NCBI RefSeq assembly: GCF_004193775.1
Contig: NC_041016.1
Span: 37,852,176 to 37,916,175 of the forward strand
DNA: 64,000 nt
Source of the DNA: Glycine soja
Taxonomy: Eukaryota > Streptophyta > Magnoliopsida > Fabales > Fabaceae
Direction of reading: 5' to 3'
Shown: in pieces, positions 1 to 64,000 of the stretch
Layout of the letters: each line of letters starts with the position of its first letter
How positions within the stretch are numbered: position 1 is the stretch's first letter
Notes under the pieces: generated by a model
What the model was told of the DNA's origin: nothing
What the model saw: the letters and a program-made list of their open reading frames with translations, nothing else
Database searches by the model: none
Program-made: the position numbers and the translations under genes

Positions 1-3000
1 CCACCAATTCTGGATGGAACCAACTATGAATACTGGAAAGCTAGGATGGTGGCCTTCCTCAAATCACTGGATAGCAGAACCTGGAAAGCTGTCATCAAAG
101 GCTGGGAACATCCCAAGATGCTGGACACAGAAGGAAAGCCCACTGATGAATTGAAGCCAGAAGAAGACTGGACTAAAGAAGAAGACGAATTGGCACTTGG
201 AAACTCCAAAGCTTTGAATGCTCTATTCAATGGAGTTGACAAGAATATCTTCAGACTGGTCAACACATGCACAGTGGCCAAGGATGCATGGGAGATCCTG
301 AAAACCACTCATGAAGGAACCTCCAAAGTGAAGATGTCCAGATTGCAACTATTGGCCACAAAATTCGAAAATCTGAAGATGAAGGAGGAAGAATGTATTC
401 ATGACTTCCACATGAACATTCTTGAAATTGCCAATGCTTGCACTGTCTTAGGAGAGAGGATGACAGATGAAAAGCTGGTGAGAAAGATCCTCAGATCCTT
501 GCCTAAGAGATTTGACATGAAAGTCACTGCAATAGAGGAGGCCCAAGACATTTGCAACTTGAGAGTGGATGAACTCATTGGTTCCCTTCAAACCTTTGAG
601 CTAGGACTCTCGGATAGGGCTGAAAAGAAGAACAAGAATCTGGCTTTTGTGTCCAATGATGAAGGAGAAGAAGATGAGTATGACCTGGATACTGATGAAG
701 GTCTGACTAACGCAGTTGTGCTCCTTGGAAAACAGTTCAACAAAGTAATGAACAGAATGGACAGGAGGCAGAAACCACATGTCCGGAACATCCCTTTCGA
801 CATCAGGAAAGGTAGTGAATACCAGAAAAGGTCAGATGAAAAGCCCAGTCACAGCAAAGGAATTCAATGCCGTGGGTGTGAAGGCTTTGGACACATCAAA
901 GCTGAATGTCCCACTCATCTCAAGAAGCAGAGGAAAGGACTTTCTGTAAGTCGGTCTGATGATACAGAGAGTGAACAAGAAAGTGATTCTGACAGAGATG
1001 TGAACGCACTCACTGGGAGATTTGACTCTGCTGAAGATTCGAGTGATACAGATAGTGAAATCACTTTTGATGAGCTTGCTATATCCTATAGAAAACTATG
1101 CATCAAAAGTGAGAAGATTCTTCAGCAGGAAGCACAACTGAAGAAGGTCATTGCAAATCTGGAGGCTGAAAAGGAGGCACATGAAGAGGAGATCTCTGAG
1201 CTTAAAGGAGAAGTTGGTTTTCTGAACTCTAAACTGGAAAACATGACAAAATCAATAAAGATGCTGAATAAAGGCTCAGATACGCTTGATGAGGTGCTAC
1301 AGCTTGGAAAGAATGTTGGAAACCAGAGAGGACTTGGATTTAATCCTAAGTCTGCTGGCAGAACAACCATGACAGAATTTGTTCCTGCCAAAAACAGCAC
1401 TGGAGCCACGATGTCACAACATCGGTCTCGACATCATGGAACGCAGCAGAAAAGGAGCAAAAGAAAGAATTGGAGGTGTCACTACTGTGGCAAGTATGGT
1501 CACATAAAGCCCTTTTGCTATCATTTACATGGTCATTCACATCATGGAACTCAAAGTAGCAGCAGCAGAAGGAAGATGATGTGGGTTCCAAAACACAAGA
1601 CTGTTAGTCTTGTTGTTCATACTTCACTTAGAGCATCAGCTAAGGAAGATTGGTACCTAGATAGCGGCTGTTCCAGACACATGACAGGAGTCAAAGAATT
1701 CCTGGTGAACATTGAACCTTGCTCCACTAGCTATGTGACATTTGGAGATGGCTCTAAAGGAAAGATCACTGGAATGGGAAAGCTAGTCCATGATGGACTT
1801 CCTAGTCTGGACAAAGTACTGCTGGTGAAGGGACTGACTGCAAACTTGATCAGCATCAGTCAGCTGTGTGATGAAGGATTCAATGTAAACTTCACAAAGT
1901 CAGAATGCTTGGTGACAAATGAGAAGAGTGAAGTTCTAATGAAGGGCAGCAGATCAAAGGACAACTGCTACCTATGGACACCTCAAGAAACCAGTTACTC
2001 CTCCACATGTCTATCCTCCAAAGAAGATGAAGTCAGAATATGGCATCAAAGATTTGGACATCTGCACTTAAGAGGCATGAAGAAAATCATTGACAAAGGT
2101 GCTGTTAGAGGCATTCCCAATCTGAGAATAGAAGAAGGCAGAATTTGTGGTGAATGTCAGATTGGAAAGCAAGTCAAGATGTCCCACCAGAAGCTTCAAC
2201 ATCAGACCACTTCCAGGGTGCTGGAACTGCTTCACATGGACTTGATGGGGCCTATGCAAGTTGAAAGCCTTGGAGGAAAGAGGTATGCCTATGTTGTTGT
2301 GGATGATTTCTCCAGATTTACCTGGGTCAACTTTATCAGAGAAAAATCAGACACCTTTGAAGTATTCAAGGAGTTGAGTCTAAGACTTCAAAGAGAAAAA
2401 GACTGTGTCATCAAGAGAATCAGGAGTGACCATGGCAGAGAGTTTGAAAACAGCAGGTTTACTGAATTCTGCACATCTGAAGGCATCACTCATGAGTTCT
2501 CTGCAGCCATTACACCACAACAGAATGGCATAGTTGAGAGGAAAAACAGGACTTTGCAAGAGGCTGCTAGGGTCATGCTTCATGCCAAAGAACTTCCCTA
2601 TAATCTCTGGGCTGAAGCCATGAACACAGCATGCTACATCCACAACAGAGTCACACTGAGAAGAGGGACTCCAACCACACTGTATGAAATCTGGAAAGGG
2701 AGGAAGCCAACTGTCAAGCACTTCCACATCTTTGGAAGTCCATGTTACATTTTGGCAGATAGAGAGCAAAGGAGAAAGATGGATCCCAAGAGTGATGCAG
2801 GAATATTCCTGGGATACTCTACAAACAGCAGAGCATATAGAGTATTCAATTCCAGAACCAGAACTGTGATGGAATCCATCAATGTGGTTGTTGATGATCT
2901 AACTCCAGCAAGAAAGAAGGATGTCGAAGAAGATGTCAGAACATCGGGAGACAATGTAGCAGATACAGCTAAAAGTGCAGAGAATGCAGAAAACTCTGAT

Positions 3001-4698
3001 TCTGCTACAGATGAATTAAACATCAACCAACCTGACAAGAGACCTTCCATTAGAATCCAGAAGATGCACCCCAAGGAGCTGATTATAGGAGATCCAAACA
3101 GAGGAGTCACTACAAGATCAAGGGAGATTGAGATAGTCTCCAACTCGTGTTTTGTCTCCAAAATTGAGCCCAAGAATGTGAAAGAGGCACAGACTGATGA
3201 GTTCTGGATCAATGCTATGCAAGAAGAATTGGAGCAATTCAAAAGGAATGAAGTCTGGGAGCTAGTTCCGAGACCCGAGGGAACTAATGTAATTGGCACC
3301 AAGTGGATCTTCAAGAACAAAACCAATGAAGAAGGTGTTATAACCAGAAACAAGGCCAGACTTGTTGCTCAAGGCTACACTCAGATTGAAGGTGTAGACT
3401 TTGATGAAACCTTCGCCCCTGTTGCTAGACTTGAGTCCATCAGATTGTTACTTGGCGTAGCTTGCATCCTCAAATTCAAGCTGTATCAGATGGATGTGAA
3501 GAGCGCGTTTCTGAATGGATACCTGAATGAAGAAGCCTATGTGGAGCAGCCAAAGGGATTTGTAGATCCAACTCATCCAGATCATGTATACAGGCTCAAG
3601 AAGGCTCTCTATGGATTGAAGCAAGCTCCAAGAGCTTGGTATGAAAGGCTAACAGAATTCCTTACTCAGCAAGGATATAGGAAGGGAGGAATTGACAAGA
3701 CTCTCTTTGTCAAACAAGATGCTGAAAACTTGATGATAGCACAGATATATGTTGATGACATTGTGTTTGGAGGGATGTCAAATGAGATGCTTCGACATTT
3801 TGTCCAACAGATGCAATCTGAATTCGAGATGAGTCTTGTTGGAGAGCTGACTTATTTTCTGGGACTCCAAGTGAAGCAGATGGAAGACTCCATATTCCTC
3901 TCACAAAGCAAGTATGCAAAGAACATTGTCAAGAAGTTTGGGATGGAAAATGCCAGCCATAAAAGAACACCTGCACCTACTCACTTGAAGCTGTCAAAAG
4001 ATGAAGCTGGCACCAGTGTTGATCAAAGTCTGTACAGAAGCATGATTGGGAGCTTACTATATTTAACAGCAAGCAGACCCGACATCACCTATGCAGTAGG
4101 TGTTTGTGCAAGATATCAAGCCAATCCTAAGATAAGTCACTTGACTCAAGTAAAGAGAATTCTGAAATATGTAAATGGTACCAGTGACTATGGGATTATG
4201 TACTGTCATTGTTCAGATTCAATGCTGGTTGGGTATTGTGATGCTGATTGGGCTGGAAGTGCAGATGACAGAAAAAGCACTTCTGGTGGATGTTTCTATT
4301 TGGGAACCAATCTTATTTCATGGTTCAGCAAGAAGCAGAACTGTGTGTCCCTATCTACTGCAGAAGCAGAGTATATTGCAGCAGGAAGCAGTTGTTCACA
4401 ACTAGTTTGGATGAAGCAGATGCTGAAGGAGTACAATGTCGAACAAGATGTCATGACATTGTACTGTGACAACATGAGTGCTATCAATATTTCTAAAAAT
4501 CCTGTGCAACACAGCAGAACCAAGCACATTGACATTAGACATCACTATATCAGAGAGCTTGTTGATGATAAAGTTATCACACTGGAGCATGTTGACACTG
4601 AGGAACAAATAGCAGATATTTTCACAAAGGCATTGGATGCAAATCAGTTTGAAAAACTGAGGGGCAAGCTGGGCATTTGTCTGCTAGAGGAATTATAG
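1..4698 (+). CDS. Sirevirus gag-pol polyprotein (5' partial)
   Basis: The frame is open from base 1, and the DGTNYxxWK motif typical of the start of copia Gag precedes the first internal Met (46), so the true start lies upstream. Counting codons from base 1: a first zinc knuckle CxxCxxxxHxxxxC at about residue 290 and a second at 493; protease DSG at 554; the GAG-pre-integrase HHCC region near 2040-2160; integrase catalytic Asp, Asp and Glu at 2239, 2428 and 2536; reverse transcriptase YVDD at 3748-3759; RNase H from about 4230 to 4600. Gag makes the particle, protease cuts the polyprotein, and RT/RNase H and integrase copy and insert the element. No internal stop or frameshift is seen. The frame ends at the TAG at 4696-4698. 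Confidence 0.95.
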
Positions 4699-4704
4699 CA
4701 GCTA
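4696..4704 (+). promoter_or_regulatory. Suppressible stop codon context (UAG CAR YYA type)
   Basis: The gag-pol stop reads TAG CAG CTA, which fits the tobacco mosaic virus type read-through context UAG-CAR-YYA. The reading frame continues without a stop into the envelope-like frame, through 4699-4827 and on to 6753. Stop codon suppression at this place is established for soybean SIRE1; that it works in this copy is inference. Confidence 0.85.
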
Positions 4705-6753
4705 CTGCTATCTGAACGTGCCCAAACGTCTCACTTAACATTAATAGCACGTTCACTACTGAACCAAAGCAAATTCGACTGTTGCTTCACACGTCCCTCT
4801 ACATTCCTCATTCAAACTTATATTTTCATGGTAATCTCGTTTTCAGCATTCCCCAACAGCTCTCAGAAATTTGCGAAACCATTCCAAACGCTCTGCTTTT
4901 CCATGGCTACCTCACCAAAAGAAACTTCAGCTCCTGGTTCACCCTCTGCACCATCATCTCCATCATCCACCAAAGCACCAGCAAACCAGGAACGACCTGA
5001 ATTCAATATCCAGCCCATACAAATGATTCCTGGTTTAGCCCCTGTTCCTGAAAAACTGGTTCCCAAACGACAACAGGGTGTGAAGATTTCTGAAAACCCT
5101 AGCCTTGAAACAAGTCTTAGGGAAGTGGACACAGAGATGGATAAGAAGATCCGCAGTATTGTGAGTAACATTCTGAAAAATGCCTCTGTTCCTGATGCTG
5201 ATGAAGATGTTCCAACATCTTCCACCCCAAATGCTTCTGTGCCTGATGTTGAGAAAGATGTTCCAACATCTTCCACCCCAAATGCTGAAGTCCTCTCTTC
5301 CTCCAGCAAAGAGAGATCAACAGAGGAAGATGATCAAGCCGCAGAGAAGACTCCTGCACCACGGGCACCAGAACCTGCTCCAGGTGACCTCATTGACCTA
5401 GAAGAGGAAGAATCTGATGAGGAACCCATCGCCAACAAATTGGCACCTGGCATTGCAGAACGATTACAAAGCCGAAAAGGAAAAACCCCCATTAAGAGGT
5501 CAGGACGAATCAAGACTATGGCACAGAAGAAGAGCACTCCAATCACTCCTACCACATCCAGACGGAGCAAAGTTGCAATCCCTTCCAAGAAGAGAAAAGA
5601 AATTTCCTCATCTGACTCTGATGATGATGTCGAACTAGATGTTCCCGACATCAAGAGGACCAAGACATCAGGGAAGAAGGTGCCTGGTAATGTCCCTGAT
5701 GCACCATTGGACAACATCTCATTCCACTCCATTGGCAATGCTGAAAGGTGGAAATTCGTGTATCAACGCAGACTTGCCTTGGAAAGAGAACTGGGAAGAG
5801 CTGCCTTGGATTGCAAGGAGATCATGGACCTCATCACGGCTGCTGGACTGCTGAAGACTGTCACCAAGTTGGGAGATTGCTATGAAAGCCTAGTAAGGGA
5901 ATTCATTGTCAACATTCCCTCTGACATAACAAACAGAAAGAGTGATGAGTATCAAAAGGTATTTGTCAGAGGAAAGTGTGTTAGATTCTCCCCTGCTGTG
6001 ATCAACAAATACCTGGGCAGACCAACAGATGGAGTGGTGGACATTACTGTTTCTGAGCATCAAATTGCCAAGGAAATCACTGCCAAACAAATCCAGCATT
6101 GGCCAAAGAAAGGGAAGCTGTCTGCAGGGAAGCTAAGTGTGAAATATGCAATCCTGCACAGGATTGGAGCTACAAACTGGGTACCCACCAATCATACTTC
6201 CACTGTTGCCACAGGTTTGGGTAAATTTCTGTATGCTGTTGGAACCAAGTCCAAATTTAATTTTGGAAACTATATTTTTGATCAAACTGTTAAGCATTCA
6301 GAATCCTTTGCTGTCAAATTACCCATTGCCTTCCCAACTGTATTGTGTGGCATTATGCTGAGTCAACATCCCAATATTTTAAACTACACTGACTCTGTGA
6401 TGAAGAGAGAATCTCCTTTATCCCTGCATTACAAATTGTTTGAGGGGACACATGTCCCAGACATTGTCTCGACATCAGGGAAAGCTGCTGCCTCAGGTGC
6501 TGTATCCAAGGATGCCTTGATTGCTGAACTCAAGGACACATGCAAGGTGCTGGAGGCAACCATCAAAGCCACCACAAAGAAGAAAATGGAGCTGGAACGG
6601 CTGATCGAAAGACTCACAGACAGTGGCATTGATGATGGTGAAGCAGCTGAGGAAGAAGAAGCAGCTGAGGAAGAAGAAGAAGTTGCTGAGGAAGAGGAAG
6701 ATGCAGCAGAAGATACAGAATCCGATGATGATGATTCTGAAGCCACCCCATGA
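4699..6753 (+). CDS. Sirevirus envelope-like protein, expressed by read-through
   Basis: 684 codons follow the gag-pol stop in the same frame. The first Met is at 4828 and would give 641 residues, but the open frame reaches back to the stop, which favours a Pol-Env fusion made by suppression. The protein has a Pro/Ser-rich N-terminal third with a duplicated 19-21 residue segment (about 5179-5285), a Lys/Arg-rich stretch, and a globular middle (about 5700-6370). The middle resembles the putative plant transposon protein family and carries a conserved VPTNHTS-type patch. A predicted coiled coil and a very acidic Glu/Asp tail (6640-6750) follow. I see no convincing signal peptide; the role of this protein in plants is unknown. 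Homology to true viral envelopes is not established. Confidence 0.85.
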   Translation, partial: QLLLSERAQTSHLTLIARSLLNQSKFDCCFTRPSTFLIQTYIFMVISFSAFPNSSQKFAKPFQTLCFSMATSPKETSAPGSPSAPSSPSSTKAPANQERPEFNIQPIQMIPGLAPVPEKLVPKRQQGVKISENPSLETSLREVDTEMDKKIRSIVSNILKNASVPDADEDVPTSSTPNASVPDVEKDVPTSSTPNAEVLSSSSKERSTEEDDQAAEKTPAPRAPEPAPGDLIDLEEEESDEEPIANKLAPGIAERLQSRKGKTPIKRSGRIKTMAQKKSTPITPTTSRRSKVAIPSKKRKEISSSDSDDDVELDVPDIKRTKTSGKKVPGNVPDAPLDNISFHSIGNAERWKFVYQRRLALERELGRAALDCKEIMDLITAAGLLKTVTKLGDCYESLVREFIVNIPSDITNRKSDEYQKVFVRGKCVRFSPAVINKYLGRPTDGVVDITVSEHQIAKEITAKQIQHWPKKGKLSAGKLSVKYAILHRIGATNWVPTNHTSTVATGLGKFLYAVGTKSKFNFGNYIFDQTVKHSESFAVKLPIAFPTVLCGIMLSQHPNILNYTDSVMKRESPLSLHYKLFEGTHVPDIVSTSGKAAASGAVSKDALIAELKDTCKVLEATIKATTKKKMELERLIERLTDSGIDDGEAAEEEEAAEEEEEVAEEEEDAAEDTESDDDDSEATP

Positions 6754-7400
6754 TCATCAAACCTTTATGTTTTTTGCTTTTACTTTTATTAGCTAAAGGG
6801 GCATGTCCCTTTGAACAATGGTTACTATTGGTCTGTAATATTTGCACCTTAAGCTCATGCATTCTACTTTTGTCAAATTCTGTCTAAAAAGGGGGAGTAA
6901 TAGTTATGCATGATTTGGGAGTAATGGTACATGATTTGGGAGTAATGGTATTAATATGAATGCAATAGTAGTATTATGCATGATGTATGATTTTGAGAAG
7001 TAGGATACGATGTATGCATGATTCATGATTTTGAGGGGGAGACTGCTGCTGATGATGACTGATGTAAGCTACTAGTAGCTGATAGAAGATGCTGCAGTAA
7101 GAGCATGAAGACAGGGGGAGCAAAAAGCTGATGTCACATGAGATGTCTCGACATCCTGGAAAAGACTAGTAGCTGATAGAAGATGCTGCAGTAAGAGCAT
7201 GGAGACAGGGGGAGCAGAAGCAGAAAGCTGATGTCATGTGAGATGTCTTGACATCCTGGAAACGACTTGCAACTTGCAGAATTTCCGCTGTGCTTGATTA
7301 CTCTGATAATGAAAGTTGCTGATCCCACTTGGATAACTGCTCGTACCTGCTCAGGAAGTGTCTAAGTATGTTTTAGACAAAATTTGCCAAAGGGGGAGAT
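6754..7400 (+). other. Sirevirus 3' untranslated region with multiple polypurine tracts
   Basis: There is no coding capacity. Purine runs of the form GGGGGAG occur at about 6890, 7033, 7115, 7208 and 7391; the last directly precedes the LTR and is the likely plus-strand primer. Multiple polypurine tracts are a Sirevirus hallmark. A module of about 93-100 bp holding one tract and a GATGTC..GACATC inverted repeat is duplicated (about 7056-7160 and 7160-7260). Confidence 0.8.
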
Positions 7401-7572
7401 TGTTAGTGCTTAGCTCTACTGAGTTTTAAAAGATTGGCTAAGATTTTGTTAAAACATAAGCACTTAGACAATGAAGGAAAGCTGGAGTTGCTGCACATGA
7501 TGTCCAACGTTATGTCAAAGAATAAGATCGGGCTGCACAATGCACAAGGCAAGATGAAATGACAAATGAAGA

Positions 7573-7790
7573 ATTGAAGCTGCAGGATTCACGATGTCGG
7601 ATACAATGTCCAGGACATCCTGCCTGAAAATACTGGAATTGCTAAAAGCATTGAAGCTGCAGGATCCACGATGTCGGATACAATGTCCAGGACATCCTGC
7701 CCGAAAATACTGGAGTTGCTAAAAGCATTGAAGTTGCAGGATCCACGATGTCGGATACGATGTCCAGGACATCTTGCCCGAAAATACTGG
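7573..7790 (+). repeat. 77-bp tandem repeat in Sirevirus LTR (about 2.8 copies)
   Basis: The phrase GATGTCGGATAC recurs at 7593, 7670 and 7747, an exact 77-bp period. Each unit carries a TGTCC-A-GGACA inverted repeat. Confidence 0.9.
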
Positions 7791-8170
7791 ACATATAAAT
7801 CTGTTATATCTTTAACAGATTATTGTGCAGTTAGCAAGAGATTAGATGATCTATCTTTAGGAACGAATTAAAAGATAATTAAAGTTCGAATTACAAACTA
7901 GAAGAGTTCGTTCAGGGATTAAAGATTAAAGATAAAAACTAAAAGATCAAACGTTATCTTTTAGTTCTTTAAGTGCAGATTTTCAGGAAGAATGATAGAT
8001 CTCATCCAGCACAAGCTGTTGCAGCCCAGACACACACACTGCTATAAAAACATGGAGGCTGCACGAGTTTTGTACCAAGTCCGGGATTGAAGAGTTATTT
8101 TGTGAGTTTTGGGACTTGAGTGTTTTGTGAGCCACCTTGATGGTACCCTAACATCAAGTGTTGGACCTGA

Positions 8171-8250
8171 GTGTGTAGAGTTGATCTCTTGTGTGTAGAG
8201 TTGATCTCTTGTGTGTAGAGTTGATCTCTAGTGTGTAAAGTTGATCTCTT
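8171..8250 (+). repeat. 20-bp tandem repeat in Sirevirus LTR (4 copies)
   Basis: The unit GTGTGTAGAGTTGATCTCTT begins at 8171, 8191, 8211 and 8231, with two changes across the copies. Confidence 0.92.
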
Positions 8251-8597
8251 TTGTTCAGAGAGCAATCTCTGGTGTGTTTTTGATTTGATTGTAAATACGG
8301 GAGTGTGATTGAGAGGGAGTGAGAGGGGTTCTCATATCTAAGAGTGGCTCTTAGGTAGAGGTCGCACGGGTAGTGGTTAGGTGAGAAGGTTGTAAACAGT
8401 GGCTGTTAGACCTTGAACTAACACTATTTTAGTGGATTTCCTCACTGGCTTGGTAGCCCCCAGATGTAGGTGAGGTTGCACCGAACTGGGTTAACAATTC
8501 TCTTGTGTTATTTACTTGTTTAATCTGTTCATACACTCAGAGATAATCTGCATGTTCTGAAGCGTGATGTCGTGACATCCTGTACGACATCTGGCAT

Positions 8598-8608
8598 TGG
8601 TATCAGAA
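8598..8608 (+). promoter_or_regulatory. Primer-binding-site-like sequence after the 3' LTR
   Basis: TGGTATCAGA matches the first ten bases of the initiator-Met tRNA primer site. It sits one base after the LTR end, where flanking DNA is expected after a 3' LTR. Confidence 0.6.
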
Positions 8609-8610
8609 TT

Positions 8611-8968
8611 TCATCAAGGAATGAAAGGAATGGGCAATCCAACATGTAGAGAGTTAAAGAATCCAAACAGTCATGAAAATCATCCAAGCATCTTAAACAT
8701 GGCAAGATAGTCAATCAGCTCAAGAATTGAATGAAAAGTGATAAAGCCTCACTAGATATGCACTCTATCTCTCAAGTGTCTAGGTTACTGTTTACTCTCA
8801 GAGCACCCATGAAAACAAACACCACATAGACTTGGCAAGACTCTAAAATTGACAACCACACCACAAACAGATGCACATGAGGATCAAAAGGTCTTTTAAG
8901 GTTGTAATGGGGACAAGAATAAGGTAGAGGAAAGTATGGGATAAGTAGCTAAAACCCAAAGGAATAGA
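8611..8968 (-). other. 3' untranslated part of element D, distal piece
   Basis: Non-coding. It aligns by eye with 19515-19865 of copy B (shared phrases include ATCATCCAAGCATCT and CACATAGACTTGGCAAGACT). It continues at 14331 on the other side of the young insertion. Confidence 0.85.
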
Positions 8969-8973
8969 GGAGC
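8969..8973. repeat. Target site duplication GGAGC (left)
   Basis: GGAGC before the 5' LTR is repeated at 14326-14330 after the 3' LTR. The intact target GAGGAGCAATGGGG is seen uninterrupted in copy B near 19861. Confidence 0.95.
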
Positions 8974-9872
8974 TGATGCAATCCTATCCCACAAGGGCAT
9001 TGGGTAGAAGACTCCAAGTAGATTGGGCTAGAGATCCAAGGGAAGGCCCTAGGGTTCTCATGAACCTTAGGGTAGATTTCGAGCCCATGGGCTAAGTATG
9101 AGCACGCTTATCTTTGTAAATATTAGAATAAGTTTTTCCTTCGTTTGGGCCTTGTATTTTGGCCATTCTAGTAGTATAGGGTTTTAGCCTTGTATTTCAG
9201 GGCATTTTGAGTAGTCTTTGTAGTAAGGACTTTTTTTTTTGTATTTTCATGTTTTTTGTCATGGGGGTGAGCTTAGCTATTATAGGGGGTGTGTAGCTAA
9301 GTTCTAGCTTCTCATCTCAAGGAGGTGAGCTTAGCTATTAGAGAGGTATGTGTAGCTAAGCTCTAGCTTCTTTAGGAATCTTCTTAAGGAAGCTTCTCAA
9401 GGAGGTGAGCTTAGTTATGAGAGGGGTGTGTGTAGCTAAGCTCTAGCTTCTCAAGGAAGTTTTCTCAAAGAAGCTTCTCAAGGAAGTTTTCTCAAGAAAG
9501 CTTCTCAAGGAAGCTACCTAGTCTATAAATAGAAGCATGTGTAACACTTGTTATAACTTTGATGAATGAAAGTCTTATGAGATACACTTCAAAGTTCCAC
9601 TTCTTTCCCTCTTTCATTCCTTCAATTTCGTGCTCCCCCCTTCTCTCTTTCTTTTCCTCCATTAAAGCATCCTCTTCAAGCTTCTTATCCAAGGCAATTC
9701 TTGGTGGTGAAGCTCCTTCTTCCTTGGCTTATTCCCTAGTGGATGGTGCCTCCCCTCTCCTCTTCTCCTTTGCCTTCTGCTGCATCTCCATGGTGAAAAA
9801 TCACCATTGAAGGACCTCATTGAAGCTCAAAGATCCAGCCTCCATAGAAGCTCCACAAGCAAGCTTCCATCA
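8974..9872 (+). repeat. 5' LTR of young gypsy element
   Basis: 899 bp, TGATGCAATCC...CTTCCATCA. The U3 part holds three imperfect copies of a ~55-80-bp block (GTGAGCTTAGCTATTA ... GTGTAGCTAAGCTCTAGCTT) at about 9263, 9321 and 9401. Short AAGCTTCTCAAGGAAG repeats follow, then a TATA box. Confidence 0.95.
9524..9532 (+). promoter_or_regulatory. TATA box of the 5' LTR promoter
   Basis: TATAAATAG lies 550 bp into the LTR, downstream of the U3 repeats and upstream of a CT-rich leader. It is identical at 13977-13985 in the 3' LTR. Confidence 0.8.
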
Positions 9873-9874
9873 AG

Positions 9875-9888
9875 TGGTAATCAGAGCA
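9875..9888 (+). promoter_or_regulatory. Probable primer-binding site
   Basis: TGGTAATCAGAGCA starts three bases after the 5' LTR. It equals the initiator-Met primer site TGGTATCAGAGC except for one extra A. Confidence 0.6.
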
Positions 9889-11750
9889 CAAGAGCTTCAA
9901 GTAGGTGCTCCTTAAACCTCCATTAATTTTTTTGCTTTACCTTCTCTTCCATTGTTTTTTTCTTCATTTTTCTCCATGTATCTCCTCACATGTCTTGTTC
10001 TAAATGTTGTTAACATGATTCTTTAGAATTTGCACCGATTAAACTTGCTATAGAAGTTAGATTTGATTTTCTATGGTTCAAATTTCTTGTTCTTGTTCTT
10101 GAACCATGAATTGTGTTGAGTTTAGGTTCCTTTGAGTTTTGTCTTGTTATTTTTTGTGGCTGAAACCTAAACCATAAAATTCTTAAAAAAATATTAAAGT
10201 AGAAGAAAACCTCAAAAATCTAGAGTGACTTGTTCACCTATTGTAGTTTTGTCATAGAAGTCATGTCTAGTCATGAAACTTGTCACATAAGATTTCTTAT
10301 GTTGTGCTGAATTTTATTTTCTTGTTTCTTTGTCTAACTCATTTGTTCATGAGTGTATGAAATTCTTTTAGCCTATTATTTGATTTGAGTCAAATCTTTC
10401 ATGTTAATTAGTCCTTAACATGTTCATGCAAAATTCTTAGAGAGTCTTTGATTGTGAACCTTTTCTTGAACTTTTAGGTTTCCTTATGATTGTGTCTATT
10501 GTGAATTTGAGTTTTGGTGATTGAATTGCTGGCTGAAATGTTGATCCTAAGTGAATATTGAACTCCTAAAACTGTGGTAAACAATCCTAGTGAGTTCAAC
10601 ATACATAGGAAGGTTGAAAGTAAGCCCAAGGCAATCAATATACCATGCTTAAAGAAACAAATCGCTGGTGCTGGCAGCTTGGACATACAAACTTGTAAAA
10701 ATTACTGAGAATTGGTTACTTCGAATTTTGAGCTGAAATTTTTACTGAATTTTCTAGACATCTTGAAAAAAGTTATAAAAAAAGAAACAAGTGATTTGGA
10801 TAAAAGGAAAAAATACGAAAAATCGCACAAGTTGGCAGGAAAATCAGTATCCAGAAAAAAAAGGTGAAAGGGAAGGGTGCTTGTTGTTTTGGCTCAAAAT
10901 TTATTCTATAATTGGAAATTTCAATTGAAAATTAGTGTGAAGACAAGTGCCAAAGCTAGAGGTTTGTTGAGTCTTTTTTTTTCAGTTTTTTTACTCTACT
11001 CTAGAGCCATTCTAAGTTTCTCTTTGAGTCCTAGCTTGCTTCTATGTCCTTTTCATTGCTTTAATTGTTGAATAATCCTTGAAAAATTGTCTTGTTAAAA
11101 CTCCATTGGTTTAGCTTTCATTTCATTTTTTTTTGGTCTTTGGTTATTGCTTGTCTCTTTGTTTCCTTGTTTGTGGGTTGCCATATAGGGAATTGGAAGG
11201 AGGATTGGTGCCATCCCTTGAAGAATTTGAGTCAAGAAGCAAGGGGCCAACCACCTTAAGAGCTATTGGACTAAGAAGCACTCCAAATTGAGTGAATCAC
11301 CAAAGAGAGAACAACCACCAAAATTGAGGACCGTTTTGTAATTTTGTAATTTGCAATTTACTTACCTTCATTGCTTTCAAGTTTTGTAACAAAAAGGCCT
11401 TTCATTGGAAGTGTGTTGGGAGCCTCCAATAGGTTACCAAACTTCCATTTGTGTGTAATAATTTTAGGCAATTTTTCCTTAGGACAGTGAGTGTTTTGTT
11501 GGGAACCTTGAATGTGGTCATCCAAACACTCTTAGGATTCGCCTAGTTTTACATTTCTTACTTACTTTCATAGCTTATTTCCTTTACCTTCCATTGTCAA
11601 ACCGCCTAGATAGCTTTCCTTTTACCAATTAGTTTTTTACCTTATCTTTCACACCTCTTTTAGTGTTTATTTGACTAGTTTCAACCATAGTTTCTTTTAC
11701 CTTTTGTTTTCAAACCTCCAACAAGAAAGAACCACAACTTAGGAACCAAC
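9889..11750 (+). other. Long untranslated leader of young gypsy element
   Basis: About 1.86 kb of AT-rich sequence with stops in all frames. Long U-rich leaders are usual in related plant gypsy elements. No conserved feature is recognised, apart from the Gag start at 11751 after a pyrimidine-rich stretch. Confidence 0.7.
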
Positions 11751-13460
11751 ATGAGTCATCATTCATCTAGTGTTAATGGCAAGGGTACTAGTCATAAAGA
11801 CACTTTATCTAGAATCTTAGATGAGTTGAGTTCCCTCAACTTATGGAAAGAAAAACAAGAGAGAAAAGAAAAAGGAAAAAAAAGAGTGGAAGAAATAAGT
11901 CAAGATGAAAGAAAGAAAATAAGAGAGGAAGAAAGAAGAAAAATAATGAAAGAAATGAAAAGAGAAAAACATGCCTCCTATAGTAGTCATAACTCTTGCA
12001 AAAGCCTAAGTGAAGAACTTCGTGACTATTACGAAAGAAGGCATAGGTCACATCTTAGACCTCACTCCCATAGAAGAGAAAAGGAAAGAAAGCCTCAAGA
12101 GACTAACATTAAATTCTCATACTTCCATGGGAAGGACAATGTAGAGCTTAACTTAGATTGGGAAATAAGGGTAGAGCAACAACTTAAAAAGAAGTCTACT
12201 TCAAAATCTTATGGCTCTCACTCTTATCCAAAGAAAGACCAAGGTCAAGGCATCTTAGGGGTGACACCTTCTAAGCCCAAAGATGATAAGGGGAAGACAA
12301 TAGAAAAGCAAGCCCCTAAGGCTAGTATGCAAGAGAAAACTAGTTCTATAAAGTGCTTTAAATGTCTTGGAAGAGGACACATTACTTCTCAATGCCCCAT
12401 CACAAAAACCATGATTATGAGGGGCCAAGACATTTATAGTAGCCAAGATGAGGCTACTACTTCACCTTCCTCTAGTGAAAGTGAAAAAGCAAAAGGGGAA
12501 GAATCTAGTGAAGAAATCTACCCCCAAGAAGAAGGACAACCATTAGTGGTTAAAGAGAAGTGTAAGGAGGTAAGTGTCTCCTCCAAGAGTTTAGCTAAGA
12601 AGGAAACTCATTTTACAACAAAGACAAACATTAAAGAAACTTTCCCTCTTAGACAACCTCCACATTTTCTCTTTTGTAAAAAGGCACTTGCTAGCATTTC
12701 CATACCTCTTGGGCTTGAGTTTATTCCTCAAGTAAAGAAGTTGTTGGATGAGGGTTTTGTTCGCAAGAGCTTAAATCCTTGTGCTTTGTTGGTGCCCAAA
12801 ATAGGTATTATTAGACACCAAGTCCCTAAAATAGGTGGTATGATGAATGTTTTGAGTGGTGCAACTCTCTTTTGTAAAATCACTCGTACACCTAACATCT
12901 TCATGGTGTGTGTACATAGGGACCCATTAGGTAGGTTTGTTCTTATTTTTAGTTTCAATACAAACTTAGGTACTCATATGGGACACCTTAGGTTTGTCAT
13001 ACTTTTTGGTAGGAATAATCAATATGAAAATACAGAAAAAGGTATGTTTTATTGCGTTACTTTTCTTAATTTTTCAAATAGTGATCAAGGGGTTCCCATG
13101 AACCCTAAGAGAATAAAGGTCATTCCTGAGTGGCCCACTCCACCAAGCATAAGAAAAATTTGGGGCTTCCATGACTTAACAAACTTTTACAAAAGGTTTG
13201 TCCCATATTTTTCTATACTTGTAGCACCACTCATTGAGTTGGAGAGAAACCATGTTCCTTCATTGGAAGATGCCCAGGAAATGGGTTTTCAGACCTTACC
13301 TTACTTCAACATACCAAACACCACTAATACATATGTTTTTTTTCTTTTTACAGGTGTTGAGGGAAGGAGCCCAGAGTATGAAGAACCTCGGGATTTGAGG
13401 TCAAATCCTTTCCAAGGTGGAGGGAATGATGCAATCCTATCCCGCAAGGGCATTGGGTAG
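11751..13460 (+). CDS. Collapsed Gag-Pol frame of the young non-autonomous element
   Basis: One frame of 569 codons runs from ATG 11751 into the first bases of the 3' LTR. Residues 1-130 are highly charged (Lys/Glu/Arg). At about 120-145 an FHGKDNVE..LDWE motif from the start of a chromovirus-type Gag core is joined directly to a VEQQL segment from the end of that core, so the core itself is missing. A zinc knuckle CFKCxxxxHxxxxC is at 202-215. The rest is a chain of reverse transcriptase pieces: an LLDEGFVRKSLNPCA-like start, a remnant near HLRFV, and the FYKRFVPYFS connection region. The protease, the RT catalytic motif, RNase H and integrase are absent. The frame is open despite several deletions. 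Function is unknown; RNA packaging through the zinc knuckle is possible. Confidence 0.8.
   Translation: MSHHSSSVNGKGTSHKDTLSRILDELSSLNLWKEKQERKEKGKKRVEEISQDERKKIREEERRKIMKEMKREKHASYSSHNSCKSLSEELRDYYERRHRSHLRPHSHRREKERKPQETNIKFSYFHGKDNVELNLDWEIRVEQQLKKKSTSKSYGSHSYPKKDQGQGILGVTPSKPKDDKGKTIEKQAPKASMQEKTSSIKCFKCLGRGHITSQCPITKTMIMRGQDIYSSQDEATTSPSSSESEKAKGEESSEEIYPQEEGQPLVVKEKCKEVSVSSKSLAKKETHFTTKTNIKETFPLRQPPHFLFCKKALASISIPLGLEFIPQVKKLLDEGFVRKSLNPCALLVPKIGIIRHQVPKIGGMMNVLSGATLFCKITRTPNIFMVCVHRDPLGRFVLIFSFNTNLGTHMGHLRFVILFGRNNQYENTEKGMFYCVTFLNFSNSDQGVPMNPKRIKVIPEWPTPPSIRKIWGFHDLTNFYKRFVPYFSILVAPLIELERNHVPSLEDAQEMGFQTLPYFNIPNTTNTYVFFLFTGVEGRSPEYEEPRDLRSNPFQGGGNDAILSRKGIG
13414..13426 (+). promoter_or_regulatory. 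Polypurine tract before 3' LTR
   Basis: AAGGTGGAGGGAA directly abuts the 3' LTR start TGATGC and is the likely plus-strand primer. Confidence 0.8.
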
Positions 13461-14325
13461 AAGACTCCAAGTAGATTGGGCTAGAGATCCAAGGGAAGGC
13501 CCTAGGGTTCTCATGAACCTTAGGGTAGATTTCGAGCCCATGGGCTAAGTATGAGCACGCTTATCTTTGTAAATATTAGAATAAGTTTTTCCTTCGTTTG
13601 GCCTTGTATTTTGGCCATTCTAGTAGTATAGGGTTTTAGCCTTGTATTTCAGGGCATTTTGAGTAGTCTTTGTAGTAAGGACTTTTTTTTTTTGTATTTT
13701 CATGTTTTTTGTCATGGGGGTGAGCTTAGCTATTATAGGGGGTGTGTAGCTAAGTTCTAGCTTCTCATCTCAAGGAGGTGAGCTTAGCTATTAGAGAGGT
13801 ATGTGTAGCTAAGCTCTAGCTTCTTTAGGAATCTTCTTAAGGAAGCTTCTCAAGGAGGTGAGCTTAGTTATGAGAGGGGTGTGTGTAGCTAAGCTCTAGC
13901 TTCTCAAGGAAGTTTTCTCAAAGAAGCTTCTCAAGGAAGTTTTCTCAAGAAAGCTTCTCAAGGAAGCTACCTAGTCTATAAATAGAAGCATGTGTAACAC
14001 TTGTTATAACTTTGATGAATGAAAGTCTTATGAGATACACTTCAAAGTTCCACTTCTTTCCCTCTTTCATTCCTTCAATTTCGTGCTCCCCCTTTCTCTC
14101 TTTCTTTTCCTCCATTAAAGCATCCTCTTCAAGCTTCTTATCCAAGGCAATTCTTGGTGGTGAAGCTCCTTCTTCCTTGGCTTATTCCCTAGTGGATGGT
14201 GCCTCCCCTCTCCTCTTCTCCTTTGCCTTCCGCTGCATCTCCATGGTGAAAAATCACCATTGAAGGACCTCATTGAAGCTCAAAGATCCAGCCTCCATAG
14301 AAGCTCCACAAGCAAGCTTCCATCA
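13427..14325 (+). repeat. 3' LTR of young gypsy element
   Basis: 899 bp, almost identical to 8974-9872. The differences I found are an A/G near its start, a C/T in the CT-rich leader part, a T/C near the end, and one-base changes in a G run and a T run. Confidence 0.95.
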
Positions 14326-14330
14326 GGAGC
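14326..14330. repeat. Target site duplication GGAGC (right)
   Basis: Repeat of 8969-8973 on the other side of the young element. Confidence 0.95.
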
Positions 14331-15326
14331 AATGGGGAATAAGTGGGAAGTAAGAAAAAATAGTAAACCCCAAAACCAAAATTAAAAACTAAGTATAAAA
14401 AGTAAACCCAAAACAAAATCAACCAAGTCCTCAAACCAATCCAAGTCTTCAAACCAAGACCTCATTTATTCAACTTTACTCTTTTTTTTTCTGTTTTTGT
14501 TTCTTTTTTTTTTGAACGTGAACATTAGCATTTGAAAGCATTTGAAAATAAAGCAACAATTAGACAATATATGTATAAGCATCAAGCATGGCCAAAATAC
14601 ATCATCAAGCATGGCCAACAAAAACATATCATCCAATGAAACATACCTCCCCACACTTATTCCCAAAACAATTCCAAAGCTCCAAAATTCCTTAAGGGTA
14701 GGGTGAGATCATGGTTTTTCACTTAAGGATTGTAATGAGCTTCAAAACAAAGAAAGAGGAACATAGGCTCAAAGGGGCTATCAATGGAATTAATTCAAGG
14801 TAGGCTCATTTGGCTAGAGGCTTATAAGAACAAAATGCCTAAATCATCTCCCAACATGCATGTGAAGCAAGAAGTATCAACAAGAGTCAAGCCAAGGCTA
14901 TTGTGCAAGCAATCAATAGGGAAAAACACACCGAATAAAATCAATGATGATGGGCTCCAATTCTAACCAAGGGTAAATCTATCACTTTCAATTCGAACCT
15001 TCAAAACTAACTTGACATGCACAGAAAAACAAGGATTTCAATTCACAAAATGCCAAGAAACTCCTATTTCAAAAACAATTACCCATTACCTATACATAAC
15101 CTAAAATTAAAAGAGAAACATGCAATATTGTACACAAAACATAAAACCAAAATAACAAAATTGACCTAGAAAACCAAAAATAAAGAACAATCTCCCCCCT
15201 ACACTTAAACAACACATTGTCCTCAATGTAGCACAATCAAAAGATAAAGAGCAATAAAAACAATCAATAAATATGGACAGGTGCAATAAAAGTAAAGAAG
15301 CAGATAGAAAAAGAAAACTCCTTAAG
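14331..15326 (-). other. 3' untranslated region of element D, proximal piece
   Basis: Non-coding on both strands. It aligns with 19867-20909 of copy B, including a short T-rich run near 14480-14515, where B has a TATATA run, and the phrase CTCAATGTAGCACAATC. Confidence 0.85.
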
Positions 15327-18070
15327 TCATGGCAGAAGAGAAGTAGGGTGAAGTAAGGAGGTCTCCTCCACCACTACATCCACTAAGGAGGGATTTGTGA
15401 GGAATGGTTTCAGCCGGTGTCCATTGACCTTGAAGCTATTATCTGTGGATTCACTTTTGATCTCAACTATACCATAAGGAAAAACATTAGTGACCACAAA
15501 AGGACCAATCCACTTTGACCTCAACTTACCACTCATGAGTCCGAGCCTAGAGTTATACAATAAAACTTTCTGTCCAACCAAGAAGTCCTTCTTAGCTATC
15601 AAACTATCATGGAACTTCTTGGTCTTCTCCTTGTAGAATTTGGAATTCTCATAGGCTTCTAAATGGATCTCATCTAGCTCACTTAGTTGCAACTTCCTTT
15701 CCTCTCCAGCCTGATCAATAGAGAAGTTACAGGTCTTTACAGCCCAGTAGGCTTTGTGCTCTATCTCTAAAGGAAGATGACATGCCTTGCCAAAGATGAC
15801 CCGATAAGGAGACATTCCTATGGGTGCTTTGTAGGCAGTCCTATGCGCCTAAAGAGCATCATCTAGCCTGGTGCTCCAATCCTTCCTGTTCGGCTGCATA
15901 ATCTTCTCCAAGATCCTTTTTATCTCCCTGTTTGAAATCTCAGCCTGCCCATTAGTTTGGGGGTGGTAAGGTGTGGAAATTTTGTGCATGACCCCGTACT
16001 TTTTGAGCAAGCCATACATGGATCTGTCACAAAAATGGGTGCCTTAATCACTAATGATGGCTCTAGGGACCTCAAACCTGCAAAACATATTAGATCTAAC
16101 AAAATCCACACAACCTTAGCATCGTTAGTTCTGGTGGGTTTGGCTTCCTCCCATTTTGAAACATAATCAACAACAAGGAGAATATAAACAAAACCAAAAG
16201 AGACAAGGAAAGGCCCCATAAATTCTATACCCTAGACATCAAACACCTCACAGAACAACATGGGTTGTTGAGGCATTTGTTGTCACCATGAAAGTGAGCC
16301 GCCTGCTCTCTGACAAGGCTCACAAGTGCTACAAATTCTCCATGCATCCTTGAAGATGGTGGGCCAATAGAAACCGTAGTCAAGAACCTTGCGAGCTATC
16401 CTCTGTATGCCCAGATGGCCACCTGGTGTGGAAGAATGATAGAATTGCAGGACCAAGTCGATCTCATGGTCTGGAATGCATCTCCTAATAACCTGGTCAC
16501 TGCACAACTTCCACAAATAGGGGTCATCCCAAATATAATGCTTAGCATCGCTCTTAATTTTATCATTTTGAGCTTTAGATGCTAAGGGAGGAAAAATAGA
16601 AGCAATCAAATAATTCACAATATTAGCAAACCAAGGAGAGGGAAAGGAATCAGAAATACTATACAGAATGTACAAGTGGTCATCCGGAAAATCATCTTGA
16701 ATGGGTGAGTCCTCAGATACACGCTCAATCCTACTCAGGTGGTCAACCACGAGGTTCTGTGTACCACTCCGATCACAGATTTCCAAATCAAACTCTTGGA
16801 GCCAAAACATCCATCTGATCAATCTAGGCTTTGATTCAGCCTTCTTCAATAGGTACTTCAGAGCTACATGATAAGTATAAACAATAACATGAGTACCAAG
16901 TAAATATGCACGAAATTTCTTAAGAGCAAAAACTATCACTAATAGCTCCTTCTCTGTGGTAGTGTAATTTGCTTGGGCAGCATCCAAAGTTCTGGAAACG
17001 TAGTAGATTACCCGAGGCAGCTTGTCAATCTTTTGAGCAAGGACAGCCCCCAATGCGTAATTGGATGCATCGCACATTAGCTCAAATGGGGCTGTCCAAT
17101 CAGGTGCCTGAATGATAGGGGTGGTAGTCATCGCACGCTTGAGGCAATCAAAAGCCTCTTTGCACAGGTCATCAAAATGAAACTCCACTTCCTTTTGTAG
17201 CAGATTGGATATTGGAAGGGCCACTTTGCTAAAATCCTTGATAACACGCCTATAAAACCCCGCATGACCAAGAAAAGAATGAACCTCTCGCATGCCAGAG
17301 GGGTAAGGCAATTGTGAAATTACAGCTATTTTTGCAGGGTCTACCTCTATGCCCTTATTGGAAATGATATACCCTAAAACTATACCTTGTCCTACCATGA
17401 AGTGACATTTTTCAAAATTCAGCACAGGGTTAGTTTCAATGCATCTATTAAGAACTCTATCTAGACTATCCAAACATGCATCAAAAGAGGATCCATAAAC
17501 AGTAAAATCATCCATAAACACATCTATGCAACTCTCTAAAAAATCATTGAAAATGCTAAGCATACACCGTTGGAAGGTACCAGAGGCGTTGCATAGGCCA
17601 AAGGGCATCCTCCTATAGGCAAAAATGCCAAAGGGATAGGTGAATGTGGTGTTTTCTTGATCCTCAGGAGCAATATGAATTTGTAAATAACCAGAAAAAC
17701 CATAAAAAAATTGTAATGAGACATACTTGCCAAGCGCTCAAGCATTTGATCAATGAATGGCAGGGGAAAATGATCTTTTTTGGTTACCTGGTTTAGCCTC
17801 CTATAATCAATGCTGACTCGCCAGCTGTTCTGCACTCTTATGGGGATAAGCTTATCCCTTATATTCTTAATCACTGAGAGGCTTGTCTTCTTAGGAACCA
17901 CTTGGACTAGACTCACCCATTGGCTGTCAGAAATGGGGTAGATGATTCCAGCTTGTAAGAGCTTGGTCACTTCCTTTTCACCACATCTAGAATGACGGGG
18001 TAGAGTCACCGCTGTGGCTGCCTCACTGCCTTAGCCCCATCCTCTAAAAGTATCCTATGCATGCAGGTAG
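15327..18070 (-). pseudogene. Athila pol remnant: reverse transcriptase, RNase H, integrase (element D)
   Basis: Read on the minus strand from 18070: an RT start of TCMHR-type, RT up to 17608, then RT/RNase H/integrase zinc domain as one long frame (17608-16283), integrase core pieces (16219-15920) and the integrase C-terminal part (15815-15327) with the GKACHLP and [12 protein letters not shown] motifs of Athila elements. The RT active site FMDD and the RNase [15 protein letters not shown] motif are present. Breaks: at least one frameshift within RT near 17600-17700, an in-frame TGA at 16283-16285, another stop at the start of the integrase core, a frameshift near 16100, and stops near 15850. 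It cannot make a working enzyme. Confidence 0.88.
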
Positions 18071-18274
18071 AATGACTGTCATGCCCCCTTTCTTCGGTAC
18101 CACCTAAACTATGCTTACCCCAAGCACTATCGAAGATGGGGTAGATAAGCCCAACCTCTAGAAGCTTAAGCACCTCTTTTCTTACCTCTTCCTTCATTGA
18201 TGGGTTGAGCCTTCTGTAGGGTTGTCTAACTGGTTTGTATTCTTCCTCCATCATTATTTTATGCATACAGTAGG
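18071..18274 (-). pseudogene. Element C reverse transcriptase fragment, left of the B insertion
   Basis: The minus-strand frame continues the RT start that is cut at 26015 (GISPAY, then CMHKIMMEEE and RRLNPSM). It carries the N-terminal RT segment ending in VVPKKGG, with one stop and a frame change near 18110. At about 18070 it is joined to the earlier TCMHR segment of element D. Confidence 0.85.
18270..18274. repeat. Target site duplication GTAGG (left of B)
   Basis: GTAGG lies next to the 3' LTR of B and is repeated at 26015-26019. The pol frame of C reads through when B and one GTAGG are set aside. Confidence 0.92.
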
Positions 18275-19386
18275 TGATCGAGGTCGTACCCGAATCAAAT
18301 AAACATTAAAAATGCAGTATCTCTAAAGTGATCCTAGGTCATCTCCCAACTAGCAATGGTCAACCAACATTCATAATAGATAGTGATAAAACAGTAACGA
18401 ATTGGGGGGGGGGGGTATTGTTTGTTTTTGTAAATTAAACATCGAGCAAATTTAATTAGGAAATATCAGAATTAAAACACATTGTTTCCCCTTGATTCAC
18501 ATGCAAGTTTCTTATCCTAGGTTACGAGAATTTATCCTTTATCAGTTCAACCACTTAATCCAACCCTAAATTAAATTACTAAGCGAAATTTAACATAAGG
18601 CTGTCATTATGTGATTAAGCAACACATACACCAATTAATCATGAACGAAACTGATCATTAAGCATAAACATAAATTAACACAGAGACAATTAATCAAGCA
18701 CTAAGCATGCATGGATTAATAGCAACAAATACAGAGTAATTGGTGAAGATGAAAAACTGATCAGAATTCAATAGTAATAATAAAACCTCAAAGAGAGTTG
18801 TGCTTGATCCTCAAGAGAAAACAACGCTGGAGACTTAGCCTTCCATTAATCAGTAGAAAATGAAATTTTAGATTGAAGCAGAAAATGAAATTTTATTGCT
18901 ACGTGAATAGTAAAAACTGGAATTGCAAAACCTAAAATTATTCTTTCTCCCTAAAACAAAAAGAACTTCTAAACCAAAACCTTGGTGTTGTTATATAGGT
19001 TCTCAACCCCCAAAGCTTACAAATTTGTTTTAAGTCCAAGCCCATTAATAAAATAAAATCTGGACAAGATAAGATAAGATTTGATAAAATAAAATCTAGA
19101 TTAGATAAGATAAGATAAAATCTAGATGAAATAATATCTAGATGAGATAAAATCTGGATAAGATAATATTTGGTAGAATAAAATTGTCTGCTCTCTTCAA
19201 GTCCAAGCCCAATTCTGGATTCAAGCCCAATTGCATATAATTCTCATGAAATTAAATTAAAAACACAAAATTAGTCCAGTAGGCCCAAATCATAAAACTG
19301 CATAATTAATTTGACAATTAGGGCTAATGAGTAATTAAAATGATGACAAAAAGGGTTAGGAAATAGGAGAAAATGATGACACATCA
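18275..19386 (-). repeat. 3' LTR of element B
   Basis: 1112 bp; on the minus strand it starts TGATGTGTCATC and ends CCTCGATCA. Next to it at 19387 is a purine-rich tract on the minus strand. It carries AT-rich TCTAGAT/TTATCTTATC repeats (19060-19170) and an 11-base G run at about 18405. Confidence 0.93.
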
Positions 19387-20909
19387 AATACCCTCACACT
19401 TAGCCTTTTGCACTCTTGGGCAAAATAAAAAAAACAAAGCAAGGGACAAATCTAGAGACATTAAAGAGAAACAAACAGACCCAAAAACAATTACATATTT
19501 CTCAATGAATCTCAAGGAATGAAAAGAATGGGTAACATCCAACACGTAAAGAGTTAAAGAATCAAGGCCATCATGAAAATCATCCAAGCATCTCAATCAT
19601 GGCAAGATAGTCAATCAGCTCAAGAATGAAAAGTGATAAAGCCTCACAAGATATGCACTCTATCTCTGAAGAGTCTAGGCTACTGTTTACTCTCAGAGCA
19701 CCCATGAAAACAAACACCACATAGACTTGGCAAGACTCTAAAATTGACAAGCACATCACAAGCACAAGCACATGAGGATCAAAAGGTCGTTTAAGGTTGT
19801 AATTGGGCCAAGTACAAGGTAGATGAAAGTATGGGATGGCAGCTAAAACCCAAAGGAATAGAGGAGCAATGGGGAATAAGTGGGAAGTAAGAAAAAGTAG
19901 TAAACCCCAAAAACCAAAATTACAAATTAAGCTTTAAAAAGTAAACCCAAAATAAAATCAACCAAGTCTTCAACCAATCCAAGTCTTCAAACCAAGACCT
20001 CATTTATTCAACTTCATTTTTTGATTTTTTTGTATATATATATATATATATATTGAACGTGGACAATAGCAATTGAAAGAATTTGAAAAATAAAGCAACA
20101 ATTAGGCAATATATGTATACATCATCAAGCATGGCCACTAAAAACATATCATCCAGTGAAACATACCCCTCCCCCCCCCTCTCACACTTATTCCCAAAAC
20201 AATTCCAAAGTTCCAAAATTCCTTAAGGGTAGGGTGAAATCGTGGTTTTCCAGTTAAGGCTTGTAATGAGCTTCAAAACAAAGAAAGGGAAACATAGGCT
20301 CAAAGGGGCTATCAAAGGAATTAATTCAAGGTAGGCTCATTTGGCTAGAGGCTTATAAGAACAAAATGCCTAAATCATCTCCCAACATGCATGTGAAGCA
20401 AGAAGTAACAACAAGAGTCAAGCCAAGGCTATTGTGCAAGCAATCAATGGGCCAAAACACACCGAATAAAATAGATGATGATGGCTCAAATTCTCACCAA
20501 GGGTAATCCAATTCAAACTTTCAAAACTAACTTGACAGGCAGAGAAAAACAAGGATTTCAATTCACAAAATGCCAAGAAACTCCTATTTCAAAAACAATT
20601 ACCCGTTACCAGTACATAACCCGAAATTCAAAGAGAAACATGCAATGTTTTACACATAACATAAAACAAAAATAACAAAATTAACCTAGAAAAACCTAAT
20701 AAAATTAAACTAGAATACCCAACAAAATTAAAGAACAATCTCCCCCCCCCCCCCCCACACTTAAGCAAAACATTGTCCTCAATGTAGCATAATTATAAGA
20801 TCAAGAACAATCAAAACAATCAATAAATTTGGACAAGTGCGATAAAAGTAAAGAAGGAGACAGAAAAAGAAAACTCCATAAGTCTAGGCGAAAGAGAAGT
20901 AGGGTGAAG
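19387..20909 (-). other. 3' untranslated region of element B
   Basis: Non-coding. It contains a TATATA run (20033-20052), a C run (20743-20757) and the phrase CATTGTCCTCAATGTAGC just after the integrase stop. The homologous parts in D and F share the order. Confidence 0.85.
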
Positions 20910-22347
20910 TCAGGAGGTCTCCTCCACCACTACGTCGACTAAGCAGGGATTTGTGAGGAATGGTTTTAGCCAATGTCCATTGACCTTGAAGCTCTTATCT
21001 GTGGATTCACTTTTGATCTCAACTGTACCATAAGGAAAAACATTAGTGACCACAAAAGGACCAATCCACTTTGACCTCAACTTACCACTCATGAGTCCGA
21101 GCCTAGAGTTATACAATAAAACTTTCTGTCCAACCATGAAGTCCTTCTTAGCTATCAAACTATCATGGAACTTCTTGGTCTTCTCCTTGTAGAATTTGGA
21201 ATTCTCATAGGCTTCTAAACGAATCTCATCTAGCTCACTTAGTTGCAACTTGCTTTCCTCTCCAGCCTCATCCATAGAGAAGTTGCAGGTCTTTACAGCC
21301 CAATAGGCTTTGTGCTCTATCTCTACAGGAAGATGACATGCCTTGCCAAAGACAACCCGATAAAGAGACATTCCTATGGGTGCTTTGTAGGCAGTCCTAT
21401 GGGCCCAAAGAGCATCATCCAGCCTGGTGCTCCAATCTTTTATGTTCAGCTGCACAGTCTTCTCCAAGATCCTTTTTATCTCCCTGTTTGAAATCTCAGC
21501 CTGCCCATTAGTTTGGGGGTGGCAAGGTGTTGATATTTTATGCACGACCCCATACTTTTTGAGCAAGGCATACATGGATCGGTTACAAAAATGGGTGCCT
21601 TGATCACTAACGATGGCTCTAGGGACTCCAAACCTGCAAAACAGATTAGATCTAACAAAATCCACAACAACTTTAGCATCGTTTGTTCTGGTGGGTTTGG
21701 CTTCTACCCATTTTAAAACATAATCAACAGCAAGGAGAATATAAACAAAACCAAAAGAGACAGGGAAAGGCCCCATACAATCTATACCCGATACATCAAA
21801 TACCTCACAGAATAACATGGGTTGTTAAGGCATTTGTTGTCTCTATGAAGGAGAGACGCTTGCTCTTTGACAAGGCTCACAAGTGCTACAGATTCTCCAC
21901 GCATCCTTAAAGATGGTGGGCCAATAGAAACCGTAGTCAACCACCTTGTGAGCTGTCCTCTGTATGCCAAGATGGCCACTTGGTGTGGAAGAATGACAGA
22001 ATTGAAGGACCGAGTCAATCTCGTGGTCTGGAATGCATCTCCTAATAACATGGTCACTGCACAACTTCCACAAATAGGGATCATCCCAAATATCATGCTT
22101 AGTATCGCTCTTAATTTTATCATTTTGAGCTTTAGATGCTAAGGGAGGAAAAATAGAAGCAACCAAATAATTCACAATATTAGCAAACCAAGGAGTGGGG
22201 AAGGAATCAGAAATACTATACATAATGTACAAGTGGTCATCCAAAAAGTCATCCCAAATGGGTGAGTCCTCAGATGCACGCTCAATCCTACTCAGGTGGT
22301 CAGCCATGAGGTTCTGTGCACCACTCCGATCACGGATCTCCAAATCA
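20910..22347 (-). pseudogene. Athila integrase with RNase H tail (element B)
   Basis: The minus-strand frame runs from the last RNase H residues (LEIRDRSGAQNL) through the integrase zinc domain (CSTCEPC) to two in-frame stops at 21843-21845 and 21825-21827. From 21818 to 20910 a 302-codon frame holds the core with Asp (GID), Asp (VSDQGTHF) and Glu (NGQAE) and the C-terminal [12 protein letters not shown] segment. The core is undamaged but separated from the zinc domain by the stops. No reverse transcriptase remains in this copy. Confidence 0.88.
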
Positions 22348-24872
22348 AGGTAGGAGAAGAAAAAGGTTCCTCAGCCTGTACCTCATAAAGCAAGTCAGAA
22401 GTATATGTACTTCCTGCAACATGGTTAGTGCATTCTGACTCTAAAAAATCGACATCAAGAGGTACAACATCAAACTGAAATTCAAATTCACTCTCAGCAT
22501 AAAAGTCAGATGTGAGGTCAAATTCAAACTCAGATTCAGATTCAATGCATAAGGAGTGACAAGTATGTAAATCAGATAAAAATGGATATTTCCTATCATG
22601 AAGAACAAAATCAAAATCAAACATATAATCATCAACAATTTGATCAATTATCTCAGCACAAAAAATAGAATGATCCTCAGATGGATGTTTCATGGCATCA
22701 AGAATGTTAAAATGAACAACAATTTCACCAAATTCCATAGACAATGTGCCAGCATAAACATCTATCTTGGTTCGGGCTGTTTTCATAAATGGCCTGCCTA
22801 AAATAATTGGAACTGAACCATGGGGAAATCCCTCTTCCATATTAAGAACATAAAAATCAACAGGAAAAATAATTTCACCAACCCGAACTAGCACATCCTC
22901 TATGAAACCTGCGGGGTAAGCAACACTTCTATTTGCCAAATGAATCACCACATTTGTAGATTGCAAAGGTCCAAGAGATAAAGAATTAAAAATGGATAAA
23001 GGCATGACACTAACTGATGCTCCTAGATCTAGCATGGCATTCTCATATGTATTGTTCCCAATAATGCAAGGTATACAGAAAGTACCTGGGTCCTTACATT
23101 TCTCAGGAATGCGAGGAACAGATTTACCTATCAATGCTGACACATTTCTGCCCATGCTAATCCTTTCATTGCCTTTGAGCTTCCTTTTGTTGGTGCACAA
23201 CTCCTTTAGAAACTTGTCATATCTTAGAATCTGCTTGATGACATCTAGTAGAGGTATGTTAACCTCTACTTTTCTGAAGGTCTCCAAAATCTCCTTTTCT
23301 GCTTCTTCCATCTTTTGTTTGGAATTGCTCTAGGTGGGAATGAAAGAGGGATATAAGACTGCGGTAAGTCAGAATTACTAGAGGAAGGTCCACTTGCATG
23401 AAAATTTTTGTTAGGAATCTTTATCTTTTGTGCAATTATCTCATCCTCTTTTTCAGGTGTAGAATGAAGCTTGACAGGTTCAGGTGCAGGTGCTGCTACT
23501 GGTGGAGGCACTTGAATTTGGTTTCCAGACCTCAAGGTGATGGCACTCACATTTTTCGGATTCTGTACAATCTGTGAAGGCAATTTGTCAGAATTTTGGG
23601 ACTGAGCTTGCTTCAACTAAGTAGCCATCTGCCCCATCTGATTTGTCAGACTCTGAATAGAGGCTCTTGTCTCTTGCCAAAATTGCATATTCTGGATGGT
23701 CATTTCCCTCACTAAATCTTCTAAGGAAGGTTGAGGAGGAGCCTTAGTTGCTTGTCATCTTTGTTGTGACTATTGTTGTTGCTACTGCTATATTGGAGGA
23801 GGAACATATGGCTTGCTTGGACCAGCAACATTCTGGAAAGGAGGGACAGGCTGTTGTTGTTGTTGAGGACTTGTCCATTTCAGATTTGGATGATTCCTCC
23901 AACCTGGATTGTATCTATTGCTTGAAAGGTCATAATTACTCTGTTGTTGTTGGTTTTGCTGCTTAGGAGGTCTATTATAAATGTTTGCAGCATAAGCTTC
24001 AGGTTGCTCACTGACTCCAGATTGCTGCAAAGAAGGACAGAGATCTGTATGGTGATCTACAGAAGAACATAGACCACAGACTCTTGCAACAGGTGTAGAT
24101 TTCTGATTCATGGCAAGCTGAGTTACTAGGTTGACCAAGGCATCAAGTTTTCCTTCAAGATTTTTATTTTCAGTAGATGAAGATGAATCCGTGGTCACCT
24201 TATGGACTCCTCTAAGAACAATAGCATCATTTCTCGCACTGAATTGTTAGGAGTTGGAAGCCATCTTCTCAATCAAATTCCTACCCTCAGTAGGGGTCAT
24301 ATCACCATGAGCTCCACCACTGGAAGCATCCATCATACTCCTCTCCATGTTGCTAAGTCCCTCATAGAAATATTGAAGAAGGAGTTGCTCAGAAATATGG
24401 TGGTGAGGTCAGCTTGCACATAATTTCTTGAATCTTTCCCATTACTCATACAAGCTTTCTCCACTAAGTTGCATGATGCCTGAAATGTCTTTTCTGATGG
24501 CAGTGGTTCTAGATGCACGGAAGAATTTCTCCAAGAACACCCTCTTAAGGTCATCCCAGCTGAAAATGGACCTGGGAGCAAGGTAGTAGAGCCAATCTTT
24601 GGCCACTCCCTCTAGAGAATGAGGAAAAGCCTTTAGAAAGATATGATCTTCTTGGACATCAGGGGGCTTCATGGTGGAACAAACAATATGGAACTCCTTA
24701 AGATGCTTATTAGGATCTTCACAAGACCATGAAACTTGGGCAGCAAATGTATTAGTCCAGTCTTGAGAACATATGGAACACCCTCATCAGGATATTGAAT
24801 GCACAAGCTTTCATAAGCGAAATCAGGTGCTGCCATCTCCCTAAGAGTCCTCTCACGAGGTGGAAGTTAAGC
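22348..24872 (-). pseudogene. Athila gag and protease (element B)
   Basis: From 24872 downwards the minus strand encodes a Gag start of the PPRERTLREM type, the core (HSLEGVAKDWLYYL motif, 24672-24442), a zinc-knuckle-like CGLCxxxxHxxxxC, a Gln/Pro-rich linker (24198-23788), a second linker (23616-23266) and an aspartic protease region (23311-22348) with ALIGKSVP and MLDLGASVSVMP. The protease has DLG rather than DSG/DTG, as is usual in this lineage. Stops at about 24440, 24200 and 23617 and a frame change near 23290 break it. It ends at the deletion junction before RNase H. Confidence 0.88.
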
Positions 24873-24883
24873 CATACAGTAGG
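24873..24883. repeat. Copied host flank CATACAGTAGG between LTR and gag of element B
   Basis: CATACAGTAGG is identical to 18264-18274, the host DNA and target duplication outside the other LTR. Here it lies inside the element, where the primer-binding site should be. Confidence 0.85.
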
Positions 24884-26014
24884 TGATCGATGCCGTACCC
24901 GAATCAAATAAACATTAAAAATGCAGTATCTAGGAAGTGATCCTAGGATGTCTCCCAACGAGCAATGGTCAACCAACATTCATAATAGATAATGATAAAA
25001 TAGTAACGAATTGGGGGGGGGGGGAGGGGTTGTTTGTTTATGTAAATTAAACAACAAGAAAATTTAATTAGGAAATATCAGAATTAAAACAAGTTGTTTC
25101 CCCTTGATTCACAAGCAAGTCTCTTATCCTAGGTTTCGAGAATTTATCCTTTATCAGTTTAACCACTTAATCCAACCCTAAATTAAATTACTAAGCGAAA
25201 TTTAACATAAGGATGTCATTATGTGATTAAGCAACACATACACCAATTAATCATGAACAAAACTGATCATTAAGCATGAACGTAAATTAAGCGCGGAGAC
25301 AATTAATCAAGCACTAAGCATGCATGGACTAATAGCAAAAAATATAGAGTAATTGGTGAAGAGGAAAAATTGATCAGAATTCAATAGTAATAATAAAACC
25401 TCAAAGAGAGCTGTGCTTGATCCTCAAGAGAAAACAACGCTGGAGACTTAGCCTTCCATTAATCAGTTGAAAACGAAATTGCAGATTGAAGCAGAAAATG
25501 AAATTTTATTGCTACATGAATAGTAAAAACTGGAATTGCAAAACCTAAAATTATTCTTTCTCCCTAAATTGAAAAGAACTTCTAAACTAAAACCTTGGTG
25601 CTGTTATATAGGTTCTCATCCCCCAAAGCTTACAAATCTGTTTTAAGTCCAAGCCCATTAATAAAATAAAATCTGGACAAGATAAGATAAGATTTGATAA
25701 AATAAAATCTAGATGAAATAAAATCTAGATAAGATAAGATAAGATAAAATATAGATGAAATAATATCTAGATGAGATAAAATTTGGATAAGATAAGATTT
25801 GGTAGAATAAAATTGTCTGCTCGTTTCAAGTCCAAGCCCAATTCCGGATTCAAGCCCAATTGCTTATAATTCTCCTGAAATTAAATTAAAAACAAAAATT
25901 AGTCCAATAGGCCCAAATGATAAAACTGCATAATTAATTTGACAATTAAGGCTAATCAGTAATTAAAATGGTGATAAAAAAGGTTAAGAAATAGGAGAAA
26001 ATGATGACACATCA
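24884..26014 (-). repeat. 5' LTR of element B
   Basis: 1131 bp, with the same termini as 18275-19386 and scattered differences, including the length of the G run near 25013 and of the TCTAGAT repeats. B is therefore clearly older than the young element and F. Confidence 0.92.
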
Positions 26015-26019
26015 GTAGG
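26015..26019. repeat. Target site duplication GTAGG (right of B)
   Basis: Repeat of 18270-18274; the sequence continues into the pol of element C. Confidence 0.92.
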
Positions 26020-27024
26020 CAGGGCTGATTCCTTTGAGGTCTGATATGTGCCACCCAATTGCTGCTCTGTATTTTTTTAAGATTTCTACCAACCTATTTT
26101 CTTCTTCGGATGTGAGCTCATTACTGATCACCACAGGCTTGGTCTCATTCTCATCCAAGAACACGTACTTCAGATGGTTGGGCAATGTCTTCAACTCTAC
26201 CTTGGTTTTCTCAAATGGAATCTCGCTTTTTAGTTCTTCGAAACTAGTCCCCCTCACATAAATGTTGTCCTCACGATCCAAGTCTTCCAAGCAACCCCTT
26301 AGATCTTCTTCTTCTTCACTAGTTAGGCAATCAACAACATTTATTAAGGCTTTCTCCAGTGAAGTTTGTGTAGTTGCAAGAGTGCTAATGTCTTCTTTAT
26401 CGACCTCCTCCACCTTGAAGCACTTCTTGTCCTCCTTTGGGTATTTTATTGCCTCAAAAAGGTTGAAGGTTACCTTTTGGTTGTCAACACTCATTTCTAG
26501 ATTCCCATTCCCCATATCTACCACACAGTTGGCAATTAGCATGAAGGGTCTGCCTAGCATAAGAGGAATCTCTTTGTCTTCTTCTATATCCATGATAGCA
26601 AAATCCACCAGAAAAGTGAAGTGGTGGACTTTGACGAGGACATCTTCTACCACCCCGTATGGTCTATGATTGATCGGTCTGCTAGCTGAAGCGTCATCCT
26701 GGTAGGGTCTATCTTCAGATTACCAATTCTTCTACACATTGATAGGGGCATCAAGTTGATGCTTGCCCCTAAGTCGATGAGGGCCTTTTCTACCGACTCA
26801 TTCCTTATAGTCCAAGGGATAGTCACGCTCCCGAGGTCTTTGAATTTCTTTGGCAGCTTCCTTTGTATCACCGCACTGTAGTTGCCTTCTACCACAATGC
26901 TCTCATTATTGATGTACTTCCCCTTCTTGCTGAGGATGTCTTTCATGAATTTTGGGTAGAGTGGCATCTGCTGTAAGGCTTCTCCAAATGGCATTATTAT
27001 TTCCAGCCCCTTGAATATCTCCAT
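26015..27024 (-). pseudogene. Athila protease and reverse transcriptase start (element C)
   Basis: Two minus-strand frames join: 27024-26647 with the protease region (KALIDLGASINLMPLS, again DLG) and 26653-26015 with LMLGRPFM, a linker rich in Glu/Asp, and the start of RT (KYRAAIGWHISDLKGISPAY). A frame change sits at about 26650. The coding sequence is cut at 26015 by element B and resumes at 18274. Confidence 0.88.
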
Positions 27025-28760
27025 GAAACGCTTGAATTAGCGCTCCTTATTCTTCTTTGAGGGCACTAAAGGATATGGGGGCTCCTTTAGAGGGGCTGGT
27101 GGCTCTTCTCTCTAAGCCTATCGGGCTAGCTAGCTTTTTGGTCTTAGAGATTAAGACCTTCTTTTCTCCTTCTTCTTCTTCCTTCTTCTCTTCTTCTTTC
27201 TCTTATTCTCTGTCTGTCCTTCCTTCCTCAGACTGGTCTCTTTCAGCTCCTTCTTCTCTTTGTGCTCTTCCTTGGCTCTTGTCAGCACTTCCTTGCATTC
27301 CTCCTTTGGGTTTTTCTCTGTATTGGCTCCAAAGCTACTAGTGGGTCTTTCAGCCATTTGTTTGGCTAATTGTCCCACTTGAATTTCCAGGTTCTTGATA
27401 GAGGCTTCTGTGCTCCGGTAATTAGACATGGATATCTGCATGAACTAGTTCAGTGTCTCCTCAAGCTCTTTGGTTTTCTCATGAAGATCTACCCCTTGGT
27501 TGAGATTCTGGGCTGGCTGAATTCTTTGCTCCTTGTTGAATTGATTTCCCAGATGGTTCCTCCAACTTGAGCCTTGTGTGAAGTTCCTCCCTTGATTGAA
27601 TCTCGGCGGTCCTCCTTGGTTGTAGCCTTGGAATCCGTGGCGATTCTGTATTCCCATGTAATTCACGTCCCTGGAAGGATCTTCTTGGACTATATACATT
27701 ATCCTGGCTCGTGTGCTCCTCCACATATGTGGCATCCCCCTATCTGCATAACTGAAGAGTGAAAAGGACTTACCGCTTGTAGTTGTTGTGGAAGCTTGCT
27801 GAGGGTTTCCGTTAGGGCCTCTATCTATTGGGATCACAGCTTGTTTTAAGCCAAAGTTGCATCTTGGGTTATGAGTTCCAGAAGGCTTCTTTTTGTTGGT
27901 GTGTATGCTCGATCATGAAGGATGGCGTGATCATTGGCCGCCATGTTTTCTATCAGCTCCAATGCCTCCTCCGGTGTCTTTAGCTTGATTTTCCCCCCGC
28001 GGATGCATCAAGGAGTTGCTTTGATTGTGGTCACGGGCCATCTATAAAGATGTTTGGCTGCACCAGCTCACTATACCCATGTGTAGGCGTCTTTCTGAGT
28101 AGTCCATGGAAACGGTCAAGCGCCTCGTTGAGGGATTCATCAGGAAATTGATGGAGGGCCAAGTCCTTTTAGCAGTCTTTGGCTCTGGAAAGTATTTCTT
28201 TAGGAACTTTTCTACGACATCTTCCCAAGTCCACAAGCTATTAACCTTAAAGGAGTGTAGCCACCTTTTTGCTTCCCCTGCTAAAGAAAAAGAAAAGAGA
28301 TTAAGGTGTATAGCAATTTCAGGGACACCGACTATTTTTACCGTGTTACAAATTTCTATGTAGGTGGCTAGGTGAGCATAAGGATCCTTATTTGGTTGAC
28401 CATGGAAGAGGTTTCCTTGTATTAGTTGTATGAGAGAATTAGGATACGAAATGTTAGCCGCTTGAACCTACGACCTTGCAATGCTTGTGAAGAATTGCGG
28501 AGTAGCTGTACTAGAGTGTCCTCTAGTGTAACTCATCATGCACGTTCCTCCTCCATTTGAATGTAGATTTGTGGAGAAGGAGGAGATGAGGTCTGACTAC
28601 TTCCTTGTGCTTCTTGCTCCCTTCTTTTTCTTGCAGCATTGTTACGCCTGCAAGTGGCTTCAATTTCCAAGTTGATAAGGGCTAAATCTCCAACTGCAGT
28701 TCTACCTTGCATACACAAATACAAGCACTTCCATGAAAATTATGGAAGAAAAGAATGGAA
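27025..28760 (-). pseudogene. Athila gag remnant (element C)
   Basis: Gag pieces on the minus strand: a start region with a charged RRNNAARKRREQE segment (28724-28536), a core piece TWEDVVEKFLKKYFPE (28236-28042), an Arg/Gln/Asn-rich segment with FQGYNQGGPPRFNQG (27837-27445), and a Lys/Glu-rich tail (27441-27151). Frameshifts and stops lie between the pieces, and I see no intact zinc knuckle. Not functional. Confidence 0.78.
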
Positions 28761-28840
28761 AATAAAAATTATGAAATAAAGAATAAAAGAATTATTATAT
28801 ACAAATTGAAAATGTATGGCAACCAAGTACGAAGACAAAA

Positions 28841-28858
28841 TCCCTGGCAGTGGCGCCA
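28841..28858 (-). promoter_or_regulatory. Primer-binding site of element C (tRNA-Asp type)
   Basis: On the minus strand TGGCGCCACTGCCAGGGA lies six bases from the LTR. It matches the Athila tRNA-Asp site, as in element F at 46280, at 15 of 18 positions. Confidence 0.8.
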
Positions 28859-28864
28859 AGAACT

Positions 28865-30151
28865 TGTTAACGGTTTGGCAAGTGCACCAAATGTCCAAGT
28901 AGTAAAACTCGGAAGTCCGAGTGTCAAATTCCGCAGGGATTTTGTTTTGTACTTTTATTGTATAATTTTCAATTTGTAAGGGAAGAAATAAAGAGTGGTG
29001 TAAAAGAAGTAAAAAAACCGTAAACAATAACAGATAATTATAAATAATAGAGAGCAAAAGAATTAATTAGAGAATTCGATGGAATGCGAATGTTAGGACC
29101 TAACATGCCTTGTTTGCTTAGGATGTATGATTTTTGGATTTTTCTTTATCAATTAGGTGAATTTATCCTCCCCACATCTATTCAATTACTTGTCCCTGAT
29201 GCCTCACGATGACAAGCCTATTTTACCTGCATATCTCCCAAATGCCTTTGCAAAGATTCAATAGATAAAACGCATGAAGCCTTGATTCTAGATGTGTGCT
29301 TGAATGCATGGGCATAAAGTTATCATCCTATGTCTAGCAATGATTTCATTATGATATCTTTTATTTTTTTGTTCAATTAGAAGTTATCCTCTGTCGAGCG
29401 CCTAACCCCTAAAACTGATGCATGCATATCTTCTTTATATTTTTATTAAGAGTTACCCTCTATCGAGCACCTAACCTGTAACATAATGTAAAGATGAATA
29501 ATTAATGAAATATAAATAGCCAAGACAATAGGATAGAAAACACATATTACATTGATAAATATGGAGTACATCATACATCTCTTTGGCTTTTTAGGCCTGC
29601 CAGGCCCTAACTAGGGGTTTAGCCTCTCATGGCCATTGAGGGCCTTACACTGAAATGGGGGTATAAGAATTGGTGGAGAAGGGATGGAAGAAGGGAATAG
29701 AAAAAATGATGAGAGAGAGAAGAGAATTCCCTAAGGAAGAGTTCTCAAACTTTAGGTAGGTATGAGAGTGCTCTGAGACTCGGTGTGTCCTTTCTCCTTG
29801 GCTTGACTCTCATTTTATAGTTTCTGAAGTGAACTTGGGCTTTCGTGCTTGCGCTTAGCGCGCTCTGCTTGCTCAGCGCAGATGCACGTTTTCGCGTTTA
29901 GCGCGTGCTGCGCGGTTAGCACTAGTGCTTGTTTGTGCGCTTAGTGCGGCGCCTTTGGACTGGGCCTGATGTTAAATCCTCAATTTTTCTTTGTAATTCC
30001 TATATCTTTTTGCTTTTTTATATATGCAGCCAAAATTTGGAAAAACATCAATTCTTAACAATTGGGCACAAATAACTGCTAAATAATTATTTTTAAAGAC
30101 AATTTCGCTTTATTTTTCATTATCAACAACACATTTATTTAGCAGTTATCA
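28865..30151 (-). repeat. 5' LTR of element C
   Basis: 1287 bp; on the minus strand it starts TGATAACTGC and ends CCGTTAACA. It contains a GC-rich block of GCGCTTAGCGCG-type palindromes at 29851-29955. Only one copy is in the window. Confidence 0.85.
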
Positions 30152-30650
30152 CTTTACATGCCTCATGAAACCTAAACACACTTAGTGGAGAATCTTGGAC
30201 ATGATCTTGGATTAGTGGGCTGAACCATAGCTAAAATTCACTAATCATAATTAGTGATATTTTGGCTCCACAAATTCAGGTGAAATTTGAATAAAAATTC
30301 AAATTTTCCTCCAATTGTGTGTGACACTTAGGCTATAAATAGAGGTCTTTTGTGTGCATTTTTTCAACTTCGATCATTTGAGAAATTAGACTTCAAAGTT
30401 CAGACCTCATTAGAGGCATAAAATTTCATGCTCCCTCTCTCCTTCTCCCTCCATTCATCTTCTCCTACCTTCAAGCTCTTATCCATTGCTTCCTATGGTG
30501 GTGAGCTTGTTCTTGACTCATCTCCTTGAAGTGGCATCTCCAATCATCTTTCTTCCTTCTCCATTCAACTGACATTGATCTTTAAGAAGCAAAGGACTCC
30601 CTTGATGAAAAAGATTCAAGGCCTACAAGCTCCACATGGAGCTACATCAA
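30152..30650 (+). repeat. Partial LTR of a gypsy element related to the young element
   Basis: It has a TATA box (TATAAATAG at 30335-30343), then a leader that resembles the R-U5 part of the LTR at 8974-9872: ACTTCAAAGTT, a CTCCCTCTCTCC-rich stretch, a TGGTGGTGAGCT phrase, and an end of CTCCACATGGAGCTACATCA. Its 5' part is cut off by element C. Confidence 0.6.
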
Positions 30651-31016
30651 TTTCTTTCTTTGAACCCTTAGTTTTTTTGTTTATGACAAAAGGGGGAGAA
30701 GGTTAAAAGAATTTTTGATCTTGTAAGGCGCATCTCTTAATTAATGCAAGTGGTTTATGGAACAATCTAGCTGCTTATTTTTGTTGTTGCTACACACACA
30801 CATACATATATGCTTGCATGATCATTGTTCATACTTATCTCTTTATCATGCATTAAAGCTATTGAACTGAGGGGGAGTTTGTACATTTTTTACATATATA
30901 TCTGCTTTATTTTACATAACTCATAATCATGCCTTATCATCTCTATCTTATCATGATTATGCTTTATCTCAATCAAAATTTATATTGTTTGTCATCATCA
31001 AAAAGGGGGGTAGATT
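30651..31016 (+). other. 3' untranslated end of a Sirevirus, plus strand
   Basis: Three purine tracts of the type AAAAGGGGGAG lie at about 30690, 30870 and 31002, the last directly before an LTR start. No coding sequence remains. Confidence 0.7.
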
Positions 31017-32265
31017 GTTAGGTTTGGACAGTTCACTGACCACTAGAAGACCTATCATATCTTAGATTTTGATGATTACGTGAGTATAAATTATTGATGG
31101 AGTAATGAGTTATTGTTAAGTGAATAGGACCTACTGTGTAAAAGAGATCACTTATTATTATCACCTTCTACAACTCTAGTAAGTATGCATCAACTCACAA
31201 GTGAAAAATGGTTTTGTTAAGATATATTCAACGTCCAACATGCTCTTAAATTAATCGTGACCACTTTTTGTGAAAACCTGAGTTGTTTTTATATGCTTAC
31301 TCTAGATTTAAATCACGTATGCACTTATCTTATATCCTCATAAGTGATGTCCAACAAGGCACTAAAGGAAAATGTTAGCTACAAAGGAAAGTGCATGTTG
31401 TCACTTTTCAAATTCTATATTTGCCTCTCTTTATTTGAAATTGGTGACATTTGAATTTAAGGAAATGACATAATAGAAAGGAATAGAAGGAGTTTACAGA
31501 ATATTCTTCAAGGATCGCTTTCATTGAGGAAGAAAAGCACATGTAGTTGTTTGTACTATTATTCCTATCCTTTCTATTTATATCACACCATGTGGTTTCA
31601 CCTCCAGCTATGAGACAACGGTCATATCAATGCTCAGCACTGATCCTATAATGGATTCTTCACTGAAGTCTATAAAAGGTGCCACTTGCTCAAGAAATCA
31701 ATAAAGAATATACATTAAGTGAAAAGTGATCACAAGTTATCTAAAGCGAAACTCTGCTAAATTAGTGGACGACACACTCAACACTTAAATTTTTCATCCT
31801 TTGCTAAAGTTTATTTGTATTTGAGCTAACTATATATCCACTCTGAGTGTTATTGAATCTTTATAGTCATTCAAACTTTTGTTTGTGAAAGCCAGGAATG
31901 GCTTAGTGTTAAACAATACTCGAGTATTCTTATATTCAAAGAGAGTATAAGGGTGTGTTAGGACTGGCACAGAGAATAGTCATACGGCCAGGAGTGGCAA
32001 GATAAAATATTTGTTTGTAATCAAAGTTCTAATTAGTAGAACTCTTTACAGTTGTGTAAAGGAGGATTGGACATAGCTTTGTTTGAGTGAACCAATATAA
32101 ACCAAGTGTTTCTACTTCTCTCTGAATCTATTTGTTTAAGTATTCTTTTAAGCTCATCTTGATATGCTTGCTCACCAAGTGTTTATTTTAAAAATCTTTG
32201 TGAAAATAGTGTTTACTTGTTACTAGATGGCAACACTTTATTTTCATCAAAACTTGTTTTTCAAC
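31017..32265 (+). repeat. Sirevirus-type 3' LTR, right end uncertain
   Basis: It starts TGTTAGGTTTGG after a polypurine tract and has a TATA box (TATAAAAGG near 31673) about 655 bp in. No second copy is present, so the end is a guess between 32230 and 32265. Confidence 0.55.
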
Positions 32266-32726
32266 ACAATGGATGACATTGTTTGTATCTACCTTTCTTA
32301 TCTTTGTGACAAAATGCTTTTATTTGTTTTGATTAACACACTAGTCAACCCCACTTCTAGTGTGACTATAGATATTTCAAAGTTTGTTGTTCCTCTCAAC
32401 TTAAATTGTAAGACCCTTCTTTATATAAAGGATTTTTCTGATCATGTTCAAAATTTGTGGAGTAATTTAAACTTGTATTTAAAAATCCTTCAAGTACATA
32501 GAAATATGTTTCCCTATTTGAAACTCGTATATCAATTGTCTCGCATGAAATTTTTGAAAGGAAGATTATCCTCATTAGCTCGTGATACATGAAATTAAAT
32601 GCCCATCAAGGAAAAATTGTTCTCCAAGAAACATCTTCATTTTATCAAATGCTCAATTTCTTTTAAGCAAGTAAATTATAATAGATTTCAATTAAACAAC
32701 CTCAAATTCATCATTAAACAACTTTA
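32266..32726. other. Unassigned AT-rich sequence between two elements
   Basis: No motif or family is recognised. An open frame from 32227 to 32592 has no recognisable domain. The last five bases, CTTTA, are the target duplication of element E. Confidence 0.5.
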
Positions 32727-33825
32727 TGTTGGACAAGAGACCTCAATAACTTAAGAGAGGGGTGAATTAAGTCTTACAAAATTTTCCACTAACAAGCTTT
32801 TAACCCCCTTTTAAATGATAGGCTCAGAATGCAGAAAAAGAAGCAACAATCAATTTAATAATGTTCTTTAAACGTGCAAGACAAAATTGATTGCAATAAA
32901 ATAAATAAGATAAGGGAAGAGAGAATTGCAAACTCAATTTATCCGTGCCTACGTCCAGTCCTCAAGCAATCCACTTGAGATTTTTCACTATCTCTGTAAA
33001 TCCTTTACAGACTTTGAACACACCATGGGATTCATCACCCTTGTGTTCAAGATTCTCCAAGAGACAACCAATTTCTTGATTACAATTCTCACAATCCAAG
33101 AGACATCCAGTCTCTTGATTACAATTCTCACAATCCAAGAGACAATCAGTCTCTTGATTACAATTGAGTTTATGAGATGAATAGAAAGATTTTTCTCCTT
33201 TAGAGTAGATGATACAAATTGAAGTTCCTAGAAGGATTCTCAATAGATTTGCAAGTGTTTGACCAAGAGTTGTTGAGAGAGCATTTGACAATTAAGTTCT
33301 CTTAGAATATCTCTCTCATGCTTTTTGAAGTCAGACACACATATATGTAGGCCCATCGTGCCTTTTCAAAATGGTTTGAAGAGATGTGTCTTTTCAAAAA
33401 GCTTTTATGAAGTTTTCTCATTGGTAATTGATTACAGGTTTCTGGTAGTCGATTACATAGTTATATTTTGAAGGGTCATGACTTTTCAAAGCATTTTTCT
33501 GAAGTGTTGTTACTGGTAATCGATTACGAGATTCAAAATTAAAATTCAAAACCATTTTTGAAAGTTGTTTGCAAACTTGTCTTCTGGTAATCGATTACAG
33601 CTCCTGGTAATTGATTACTAGAGCCTTTGCTCTCTTGGAAACAATTTGTTTTAAGGCAAAAACCAATCAACCAATGAGAATGTTTGAGGCCTTATCTTTT
33701 TCTTGATCTTGTTTGCTTGACCTTGAATTAATCTTAAAGCAATGTTAACCTTTCAATGTTTGTTGAAGCAGCCTTGTATTAATTCTACTTTGGCATCATC
33801 AAAACCCTGTATTCGTACACTCACA
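32727..33825 (-). repeat. 3' LTR of element E
   Basis: 1099 bp. Three copies of a 39-bp unit (AGAGACAACC... CACAATCCA) lie at 33058-33170; the other LTR has two. Five TAATCGATTA-type palindromes lie at 33422-33620. Confidence 0.9.
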
Positions 33826-34050
33826 TTCTCCCCCTTTTTGATGATGACAATCATTATCAAGTGAATTCTTTTTATCATCATCAAAACCTGCATTATTCAA
33901 TTCTCCCCCTTTTTGATGATGACAACCATTATCAAGTATATTATTTTTTACATCATCAAAACTTGTATAATTCTTTTTTACATCATCAAAACCTGCATGA
34001 GTCACATTCTCCCCCTTTTTGATGATGACAACCATTTGTAGTTTAGGAGT
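33826..34050 (-). repeat. Triplicated polypurine-tract module of element E
   Basis: On the plus strand CTCCCCCTTTTTGATGATGA occurs at about 33828, 33903 and 34009, spaced by copies of CATCATCAAAAC. On the minus strand each is a polypurine tract; the one at 33829 abuts the LTR. Confidence 0.85.
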
Positions 34051-34196
34051 AAAAAGAATATCTATTTGTGTTGTTCACTCCTCCTTGATTTTGCAATGAT
34101 TACTTATATGAAACGGCTGAAGTTTTCATAGATTTCATACATATATAAAAAAAACGGTCTTAATAAGATAATTCCCGTTACTATCTCATCTTTTAT

Positions 34197-36354
34197 CTAT
34201 CTCTCCCCCTTTTTTAACATAAAAAACAAATCATAAGCAGAGAAAAGAAAAGCATTCGGCAATTTATAATGAATTAAAAGAGTAGAGCATGCCATACCAT
34301 TCAAAGTATCATTTCTTGGCCTAAAAGAAAATGTTATCGCTTGTTGGAATATATCAGAATCAAATGATACCAAAAGGCCTTTATCACATAATTGATAAAT
34401 ACTTAATATACTATGCTTAAGACCATCAATAAGTAAAACATTTTCTATGGAGGTAGAGAGATTCGTACCTATTTTTTCAACTCTAACAATTTTACCTTTG
34501 TTGTTGTCTCCATAAGTCATATATTCACTATCTTTGGGAGAAATATAAATAAACTTTGATGCATCTCCTGCCATGTGTTTGGAGCAATCGCTATCAATGT
34601 ACCAACTTTGCTTCAAGGAGTCCATCATTCATATAATCATATTTTGATTTTGGTACCCAAATTTTCTTGGGTTCTTGAATATTAGTCTTGACTAAGGATC
34701 CTTTTGGAACCCATACCATTCTTCCAATGATACTACCATTCTTTCTAATATAACATGTTGATGCACTATGATCTTTCATACCATAGTAAAAGCATGTTAA
34801 CAAGGGAGAACTAGCCTTTTGAGTGGAGGCAAAGAAATTTTTATGCATCTTTTGTTGATATTTAGGATTATATCCAAATCCAGCCATATCAAAAACACAT
34901 CTTTGTTTTGCTAATATAATATTAAATTATTTTTACCAAGAGTAAATTTGCCAAGGGAAATTTTTAAATCTACAATTTCTTCTTTGAATTTATCACAACA
35001 TTCACATGAATGAGATGCTTTATTGTTTTCTTGTATTGAGCATTTTGTAGAAGATTGGTTTTTATCTACTGATTTTAAAATATTAACTTCAGATTTAAGA
35101 TTTTCTAACTCTACATTTAATTTCAAAATTTCCTTTTCTAAACTTGAAATAGTTTTCTTAGAATATGAAACTAATTAGGCAAGTTTGACAGATTCTTTAT
35201 CCAAGCCATTAAATGCATCTTGAAGTTCATCAAAAGAAATAGATAAATCATAGTTAGAAGACATTACCTCTTCTCCGCTTTCATAGTCTTTGGTCATGAG
35301 GCCTAGATTTATGATTTCATTTTCTGAATCACTTGATGAATCCATGTCATTATCTTCCCAAGTGATGTATTCTTTCTTTTCTTTGAAATTTCTCTTGTCA
35401 GATTTTTCCATTCTTCTTTTAAAGACAAGACAATCAAATCTCAAGTGCCCAGGTTGATCGCATTCATAACATTTTGGGGCTAAGGAGGAATCTTCTCCTT
35501 TCTTCTTTGGATTGATGTTTGATCTCCTTTGATTTCCTTTGTTTCTAAGAAATTTATTGAATCTCTTCACAAAAAATCTGAAATCATCATCTTCTTCTAT
35601 TTCATTCAAGTCCTCTTTGTCACTTTCTTCTTGAATAAAAGATGATGAGGCTCTGAGTGCAATTCCTTTATTCTTTTTGTTATTCTCTTCATGTTGATGG
35701 AGTCTAATAAGTTCCATCTCATGTTCCTGAAGCTTTCCAAAAAGAGTTGCAAGAGACATGTAAGTAAGATCTCTTGATTCTGCAATTGTTGTTACTTTTG
35801 GTTGCCATTTCCTGCTTAAACATCTCAGCACTTTGTTAATGAGATCTTCATTAGGAAATATTTTTCCCAATGATGCAAGATGATTAATTATATGCGTAAA
35901 TCTCTTTTGCATGTCTTGTATGGTCTCATTTTCATTCATTCTAAATAGTTCATATTCATGTGTGAGAGTGTTTATTCTTGATCACTTGGCATCAGTTGTG
36001 CCTTCATGGGTTACTTGTAATGTATCCCACATTTCTTTTGCATTTTTACAATTTGAGACTCTGAAATATTCATCCATGCCTAATGCAGAAGTGATTATAT
36101 TTTTGCCTTTAAATTGTATTGAACCCTTCTTCTTTCATCATCATCCAATTCTTCTCTAGGTTTTTTTATAGTTGCATTTCCCACTACCATTGTAGGAATG
36201 AAGGGACCAATTCTAATGGCTTCCCATATATTTAAATATATGTCTTCTACAAAGATCTGCATTCGGGTTTTCCATAATGATAACCCTCACCATTGAAAAC
36301 AAGAGGCCTATTAATAGAATTTCCCTCAGAAAATGGAAAGTCAGATGAGGCCAT
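34197..36354 (-). pseudogene. Sirevirus gag and protease remnant (element E)
   Basis: The minus-strand ATG at 36354 begins a copia Gag (SSDFPFSEGNSINRP) that soon hits stops. A clean 254-codon piece follows (35939-35175) with the core end (NENETIQDMQKRF, LRCLSRKWQPKV) and a zinc knuckle CYECDQPGHLRFDC. A coiled-coil-like piece (35126-34911), a second zinc-finger-like region without its full set of ligands (34887-34594) and a protease piece (34628-34197) complete it. The protease has WYIDSDCSKHM, so the usual DSG reads DSD. Translation stops at the 3' region; no pol follows. Confidence 0.88.
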
Positions 36355-36392
36355 AATTATTCTTGAAGTTTTTCAATTTTAAACAAGAATAC

Positions 36393-36406
36393 TGCTCTAA
36401 CACCAC
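36393..36406 (-). promoter_or_regulatory. Degenerate primer-binding site of element E
   Basis: On the minus strand TGGTGTTAGAGC follows the LTR end after two bases. It matches the initiator-Met site TGGTATCAGAGC at 10 of 12 positions. Confidence 0.75.
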
Positions 36407-36407
36407 T

Positions 36408-37484
36408 TGTAGGATAAGTGGCCTTAATAACTTAAGAGGGGGGGTGAATTAAGTCTTACAAAATTTCTTACTAACAAGCTTTTAACCCCCTTTTAGATGA
36501 TAAGTTCAGAATGCAGAAGAAGAAGTAATAATCAATTTAATAATGTTCTTTAAACGTGCAAAACAAAATTGATTGCAATAAACTAAATAAGATAAGGGAA
36601 GAGAGAATTACAAATTCAATTTATACTGGTTCGACCACTTCCCGTGCCTACGTCCAGTCCTCGAGTAACCCACTTGAGATTTTCCACTATCTCTATAAAT
36701 CCTTTATAGACTTTGAACACACCTTGGGATCCATCTCCCTTGTGTTCAAGATTCTCCAAGAGACAACCAGTCTCTTGATTACAATTATCACAATCTAAGA
36801 GACAATCAGTCTCTTGATTACAATTAAGTCTATGAGATGAATAGAAAGATTTTTCTCCTTTAGAGTAGATGATACAAATTGAAGTTCCTAGAAGGATTCT
36901 CAATAGATTTACAAGTGTTTGGCCAAGATTTGTTGAGAGAGCATTTGACAATTAAGTTCTCTTAGAATATCTCTCTCATGCTTTTTGAAGTCAAACACAC
37001 ATATATATAGGCCGATCGTGCCTTTTCAAAATGGTTTGAAGAGATGTGTCTTTTCAAAAAGCTTTTCTGAAATCTTTTCACTGGTAATTGATTACACAGT
37101 TATATTTTGAAGGGTCATGAATTTTCAAAGCGTTTTTCCGAAGTGTCGTTACTTGTAATCAATTACAAGCATCTAATAATTGATTACAAGATTCAAAATT
37201 AAAATTCAAAACCCTTTTTGAAAGCTGTTTGCAAACTTGTCTTCTGGTAATCAATTACAGCTCCTTGTAATCGATTACCAGAGCCTTTGCTCTCTTGGAA
37301 ACAATTTTTTTTAAGGCAAAAACCAATCAACCAATGAGATTGTTTGAGGTATTATCTTTTTCTTAATCTTGTTTGCTTGACCTTGAATTAATCTTGAAGC
37401 AATGCTTAACCTTTGAATGTTTGTTGAAGCAACCTTGTATGAATTCTACTTTGGCATCATCAAAACCACATTCATACACTCACA
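36408..37484 (-). repeat. 5' LTR of element E
   Basis: 1077 bp; on the minus strand it starts TGTGAGTGTATG and ends TTATCCTACA. It keeps a 17-bp stretch (GGTTCGACCACTTCC region, about 36630) lost in the other LTR. Five TAAT..ATTA palindromes lie at 37082-37280. Confidence 0.9.
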
Positions 37485-37489
37485 CTTTA

Positions 37490-38080
37490 CTCTTCAAAGG
37501 TAAATACATGTTTACATCGTTGAAATTGTATACATAATACACTTATAGTCACATACAAAAGAATAATACATAAAAAAATGCAAGCCTAGTCTACCCTCTT
37601 ATATACAACAAAATGATTAAGACTTAGAGTAGTGACTCAATATAAATCTAACCCTTATATACACTTGAACTCATGTAACATCCTTTGAGAATCTTCTCTT
37701 TGTCAAACAAGCCCATCCACATCCTTAGCATTTGTCATGACCATTTTATTCCATCTTTATTGTTAGCACCAAATCATTAATTTTTTCTGCAAAAATGTTG
37801 GATGCATGTGAGTTTCCCTCCTCTACTAAAACCAACAACCAAATGACCTTTGGTCACAAAAAATCATCTTTGGGTGGAATTCTCATGAGTCTTACTTGTA
37901 ACCTTATCGAACTAGTTCTTAATTCATTGTATATTCGGGCATGCTCCCATTGGAACTCCCAAAGTTCAATGGACTTACACAATTTAGTTGGATGAATATT
38001 AGGAGTACACCCCTTGCCATGGTACATTGGCAAGGCTCTCACCAACTCGGTTATGTCATGCATTTGTCAAGGTTACCATG
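37490..38080. other. Unassigned sequence between element E and the Ogre-like LTR
   Basis: AT-rich. A minus-strand frame (38063-37854) has no recognisable domain. Element E is inserted at the left edge of this stretch. I see no gene. Confidence 0.5.
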
Positions 38081-40130
38081 TGTCGCAACCTACCCTTCGG
38101 CGGGAGGGCGACGCGTGACTCGCGGGTGCGTGTTCCAAGAAAGGAATACGCGCGGAGTCGCCACCAACGTTTATTTGAGGAAAACGTCGGAAAAACCGGA
38201 AAAGACGTGATCTACGAACTTTAAGTGAAAGGTTCGGGAGTTGTATTTACGCACGGGGAAGGTATTAGCATCCCACGCGTCCGTCACATGAGACGACAGC
38301 CTTTAATTAAATGTGCAAACATGACTTCAATTTTTAAGTTTCCTTTTACGTCTTTATTCCTTTTTATATTTTTTATCTTTTTGCGGTCGACGAGGGTGTT
38401 TCCCTTGCTCCTACGTATTCCTTAATTGCGATAAGGAAATCAGACCTACGTAGTTCTTTGTGAACAAAGTGTTTGGTTAAGTTGTCTTTATCCTTTTTGC
38501 AAGACATGTTTTTATTGAATGAAAGGTCATTTAAGGCGTCGGACCATTAAACAAACTTTCGATTCTTTTGAAAAGAGAGAAGACATTAAGGCATTGGACC
38601 ATTAATGTTCTCTTTATTTTTGAAAGAGGTAATAAGTTACATGTTGATTTTAGGCCTTTAGAAACCTACACTTAACTAATAAAAGCGGGAAAGACCATTT
38701 CAAGGCGTTGGACCTTTGAAAATGGCTTTTTTAGGTGATGAGAAAAGTTTTGGTTTTTTATTTTAGCCTTAGTTTCACTTTGGTTATTAGTCGGTTCGAT
38801 TAAGAAAGAAAAATCCCAAAGAGAAACGTCCGATTGATTTTTTATTTTTTTTATTTTACTAAAAGATATTTTTATTATTATATTATTATTTTACCTCTTT
38901 TTGGTTTCCAACGTAGTTACGGCATGACCGAACAGTCAGATTTCATTTTAAACGAAATTAACGGATATTACAATTCAAACGATCAGCGGAAATTTATTTT
39001 ATTTTTGATTTAGGCGAGAAAATGACTTAAGCAAATGACTGAAGCACGTCAAAAGGGGGTACAGAAAGTAAATGAAACGAGAATAAATGTACACAAAACA
39101 AATGGGGACCACCACGGGTACATAGAATGAATTGAAAAGCTCGATTTGGAAACTTACCCGTTGAAGAACGAAGAACGGATGAAGAACGGTGAATAACGGA
39201 GGAAAACCTTCACGGATTTGCTTACGGAAACATCTCGGAAGCGTTACGGAAGCACCTCAGCTTGGATTTTCTTCACGGAAACAATTTTTTTTCACCCAAA
39301 ACAGCTGAAATACATCACCAGGGGGATCCGGAACCCTTAGAACAGCCCCATTCAGCCTATTTATAGGAAAAAGGGGGAGGAAGTTGCCGCCCAGCTCGCC
39401 CAGGCGAGCTGGGTTGCTTCCTCCAAAAGCAATCCAGCTTCAAAAATCATTCTGGAAGGCCCAATTCAAAATTTCAAAATTGCTATTTGCACCCCACAAT
39501 TTGGATAAGCTCACCCCCCATTCTTTCGTAATTTACGGAAAAGTTACGGAAGCATATAGGACTTGATTTTCTTCTTTTTTTCTCTTCCCTCTCACCCGTA
39601 TTAAGTTAAATATGCTTATTTAGGGTTATGTGAATTTTACGGAAGCATTATGGGTGTCCCGGAAGCCCCAAAATCCCATTTTTTAACAAAACGGGGGAGA
39701 TGGTTGCCACCTAGCTCGCCCAGGCGAGCTAGGTTGCTTCCACCTTACGCAAGAAGTTGCCCAAAAACCTCTAGAAGGGCCAGATTCGAAAATTACTATT
39801 TGCACCCCCCATTTTACTAAATACACCCCCTTTCCCTTTTTTTTGCTAATTCTTTTTCCGTAACGTTACGAAACTTTACGAATTTCGTAACGACACTTAT
39901 TTTTTTCCCGTAAGGTTATGAAACCTTGCGGATTACATAATCATCCCCTTTTTGACTTACGGAATGTTACGTAACCTCACGAATTGTGCAACAATGCTTC
40001 CTTTTGAGTTTCGGCATGTCACGGAACTTCACGAATTGCCTAACGATGGGTGCCAAGTACCTCAAAATGGTCAAATGAAAGTTGCATGCCACCAAGCAAA
40101 GATCCCCGGACGAAATTAGGGTATGACAAT
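38081..40130 (-). repeat. Ogre/Tat-like LTR, minus orientation
   Basis: About 2.05 kb. On the minus strand it starts TGTCATACCCTAATTTCG, directly after a purine tract (AAAGAGGGGCAAT at 40131-40143), and ends GGTTGCGACA. The start phrase and the CTACCCTTCGGCGGGAGGG block at the far end are those of legume Ogre-type LTRs. It has many TTACGGAA/TTCCGTAA phrases (39180-39990) and two 20-bp palindromes. Only one copy is in the window. Confidence 0.75.
39392..39731. repeat. Duplicated LTR module with two 20-bp palindromes
   Basis: CAGCTCGCCCAGGCGAGCTG (39392-39411) and TAGCTCGCCCAGGCGAGCTA (39712-39731) lie exactly 320 bp apart, each preceded by a GGGGGAG-type run and GTTGCC and followed by GGTTGCTTCC. 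Confidence 0.9.
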
Positions 40131-40387
40131 TGCCCCTCTTTACTTGTCTTTTATTGGAGATAAAAGGGAAGTAAAGATAAGACACTAATTTCGTTCGAGC
40201 GAAACACCTTTCGGCCAGTGAATCTTCCTGCCCGCGGAACCTGCAAAAATCTGAAAATGATCAGTACCGACACATCATTCCGATACTGTCGAACTTGTTT
40301 CTCTTGGTTGATACAAGACGCAGAATGACCATAATTTGTCTCTGCATTTTGTTGGACACGATCGAGCCTGGGTGGCGAAAAGGTGTG

Positions 40388-40625
40388 CTGAATGACAAAG
40401 GGCGCAGAATTTGTCTCTGCGCGTTTATCACCCAACTTGCGAAATCTGAATGATAAAGGGCGCATAATCTATTTCTACACGTTTAGCCACTCAGCTTGTT
40501 GTTCCTGAATGATAAAGGGCGCAGAATATGTATTTGCACGTTTATCCACTCAGATTGTTGTTCCTGAATGATAAAGGGCACAGAATATGTATCTGCGCAT
40601 TTACCCACTCAGCTTGCTATCATGC
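40388..40625. repeat. 59-bp tandem repeat (4 copies)
   Basis: Units starting TGAATGA(C/T)AAAGGGC lie at about 40390, 40449, 40508 and 40567, each ending in a CCACTCAG-type segment. Confidence 0.85.
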
Positions 40626-40638
40626 TTTGAGTCTTAGA

Positions 40639-41330
40639 GATAGCAAAAGAAAGTTTATACGGATAACCACTCGGGTATCTCCGCCCGTCAGCGTGACACA
40701 AATGTCAGTATGACAGATCTTGTGAGCGCGGAAGATGACGTAAATCTCCGCGTGTCAACGGTCTTGTTGGGCCGCGATTGACGAATGGTGCAGAAGAAGA
40801 CGTTAGTCTCTGCATGCTATCAGGCTTTCTGTCTTATAGATAGCAAAAAAATGTTTATACGGATAACCACTTGGGTATTTTCGCCCGTCAGCGTGACTCA
40901 AATGTCAGTATGACAGATCTTGTGAGCACGGAAGATGACGTAAATCTCCACGTGTCAACGGGCTTGTTGGGCCGCGATTGACGAAGGGTGCAGAAGACGA
41001 CGTTAGTCTCTGCATGCTATCAGGCTTTCTGTCTTACAGATAGCAAAAGAATGTTTATACGGATAACCACTCGGGTATTTCTGCCCGTCAGCGTGACTCA
41101 AATGTCAGTATGACAGATCTTGTGAGCGCGGAAGATGACGTAAATCTCCGCGTGTCAACGGGCTTGTTGGGCCGCGACTGACGAAGGGTGCAGAAGACGA
41201 CGTTAGTCTCTGCATGCTATCAGGCTTTCTGTCTTACAGATAGCAAAAGAAAGTTTTGAAAGTGCGGACAACCACTTGGGTATCTCTGCATGTCACGTGA
41301 CTCCAGTGTCAGTATGACAGATCTTGTGGG
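40639..41330. repeat. 200-bp tandem repeat (about 3.5 copies)
   Basis: GATAGCAAAA begins at 40639, 40839, 41039 and 41239, an exact 200-bp period. The first three units are nearly identical; the fourth is diverged and cut short. Confidence 0.95.
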
Positions 41331-42784
41331 GCAGCCGACAAAAGCGAGGCTCTTGCTCCTACGTATCCTCAAATGAGGAATTCAGACCTACGTAGTTCTG
41401 GATAACTTGTGAGACTAAAAAAAATAGTCTCAGTGTTTTCTTCACTAAAATGCGAACATGCTTTAGTAAAGAGAGAAAACTTCCAATTAATCAGAGCAAC
41501 ATATGCCTTTCGGATGAAAAACAATGTGTCTACCGGGGAAGGGGAGTATGCTAATGAAATCCTCCCATAGCCTCAAATGAGATTTTGGATGTTAGCATTT
41601 CGTTTCTAAATGACCATTTAGAGGAAACACTAGGTTTAGCAAAAATAGAAAAAACTCACTCAAAGTGTATCAATCTCGCACAGGTAAGTGTTTCATCCTA
41701 ATTCCAAACCATAGATATGTCATGACTTGACTTTGCAAATCATTTCCTATCAAATCAAAGATTACATGCGCGATCATGGATCAATAGGACTTTTCTTGGG
41801 AATTGGGTTCTTTTGATGGGAAATTTGGCTCTAAGTTTTCTGGCCTTTTTCTTTTCTGTTTTTGTTTTACGCGAGGCGAACAAGTCACCGACGCACAAGA
41901 TTTTGGTTGGCAATCTAAGGGAGAAAACCACTTTAGGTCGTGGTTTCCTTTCCGTCTTTATGTTTATTTGGTGACAATTCTGTATTGTTCAGATATCATC
42001 TGGTCCAACGACCTTTCTGCACCTTTCCTCTGTTTTCCTTCGATCCTTGATCGGAAATTTTCTTTCCTTCCTTTTCTTCCTCCCACTCTTTGATTTGGGA
42101 ATTTTCCTTCTTTTCTTTCTTTTTTTTTTTGCTTTCTCCCACTCTTTGATTTGGGAATTTTCCTTCTTTTCTTTTTTTGCTTTCTCCCACTCTTTTTCTT
42201 CCGAGGGTAAGGATTGACATTCTCACCCTGGGTCAATGTTTATGGTAAGTTAGGATTTTTGGCTCAAGGCTTGTAAAATGGATAGACATGACACATGTCA
42301 TGGTTTGGTTTGGTTCATGGATAACAGGGATGCCCCACATTATTTCCATGACACGAATGCAAACATGATGATTTGGAAATTTTATGCAAAACTGGTCATG
42401 CATGCACCTATGTGGACACTCAAGTGTCAAATGTTTATGGTCATGCGATGCTAGGGCTCAGGATTCATTTCCTCTATTTTAAGTCAACCCAATGTTTCCA
42501 AAATATGTTCTTTTATCAATTTGTGCATTTATCCGAGTCCATTTTGGGTCTTCGGAAAATTTTCACAGCATTCACCCTTCAGGTGTATACACATTTTTTC
42601 CAAAAACTAGTCATGATCAGTAAATTTTTCAAAGAAAAGTTGGAAGTCATCTCTTTTCAAAAGCATGTTGGTTTTTCAGCTAGACAACTTATTTTTCTCT
42701 TTTCTCTTTTTCTTTTATCATTATCATTTGTTTATTTCTTTTTCTTGTTTGTTTTTGTTTTTTCCTTTTTTTTCATGAGGTATT

Positions 42785-43232
42785 TTGCTACCTAAACATG
42801 TGTATATTTTTGTGAGGTATTTTTGCTATATACATGCATATCCAAGGTATCTTGCTACCTAAACATACATATATATGTTTTGTAAGGTATTTTTGCTATA
42901 TACATGCATATCCAAGGTATCTTTCTACCTAAACATACATATATATTTTGTGAAGTATTTTTTTTGTTACATACATGCATATCCTAGATATACATATATA
43001 TATTTTGTGAAGTATTTTTTGTTACATACATGCATATCCAAGGTATCTTTCTACCTAAACATACATATATATATATTTTGTGAAGTATTTTTTTGTTACA
43101 TACATGCATATCCAAGGTATCTTTCTACCTAAACATACATATATATATTTTGTGAAGTATTTTTTGTTACATACATGCATATCGAAGGTATCTTTCTACC
43201 TAAACATACATATATATATTTTGTGAGGTATG
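42785..43232. repeat. ~72-bp tandem repeat (6 copies)
   Basis: TGCATA(T) recurs at 42835, 42905, 42976, 43031, 43105 and 43176. The unit combines ACATGCATATCC, AAGGTATCTTTCTACC and a TATATA run; one unit is short by a deletion. Confidence 0.9.
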
Positions 43233-43461
43233 ACTACCTCCCGAGCTTGTGCTCGTTTTATTTAAATTCCTAGGATCATGAGCAACTAGGTGTGTCCTAC
43301 TATGACTTGAGAAACAAAAGGTGATCAAATAACAAGCAGAAATTTAAAAGTTACAAGGTTGCCTCCTAGTAGCGCTTCTTTAACGTCTTGAGCTGGACGC
43401 CTGATGACTTGTCGGTCACGGACCTAGTACTTTGCTTACCTTTGGCTTTGGACTTGGTCGC

Positions 43462-44118
43462 CTATTGGTCGGCCATGTGTCGTAGGCAATACTCTAACCT
43501 TTTTATGGATGAGCTGAGGGGCTCTGGAGGTGGCGACGGTGCATTTGTTGCCTGTTGCTGGCCATCCCCAGGCTGTTGTGGTGTTTCGCCCTGCGCCTGC
43601 CTGGGGGCGTAGTACTTCTTGATGAAAGCTTGATTAGTAGGGGACCTGATGACCTTGCCGGGGGTGACAGGCACTCCGTAGAACTGACAAAAGCCCGTAA
43701 TCAGAGCTGGAAACCCCAAGACCCTGTTGGACTTCTCCGGGTCCGCTGGGAGTCTTGTGAGCACGATCCCTGCAAATAGTGGATGGTATAAGAAATCAGT
43801 TGAACCATATGCATACTTACCTATGTCGGGACGACACAGACCAACTGATACATCTGCAGGGGGAGATCGGCATTGCGGTCGCTGGGCAGGATGTTGCTAA
43901 ATAGCAACGTTATCCATATCTGTGTAAGAGGGGTCATGTTGGTGCGCATGATCCACACTTGTCTCTTTGCAGCGACACGGGTGAAATCTTGCCCCGGTAT
44001 GCATAGTAGTTGCGTGATAGCCTCCCTCTCTGGTTTTGCTCGCACAGTTGGCCCTCCTCCAATATCAAGGGGTGGCCCAGGAAAAAGAACTGATAAAGGG
44101 AAACTACTGGCCCCTTAA
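43462..44118 (-). pseudogene. Broken gene of the putative plant transposon protein family
   Basis: On the minus strand an upstream part (about 44118-43821) reads REAITQLLCIPGQDFT ... WITLLFSNILPSDRNADLPL. A downstream part in another frame (43764-43462) reads EKSNRVLGFPALITGFCQFYGV followed by a Pro/Gln-rich tail. The pattern (an LCIPG patch, a TPL..W..L..NI.P..H/R.. patch, then a GFPALI..FC...GV patch) is that of the plant transposon protein family, which I believe is also represented in the Sirevirus envelope-like protein at 4699-6753. A TAG at about 43821 and a frame change near 43775 separate the parts. An intron is the alternative, since GTAAGT follows the TAG and TTTGCAG precedes the second part. 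Function is unknown. Confidence 0.65.
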
Positions 44119-44171
44119 CCAGGAGCGCAAGTCTCGGTTAAGCATTAAGGGTAGAGGACCTTAAATTATCT

Positions 44172-44928
44172 TAAGGTGTGAATATGGAGCCCACTGAAAG
44201 TGAGGAAGCGTAGCCCTCTAAAGGCAAGGGCGTGCAGCCCTCCGAAGTTCAGGACGTGTCGCCTTTTGAAGGCGAGGCAGTGCAGTCCTATGATGGTGAG
44301 GACGTGCAATCCTCTAAAAGTGAGGGCATGTCGCCCTTTGAAAATGGGGGACATGTAGTCCTCTGATGGCGAGAACGTGTCATCCTCTAAAGGCGAGGAC
44401 GTGTAGTCCTCTGAAGGTGAGGACGTGTAGCCCTACAAAGGCGAAGGTACATGACCCTTTGACGGCGAGGACGTGTAGTCCTCTGAAGGTGAAGGTACAT
44501 GACCCTTTGAAGGCGAGGACGTGTAGTCCTCTGAAGGTGAAGGTACATGACCCTTTGAAGGTGAGGACGTGTAATCCTCTAAAGGTGAGGGCGTGCGGCC
44601 CTCTGAAAATGGGGGACATGTAGTCCTCTGATGGAGAGAACGTGTCATCCTCTAAAGGCGAGGATGTGTAGTCCTCTGAAGGTGAGGGCGTGTAGCCCTA
44701 CAAAGGCGAAGGTACATGACCTTTTGACGGCGAGAACGTGTAGTCCTCTGAAGGCGAGGGTGTGCAACCCTCTTAAGGTGAGGACGTGTATCCGAAGGTG
44801 AGGACGTGTAGTCCTCTGAAGGTGAGGACGTGCAGTCCTCTGAAGGTGAGGGCATGTAGCCCTATGAAGGCGAGGACGTGAAGTCCTCTGAAGGTGAGGG
44901 GATGTAACCCTCTGAAGGCGAGGGTGTG
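44172..44928. repeat. 24-bp minisatellite array, left part
   Basis: About 31 units of GAAGGTGAGGACGTGTAGTCCTCT and variants. In 44430-44560 two variants alternate (with GTACATGACCC), giving a 48-bp higher-order period. The array is split by element F and resumes at 55985. The last five bases GTGTG are the target duplication of F. Confidence 0.93.
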
Positions 44929-46275
44929 TGATGTGCCATCATTTTCTCCTATTTCTTAACCCTTTTTGCCCCATTTTAAATACTGATTAGTCTTAATTGT
45001 CAAATTTATTAGGCAGTTTTATTATTTGGGCCCATTCAGCTAATTTGATGTTTTTAATCTAATTTCAGGAATTAATGAAGCATTGGGTTTGAATCCAGAA
45101 TTGGGCTTGGGCTTGAATCCAGAATTGAGCTTGGACTTGAAGAGGACATACTATTTTATTCTACAAAATTAGATCTTATCTTATCTTTATCTTATCTAGA
45201 TATTATTTAGATTTGATCTCATCTAGATATTATTTAATCTAGATCTTATCTTATCTAGATTTGAATTTCTCATCTAGATATTATTTAATCTAGATCTTAT
45301 CTTATCTAGATTTGAATTTCTCATGTAGATATTATTTAATCTAGATCTTATCTTATCTTATCTAGATTTGAATTTCTCATCTAGATATTATTTAATCTAG
45401 ATCTTATCTTATCTTATCTAGATTTGAATTTAATTTATTTATGGGTCTGGATTTAAAACAGATTTGTAAGCTTTGGGACTGAAAAACTATATAACAGCAC
45501 CAAGGTTCTAGTTTAGGCTCTCTCTTCGATTATTCGTTTTTAGTTTTAGTCTCTCTCTCTCTCTCTCTCTCTTCTTCTCTCTCCTATTTTCGTTTTTAGT
45601 TTTAGGCTTTTCTTAGACACTTTTTTGTTTTGCAATTCCAGTTTTGACTTTTCATTTTAGCAATAAAATTTCGTTCTTCAATCTATAATTTCGTTCTCTA
45701 TTGATTAATGGAAGGCTAGATTTTCTGGTGTTGTTCCTTTTGAGGACGAAGCCCAACTCTCTTTGAGGTTTCGCTTGCAATGTGGTTTCCTGGCAGTTTT
45801 CCCTTCACCAGTTATCCCAATTTCGTGAATATTAATTAGTGCACGCTTCGTGTTCGATTAATTGCCTCTGAGCCTAACTTGCGTTCATGCTTAATGGACG
45901 AAGGGCTAACTGGTGTATGTGGTGCCTAATCACGTATTGAAAACCCTAAGTTGATTTTCGCTTAGTAAATTGAAATAGGGTTGGATTAAGTGGTTGACTG
46001 TTAGGGACGAATTCTCCATAACCCAGGATAAGAGAGTGGCTTCTGAATCAGAGGAAACAACCCGTTTTTAGTATTAGTAGTTTCGTATTCCATTTTATTT
46101 GTTATGCTCTTTAATTACCAAACAACCAAACCCCCCCCCCCCCATCGTTACTGTTACTGTTACTGCAAATATATTATGAACATTTGGCTTGTCACTGCTC
46201 GTTGGGAAACGACCTAGGATCACTTCCTAGTTACTGCATTTTCATGTTTATTTGATTCGGGTACGGCCTCGATCA
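44929..46275 (+). repeat. 5' LTR of element F
   Basis: 1347 bp, TGATGTGCCATC...GGCCTCGATCA. It has four tandem copies of a ~55-65-bp unit (CTAGATATTATTTAATCTAG, TTATCTTATC) at 45195-45430, a CT microsatellite at 45551-45572 and a C run at 46131-46143. Confidence 0.95.
45488..45494 (+). promoter_or_regulatory. TATA box of element F 5' LTR
   Basis: TATATAA lies 560 bp into the LTR, before a CT-rich stretch; it is the same at 55201-55207. Confidence 0.75.
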
Positions 46276-46279
46276 AATT

Positions 46280-46297
46280 TGGCGCCGTTGCCGGGGA
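46280..46297 (+). promoter_or_regulatory. Primer-binding site of element F (tRNA-Asp type)
   Basis: TGGCGCCGTTGCCGGGGA, four bases after the LTR, is the standard Athila/Tat site. Confidence 0.92.
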
Positions 46298-46987
46298 GCA
46301 GTGTCCAAAGGTTCATAATAGCTAGCTATTGTTGTGTGTTTAATCCTTTCGTGTTTTATGTTTAATTGTTAGTATTGTGTTAGTATGTGCGTTAGTGTTG
46401 ATTAGTGTCCTGGTATTTTGTTTAATGTGTGTTCTGTTTCAGTTTTACCATTAAGCGTTTCCCCTGTTTCAGTCTTGGGTGTTTTGCTGTGAAGATTGTG
46501 CTTGAAAACAGAGTAGTAGTAGAAATCAGCTTGCGGAAAAACAGGGTAGTAGTAGAAATCAGCTAGAGACGGATTTTAGCGACCACCCATGCTGAATTAT
46601 TTGGGATTTTTTGTTTTAGTAGCTAGGGTTGTTATTTTTGGCTGAATTTTTTTGTGGTAACTTCTTTTAATCCATATTTTGTGGGAAAAATAGCTAGAGC
46701 CCTTAGTTTGGTCAGATTTGAATGTTCCAAAAAACTAGCAAATTTTGTCAAAAGTTTTTTATTTTACCAGTTTTATTCACTTATTTTTCTTAACCTACCA
46801 TTTTTAGCTTTCATAGTTAGACTTCGAATTTTTGTCTGAAATTTTTTGTGCTATCTTCTCATCATTTTATAAGGTTGCTCACAAAATTTCAAGTCATTTG
46901 GATATCATTTGAGGGTAGCTGTAGTTCAAACCTACACCTTTATTTACATGACAAGGCAACTAGTTGTGTGCATGCTGAATGTAGTGT
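46298..46987 (+). other. Untranslated leader of element F
   Basis: 690 bp, T-rich, without coding capacity. A ~43-bp phrase around GTAGTAGTAGAAATCAGCT is duplicated at 46514-46565. Confidence 0.75.
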
Positions 46988-49900
46988 ATGACTAGAGGCA
47001 ATCCATCTGACTTACAACCCTTTGATCCTGAGATAGATAGGACATTTCATAGATTAGTTAGGCATCATTTTATACCTTTTGATCATTCTGAGCATTCCAT
47101 AACTGGTGAATCTGTGCATTCTGTTATTGGTGATTTTGAACATCCTGATCTTGAGCATTATAATTTTGAGCATTCTGATTCTGAGCATTCTGATTTTGCA
47201 CATTCTGAGAACATGGCACAACCTCCACCTCGTGAGAGGACTCTAAGGGAAATGGCTGCACCTGATTTCACCTACGAAAGCTTCTGCATCCAATACCCTG
47301 ATGAGGATGTCCCATATGTTCTTAAGATTGGACTGATTCATTTGCTTCCAAAGTTTCATGGCCTTGCAGGTGAAGACCCGCACAAACATTTGAAAGAATT
47401 TCACATTGTCTGCTCTACCATGAAACCCCCAGATGTCCAAGAGGATCACATATTTCTGAAGGATTTTCCTCATTCATTAGAGGGAGTGGCAAAGGACTGG
47501 CTGTATTACCTTGCTCCAAGGTCCATCACGAGCTGGGATGACCTTAAGAGAGTATTCTTAGAAAAAATTTTCCCTGCTTCCAGGACCACAGCCATCAGGA
47601 AGGATATCTCAGGTATTAGGCAACTCAGTGGAGAGAGCCTGTATGAGTACTGGGAGAGATTTAAGAAACTATGTGCCAGTTGCCCCCACCATCAGATTTC
47701 AAAGCAGCTTCTTCTCCAATATTTTTATGAAGGACTCAGTAATATGGAGAGAAGTATGATAGATGCTGCCAGTGGTGGAGCCCTTGGAGACATGACTCCT
47801 GCTGAAGCCAGAAATTTAATTGAGAAGATGGCCTCCAACTCCCAGCAGTTTAGTGCCAGAAATGATGCCATAGTCATTAGAGGAGTGCATGAGGTAGCTA
47901 CAAACCCATCTGCATCATCTGAAACTAAGAAGCTTGAAGGCAAACTGGATGCGTTGGTCAACTTGGTAACCCAGCTGGCCTTGAATCAGAAATCTGTACC
48001 TGTCGCAAGGGTTTGTGGTTTGTGCTCCTCTGCTGACCACCATATAGACCTTTGCCCTTCCATGCAGCAACCTGGAGCAATTGAGCAGCCTGAAGCTTAT
48101 GCTGCAAATATTTACAATAGACCTCCTCAACCTCAGCAGCAAAATCAACCACAGCAGAACAATTATGACCTTTCCAGCAACAGATACAACCCTGGATGGA
48201 GGAATCACCCTAACCTCAGATGGTCCAGCCCTCAGCAACAACAGCAGCCTGCTCCTTCCTTCCAAAATGCTGCTGGCCCAAGCAGACCATACATTCCTCC
48301 ACCAATCCAACAACAGCAACAACCCCAGAAACAGCCAACAGTTGAGGCCCCTCCACAACCTTCCCTCGAAGAACTTGTGAGGCAAATGACTATGCAGAAC
48401 ATGCAGTTTCAGCAAGAGACCAGAGCCTCCATTCAGAGCTTAACCAATCAGATGGGACAATTAGCTACTCAATTGAATCAACAACAGTCCCAGAATTCTG
48501 ACAAGCTGCCTTCTCAAGCTGTCCAAAACCCCAAAAATGTCAGTGCCATTTCATTGAGGTCGGGAAAGCAATGTCAAGGACCTCAACCCGTAGCACCTTC
48601 CTCATCTGCAAATGAACCTGCCAAACTTCACTCTATTCCAGAAAAAGGTGATGACAAAAATTTACCTAACAATTTCTGTGCAGGTGAATCTTCTTCCACA
48701 GGTAATTCTGATTTGCAGAAGCAGCACATTCCCCCTCTTCCATTCCCTCCAAGAGCAGTTTCCAACAAAAAAATGGAAGAGGCAGAGAAAGAGATCTTGG
48801 AAACGTTTAGAAAGGTAAAGGTAAACATACCTCTGTTGGATGCAATAAAGCAAATTCCAAGATATGCCAAATTCTTGAAGGAGCTGTGCACTAATAAGCG
48901 GAAGCTTAAAGGAAGTGAACGGATTAGCATGGGCAGAAATGTCTCCGCATTGATTGGTAAATCTGTTCCTCAAATTCCTGAAAAATGCAAAGATCCAGGT
49001 ACATTCAGCATACCTTGTATCATAGGGAATAGTAAGTTTGACAATGCCATGCTAGATTTAGGAGCTTCTGTTAGTGTTATGCCTCTGTCTATTTTTAATT
49101 CTCTATCTCTAGGTCCCTTGCAGTCAACTGATGTGGTAATTCATTTAGCTAATAGAAGTGTTGCCTATCCTGTTGGTTTCATAGAAGATGTCTTAGTTAG
49201 AGTTGGTGAACTGATCTTCCATATCTTGAATATGGAAGATGGATTTTCTCATGGATCAGTTCCCATCATTCTAGGCAGACCCTTTATGAAAACTGCTAGA
49301 ACTAAGATAGATGTTTATGCAGGCACACTGTCTATCGAGTTTGGTGATATAACTGTTCATTTTAATATTCTGGATGCTATGAAATACCCATCTGAAGATC
49401 TTTCTGTATTTCATGCTGAAATAATTGACCATGTTGTTGATGAATACATGACTGATCTTTATTCTAATCTGCATGCCTCTCACTCTTCATGCATTGAGTC
49501 TGAAATTGTACTTGATCATATGTCTGAATTTGATGCTGAGAGTGAATCTGAGAGTGATATTGATTGCATGCCTGGTGGTGGTGTTTTACCTCTTGAGATT
49601 GATTTTATAGAGTCAGATAGGACGAACCATGTTTCAGGAAGTACACATACCTCTGACTTTCTTTATGAGGTCAAGGCTGAGAAACCATCTCCTTCTACCA
49701 CTGTCCAGCCGACCACACCAGAATTGAAGCCTCTGCCATCAAATTTAAAATACGCTTACTTGGATGATAGCAAGAGTTTTCCAGTGATTATATCTGCCTC
49801 CCTTGCTGATGAGCAAGAGGAGAAGTTGTTGTCAGTGCTCAAGAAGCATAAGAAGGCTATAGGCTGGACCCTGGCGGACATTCCTGGTATTAGCCCATCC

Positions 49901-51664
49901 ACATGTATGCATCGAATAAATTTAGAGGATGGAGCTAAACCAGTAAGACAGCCACAGAGAAGACTCAACCCGGTGACTCTTGATGTAGTGAAGAAGGCGA
50001 TAACCAAGCTTTTGCAAGCTGGAATCATTTATCCTATCTCCGACAGCCAATGGGTGAGTCCCGTCCAGGTAGTCCCGAAAAAGACTGGCCTCACAGTGAT
50101 CAGAAATGAGAAGGAGGAGCTGATTCCTACTCGGGTGCAGAACAGTTGGAGAGTCTGCATTGACTATAGGAGGCTGAACCAGGTTACCAAAAAGGACCAT
50201 TTTCCCCTGCCATTCATTGACCAGATGCTTGAATGCCTGGCAGGTAAATCCCACTACTGTTTCCTTGATGGTTTTTCTGGTTATATGCAAATTACTATTG
50301 CTCCTGAGGATCAGGAAAAGACCACATTCACCTGCCCCTTCGGCACTTTTGCTTATAGGAGGATGCCTTTCGGCCTGTGCAATGCCCCTGGTACCTTCCA
50401 GCGGTGCATGATTAGTATTTTCAGTGATTTTTTAGAAAATTGCATAGAGGTGTTTATGGATGATTTCACTGTATATGGATCCTCTTTTGATGGTTGTTTG
50501 AATAGTTTGGAAAAAGTTTTGAATAGATGCATTGAAACTAACCTTGTTCTAAATTTTGAAAAATGTCATTTTATGGTTGAGAAAGGTATAGTTTTAGGCC
50601 ACATTATTTCCAATAAGGGCATTGAAGTAGATCCTGCAAAAATTTCTGTTATTTCACAATTGCCTTACCCCTCTTGTGTGCGAGAGGTGCGATCTTTTCT
50701 TGGTCATGCAGGATTCTACAGGCGCTTTATAAGGGATTTTAGCAAAGTAGCCCTTCCACTGTCCAACTTGTTGCAAAAGGAGGTGGAGTTTGACTTTAAT
50801 GACAGATGCAAAGAGGCTTTTGATTGCCTCAAAAGAGCGTTGACTACCACCCCCATCATCCAGGCACCCGATTGGACAGCCCCTTTTGAGCTTATGTGTG
50901 ATGCATCAAATTATGCATTGGGGGCTGTCCTTGCTCAGAAAATTGATAAATTGCCCAGGGTGATATATTATGCTTCTAGGACTTTAGATGCTGCCCAAGC
51001 AAATTATACTACTACTGAGAAAGAGCTTCTAGCCATAGTTTTTGCTCTTGAAAAATTTCGATCTTATTTGCTTGGTACTCGCATTATTGTTTATACTGAC
51101 CAAGCAGCTCTAAAGTACTTGTTGAAGAAGGCTGATTCTAAGCCTAGGTTGATCCGATGGATGCTCTGGCTCCAAGAGTTTGACTTGGAGATCCGTGATA
51201 GGAGCGGAGCACAAAATCTAGTTGCTGATCATTTGAGCCGGATCGAACGTGTCTCTGATGCAGATTCACCTATTCGGGATGATTTCCCGGATGATCATTT
51301 GTATATATTGTATAGTATTTCTGACTCTCTTTCTACTCCCTGGTTTGCTAACATTGTCAATTATTTAGTTGCCTCTGTTTTTCCTCCCTTAGCATCTAAG
51401 GTCCAAAAAGATAAGATTAAAAGTGATGCTAAGCATTTTATTTGGGATGACCCCTACTTGTGGAAATTGTGCAGTGATCAGGTCATTAGACGGTGCATTC
51501 CAGATCATGAGACTGACTCAGTCCTGCAGTTCTGTCATTCTTCCGCACCAGGAGGTCATCTGGGTGTTCAAAGGACAGCTCGCAAAGTGCTTGATTGTGG
51601 TTTTTATTGGCCCACCATATTTAAAGATGCGTGGAAGATCTGCAGCACTTGTGAGCAGTGTTAG
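46988..51664 (+). CDS. Athila gag-pol polyprotein, ends early in integrase
   Basis: 1558 codons from ATG 46988. Gag: repeated EHSDSEH-type segment (residues 30-75), core with KFHGLAGEDPHKHL and HSLEGVAKDWLYYL (115-260), zinc knuckle CGLCxxxxHxxxxC (343-356), Gln/Pro-rich linker (370-560). Protease MLDLGASVSVMP with Asp 690. Reverse transcriptase from about 930, active site FMDD (1158-1159). RNase H with [16 protein letters not shown] (about 1300) and [14 protein letters not shown]. Integrase zinc domain HSSAPGGHLG ... CSTCEQC, whose last Cys is the final residue before TAG at 51662-51664. Sister copies have a sense codon at this position, so the stop is probably a recent lesion. Everything before it is intact. 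Confidence 0.9.
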   Translation: MTRGNPSDLQPFDPEIDRTFHRLVRHHFIPFDHSEHSITGESVHSVIGDFEHPDLEHYNFEHSDSEHSDFAHSENMAQPPPRERTLREMAAPDFTYESFCIQYPDEDVPYVLKIGLIHLLPKFHGLAGEDPHKHLKEFHIVCSTMKPPDVQEDHIFLKDFPHSLEGVAKDWLYYLAPRSITSWDDLKRVFLEKIFPASRTTAIRKDISGIRQLSGESLYEYWERFKKLCASCPHHQISKQLLLQYFYEGLSNMERSMIDAASGGALGDMTPAEARNLIEKMASNSQQFSARNDAIVIRGVHEVATNPSASSETKKLEGKLDALVNLVTQLALNQKSVPVARVCGLCSSADHHIDLCPSMQQPGAIEQPEAYAANIYNRPPQPQQQNQPQQNNYDLSSNRYNPGWRNHPNLRWSSPQQQQQPAPSFQNAAGPSRPYIPPPIQQQQQPQKQPTVEAPPQPSLEELVRQMTMQNMQFQQETRASIQSLTNQMGQLATQLNQQQSQNSDKLPSQAVQNPKNVSAISLRSGKQCQGPQPVAPSSSANEPAKLHSIPEKGDDKNLPNNFCAGESSSTGNSDLQKQHIPPLPFPPRAVSNKKMEEAEKEILETFRKVKVNIPLLDAIKQIPRYAKFLKELCTNKRKLKGSERISMGRNVSALIGKSVPQIPEKCKDPGTFSIPCIIGNSKFDNAMLDLGASVSVMPLSIFNSLSLGPLQSTDVVIHLANRSVAYPVGFIEDVLVRVGELIFHILNMEDGFSHGSVPIILGRPFMKTARTKIDVYAGTLSIEFGDITVHFNILDAMKYPSEDLSVFHAEIIDHVVDEYMTDLYSNLHASHSSCIESEIVLDHMSEFDAESESESDIDCMPGGGVLPLEIDFIESDRTNHVSGSTHTSDFLYEVKAEKPSPSTTVQPTTPELKPLPSNLKYAYLDDSKSFPVIISASLADEQEEKLLSVLKKHKKAIGWTLADIPGISPSTCMHRINLEDGAKPVRQPQRRLNPVTLDVVKKAITKLLQAGIIYPISDSQWVSPVQVVPKKTGLTVIRNEKEELIPTRVQNSWRVCIDYRRLNQVTKKDHFPLPFIDQMLECLAGKSHYCFLDGFSGYMQITIAPEDQEKTTFTCPFGTFAYRRMPFGLCNAPGTFQRCMISIFSDFLENCIEVFMDDFTVYGSSFDGCLNSLEKVLNRCIETNLVLNFEKCHFMVEKGIVLGHIISNKGIEVDPAKISVISQLPYPSCVREVRSFLGHAGFYRRFIRDFSKVALPLSNLLQKEVEFDFNDRCKEAFDCLKRALTTTPIIQAPDWTAPFELMCDASNYALGAVLAQKIDKLPRVIYYASRTLDAAQANYTTTEKELLAIVFALEKFRSYLLGTRIIVYTDQAALKYLLKKADSKPRLIRWMLWLQEFDLEIRDRSGAQNLVADHLSRIERVSDADSPIRDDFPDDHLYILYSISDSLSTPWFANIVNYLVASVFPPLASKVQKDKIKSDAKHFIWDDPYLWKLCSDQVIRRCIPDHETDSVLQFCHSSAPGGHLGVQRTARKVLDCGFYWPTIFKDAWKICSTCEQC

Positions 51665-52646
51665 AGAGCAGGACATACACTTACATGGCGACAACAAATG
51701 CCTCAGCAACCTATGCTATTTTGTGAGGTGTTTGATGTCTGGGGTATAGATTTCATGGGTCCTTTTCCTGTCTCTTTTGGTTATGTTTACATTCTCCTTG
51801 CAGTTGACTATGTTTCAAAATGGGTGGAAGCCAAGCCCACTAGAACTAATGATGCTAAAGTTGTCGCAAACTTTGTTAGGTCTAATCTGTTTTGCAGGTT
51901 TGGAGTACCTAAAGCAATTGTTAGTGATCAAGGAACCCATTTTTGCAACAGGACAATGCATGCCCTGCTTAAAAAGTACGGGTGGTACACAGGGTATCCA
52001 CACCATACCACCCCAGACTAATGGACAGGCAGAAATTTCTAACAGGGAAATCAAGAGAATTCTAGAGAAGATTGTGCAGCCAAGCAGGAAAGATTGGAGT
52101 ACCAGGCTTGATGATGCTCTCTGGGCACATCGGACTGCCTACAAAGCACCCATAGGAATGTCTCCTTATCGGGTTGTCTTTGGAAAGGCATGTCATCTTC
52201 CAGTGGAAATTGAGCACAAAGCATACTGGGCAGTGAAGACATGCAACTTCTCTATGGATCAAGCTGGCAAGGAAAGGAAGTTGCAACTGAGTGAGTTAGA
52301 TGAAATCCGCCTAGAAGCCTACGAGAATGCCAAGTTCTACAAAGAAAAGACCAAGAAGTTCCATGATAGCATGATAGTTAAAAAAGACTTCATGGTTGGG
52401 CAAAAAGTGTTATTGTATAATTCTAGGCTTGGACTCATGAGTGGTAAGTTGAGGTCTAAGTGGATTGGTCCTTTTGTTGTTACTAATGTTTTTCCTTATG
52501 GTACAGTTGAGATCAAAAGCGACTCCATAAACAAGAGCTTCAAGGTCAACGGACATCGACTTAAGCCATTCCTCACGAACCCTTCTTTAGTGGACGTAGT
52601 GGTGGAAGAGACTTCCTTACTCCACCCTACTCTTCCTCCACCATGA
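51665..52646 (+). pseudogene. Integrase core and C-terminal part of element F
   Basis: The frame continues in phase after the stop to about 51980 (GIDFMGPF with the first catalytic Asp, VSDQGTHF with the second). It then shifts by one position near 51980-51995 and goes on to 52646 ([11 protein letters not shown] with the catalytic Glu, [32 protein letters not shown]). Compared with copy B it has only these two lesions. Confidence 0.88.
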
Positions 52647-53511
52647 CTTAGGGAGTTTTTCTTTTCCTATCTCCTTCTTTGCTTTTATTACACTTGTCCG
52701 ATTCTCTTTGATGATTTAATTGTTTTAATCTTTTAATTATGCTACATTGAGGACAATGTGTTGTTTTAGTATGGGGGGGGGGGAGTGTTCTTTGGTTTTG
52801 CTAGTTTTGTTGGTTTTGTTAATTTGTTAGTTGTGTTAATTTGTTAATGTTGTTAGTTTCGTCGGATTTTCAGTTTAATATTTTGGGTCAATTTTGTGTG
52901 CACGTACGACTTTGCATGTTTTTCTTTGAATTATAGGATATGTTCAAGAAATGGGTAATTGTTTTGAAAATAAAAGTTCTTGACATTTTGTGACTTGAAA
53001 TCCTTGATTCTTCTCTACATGTCATGATAGTTTTGAAAGCTCAATTTGAAAGTGATGATTTTACCTTTGGGAGAATTTGAGCCATCCATCATTATAATCA
53101 TTTGGTGTGTTTTGCCCCATTGATTGCTTGCACAATAGCCTTGGCTTGATTCTTGTTGATGCGTCCTTAATTCACATGCATATTTGGAAATGATTAAGGC
53201 AATTTTTTCTTATAAGCTTAGCCAAATGGACTTACCTTGAATTAATTCCTTTGATAGCCCTTTTGAGCCTTGTTTCCCTTTCCTTGTTTTGAAGCTCACT
53301 ACAAGCTTAAGTGAAAAACCATGATATTACCATATCCTTAAGGAATTTTGGAGCTTTGGAATTGTTTTGGGAATAAGTGTGGGGGATTTTTGTTTCATTG
53401 GACAACTTGTTTTGTTGGCTATGCTTCATGATGTATTTTGGGCCATACTTGATGTACATTGTATATTGGTTTAATGTTGGACATGCTGAATGAATGTTGT
53501 TTCTCAAAGGC

Positions 53512-53542
<31 letters not shown>

Positions 53543-54647
53543 AAGCAATAAAGTTGAGTGAATAAGATCTTAAATGGCACAAGAATGATGAAACTCTTGG
53601 TTCTACTCTTCATGTTTAATTTTTATCCTTACTTCTTTTTATTTTCTTATTTTTTTTCTTAATATGCACTTATTCCCCTTGCTCCTCTATTNNNNNNNNN
53701 NNNNNNNNNNNNNNNNNNNNNNNNNNNNNNNNNNNNNNNNNNNNNNNNNNNNNNNNNNNNNNNNNNNNNNNNNNNNNNNNNNNNNNNNNNNNNNNNNNNN
53801 NNNNNNNNNNNNNNNNNNNNNNNNNNNNNNNNNNNNNNNNNNNNNNNNNNNNNNNNNNNNNNNNNNNNNNNNNNNNNNNNNNNNNNNNNNNNNNNNNNNN
53901 NNNNNNNNNNNNNNNNNNNNNNNNNNNNNNNNNNNNNNNNNNNNNNNNNNNNNNNNNNNNNNNNNNNNNNNNNNNNNNNNNNNNNNNNNNNNNNNNNNNN
54001 NNNNNNNNNNNNNNNNNNNNNNNNNNNNNNNNNNNNNNNNNNNNNNNNNNNNNNNNNNNNNNNNNNNNNNNNNNNNNNNNNNNNNNNNNNNNNNNNNNNN
54101 NNNNNNNNNNNNNNNNNNNNNNNNNNNNNNNNNNNNNNNNNNNNNNNNNNNNNNNNNNNNNNNNNNNNNNNNNNNNNNNNNNNNNNNNNNCCTTTGGGAT
54201 TTAGCCACTTATTCCATATTTCTCCATACCTTGTCCTTGGCCCCATTACAACCTTAAAAGACCTTTTGATCCTCATGTGCTTGTGTTTATGGGTTGATTG
54301 TCAATTTTAGAATCTTGCCAAGTTTATGTGGTGTTTGCTTTCATGGGTGCTTTGAGGGTAAATAGTAGCCTAGACACTTGAGAGATAGAGTGTATATCTT
54401 GTGAGGCTTTATCACTTTTCATTCTTGAGCTGATTAACTATTTTGCCATGATTGGGTTGCTTGGATGATTTTCATGAATGTCTTGACTTTTTGGATCTCC
54501 TTATGTTAGATGTTAGCCATTCCTTTTATTCCTTGATGTTCATTGAGAAATATGTGAATGTTTTTGTTTGTCTCCCTCTTATATCCTTGGATTTTGTTCT
54601 TTGTTTCATTTTGCCCAGGAGTGCAAAAGGCTAAGTATGGGGGGTTT
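52647..54647 (+). other. 3' untranslated region of element F
   Basis: Non-coding, homologous in reverse to 19387-20909 of B. It contains a G run (52773-52783), an A run (53513-53539) and the unknown bases. The purine tract ATGGGGGG at 54637-54644 precedes the LTR. Confidence 0.8.
53692..54190. other. Assembly gap (499 N)
   Basis: Unknown bases inside the 3' untranslated region of element F. By comparison with copies B and D, ordinary untranslated sequence is expected here. Confidence 0.98.
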
Positions 54648-55984
54648 TGATGTGCCATCATTTTCTCCTATTTCTTAACCCTTTTTGCCCCATTTTAAAT
54701 ACTGATTAGTCTTAATTGTCAAATTTATTAGGCAGTTTTATTATTTGGGCCCATTCAGCTAATTTGATGTTTTTAATCTAATTTCAGGAATTAATGAAGC
54801 ATTGGGTTTGAATCCAGAATTGGGCTTGGGCTTGAATCCAGAATTGAGCTTGGACTTGAAGAGGGCAGACTATTTTATTCTACAAAATTAGATCTTATCA
54901 TATCTAGATATTATTTAGATTTGATCTCATCTAGATATTATTTAATCTAGATCTTATCTTATCTAGATTTGAATTTCTCATCTAGATATTATTTAATCTA
55001 GATCTTATCTTATCTAGATTTGAATTTCTCATCTAGATATTATTTAATCTAGATCTTATCTTATCTTATCTTATCTAGATTTGAATTTCTCATCTAGATA
55101 TTATTTAATCTAGATCTTATCTTATCTTATCTAGATTTGAATTTAATTTATTTATGGGCCTGGATTTAAAACAGATTTGTAAGCTTTGGGACTGAAAAAC
55201 TATATAACAGCACCAAGGTTCTAGTTTAGGCTCTGTCTTCGATTATTCGTTTTTAGTTTTAGTCTCTCTCTCTCTCTCTCTCTTCTTCTCTCTCCTATTT
55301 TCGTTTTTAGTTTTAGGCTTTTCTTAGACACTTTTTTGTTTTGCAATTCCAGTTTTGACTTTTCATTTTAGCAATAAAATTTCGTTCTTCAATCTATAAT
55401 TTCGTTCTCTATTGATTAATGGAAGGCTAGATTTTCTGGTGTTGTTCCTTTTGAGGACGAAGCCCAACTCTCTTTGAGGTTTCGCTTGCAATGTGGTTTC
55501 CTGGCAGTTTTCCCTTCACCAGTTATCCCAATTTCGTGAATATTAATCAGTGCATGCTTCGTGTTCGATTAATTGCCTCTGAGCCTAACTTGCGTTCATG
55601 CTTAATGGACGAAGGGCTAACTGGTGTATGTGGTGCCTAATCACGTATTGAAAACCCTAAGTTGATTTTCGCTTAGTAAATTGAAATAGGGTTGGATTAA
55701 GTGGTTGACTGTTAGGGACGAATTCTCCATAACCCAGGATAAGAGAGTGGCTTCTGAATTAGAGGAAACAACCCGTTTTTAGTATTAGTAGTTTCGTATT
55801 CCATTTTATTTGTTATGCTCTTTAATTACCAAACTACCAAACCCCCCCCCCCATCGTTACTGTTACTGTTACTGCAAGTATATTATGAACATTTGGCTTG
55901 TCACTGCTCGTTGGGAAACGACCTAGGATCACTTCCTAGTTACTGCATTTTCATGTTTATTTGATTCGGGTACGGCCTCGATCA
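54648..55984 (+). repeat. 3' LTR of element F
   Basis: 1337 bp, nearly identical to 44929-46275. Differences are mainly lengths of the TTATCTTATC repeats, the CT microsatellite and the C run, plus a few single bases. Confidence 0.95.
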
Positions 55985-56275
55985 GTGTGCAACCCTCTGA
56001 AGGTTAGGGCGTGCAGCCCTCTGATGGCGAGGACGTGTAGCCCTCTCAAGGCGAGGACGTGTAGTCCTCTGAAGGTGAGGACGTGTAGTCCTCTGAAGGT
56101 GAGGACGTGTAGTCCTCTGAAGGTGAGGACATGCAGTCCTCTGAAGGTGAGGGCATGTAGCCCTATGAAGGCGAGGACATGAAGTCCTCTGAAGGTGAGG
56201 GCATGTAGCCCTATGAAGGTGAAGACGTGTAGTCCTCTGAAGGCGAGGACGTGTAGTCCTCTGGAGGCGAGGGTA
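55985..56275. repeat. 24-bp minisatellite array, right part
   Basis: About 12 more units of the array interrupted at 44928, starting with the GTGTG target duplication of element F. Confidence 0.93.
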
Positions 56276-57117
56276 CTAGTACCCGAGGGTCCATCCTTAT
56301 GAGAAAGCAAGAGATCGACTCATCGAGAGAGCCGGTCATCCCAAATTCAAAAGATTTGGACATTAGATGTAGGAAATCTATGCAGTTAACATGATTTTTA
56401 GGGATGCAGATGCATGCAACCTTTGTTGTGAAATTTGGTAAATGCGGACTTCATATGAAATAATGCAATGTAATGGAAAGTTGTACAATGCTCATGTCAT
56501 TCTTTCCCTATTTTGTGATTTTGATTTTGATTTAATCTTTTTGGAAAACATAGATTGATTGTCCTTTTGAAAAAGGTGATAATTCATGCGACCTTATCCT
56601 ATCTTTTGCAAATCTCTCCGGGAACTCCCTCAGAGTGTATGTTCTGTTTGATTTAGTCACTTGCCCATTTTGGAGTGACGACAATGGAGTCGTTTGACGT
56701 TTAATCAATCTATTGAAATTCCAGGGTTTGTCTCCCCCCTTTTTCTTTCTTGTTTAAAAACATCGATGGGTGAGAACTTTTGATCTGCCCCTATGTTCAC
56801 TTGAGGCTCATGCACGATGCCCCTCATTGCCCCAGTGTAAGGCTTTGAGGTACCAATTGTTATCTTTCGTCATGACCTTGTAGCTGGGAACCTATTGGGT
56901 GAGAACTTCTAATCTGCCCCTAGGTTCGCTTGAGGTTTTTGCATGGTGCCTTTCATTGCCCCAGTGTAAGGCTTTGAGGTACCAATTGTTGTCTTGTTTT
57001 CACAACCTCGTAGTGAGGAAGAATGAAAGAAGCAGTTGATTCTTGCAAAAAGAATTTTCCAAGGACGAGAAATAATTGAAGGATTTTTCAGTTGATGGAT
57101 TAAGTCAAATGACTCCT
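56276..57117. other. Unassigned sequence right of the 24-bp array
   Basis: No coding sequence recognised. It probably belongs to the same Ogre/Tat-like element as 40131-44171. A 129-bp segment (GGGTGAGAACTT ... CCCAGTGTAAGGCTTTGAGG) is tandemly duplicated from 56768 and 56897. Confidence 0.55.
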
Positions 57118-58096
57118 ATGTAGAAGCAAGATGTTTTTATGCTTTGATGATGCCAAAGGATCAAGTGCTTCGAAGTTTTATTCAAGACAAGAATCCAATA
57201 ATCCAAGAAAATCAAGATATATGATCAAGTTGATCTCTAGAATCTTAGGAAGAAGTTTCCAAATTGAAAAAGCAAAAGGTTTGGCCAAAGAATTCTATCT
57301 AAATCATTTCAAATTGAGATTTACTCTCTGGTAATCGATTACCACCAGCTGAAAATGTTTATGACAGTTACTAGAAATTTGAATTCAAAATTTATAATGT
57401 GTAATTGATTACACATGGATGGTAATTGATTACCAGCAGTTTATTGAATGTTTTAATTCAAATTTTAAATCTAGTAATCGATTACACAAGTCTTGTAATC
57501 GATTACCAGAGGGGATTTTCAAAAAATAATTTAAATGTTTTATGAATGGCCATCAAAGGTGACTTGGAAACACGAATTTAAAGAGAGTTTTCATTGCCCA
57601 AAATGGTTTTATCCTCTCAAAAGATTAAGAGAGTTTTTTCTGAACTGAAATGTCTTATCTTCTCAAAAAGATTCCTTGGTCAACCACTTGCATATTCAAT
57701 AAGGAATTTTGATTGATCTTCATTGTACAATCTATCTCTTTCATGAGAGATTTCTTCTTCTCTTCTTCTTACTTCTGAAAAGGGATTAAGAGACCGAGAG
57801 TCTCTTGTTGTAGAGGATTCTTAAACACAAGGGAAGGGTTGTCCCTATGTGGTTCAACTTTGTAAAAGGAGTTTTACAAAGAGAGTGGAAAATCTCAAGT
57901 GGGTTGCTTGAGGACTGGACGTAGGTACGGGAAGTGGCCGAACCAGTATAAATCAAGTTTGCTTTCCTCTCTTCCCTTAAACTTCTTTTATTTATTGCTA
58001 TTTATCTTTTTCTTTAAAGAATTTTCAATTGTCGTCTAAGGGTGCATTGTTAATCCAAAAAGAGAGAGTGAAAGTTTAATTGGGGAATAGTCTTTG
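57118..58096 (+). repeat. Sirevirus-type LTR fragment, plus orientation
   Basis: It resembles the LTRs of element E in reverse: GCTTTGATGATGCCAAAG near its start, TAATCGATTA palindromes at 57329-57511, and GGACTGGACGTAGGTACGGG and CCGAACCAGTATAAAT near 57910-57950. It breaks off exactly where the chromovirus LTR begins, so it was the insertion target. The left edge is approximate. Confidence 0.7.
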
Positions 58097-60465
58097 TGTG
58101 ACACCCTGGAAATTTCTACCCAGAATTTTTGAAAACGATGTATTTTGAATGATTATATATATAAGTATTATTCAGTGTATATGCCTATATGTTCTTGGTA
58201 GAAGTAGGAATAGCGGGGGCAAGATATGCGGGTTAGGCTAATTAAGGAAGAGAAATCCATAATTGGGAGGTTATGGGTTAATTCTTAATTAATTAGTTTA
58301 AAAATCATCGTTTTGCGTGCAACTTAAAATTTAACGAAACCAACCTCTGAACCACGCTCGGGGTCTTATTCTGAGCGTTTTGATATATATATTGATTACT
58401 TTCGAAAACTGGCCCCGACGGACGCAGAGAAACGCGAGGAAATGGAACCAGAGGAATGGCACGCAAACCGAGGCAGGATTTTAGTGTTTCAAAGGTCAGA
58501 TTTTTCTCACTTTTTGTGGCTGAGTATGGGTCACAATCAAAAGAGAAAGTGGGCCCTTTTGCTCCACTCAAATGGAGACACGTGGCATAGCTTAAATAAA
58601 ATAATAGAAAAAGAGAAAACCCTTTTTAAAACCAAAAAGCACCTCTCTCTCTCTCCTCACTCAGCCCAAAAGAAATTCAGAAGCTCTCCCTCTCGCTCAC
58701 GTTTCTTTTCTCCTTCTTCTTCATCCACCATTGTTGCCCAACAAAGCTTCAACCTTTGGTGCCCATTTCTGCTCCAAATCGCGAAAGGAGGGCATTTTCG
58801 GAGTCGTGAAGCGCGTCTCTACGTGTGGGACTTCGAAATTTCAGGTTTGGGTGGACTTCTTTCTCCTTTGATTTTCGTGGGTATGGGGTTTTGGGAGATA
58901 TGATGGGTAGTCTTGCTAGGTTTCTGCTTTATGATGATTATTTGTGAAGAAATTTGTGGAAAGCATGTTGAACTTGCCATGTTTGGATGAGTTAAACATA
59001 CCCATTCAGTTTTAGGGTTTTTATGATGATTCTTGTGATGCTTATGTGCTGAAATTGCTTATGGAAAACTATTAGAGATGAAGGGTAGAATTAACCTAGG
59101 GTTATAAAGTGAGAATGTGGTGTTATGAGTGGAAAAAGAGTGAGGCTTTGAGAGTTGGAAGGTTAAATCTGGATTCTGTGGTAAATGGAGGTTAAAGTGA
59201 GTTCATTCTAGCTTGAAATGTCATTTAGGACTTATGAGAAAGCTTGGACTGTGCTAGGGAGAAAAACAAATGACCAAAGTGAACCAAGAGCCATTTCTAG
59301 GGAAAAATTGGGTGTTGAGGAGTCAAATTTTGATTTGGTGGAATTTTAGGTGTAAATCCAGTTTGAGCAAGTTTAGATTGATGTTATGGACTTGTGTGAG
59401 GTGAGAGTTTGCTTCAAATTTACCTCATTCTAAATTTCACTTCTCAAGCCTAGAAAATCCATTAAATTGAGGGGTTTTGGACACCTAGATTTTGTGTTGC
59501 TGTGGTTTGAAGCTTGGCTTTGGTTTAGACATGATTGATACATGATTTGGGACTTGTAGGATTTGATTTGGGCAAGATTGGATGAGGGGAAGTGTGGTTT
59601 TCGAAATCTGCACTTTGTGCAGATTTTTGCAGTGAAATTGTGCAGCGGAATTTTGCACAAGTGCAGAAAAATGCTTGTGTGTGATTGGCTGTGGAAAGAG
59701 TAGTGCAGAATGAGTTCTGGATGTTTTCTAGTAGATCCCAACGGTCAAAATGTAGGCTTATGTACTAGAGACTTCCAGTAAAATTTTCGAGTCGATCCAA
59801 CGGTTAATGAACCGGAACGAAGGAATTGTTACTGGGGTCTTTAAGTGAGAAAAGCTGTGATTTGGTTGGTGTTTTGGGCAGAGTTTTCTGCCTTTGCGCT
59901 GTTTTGCTTTGCTGTGATAGCATGTGCTGTTTGAATGTTGTATTAATTTGATGTTGGGGAAGCTTGGGAGGATTGATGGGGACCCGGTGTTGAGAGAAAT
60001 GAGGATATGGGCTACGTGGGAGTACGTGAGCTCAGTTGGAGGTGGGCAACAGGGGATGGTGGGTTTATGCGCGCATTGTGGATGTGGAAAACTTGTTGTG
60101 CACCATCGCCCGACCGCCACCTAGTACCACATGTGATAGGTACCCCATAATCCTACAAGCTTGAGATGAGGAAGTGTAGAAGGGTGAAACTTCCTGCTTT
60201 TACTCGTTGACCACAGAGTGGTACCTGGAGATATGTCGCGGGGGTCAGGAGACCTTGGGGACGTCAGGTGGGGTGCTATTGCCCAAAACCAAGCTTGACC
60301 AATCCCGACCCAACCCGGGCATAGTCAGTCAGTGAGAACCTGTGATGTACCTAAACAGGCGAGCTCCTGGCAGTCAACAGATAAAAAGAACAAAGACCAC
60401 AAAGCAAGGAGGCTTGTGGTGGCTGGCCAGCTGTGAACTTTGATTGATATGTGGGTTATGGCCTC

Positions 60466-60940
60466 TGGTAATCGATTACCAAGGGTGGGTAACCGATTAC
60501 AAGGCTTAAAAATGAAGACAGGAGACTAAGATGATCTCTGGTAATCGATTACCAAGGGGTGTAATCGATTACCAGGCTTGAAAACGAGGTCAGGAAGCTA
60601 TGAGGGCTTCTGGTAATCGATTACCAAGGGGGTGTAATCGATTACCAGGCTTAGAAATGAAGGCAGCAGGTTGTGGAGGCCTCTGGTAATCGATTACTAG
60701 TCTGTGTAATCGATTACACAGAGGAATGGTGTTGGACCTTGTGGCCTCAATAATCTTAAGAGGGATAGACTTAGAATATAGAAGAAGCAACAACAATCAA
60801 TTTAACAATACTGGTAATCGATTACCAGGTATGTGTAATCGATTACACAGTGCCTTTTTCAGGTTTTCATGTCCTGAAGCTGTGTGATTCAATTTTGGCC
60901 TCTGGTAATCGATTACCAAGGCTGTGTAATCAATTACCAG
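60466..60940. repeat. Array of paired TAATCGATTA palindromes in the chromovirus LTR
   Basis: Six pairs. Palindrome centres: 60473/60494, 60546/60566, 60618/60639, 60691/60711, 60819/60840, 60910/60931. The first member of each pair is TGGTAATCGATTACCA or nearly so, and the second usually (T)GTAATCGATTAC. The first four pairs repeat every 72-73 bp. Confidence 0.95.
60740..60810 (-). repeat. Sirevirus LTR fragment embedded in the chromovirus LTR
   Basis: GTGGCCTCAATAATCTTAAG at 60741, followed by AGAAGAAGCAACAACAATC at 60780, matches the end of the LTRs of element E (36418 and 32740 onwards: GTGGCCTTAATAACTTAAG, AGAAGCAACAATCAATTTAA) with an internal deletion. Confidence 0.75.
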
Positions 60941-61060
60941 GGAGGAAAAGCCTTGAGATACCTCTTTTACTTGCATGTAGTGGTTATGAGATGCATTGTG
61001 TTACGGCATAGTTAGATTCTTGTGAAAGAGTCTACCCCTTTCTTTTCTTCCTTGTAGATC

Positions 61061-61495
61061 GTGATGGCGGCACAGCTAATCCATGATCGAGTAGAGATGG
61101 AGTGCCTAGAGGGAGCCTGGGAGACCCTCGAAGGCAACACGAGGCGCCGATTTCGGGGCACGATTCGATTCACGGCTACTTCTTTGGTGCATCCAGATGA
61201 ACCTGCACGGACGCTTCAGCGCACTGTGGAGTGGATACTACCCACGCCTACACCATATCGTCTAGTGGAGCCCGTCCAAGTGATCGAGGTAACGTCATCC
61301 AAGGAAGACCCTGAGGAGGATCTTGAGGAGCTACCTCCTGAGCCTGCTGTGGATGCTCTTGACTTTCTAGAGGGTGATGAGGATCCACTTCTTGAGGTGG
61401 ATTCTCCCGAGGAAGTCATGTCGGCATCTGAGGCAGACTCTACGGAGGATAGTGGCCCGAGAGAGATGGCGACCAGTGGAGGCTCTTCATCATAG
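61061..61495 (+). CDS. 144-codon open frame inside the chromovirus LTR, unknown function
   Basis: I do not recognise the protein. The first 70 residues look like a small folded domain (MECLEGAWETLEGN, RRRFRGTIRFTATSL, RTVEWILPTPTPYR). The rest is very acidic (Glu/Asp/Pro) and ends Ser-rich. A second Met directly follows the first. Just upstream, 61035-61056 is a pyrimidine run ending in TTGTAG, which looks like a 3' splice site, so it could be the last exon of a spliced transcript starting in the same LTR. GC content is higher than in its surroundings. It could also be a captured host gene piece. Whether it is translated is unknown. Confidence 0.5.
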   Translation: MMAAQLIHDRVEMECLEGAWETLEGNTRRRFRGTIRFTATSLVHPDEPARTLQRTVEWILPTPTPYRLVEPVQVIEVTSSKEDPEEDLEELPPEPAVDALDFLEGDEDPLLEVDSPEEVMSASEADSTEDSGPREMATSGGSSS

Positions 61496-62080
61496 TGGAC
61501 AGTTCCATGGATTAGTTTTATATACTTTTTGAGGGTGGGTGTATCTAGGACTAACTGTTAGGTTTACTTTTTTGTTTTTGTATGGGTAGACCTGATGTAT
61601 AGGAATTTGATGATTGTATACATGTGGCTGAAGCCACCACTATGGACACCTTTGCTCTGGATGACACTAGGTATTTTGTAAAACTCCCATATTTTGGACA
61701 GCTTTAAATGATGAATGTATTTATGATCAATCTTGTTATTTGAGAAGAAAGCATTTGCAACTTTATTTGTAAAAGAGTTTATCGACCGTATTTTATTCTT
61801 TTATTTTCACGTGACGACCTAAAGTAATGGCTGGTACATTCTTCCTTTTGAAACAACAAATTAGTTTTAGAGATTATGAACGGTAAGAAAGAATTGACTC
61901 CGAATAGAGTTGTGAACTGGCCATTCAGGACTCTATAGTGAGGATTTTCCTTCTAAACCTAGTTATGGTGAAAAGAGAAAGAAATGAAAAAGAAAAAGAA
62001 GAAAAAAAAAATTACCATGGTTTTTGTTATTTAGATTATTACCATCAAACCAGTCATTATTTTGGGGACGCCACAATTGG

Positions 62081-62092
62081 TGGTATCAGAGC
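62081..62092 (+). promoter_or_regulatory. Primer-binding site of chromovirus (initiator-Met)
   Basis: TGGTATCAGAGC, five bases after the LTR end, is an exact match to the usual site. Confidence 0.93.
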
Positions 62093-62366
62093 AAAAGTTG
62101 GATTCTAGTGAACCTGTTATGGTCTTGCTGTGTGAATGTTGTGTATCTCTGAAACTTGGGAGTAGGTTTCGGGGAGTGACGTTAAGTCACACATTGTGTG
62201 TATTTCTGCCTTCTTGTCTTGAGCATGGATGTGTGACTGATTCATAGGGTTGTTGTGTGTATAAGTATGTATAAAGAGAAGGATGTTGTTATAACTGTCG
62301 TAGCCTGTGTGGTACACTCTCTCATTAGGATTTCTTGGGTACTAATAGCTTCCCTACAAGTTAAGT

Positions 62367-64000
62367 ATGGCAGGACGTGGTAGGGATCAGAACCGTGATG
62401 TCCTCGACCGCATCACAGCTGTGCTGGAAACTCTGGTACAGGAACGTGATGTGGAGCCGGCGGAGTATCGGGGACTCATGGCTTTCCGTAAGAACCACCC
62501 GCCAAAGTTCAGTGGAGACTATGATCCGGAAGGTGCTAGGTTGTGGTTAGCTGAGACGGAGAAGATTTTCGAGGCGATGGGTTGCCTTGAGGAGCATAAG
62601 GTCCTCTATGCGACATTTATGCTCCAAGGAGAGGCCAAGAATTGGTGGAAGTTCGTGAAGCCTTCATTTGTTGCACCTGGAGGCGTGATTCCTTGGAATT
62701 CCTTCAAGGACAAATTCCTGGAGAATTACTTTCCACGAGATCTCAAGAAGAAGAAGGCGAGGGAATTTCTGGATTTGAAGCAAGGAAACATGTCTGTTGG
62801 AGAGTACACGGCCAAGTTTAATGAGCTTCTGCAGTATTGGCCTCAATACCAATATGCTCGGAATGAGGAAGATTTGTGTGCTCAGTTCGAGAATGGGCTT
62901 CGGTTGGAGATCCAACAGGCGGTTAGTTATATGCAGATCACGGATTTTAATCAGTTGGTGACAAAGTGCAGGATTTTTGAGGACAAGATGAAGGAGAGGC
63001 AAGCTAGAGGCGTTGGAGGACCTCAGAGAAACCATCCTTTCAGAGGAAATGGTAACAAGAGGATGAAGCCGTATGCTAGCAACAAGGGGAAGCAACCTAT
63101 GGCTACCTCCAATATGAGCCAGTCAAGGGGGACTGGGGTACAGTGCTTTCAGTGTGGGGGACCGCATCTTAAGAGGAATTGCCCACAGCTCCAGCAGACA
63201 CAGGAGAACCGTTGTTATGTTTGTGGCAAGGTGGGCCATTATGCTCGAGAATGTAGGGTGACTGGGAGGCCGACAGTGACGGCCAATTCTAACACCGTCA
63301 ATCGTGGACCCACTAATTCCACAAGGAGCGGTAATGTTAGCAACAACAACACTAGTGGTGGAAGACCAAAAGTACCCTCTCGGGTATTTGCTATGAGTGG
63401 TTCAGAAGCAGCTGCCTCCGACGATTTGATACGGGGTAAGTGTTTGATTGCTGATAAACTACTAGATGTACTTTATGATTCAGGTGCCACGCATTCTTTC
63501 ATATCTCATGCATGTGTGGAGAGGTTGGGGTTATGTGCGACAGAGTTACCATATGATATGGTGGTGTCTACTCCGACGAGCGAGCCTGTAACCACCTCTC
63601 GGGTGTGTTTGAAGTGTCCTATATTTGTTGAGGGTCGATCTTTTATGGCGGATTTGATTTGCCTACCCTTAGCTCATCTAGATGTGATCTTGGGGATGGA
63701 TTGGTTATCTACTAACCATATCTTTCTAGACTGTAAGGAGAAGATGCTAGTGTTTGGTGGAGATGTAGTTCCAAGTGAATCTTTAAAAGGGGATGCGGCC
63801 AGCGAAGGAACGGGGGATGTTCGAACTTACATGGTGTTGTTCTCTATGTATGTGGAAGAGGACGCTGAAGTTAGTAGTATACCGGTGGTGTCAGAATTTC
63901 CGGAAGTTTTTCCTGACGACATTTGTGAATTACCACCTGAGAGAGAAGTGGAATTCATTATTGACTTGGTGCCTGGGGCGAATCCAGTGTCGATCGCGCC
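62367..64000 (+). CDS. Chromovirus gag-pol polyprotein (3' partial)
   Basis: ATG at 62367 opens a frame of 544 codons without a stop up to the window end. Gag core: HPPKFSGDYDPEGARLW, ATFMLQGEAKNWWKF, FLENYFPRDLKKKKAREFLDL and VGEYTAKFNEL (residues about 45-190). Two zinc knuckles follow: a shortened CxxCxxxHxxxxC from Cys 260 and a standard CYVCGKVGHYAREC from Cys 283. The aspartic protease has DSGATHSF with Asp 371 and the later DVILGMDWL. The frame reaches the N-terminus of reverse transcriptase (EFPEVFPDDI, LVPGANPVS) at the edge. All features are intact, so the copy may be young. Downstream RT, RNase H, integrase and chromodomain are expected outside the window. Confidence 0.92.
   Translation, partial: MAGRGRDQNRDVLDRITAVLETLVQERDVEPAEYRGLMAFRKNHPPKFSGDYDPEGARLWLAETEKIFEAMGCLEEHKVLYATFMLQGEAKNWWKFVKPSFVAPGGVIPWNSFKDKFLENYFPRDLKKKKAREFLDLKQGNMSVGEYTAKFNELLQYWPQYQYARNEEDLCAQFENGLRLEIQQAVSYMQITDFNQLVTKCRIFEDKMKERQARGVGGPQRNHPFRGNGNKRMKPYASNKGKQPMATSNMSQSRGTGVQCFQCGGPHLKRNCPQLQQTQENRCYVCGKVGHYARECRVTGRPTVTANSNTVNRGPTNSTRSGNVSNNNTSGGRPKVPSRVFAMSGSEAAASDDLIRGKCLIADKLLDVLYDSGATHSFISHACVERLGLCATELPYDMVVSTPTSEPVTTSRVCLKCPIFVEGRSFMADLICLPLAHLDVILGMDWLSTNHIFLDCKEKMLVFGGDVVPSESLKGDAASEGTGDVRTYMVLFSMYVEEDAEVSSIPVVSEFPEVFPDDICELPPEREVEFIIDLVPGANPVSIA

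Follow-up and report, generated by a model that had tools for sequence, protein, structure and literature searches.

Is a short palindrome that recurs in pairs at a constant distance, in the LTRs of both copia and gypsy elements, a functional module of these elements or a by-product of the way they multiply? This question is raised by a 64-kb stretch of DNA (C15:37852176-37916175, hereafter the window). The palindromic core TAATCGATTA occurs 27 times in the window when up to one mismatch is allowed (16 exact and 11 one-mismatch copies), whereas 100 dinucleotide shuffles of the window gave a mean of 1.79 cores and a maximum of 6. The cores form 12 pairs, and when we recomputed the centre distances every one was 20 or 21 bp, as the first-pass annotation of this DNA had reported. 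That annotation had also held that the palindromes come in pairs and not singly at random; the 12 pairs do lie in the clusters that it named, but three of the 27 cores are single (33517, 37085, and 57332). The best 10-mers located 20-21 bp from these single cores had 6, 6, and 4 mismatches, respectively, and since four or fewer mismatches occur at 17% of random positions, such partners are at chance level. Both cores are exact in only five of the 12 window pairs. Loss of the central CpG, which gives TAATTGATTA or TAATCAATTA, accounts for nine of the 11 imperfect cores. The array period of 72-73 bp that had been described was recovered as a 73-bp tandem period at 60460-60717 but is confined to that region, the copia LTR arrays having a repeat period of 91-92 bp.

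We then counted the motif in the window's own assembly (1,013,641,977 bases, 1.01 Gb), using the reversed pattern as the control for every pattern and treating all counts of repeats as lower bounds. The exact core is present at least 113,823 times (control 1,821). Exact-core pairs at 20-21 bp number at least 41,822 (control 0) among at least 46,511 pairs at 10-40 bp (control 5), so that a scan for core pairs, which had been suggested as a check, shows a 20-21 bp peak that makes up approximately 90% of close pairs. The interval of 22-50 bp holds at least 7,615 pairs (control 4). Provided that pairs do not overlap, as many as 73% of exact cores genome-wide belong to a pair at 20-21 bp. Triples at 20-21 bp are rare (263; control 0), and the array is thus not a simple 20-bp tandem. 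The pairing of the palindromes is confirmed as real, strong, and genome-wide. Most copies are probably related by descent from fewer ancestors, and the raw counts consequently overstate the number of independent events. Twenty random 10-kb pieces of the genome contained two exact cores, which form a pair at 20 bp, together with 12 one-mismatch cores (reversed control 15 at up to one mismatch), and this scarcity indicates that the sites are strongly clumped. Separately, we noted a rare family (e.g. C1:20045221-20045293) in which four TAATCGATTA cores stand in a row at 21-bp steps with differing spacers.

To describe spacing beyond the pair, we used loci L025-L044. As these had been selected through lists of core pairs and of cores, the 20-21 bp class is enriched in them by choice, a bias from which the genome counts are free. 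Adjacent distances in the sampled loci were 20 bp (31 cases), 21 bp (54), 29 or 31 bp (12), 50-53 bp (17), 70-73 bp (29), and 80 bp (7), with 14 further distances below 120 bp; at 25 bp or less, the three that were not 20 or 21 were 16, 19, and 23. The first-pass annotation had extended helical phasing from the pair to the whole array. With repeated values included, the 76 inter-pair distances of 25 bp or more seem phased at 10.05 bp (R 0.69); once each value is counted a single time, the 22 that are left have no significant phase (R 0.28, reached by the null in 27% of draws). Furthermore, while exact-core pairs at 70-73 bp are common genome-wide (at least 26,771; control 1), those at 60-63 bp, or six turns, are rare (484; control 11). 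Phasing of the whole array was rejected on these grounds, and the two-turn pair is the sole helical phasing that we regard as secure.

The anatomy of the site was drawn from 192 sites in 26 loci or window slices. The consensus is a symmetric 16-bp palindrome, TKGTAATCGATTACMA, with G at -1 in 173 sites and C at +1 in 166, G or T at -2 in 181 and A or C at +2 in 164, and T at -3 in 121 and A at +3 in 103. The core was exact at 149 of the 192 sites and carried one mismatch at 43, of which 32 were transitions in the central CpG. Spacers of 10-11 bp separate the two sites of a pair, and the 85 sampled pairs hold 78 distinct spacers although their cores are near-identical outside the CpG, which bears out the earlier remark that the spacing is constant while the surrounding sequence varies. 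The two halves of a site did not covary significantly (p 0.29 and 0.051), and clustered pairs gave the same outcome. Genome-wide, the 16-mer with a central C to T or G to A change (TGGTAATTGATTACCA, both strands) occurs 4,182 times and the same 16-mer with A to G at one other position 160 times; the central change is thus 26 times commoner than at this single control position. An excess of this kind is as expected if the CpG is methylated. The 16-mer was also found in 16 stretches of a viral collection. In the DNA examined, none of them shows a pair of exact cores at 20-21 bp; in one (L056) the second core lies 6.2 kb from the first.

HD-ZIP III proteins bind GTAATSATTAC, and an analogy with this site had been drawn in the first-pass annotation. 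The GTAAT/ATTAC half sites are indeed alike, but the centre here is a two-base CG whereas that of the HD-ZIP III site is one base. The one-base form TGGTAATNATTACCA is not amplified in the genome (11; control 5), while the two-base form TGGTAATCGATTACCA is present at least 31,272 times (control 0), the amplified form being specifically T/A-flanked with a CG centre. The analogy fails on half-site spacing, and we excluded HD-ZIP III as the reader of the site.

Table 1. Features of the window that carry or surround the paired palindromes.
Feature	Position in window	Strand	Remark
Copia element	32727-37484	-	Two LTRs 85% identical, TG...CA ends, target-site duplication CTTTA (5 bp)
Copia 3' LTR, 1099 bp	32727..33825	-	85% identical to 36408-37484
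Array in copia 3' LTR, 5 cores (two pairs and one single)	33425..33617	-	
Pol_BBD fragment	34197-34628		Between copia LTRs
Copia-type gag fragment, Retrotran_gag_2 and zinc knuckle	35175..35981	-	Between copia LTRs
Copia 5' LTR, 1077 bp	36408..37484	-	Alignment to other LTR
Array in copia 5' LTR, 5 cores (two pairs and one single)	37085..37277	-	
Array in copia-LTR-related fragment, 5 cores (two pairs and one single)	57332..57505		
Pairs outside gypsy LTR	33425/33446, 33588/33608, 37156/37177, 37248/37268, 57402/57423, 57475/57496		
Probable 5' LTR of Ty3/gypsy element, ~3.98 kb	58097..62075	+	TGTGACACCC... to ...CGCCACA
Array in Ty3/gypsy LTR, 12 cores in six pairs (20-21 bp)	60466..60940	+	
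Pairs inside gypsy LTR	six between 60469 and 60927		
Copia-LTR insert in gypsy array, 80 bp	60730..60809	-	78/80 identical to terminal part of L028 LTR
Primer binding site TGGTATCAGAGC	62081..62092	+	Presumably of initiator-tRNA-Met type
Open frame, Ty3/gypsy gag, zinc knuckle and aspartic protease	62349..63998	+	Runs off window

Pairs lie in the LTRs of both superfamilies, as had been annotated, with copia gag and Pol_BBD fragments near one array and a gypsy gag/protease frame behind the other (Table 1). Pfam matches in that frame were RVP_2 (8.4e-44), Retrotrans_gag (3.3e-19), and zf-CCHC (2.2e-06), and the element was typed as Ty3/gypsy from this frame, integrase/pol lying beyond the window end. 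The first-pass annotation had labelled it a chromovirus, for which a chromodomain would be expected at the C-terminus of the integrase. Since the window does not reach the second gypsy LTR, we placed the limits of the first by inference from its sequence; loci L003 and L044 align with portions of this first LTR. Candidate TATA boxes were found downstream of the array at 61519 in the gypsy LTR and at 37009, 36708, and 36625 in one of the two copia LTRs; the search gave no candidate downstream of the array in the second copia LTR. The copia-LTR fragment with five cores apparently extends to 58097, the inferred start of the gypsy LTR; in a BLAST search with masking, L038 aligns to 58000-58097, the picture that insertion of the gypsy element into the fragment would leave.

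Downstream of the array and ahead of the primer binding site, the gypsy LTR contains a 145-codon open frame (61058-61492, + strand) that has no Pfam match up to E 0.01. It is identical at 141 of 145 positions in L003 (1869-2303, + strand), with 2, 2, and 12 nucleotide differences by codon position, and in this one pair of copies it looks like a frame under purifying selection as a protein. Elsewhere in the window, a 1.35-kb repeat is present twice (44929-46275 and 54648-55984, 98% identical), each copy bordered by one of two related 24-bp tandem arrays (44194-44929 and 55994-56272), and a 200-bp tandem repeat (40608-41328, 3.6 copies) contains none of the 27 cores. Among the array-bearing loci outside the window, the array of L042 lies between RVT_2 and a downstream PF20167 ORF that scored above the Pfam cut-off, and that of L040 is placed in the same way with a PF20167 score below the cut-off. 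In L043, 2.46 kb of which align to L042, the PF20167 ORF is present and the ORF upstream of it has no Pfam match; RVT_2 fragments lie beside the array of L035. In each of two Pfam scans most ORFs had no match, and the locus groups L025/L029/L032/L034/L035/L039, L027/L041, and L031 carry arrays without a class assignment.

The gypsy array itself holds a piece of copia sequence. The insert starts with TGTTGGAC, the complement of the end of the L028 LTR (...GTCCAACA), which is copia (Sirevirus-like), and it fills part of the 108-bp gap between the cores at 60707 and 60815. It carries no palindrome and is missing in the gypsy copy L003, in which the corresponding distance between the two pairs is 31 bp. 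Masked BLAST of the gypsy array against other arrays returned the same segment as the L028 and L036 matches (W_60 2729-2791); the top match, W_57 against W_60, is the 101-bp overlap of these two window slices. Template switching may possibly have left the insert, or else a nested insertion with a later deletion.

What might maintain such pairs? We lean towards reading them as cis-regulatory arrays, situated in the U3 region or linker of soybean-type LTR retrotransposons, in which a host DNA-binding protein would occupy paired dimer sites. A symmetric protein dimer would recognise each TKGTAATCGATTACMA palindrome as duplex DNA, and the centre distance of 20-21 bp would be set by two such dimers lying next to each other on one face of the helix. 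The unit would be the pair, which the elements would multiply at 51-53, 70-73, 80 or 29-31 bp. The reader would most likely be a host transcription factor, possibly of homeodomain type though not HD-ZIP III, that drives or restrains transcription of the element, and the presence of one motif in copia and gypsy elements would follow from a shared host factor or from exchange of arrays between elements. The motif with its pairing, copy number, and location, the symmetry of the site consensus, and the excess of central CpG changes are observed; protein binding, its cooperativity, an effect on transcription, and CpG methylation at the arrays are what we infer from the sequence. The cooperative binding platform put forward in the first-pass annotation is retained, as a proposal, as the best reading.

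Alternatively, the paired palindromes might form hairpins in the transcript from which small RNAs are cut, a view advanced for the palindromes of maize Sirevirus, which Bousios et al. reportedly described in 2016 as small-RNA hot spots; for the present arrays we hold this to be quite unlikely. In 11 of the 12 window pairs a single long stem closed by a small loop is predicted, and in the other (57402/57423) two short stems; folding energies of the pairs range from -11.6 to -22.9 kcal/mol, and the central CpG changes as though methylated. According to two reports, clusters of the CACCGGAC...GTCCGGTG palindrome in maize Sirevirus LTRs are small-RNA hot spots (PMC10760457, PMC5311732). However, any two copies of a palindrome fold together, and the long stems arise because the palindrome is repeated. 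Flank positions of partner sites gave a mixed but mostly negative result. At position 1, complementarity of the outer bases was raised (0.88 vs 0.76 permuted, z 6.5), with inner bases at 0.86 vs 0.84 (z 1.0), but it was lowered at position 2 (z -4.0 outer, -4.0 inner), at position 3 (z -0.9 outer, -4.9 inner), and at position 6 (z -2.4 outer, -3.9 inner). Half-site types were anti-correlated between partners (odds ratio 0.10 for inner halves, 73 of 85 pairs typed, and 0.07 for outer halves, 67 of 85). The trend was weaker when each of 39 clusters contributed a single pair (median p 0.03 for inner and 0.008 for outer halves) and was not significant at 23 or 18 clusters, pairs having been grouped by average linkage since single linkage chained 61 of the 85 into one cluster. 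Minimum free energies of 17 cluster representatives were similar to those of 316 chimeras (-13.1 vs -12.7 kcal/mol). The covariation of the flanks thus gives little support for a selected hairpin, and folding leaves the spacing of 20-21 bp unexplained. For the hairpin or siRNA source suggested in the first-pass annotation, the evidence from the flanks is mixed.

It may also be that core and spacing have no function, one ancestral pair having been duplicated in LTRs and spread by transposition and recombination. The tandem organization of the arrays is as this would predict, many loci fall into few alignable families, and spacer similarity ties the copia-type locus L037 to the gypsy locus L044. 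With the cores removed, a 51-bp spacer (z 4.6), a 71-bp spacer (z 4.8), and one 60-bp flank (z 5.3) of these two loci match collinearly, with reversed controls of 0.4, -1.2, and -0.3; these z values are optimistic, as L037 is the best partner out of 1,190 comparisons, and L037 is copia-type by alignment of its LTR to loci that align to the window copia LTRs rather than by its own coding region. The flank on the opposite side did not match (z 1.2). The gypsy arrays of the window (W_60) and L003 match L037 in the one flank (z 4.3 each); W_60 also matches in the 71-bp spacer (z 3.4; L003 1.5), and neither matches in the 51-bp spacer (1.1 and 1.0). Against plain descent, most spacers and flanks of gypsy versus other arrays are barely more similar than shuffles (median z 0.39 over the 1,190 comparisons; reversed control -0.11), and cores have stayed near-identical outside the CpG although spacers diverge. 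The distances, too, speak against it: 85 of the 88 sampled at 25 bp or less are 20 or 21 bp in loci partly chosen by spacing, as are 41,822 of 46,511 close pairs in the genome count, which is free of that choice. We consider descent without function unlikely. A host factor could, conversely, bind the pairs in order to silence the elements, by methylation or recruitment of heterochromatin, the site being kept since it is also needed for transcription or since the copies are young. The strong excess of CpG change in the core and the sharing of the motif by both superfamilies would fit such surveillance, yet a purely harmful site should be lost and 12 cores stand in one LTR array; taken with its explanation for the persistence of the site, we judge it very improbable.

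Returning to arrays of paired dimer sites, the similarity between L037 and the gypsy arrays implies that the pair geometry may have arisen once and then been copied. The elements had been called unrelated in the first-pass annotation, a term to be qualified given the residual spacer similarity between the copia-type array of L037 and the gypsy arrays. Together with the copia insert in the gypsy array, this similarity suggests, as a fit and not a proof, that pieces of arrays have been exchanged between superfamilies. By the LTR alignments, the matching strands of L037 and L044 run opposite relative to the transcription of their elements, an orientation that an enhancer-like module could tolerate. 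The broader proposition, that one paired-dimer code for one host factor complex was swapped as a module between copia and gypsy elements in one plant lineage and now occupies more than 10^5 sites, is tentative, and we give it somewhat less than an even chance. If true, the code would be one of the genome's most abundant transcription-factor sites and a common handle over otherwise unrelated elements. A defined 16-bp site with its spacing and huge copy number would in any case offer a handle on how plant LTR promoters are recognised, with the same factor predicted to act on both superfamilies and more than 100,000 dispersed sites that would act as a sink or network for it. Movement of the array between superfamilies would mean that LTR promoters are modular beyond what family trees of the polyprotein show.

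In 13 Sirevirus elements, palindromic repeated motifs (RM) are known both from the pre-ENV linker and from the part of the LTR that precedes the TATA box (Bousios et al., 2010, PMC2829016). In the part of that report considered here, the RM copies of an element number at least eight, begin in the upper half of the LTR at 200-400 bp from its first base, and are termed Sirevirus-specific since 'classic' (other Ty1/copia) elements lack them; all but those of Tnd-1 carry a CGG-CCG signature, the Tnd-1 RM being ACAATCGATTGT with the core AATCGATT (PMC2829016). The window copia and gypsy arrays likewise repeat a palindrome within the LTR. The copia arrays, at 208-400 of 1099 bp (3' LTR) and 207-399 of 1077 bp (5' LTR) from the LTR start, fit the range of RM starts, whereas the gypsy array sits outside it, approximately 2.37-2.84 kb into the 3.98-kb LTR. 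Set beside the RM minimum of eight per element, there are five cores per LTR in the truncated copia element and 12 in the gypsy LTR. The arrays of L040 and L042 would resemble the pre-ENV linker copies in their placement if the PF20167 ORF is the ENV gene, as its position suggests.

The Tnd-1 RM shares the AATCGATT core with the arrays described here. The full Tnd-1 form ACAATCGATTGT was set aside as it is not amplified in this genome (26; control 143). Our core, TAATCGATTA, differs from RM in lacking the CGG-CCG signature, and the section of PMC2829016 on RM contains no strict 20-21 bp pairing; its comparison is with other Ty1/copia elements and does not mention gypsy, whereas the arrays here are also in a Ty3/gypsy LTR. 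The maize Sirevirus palindromes, which the consulted portion of one report places in Helitrons too (PMC10760457), are similarly clustered in the LTR cis-region of copia elements but differ from ours in motif, in our AT-rich core, and in pair geometry. A literature search returned no report of the motif or pairing among the matches listed, which does not prove its absence from print. The soybean arrays look like a variant of the Sirevirus RM that is new in its pairing and in its sharing with gypsy; we call them a variant, and not the same RM, because, set against the published description consulted, they are without CGG-CCG, extend to a gypsy element, and are held to a strict spacing within pairs.
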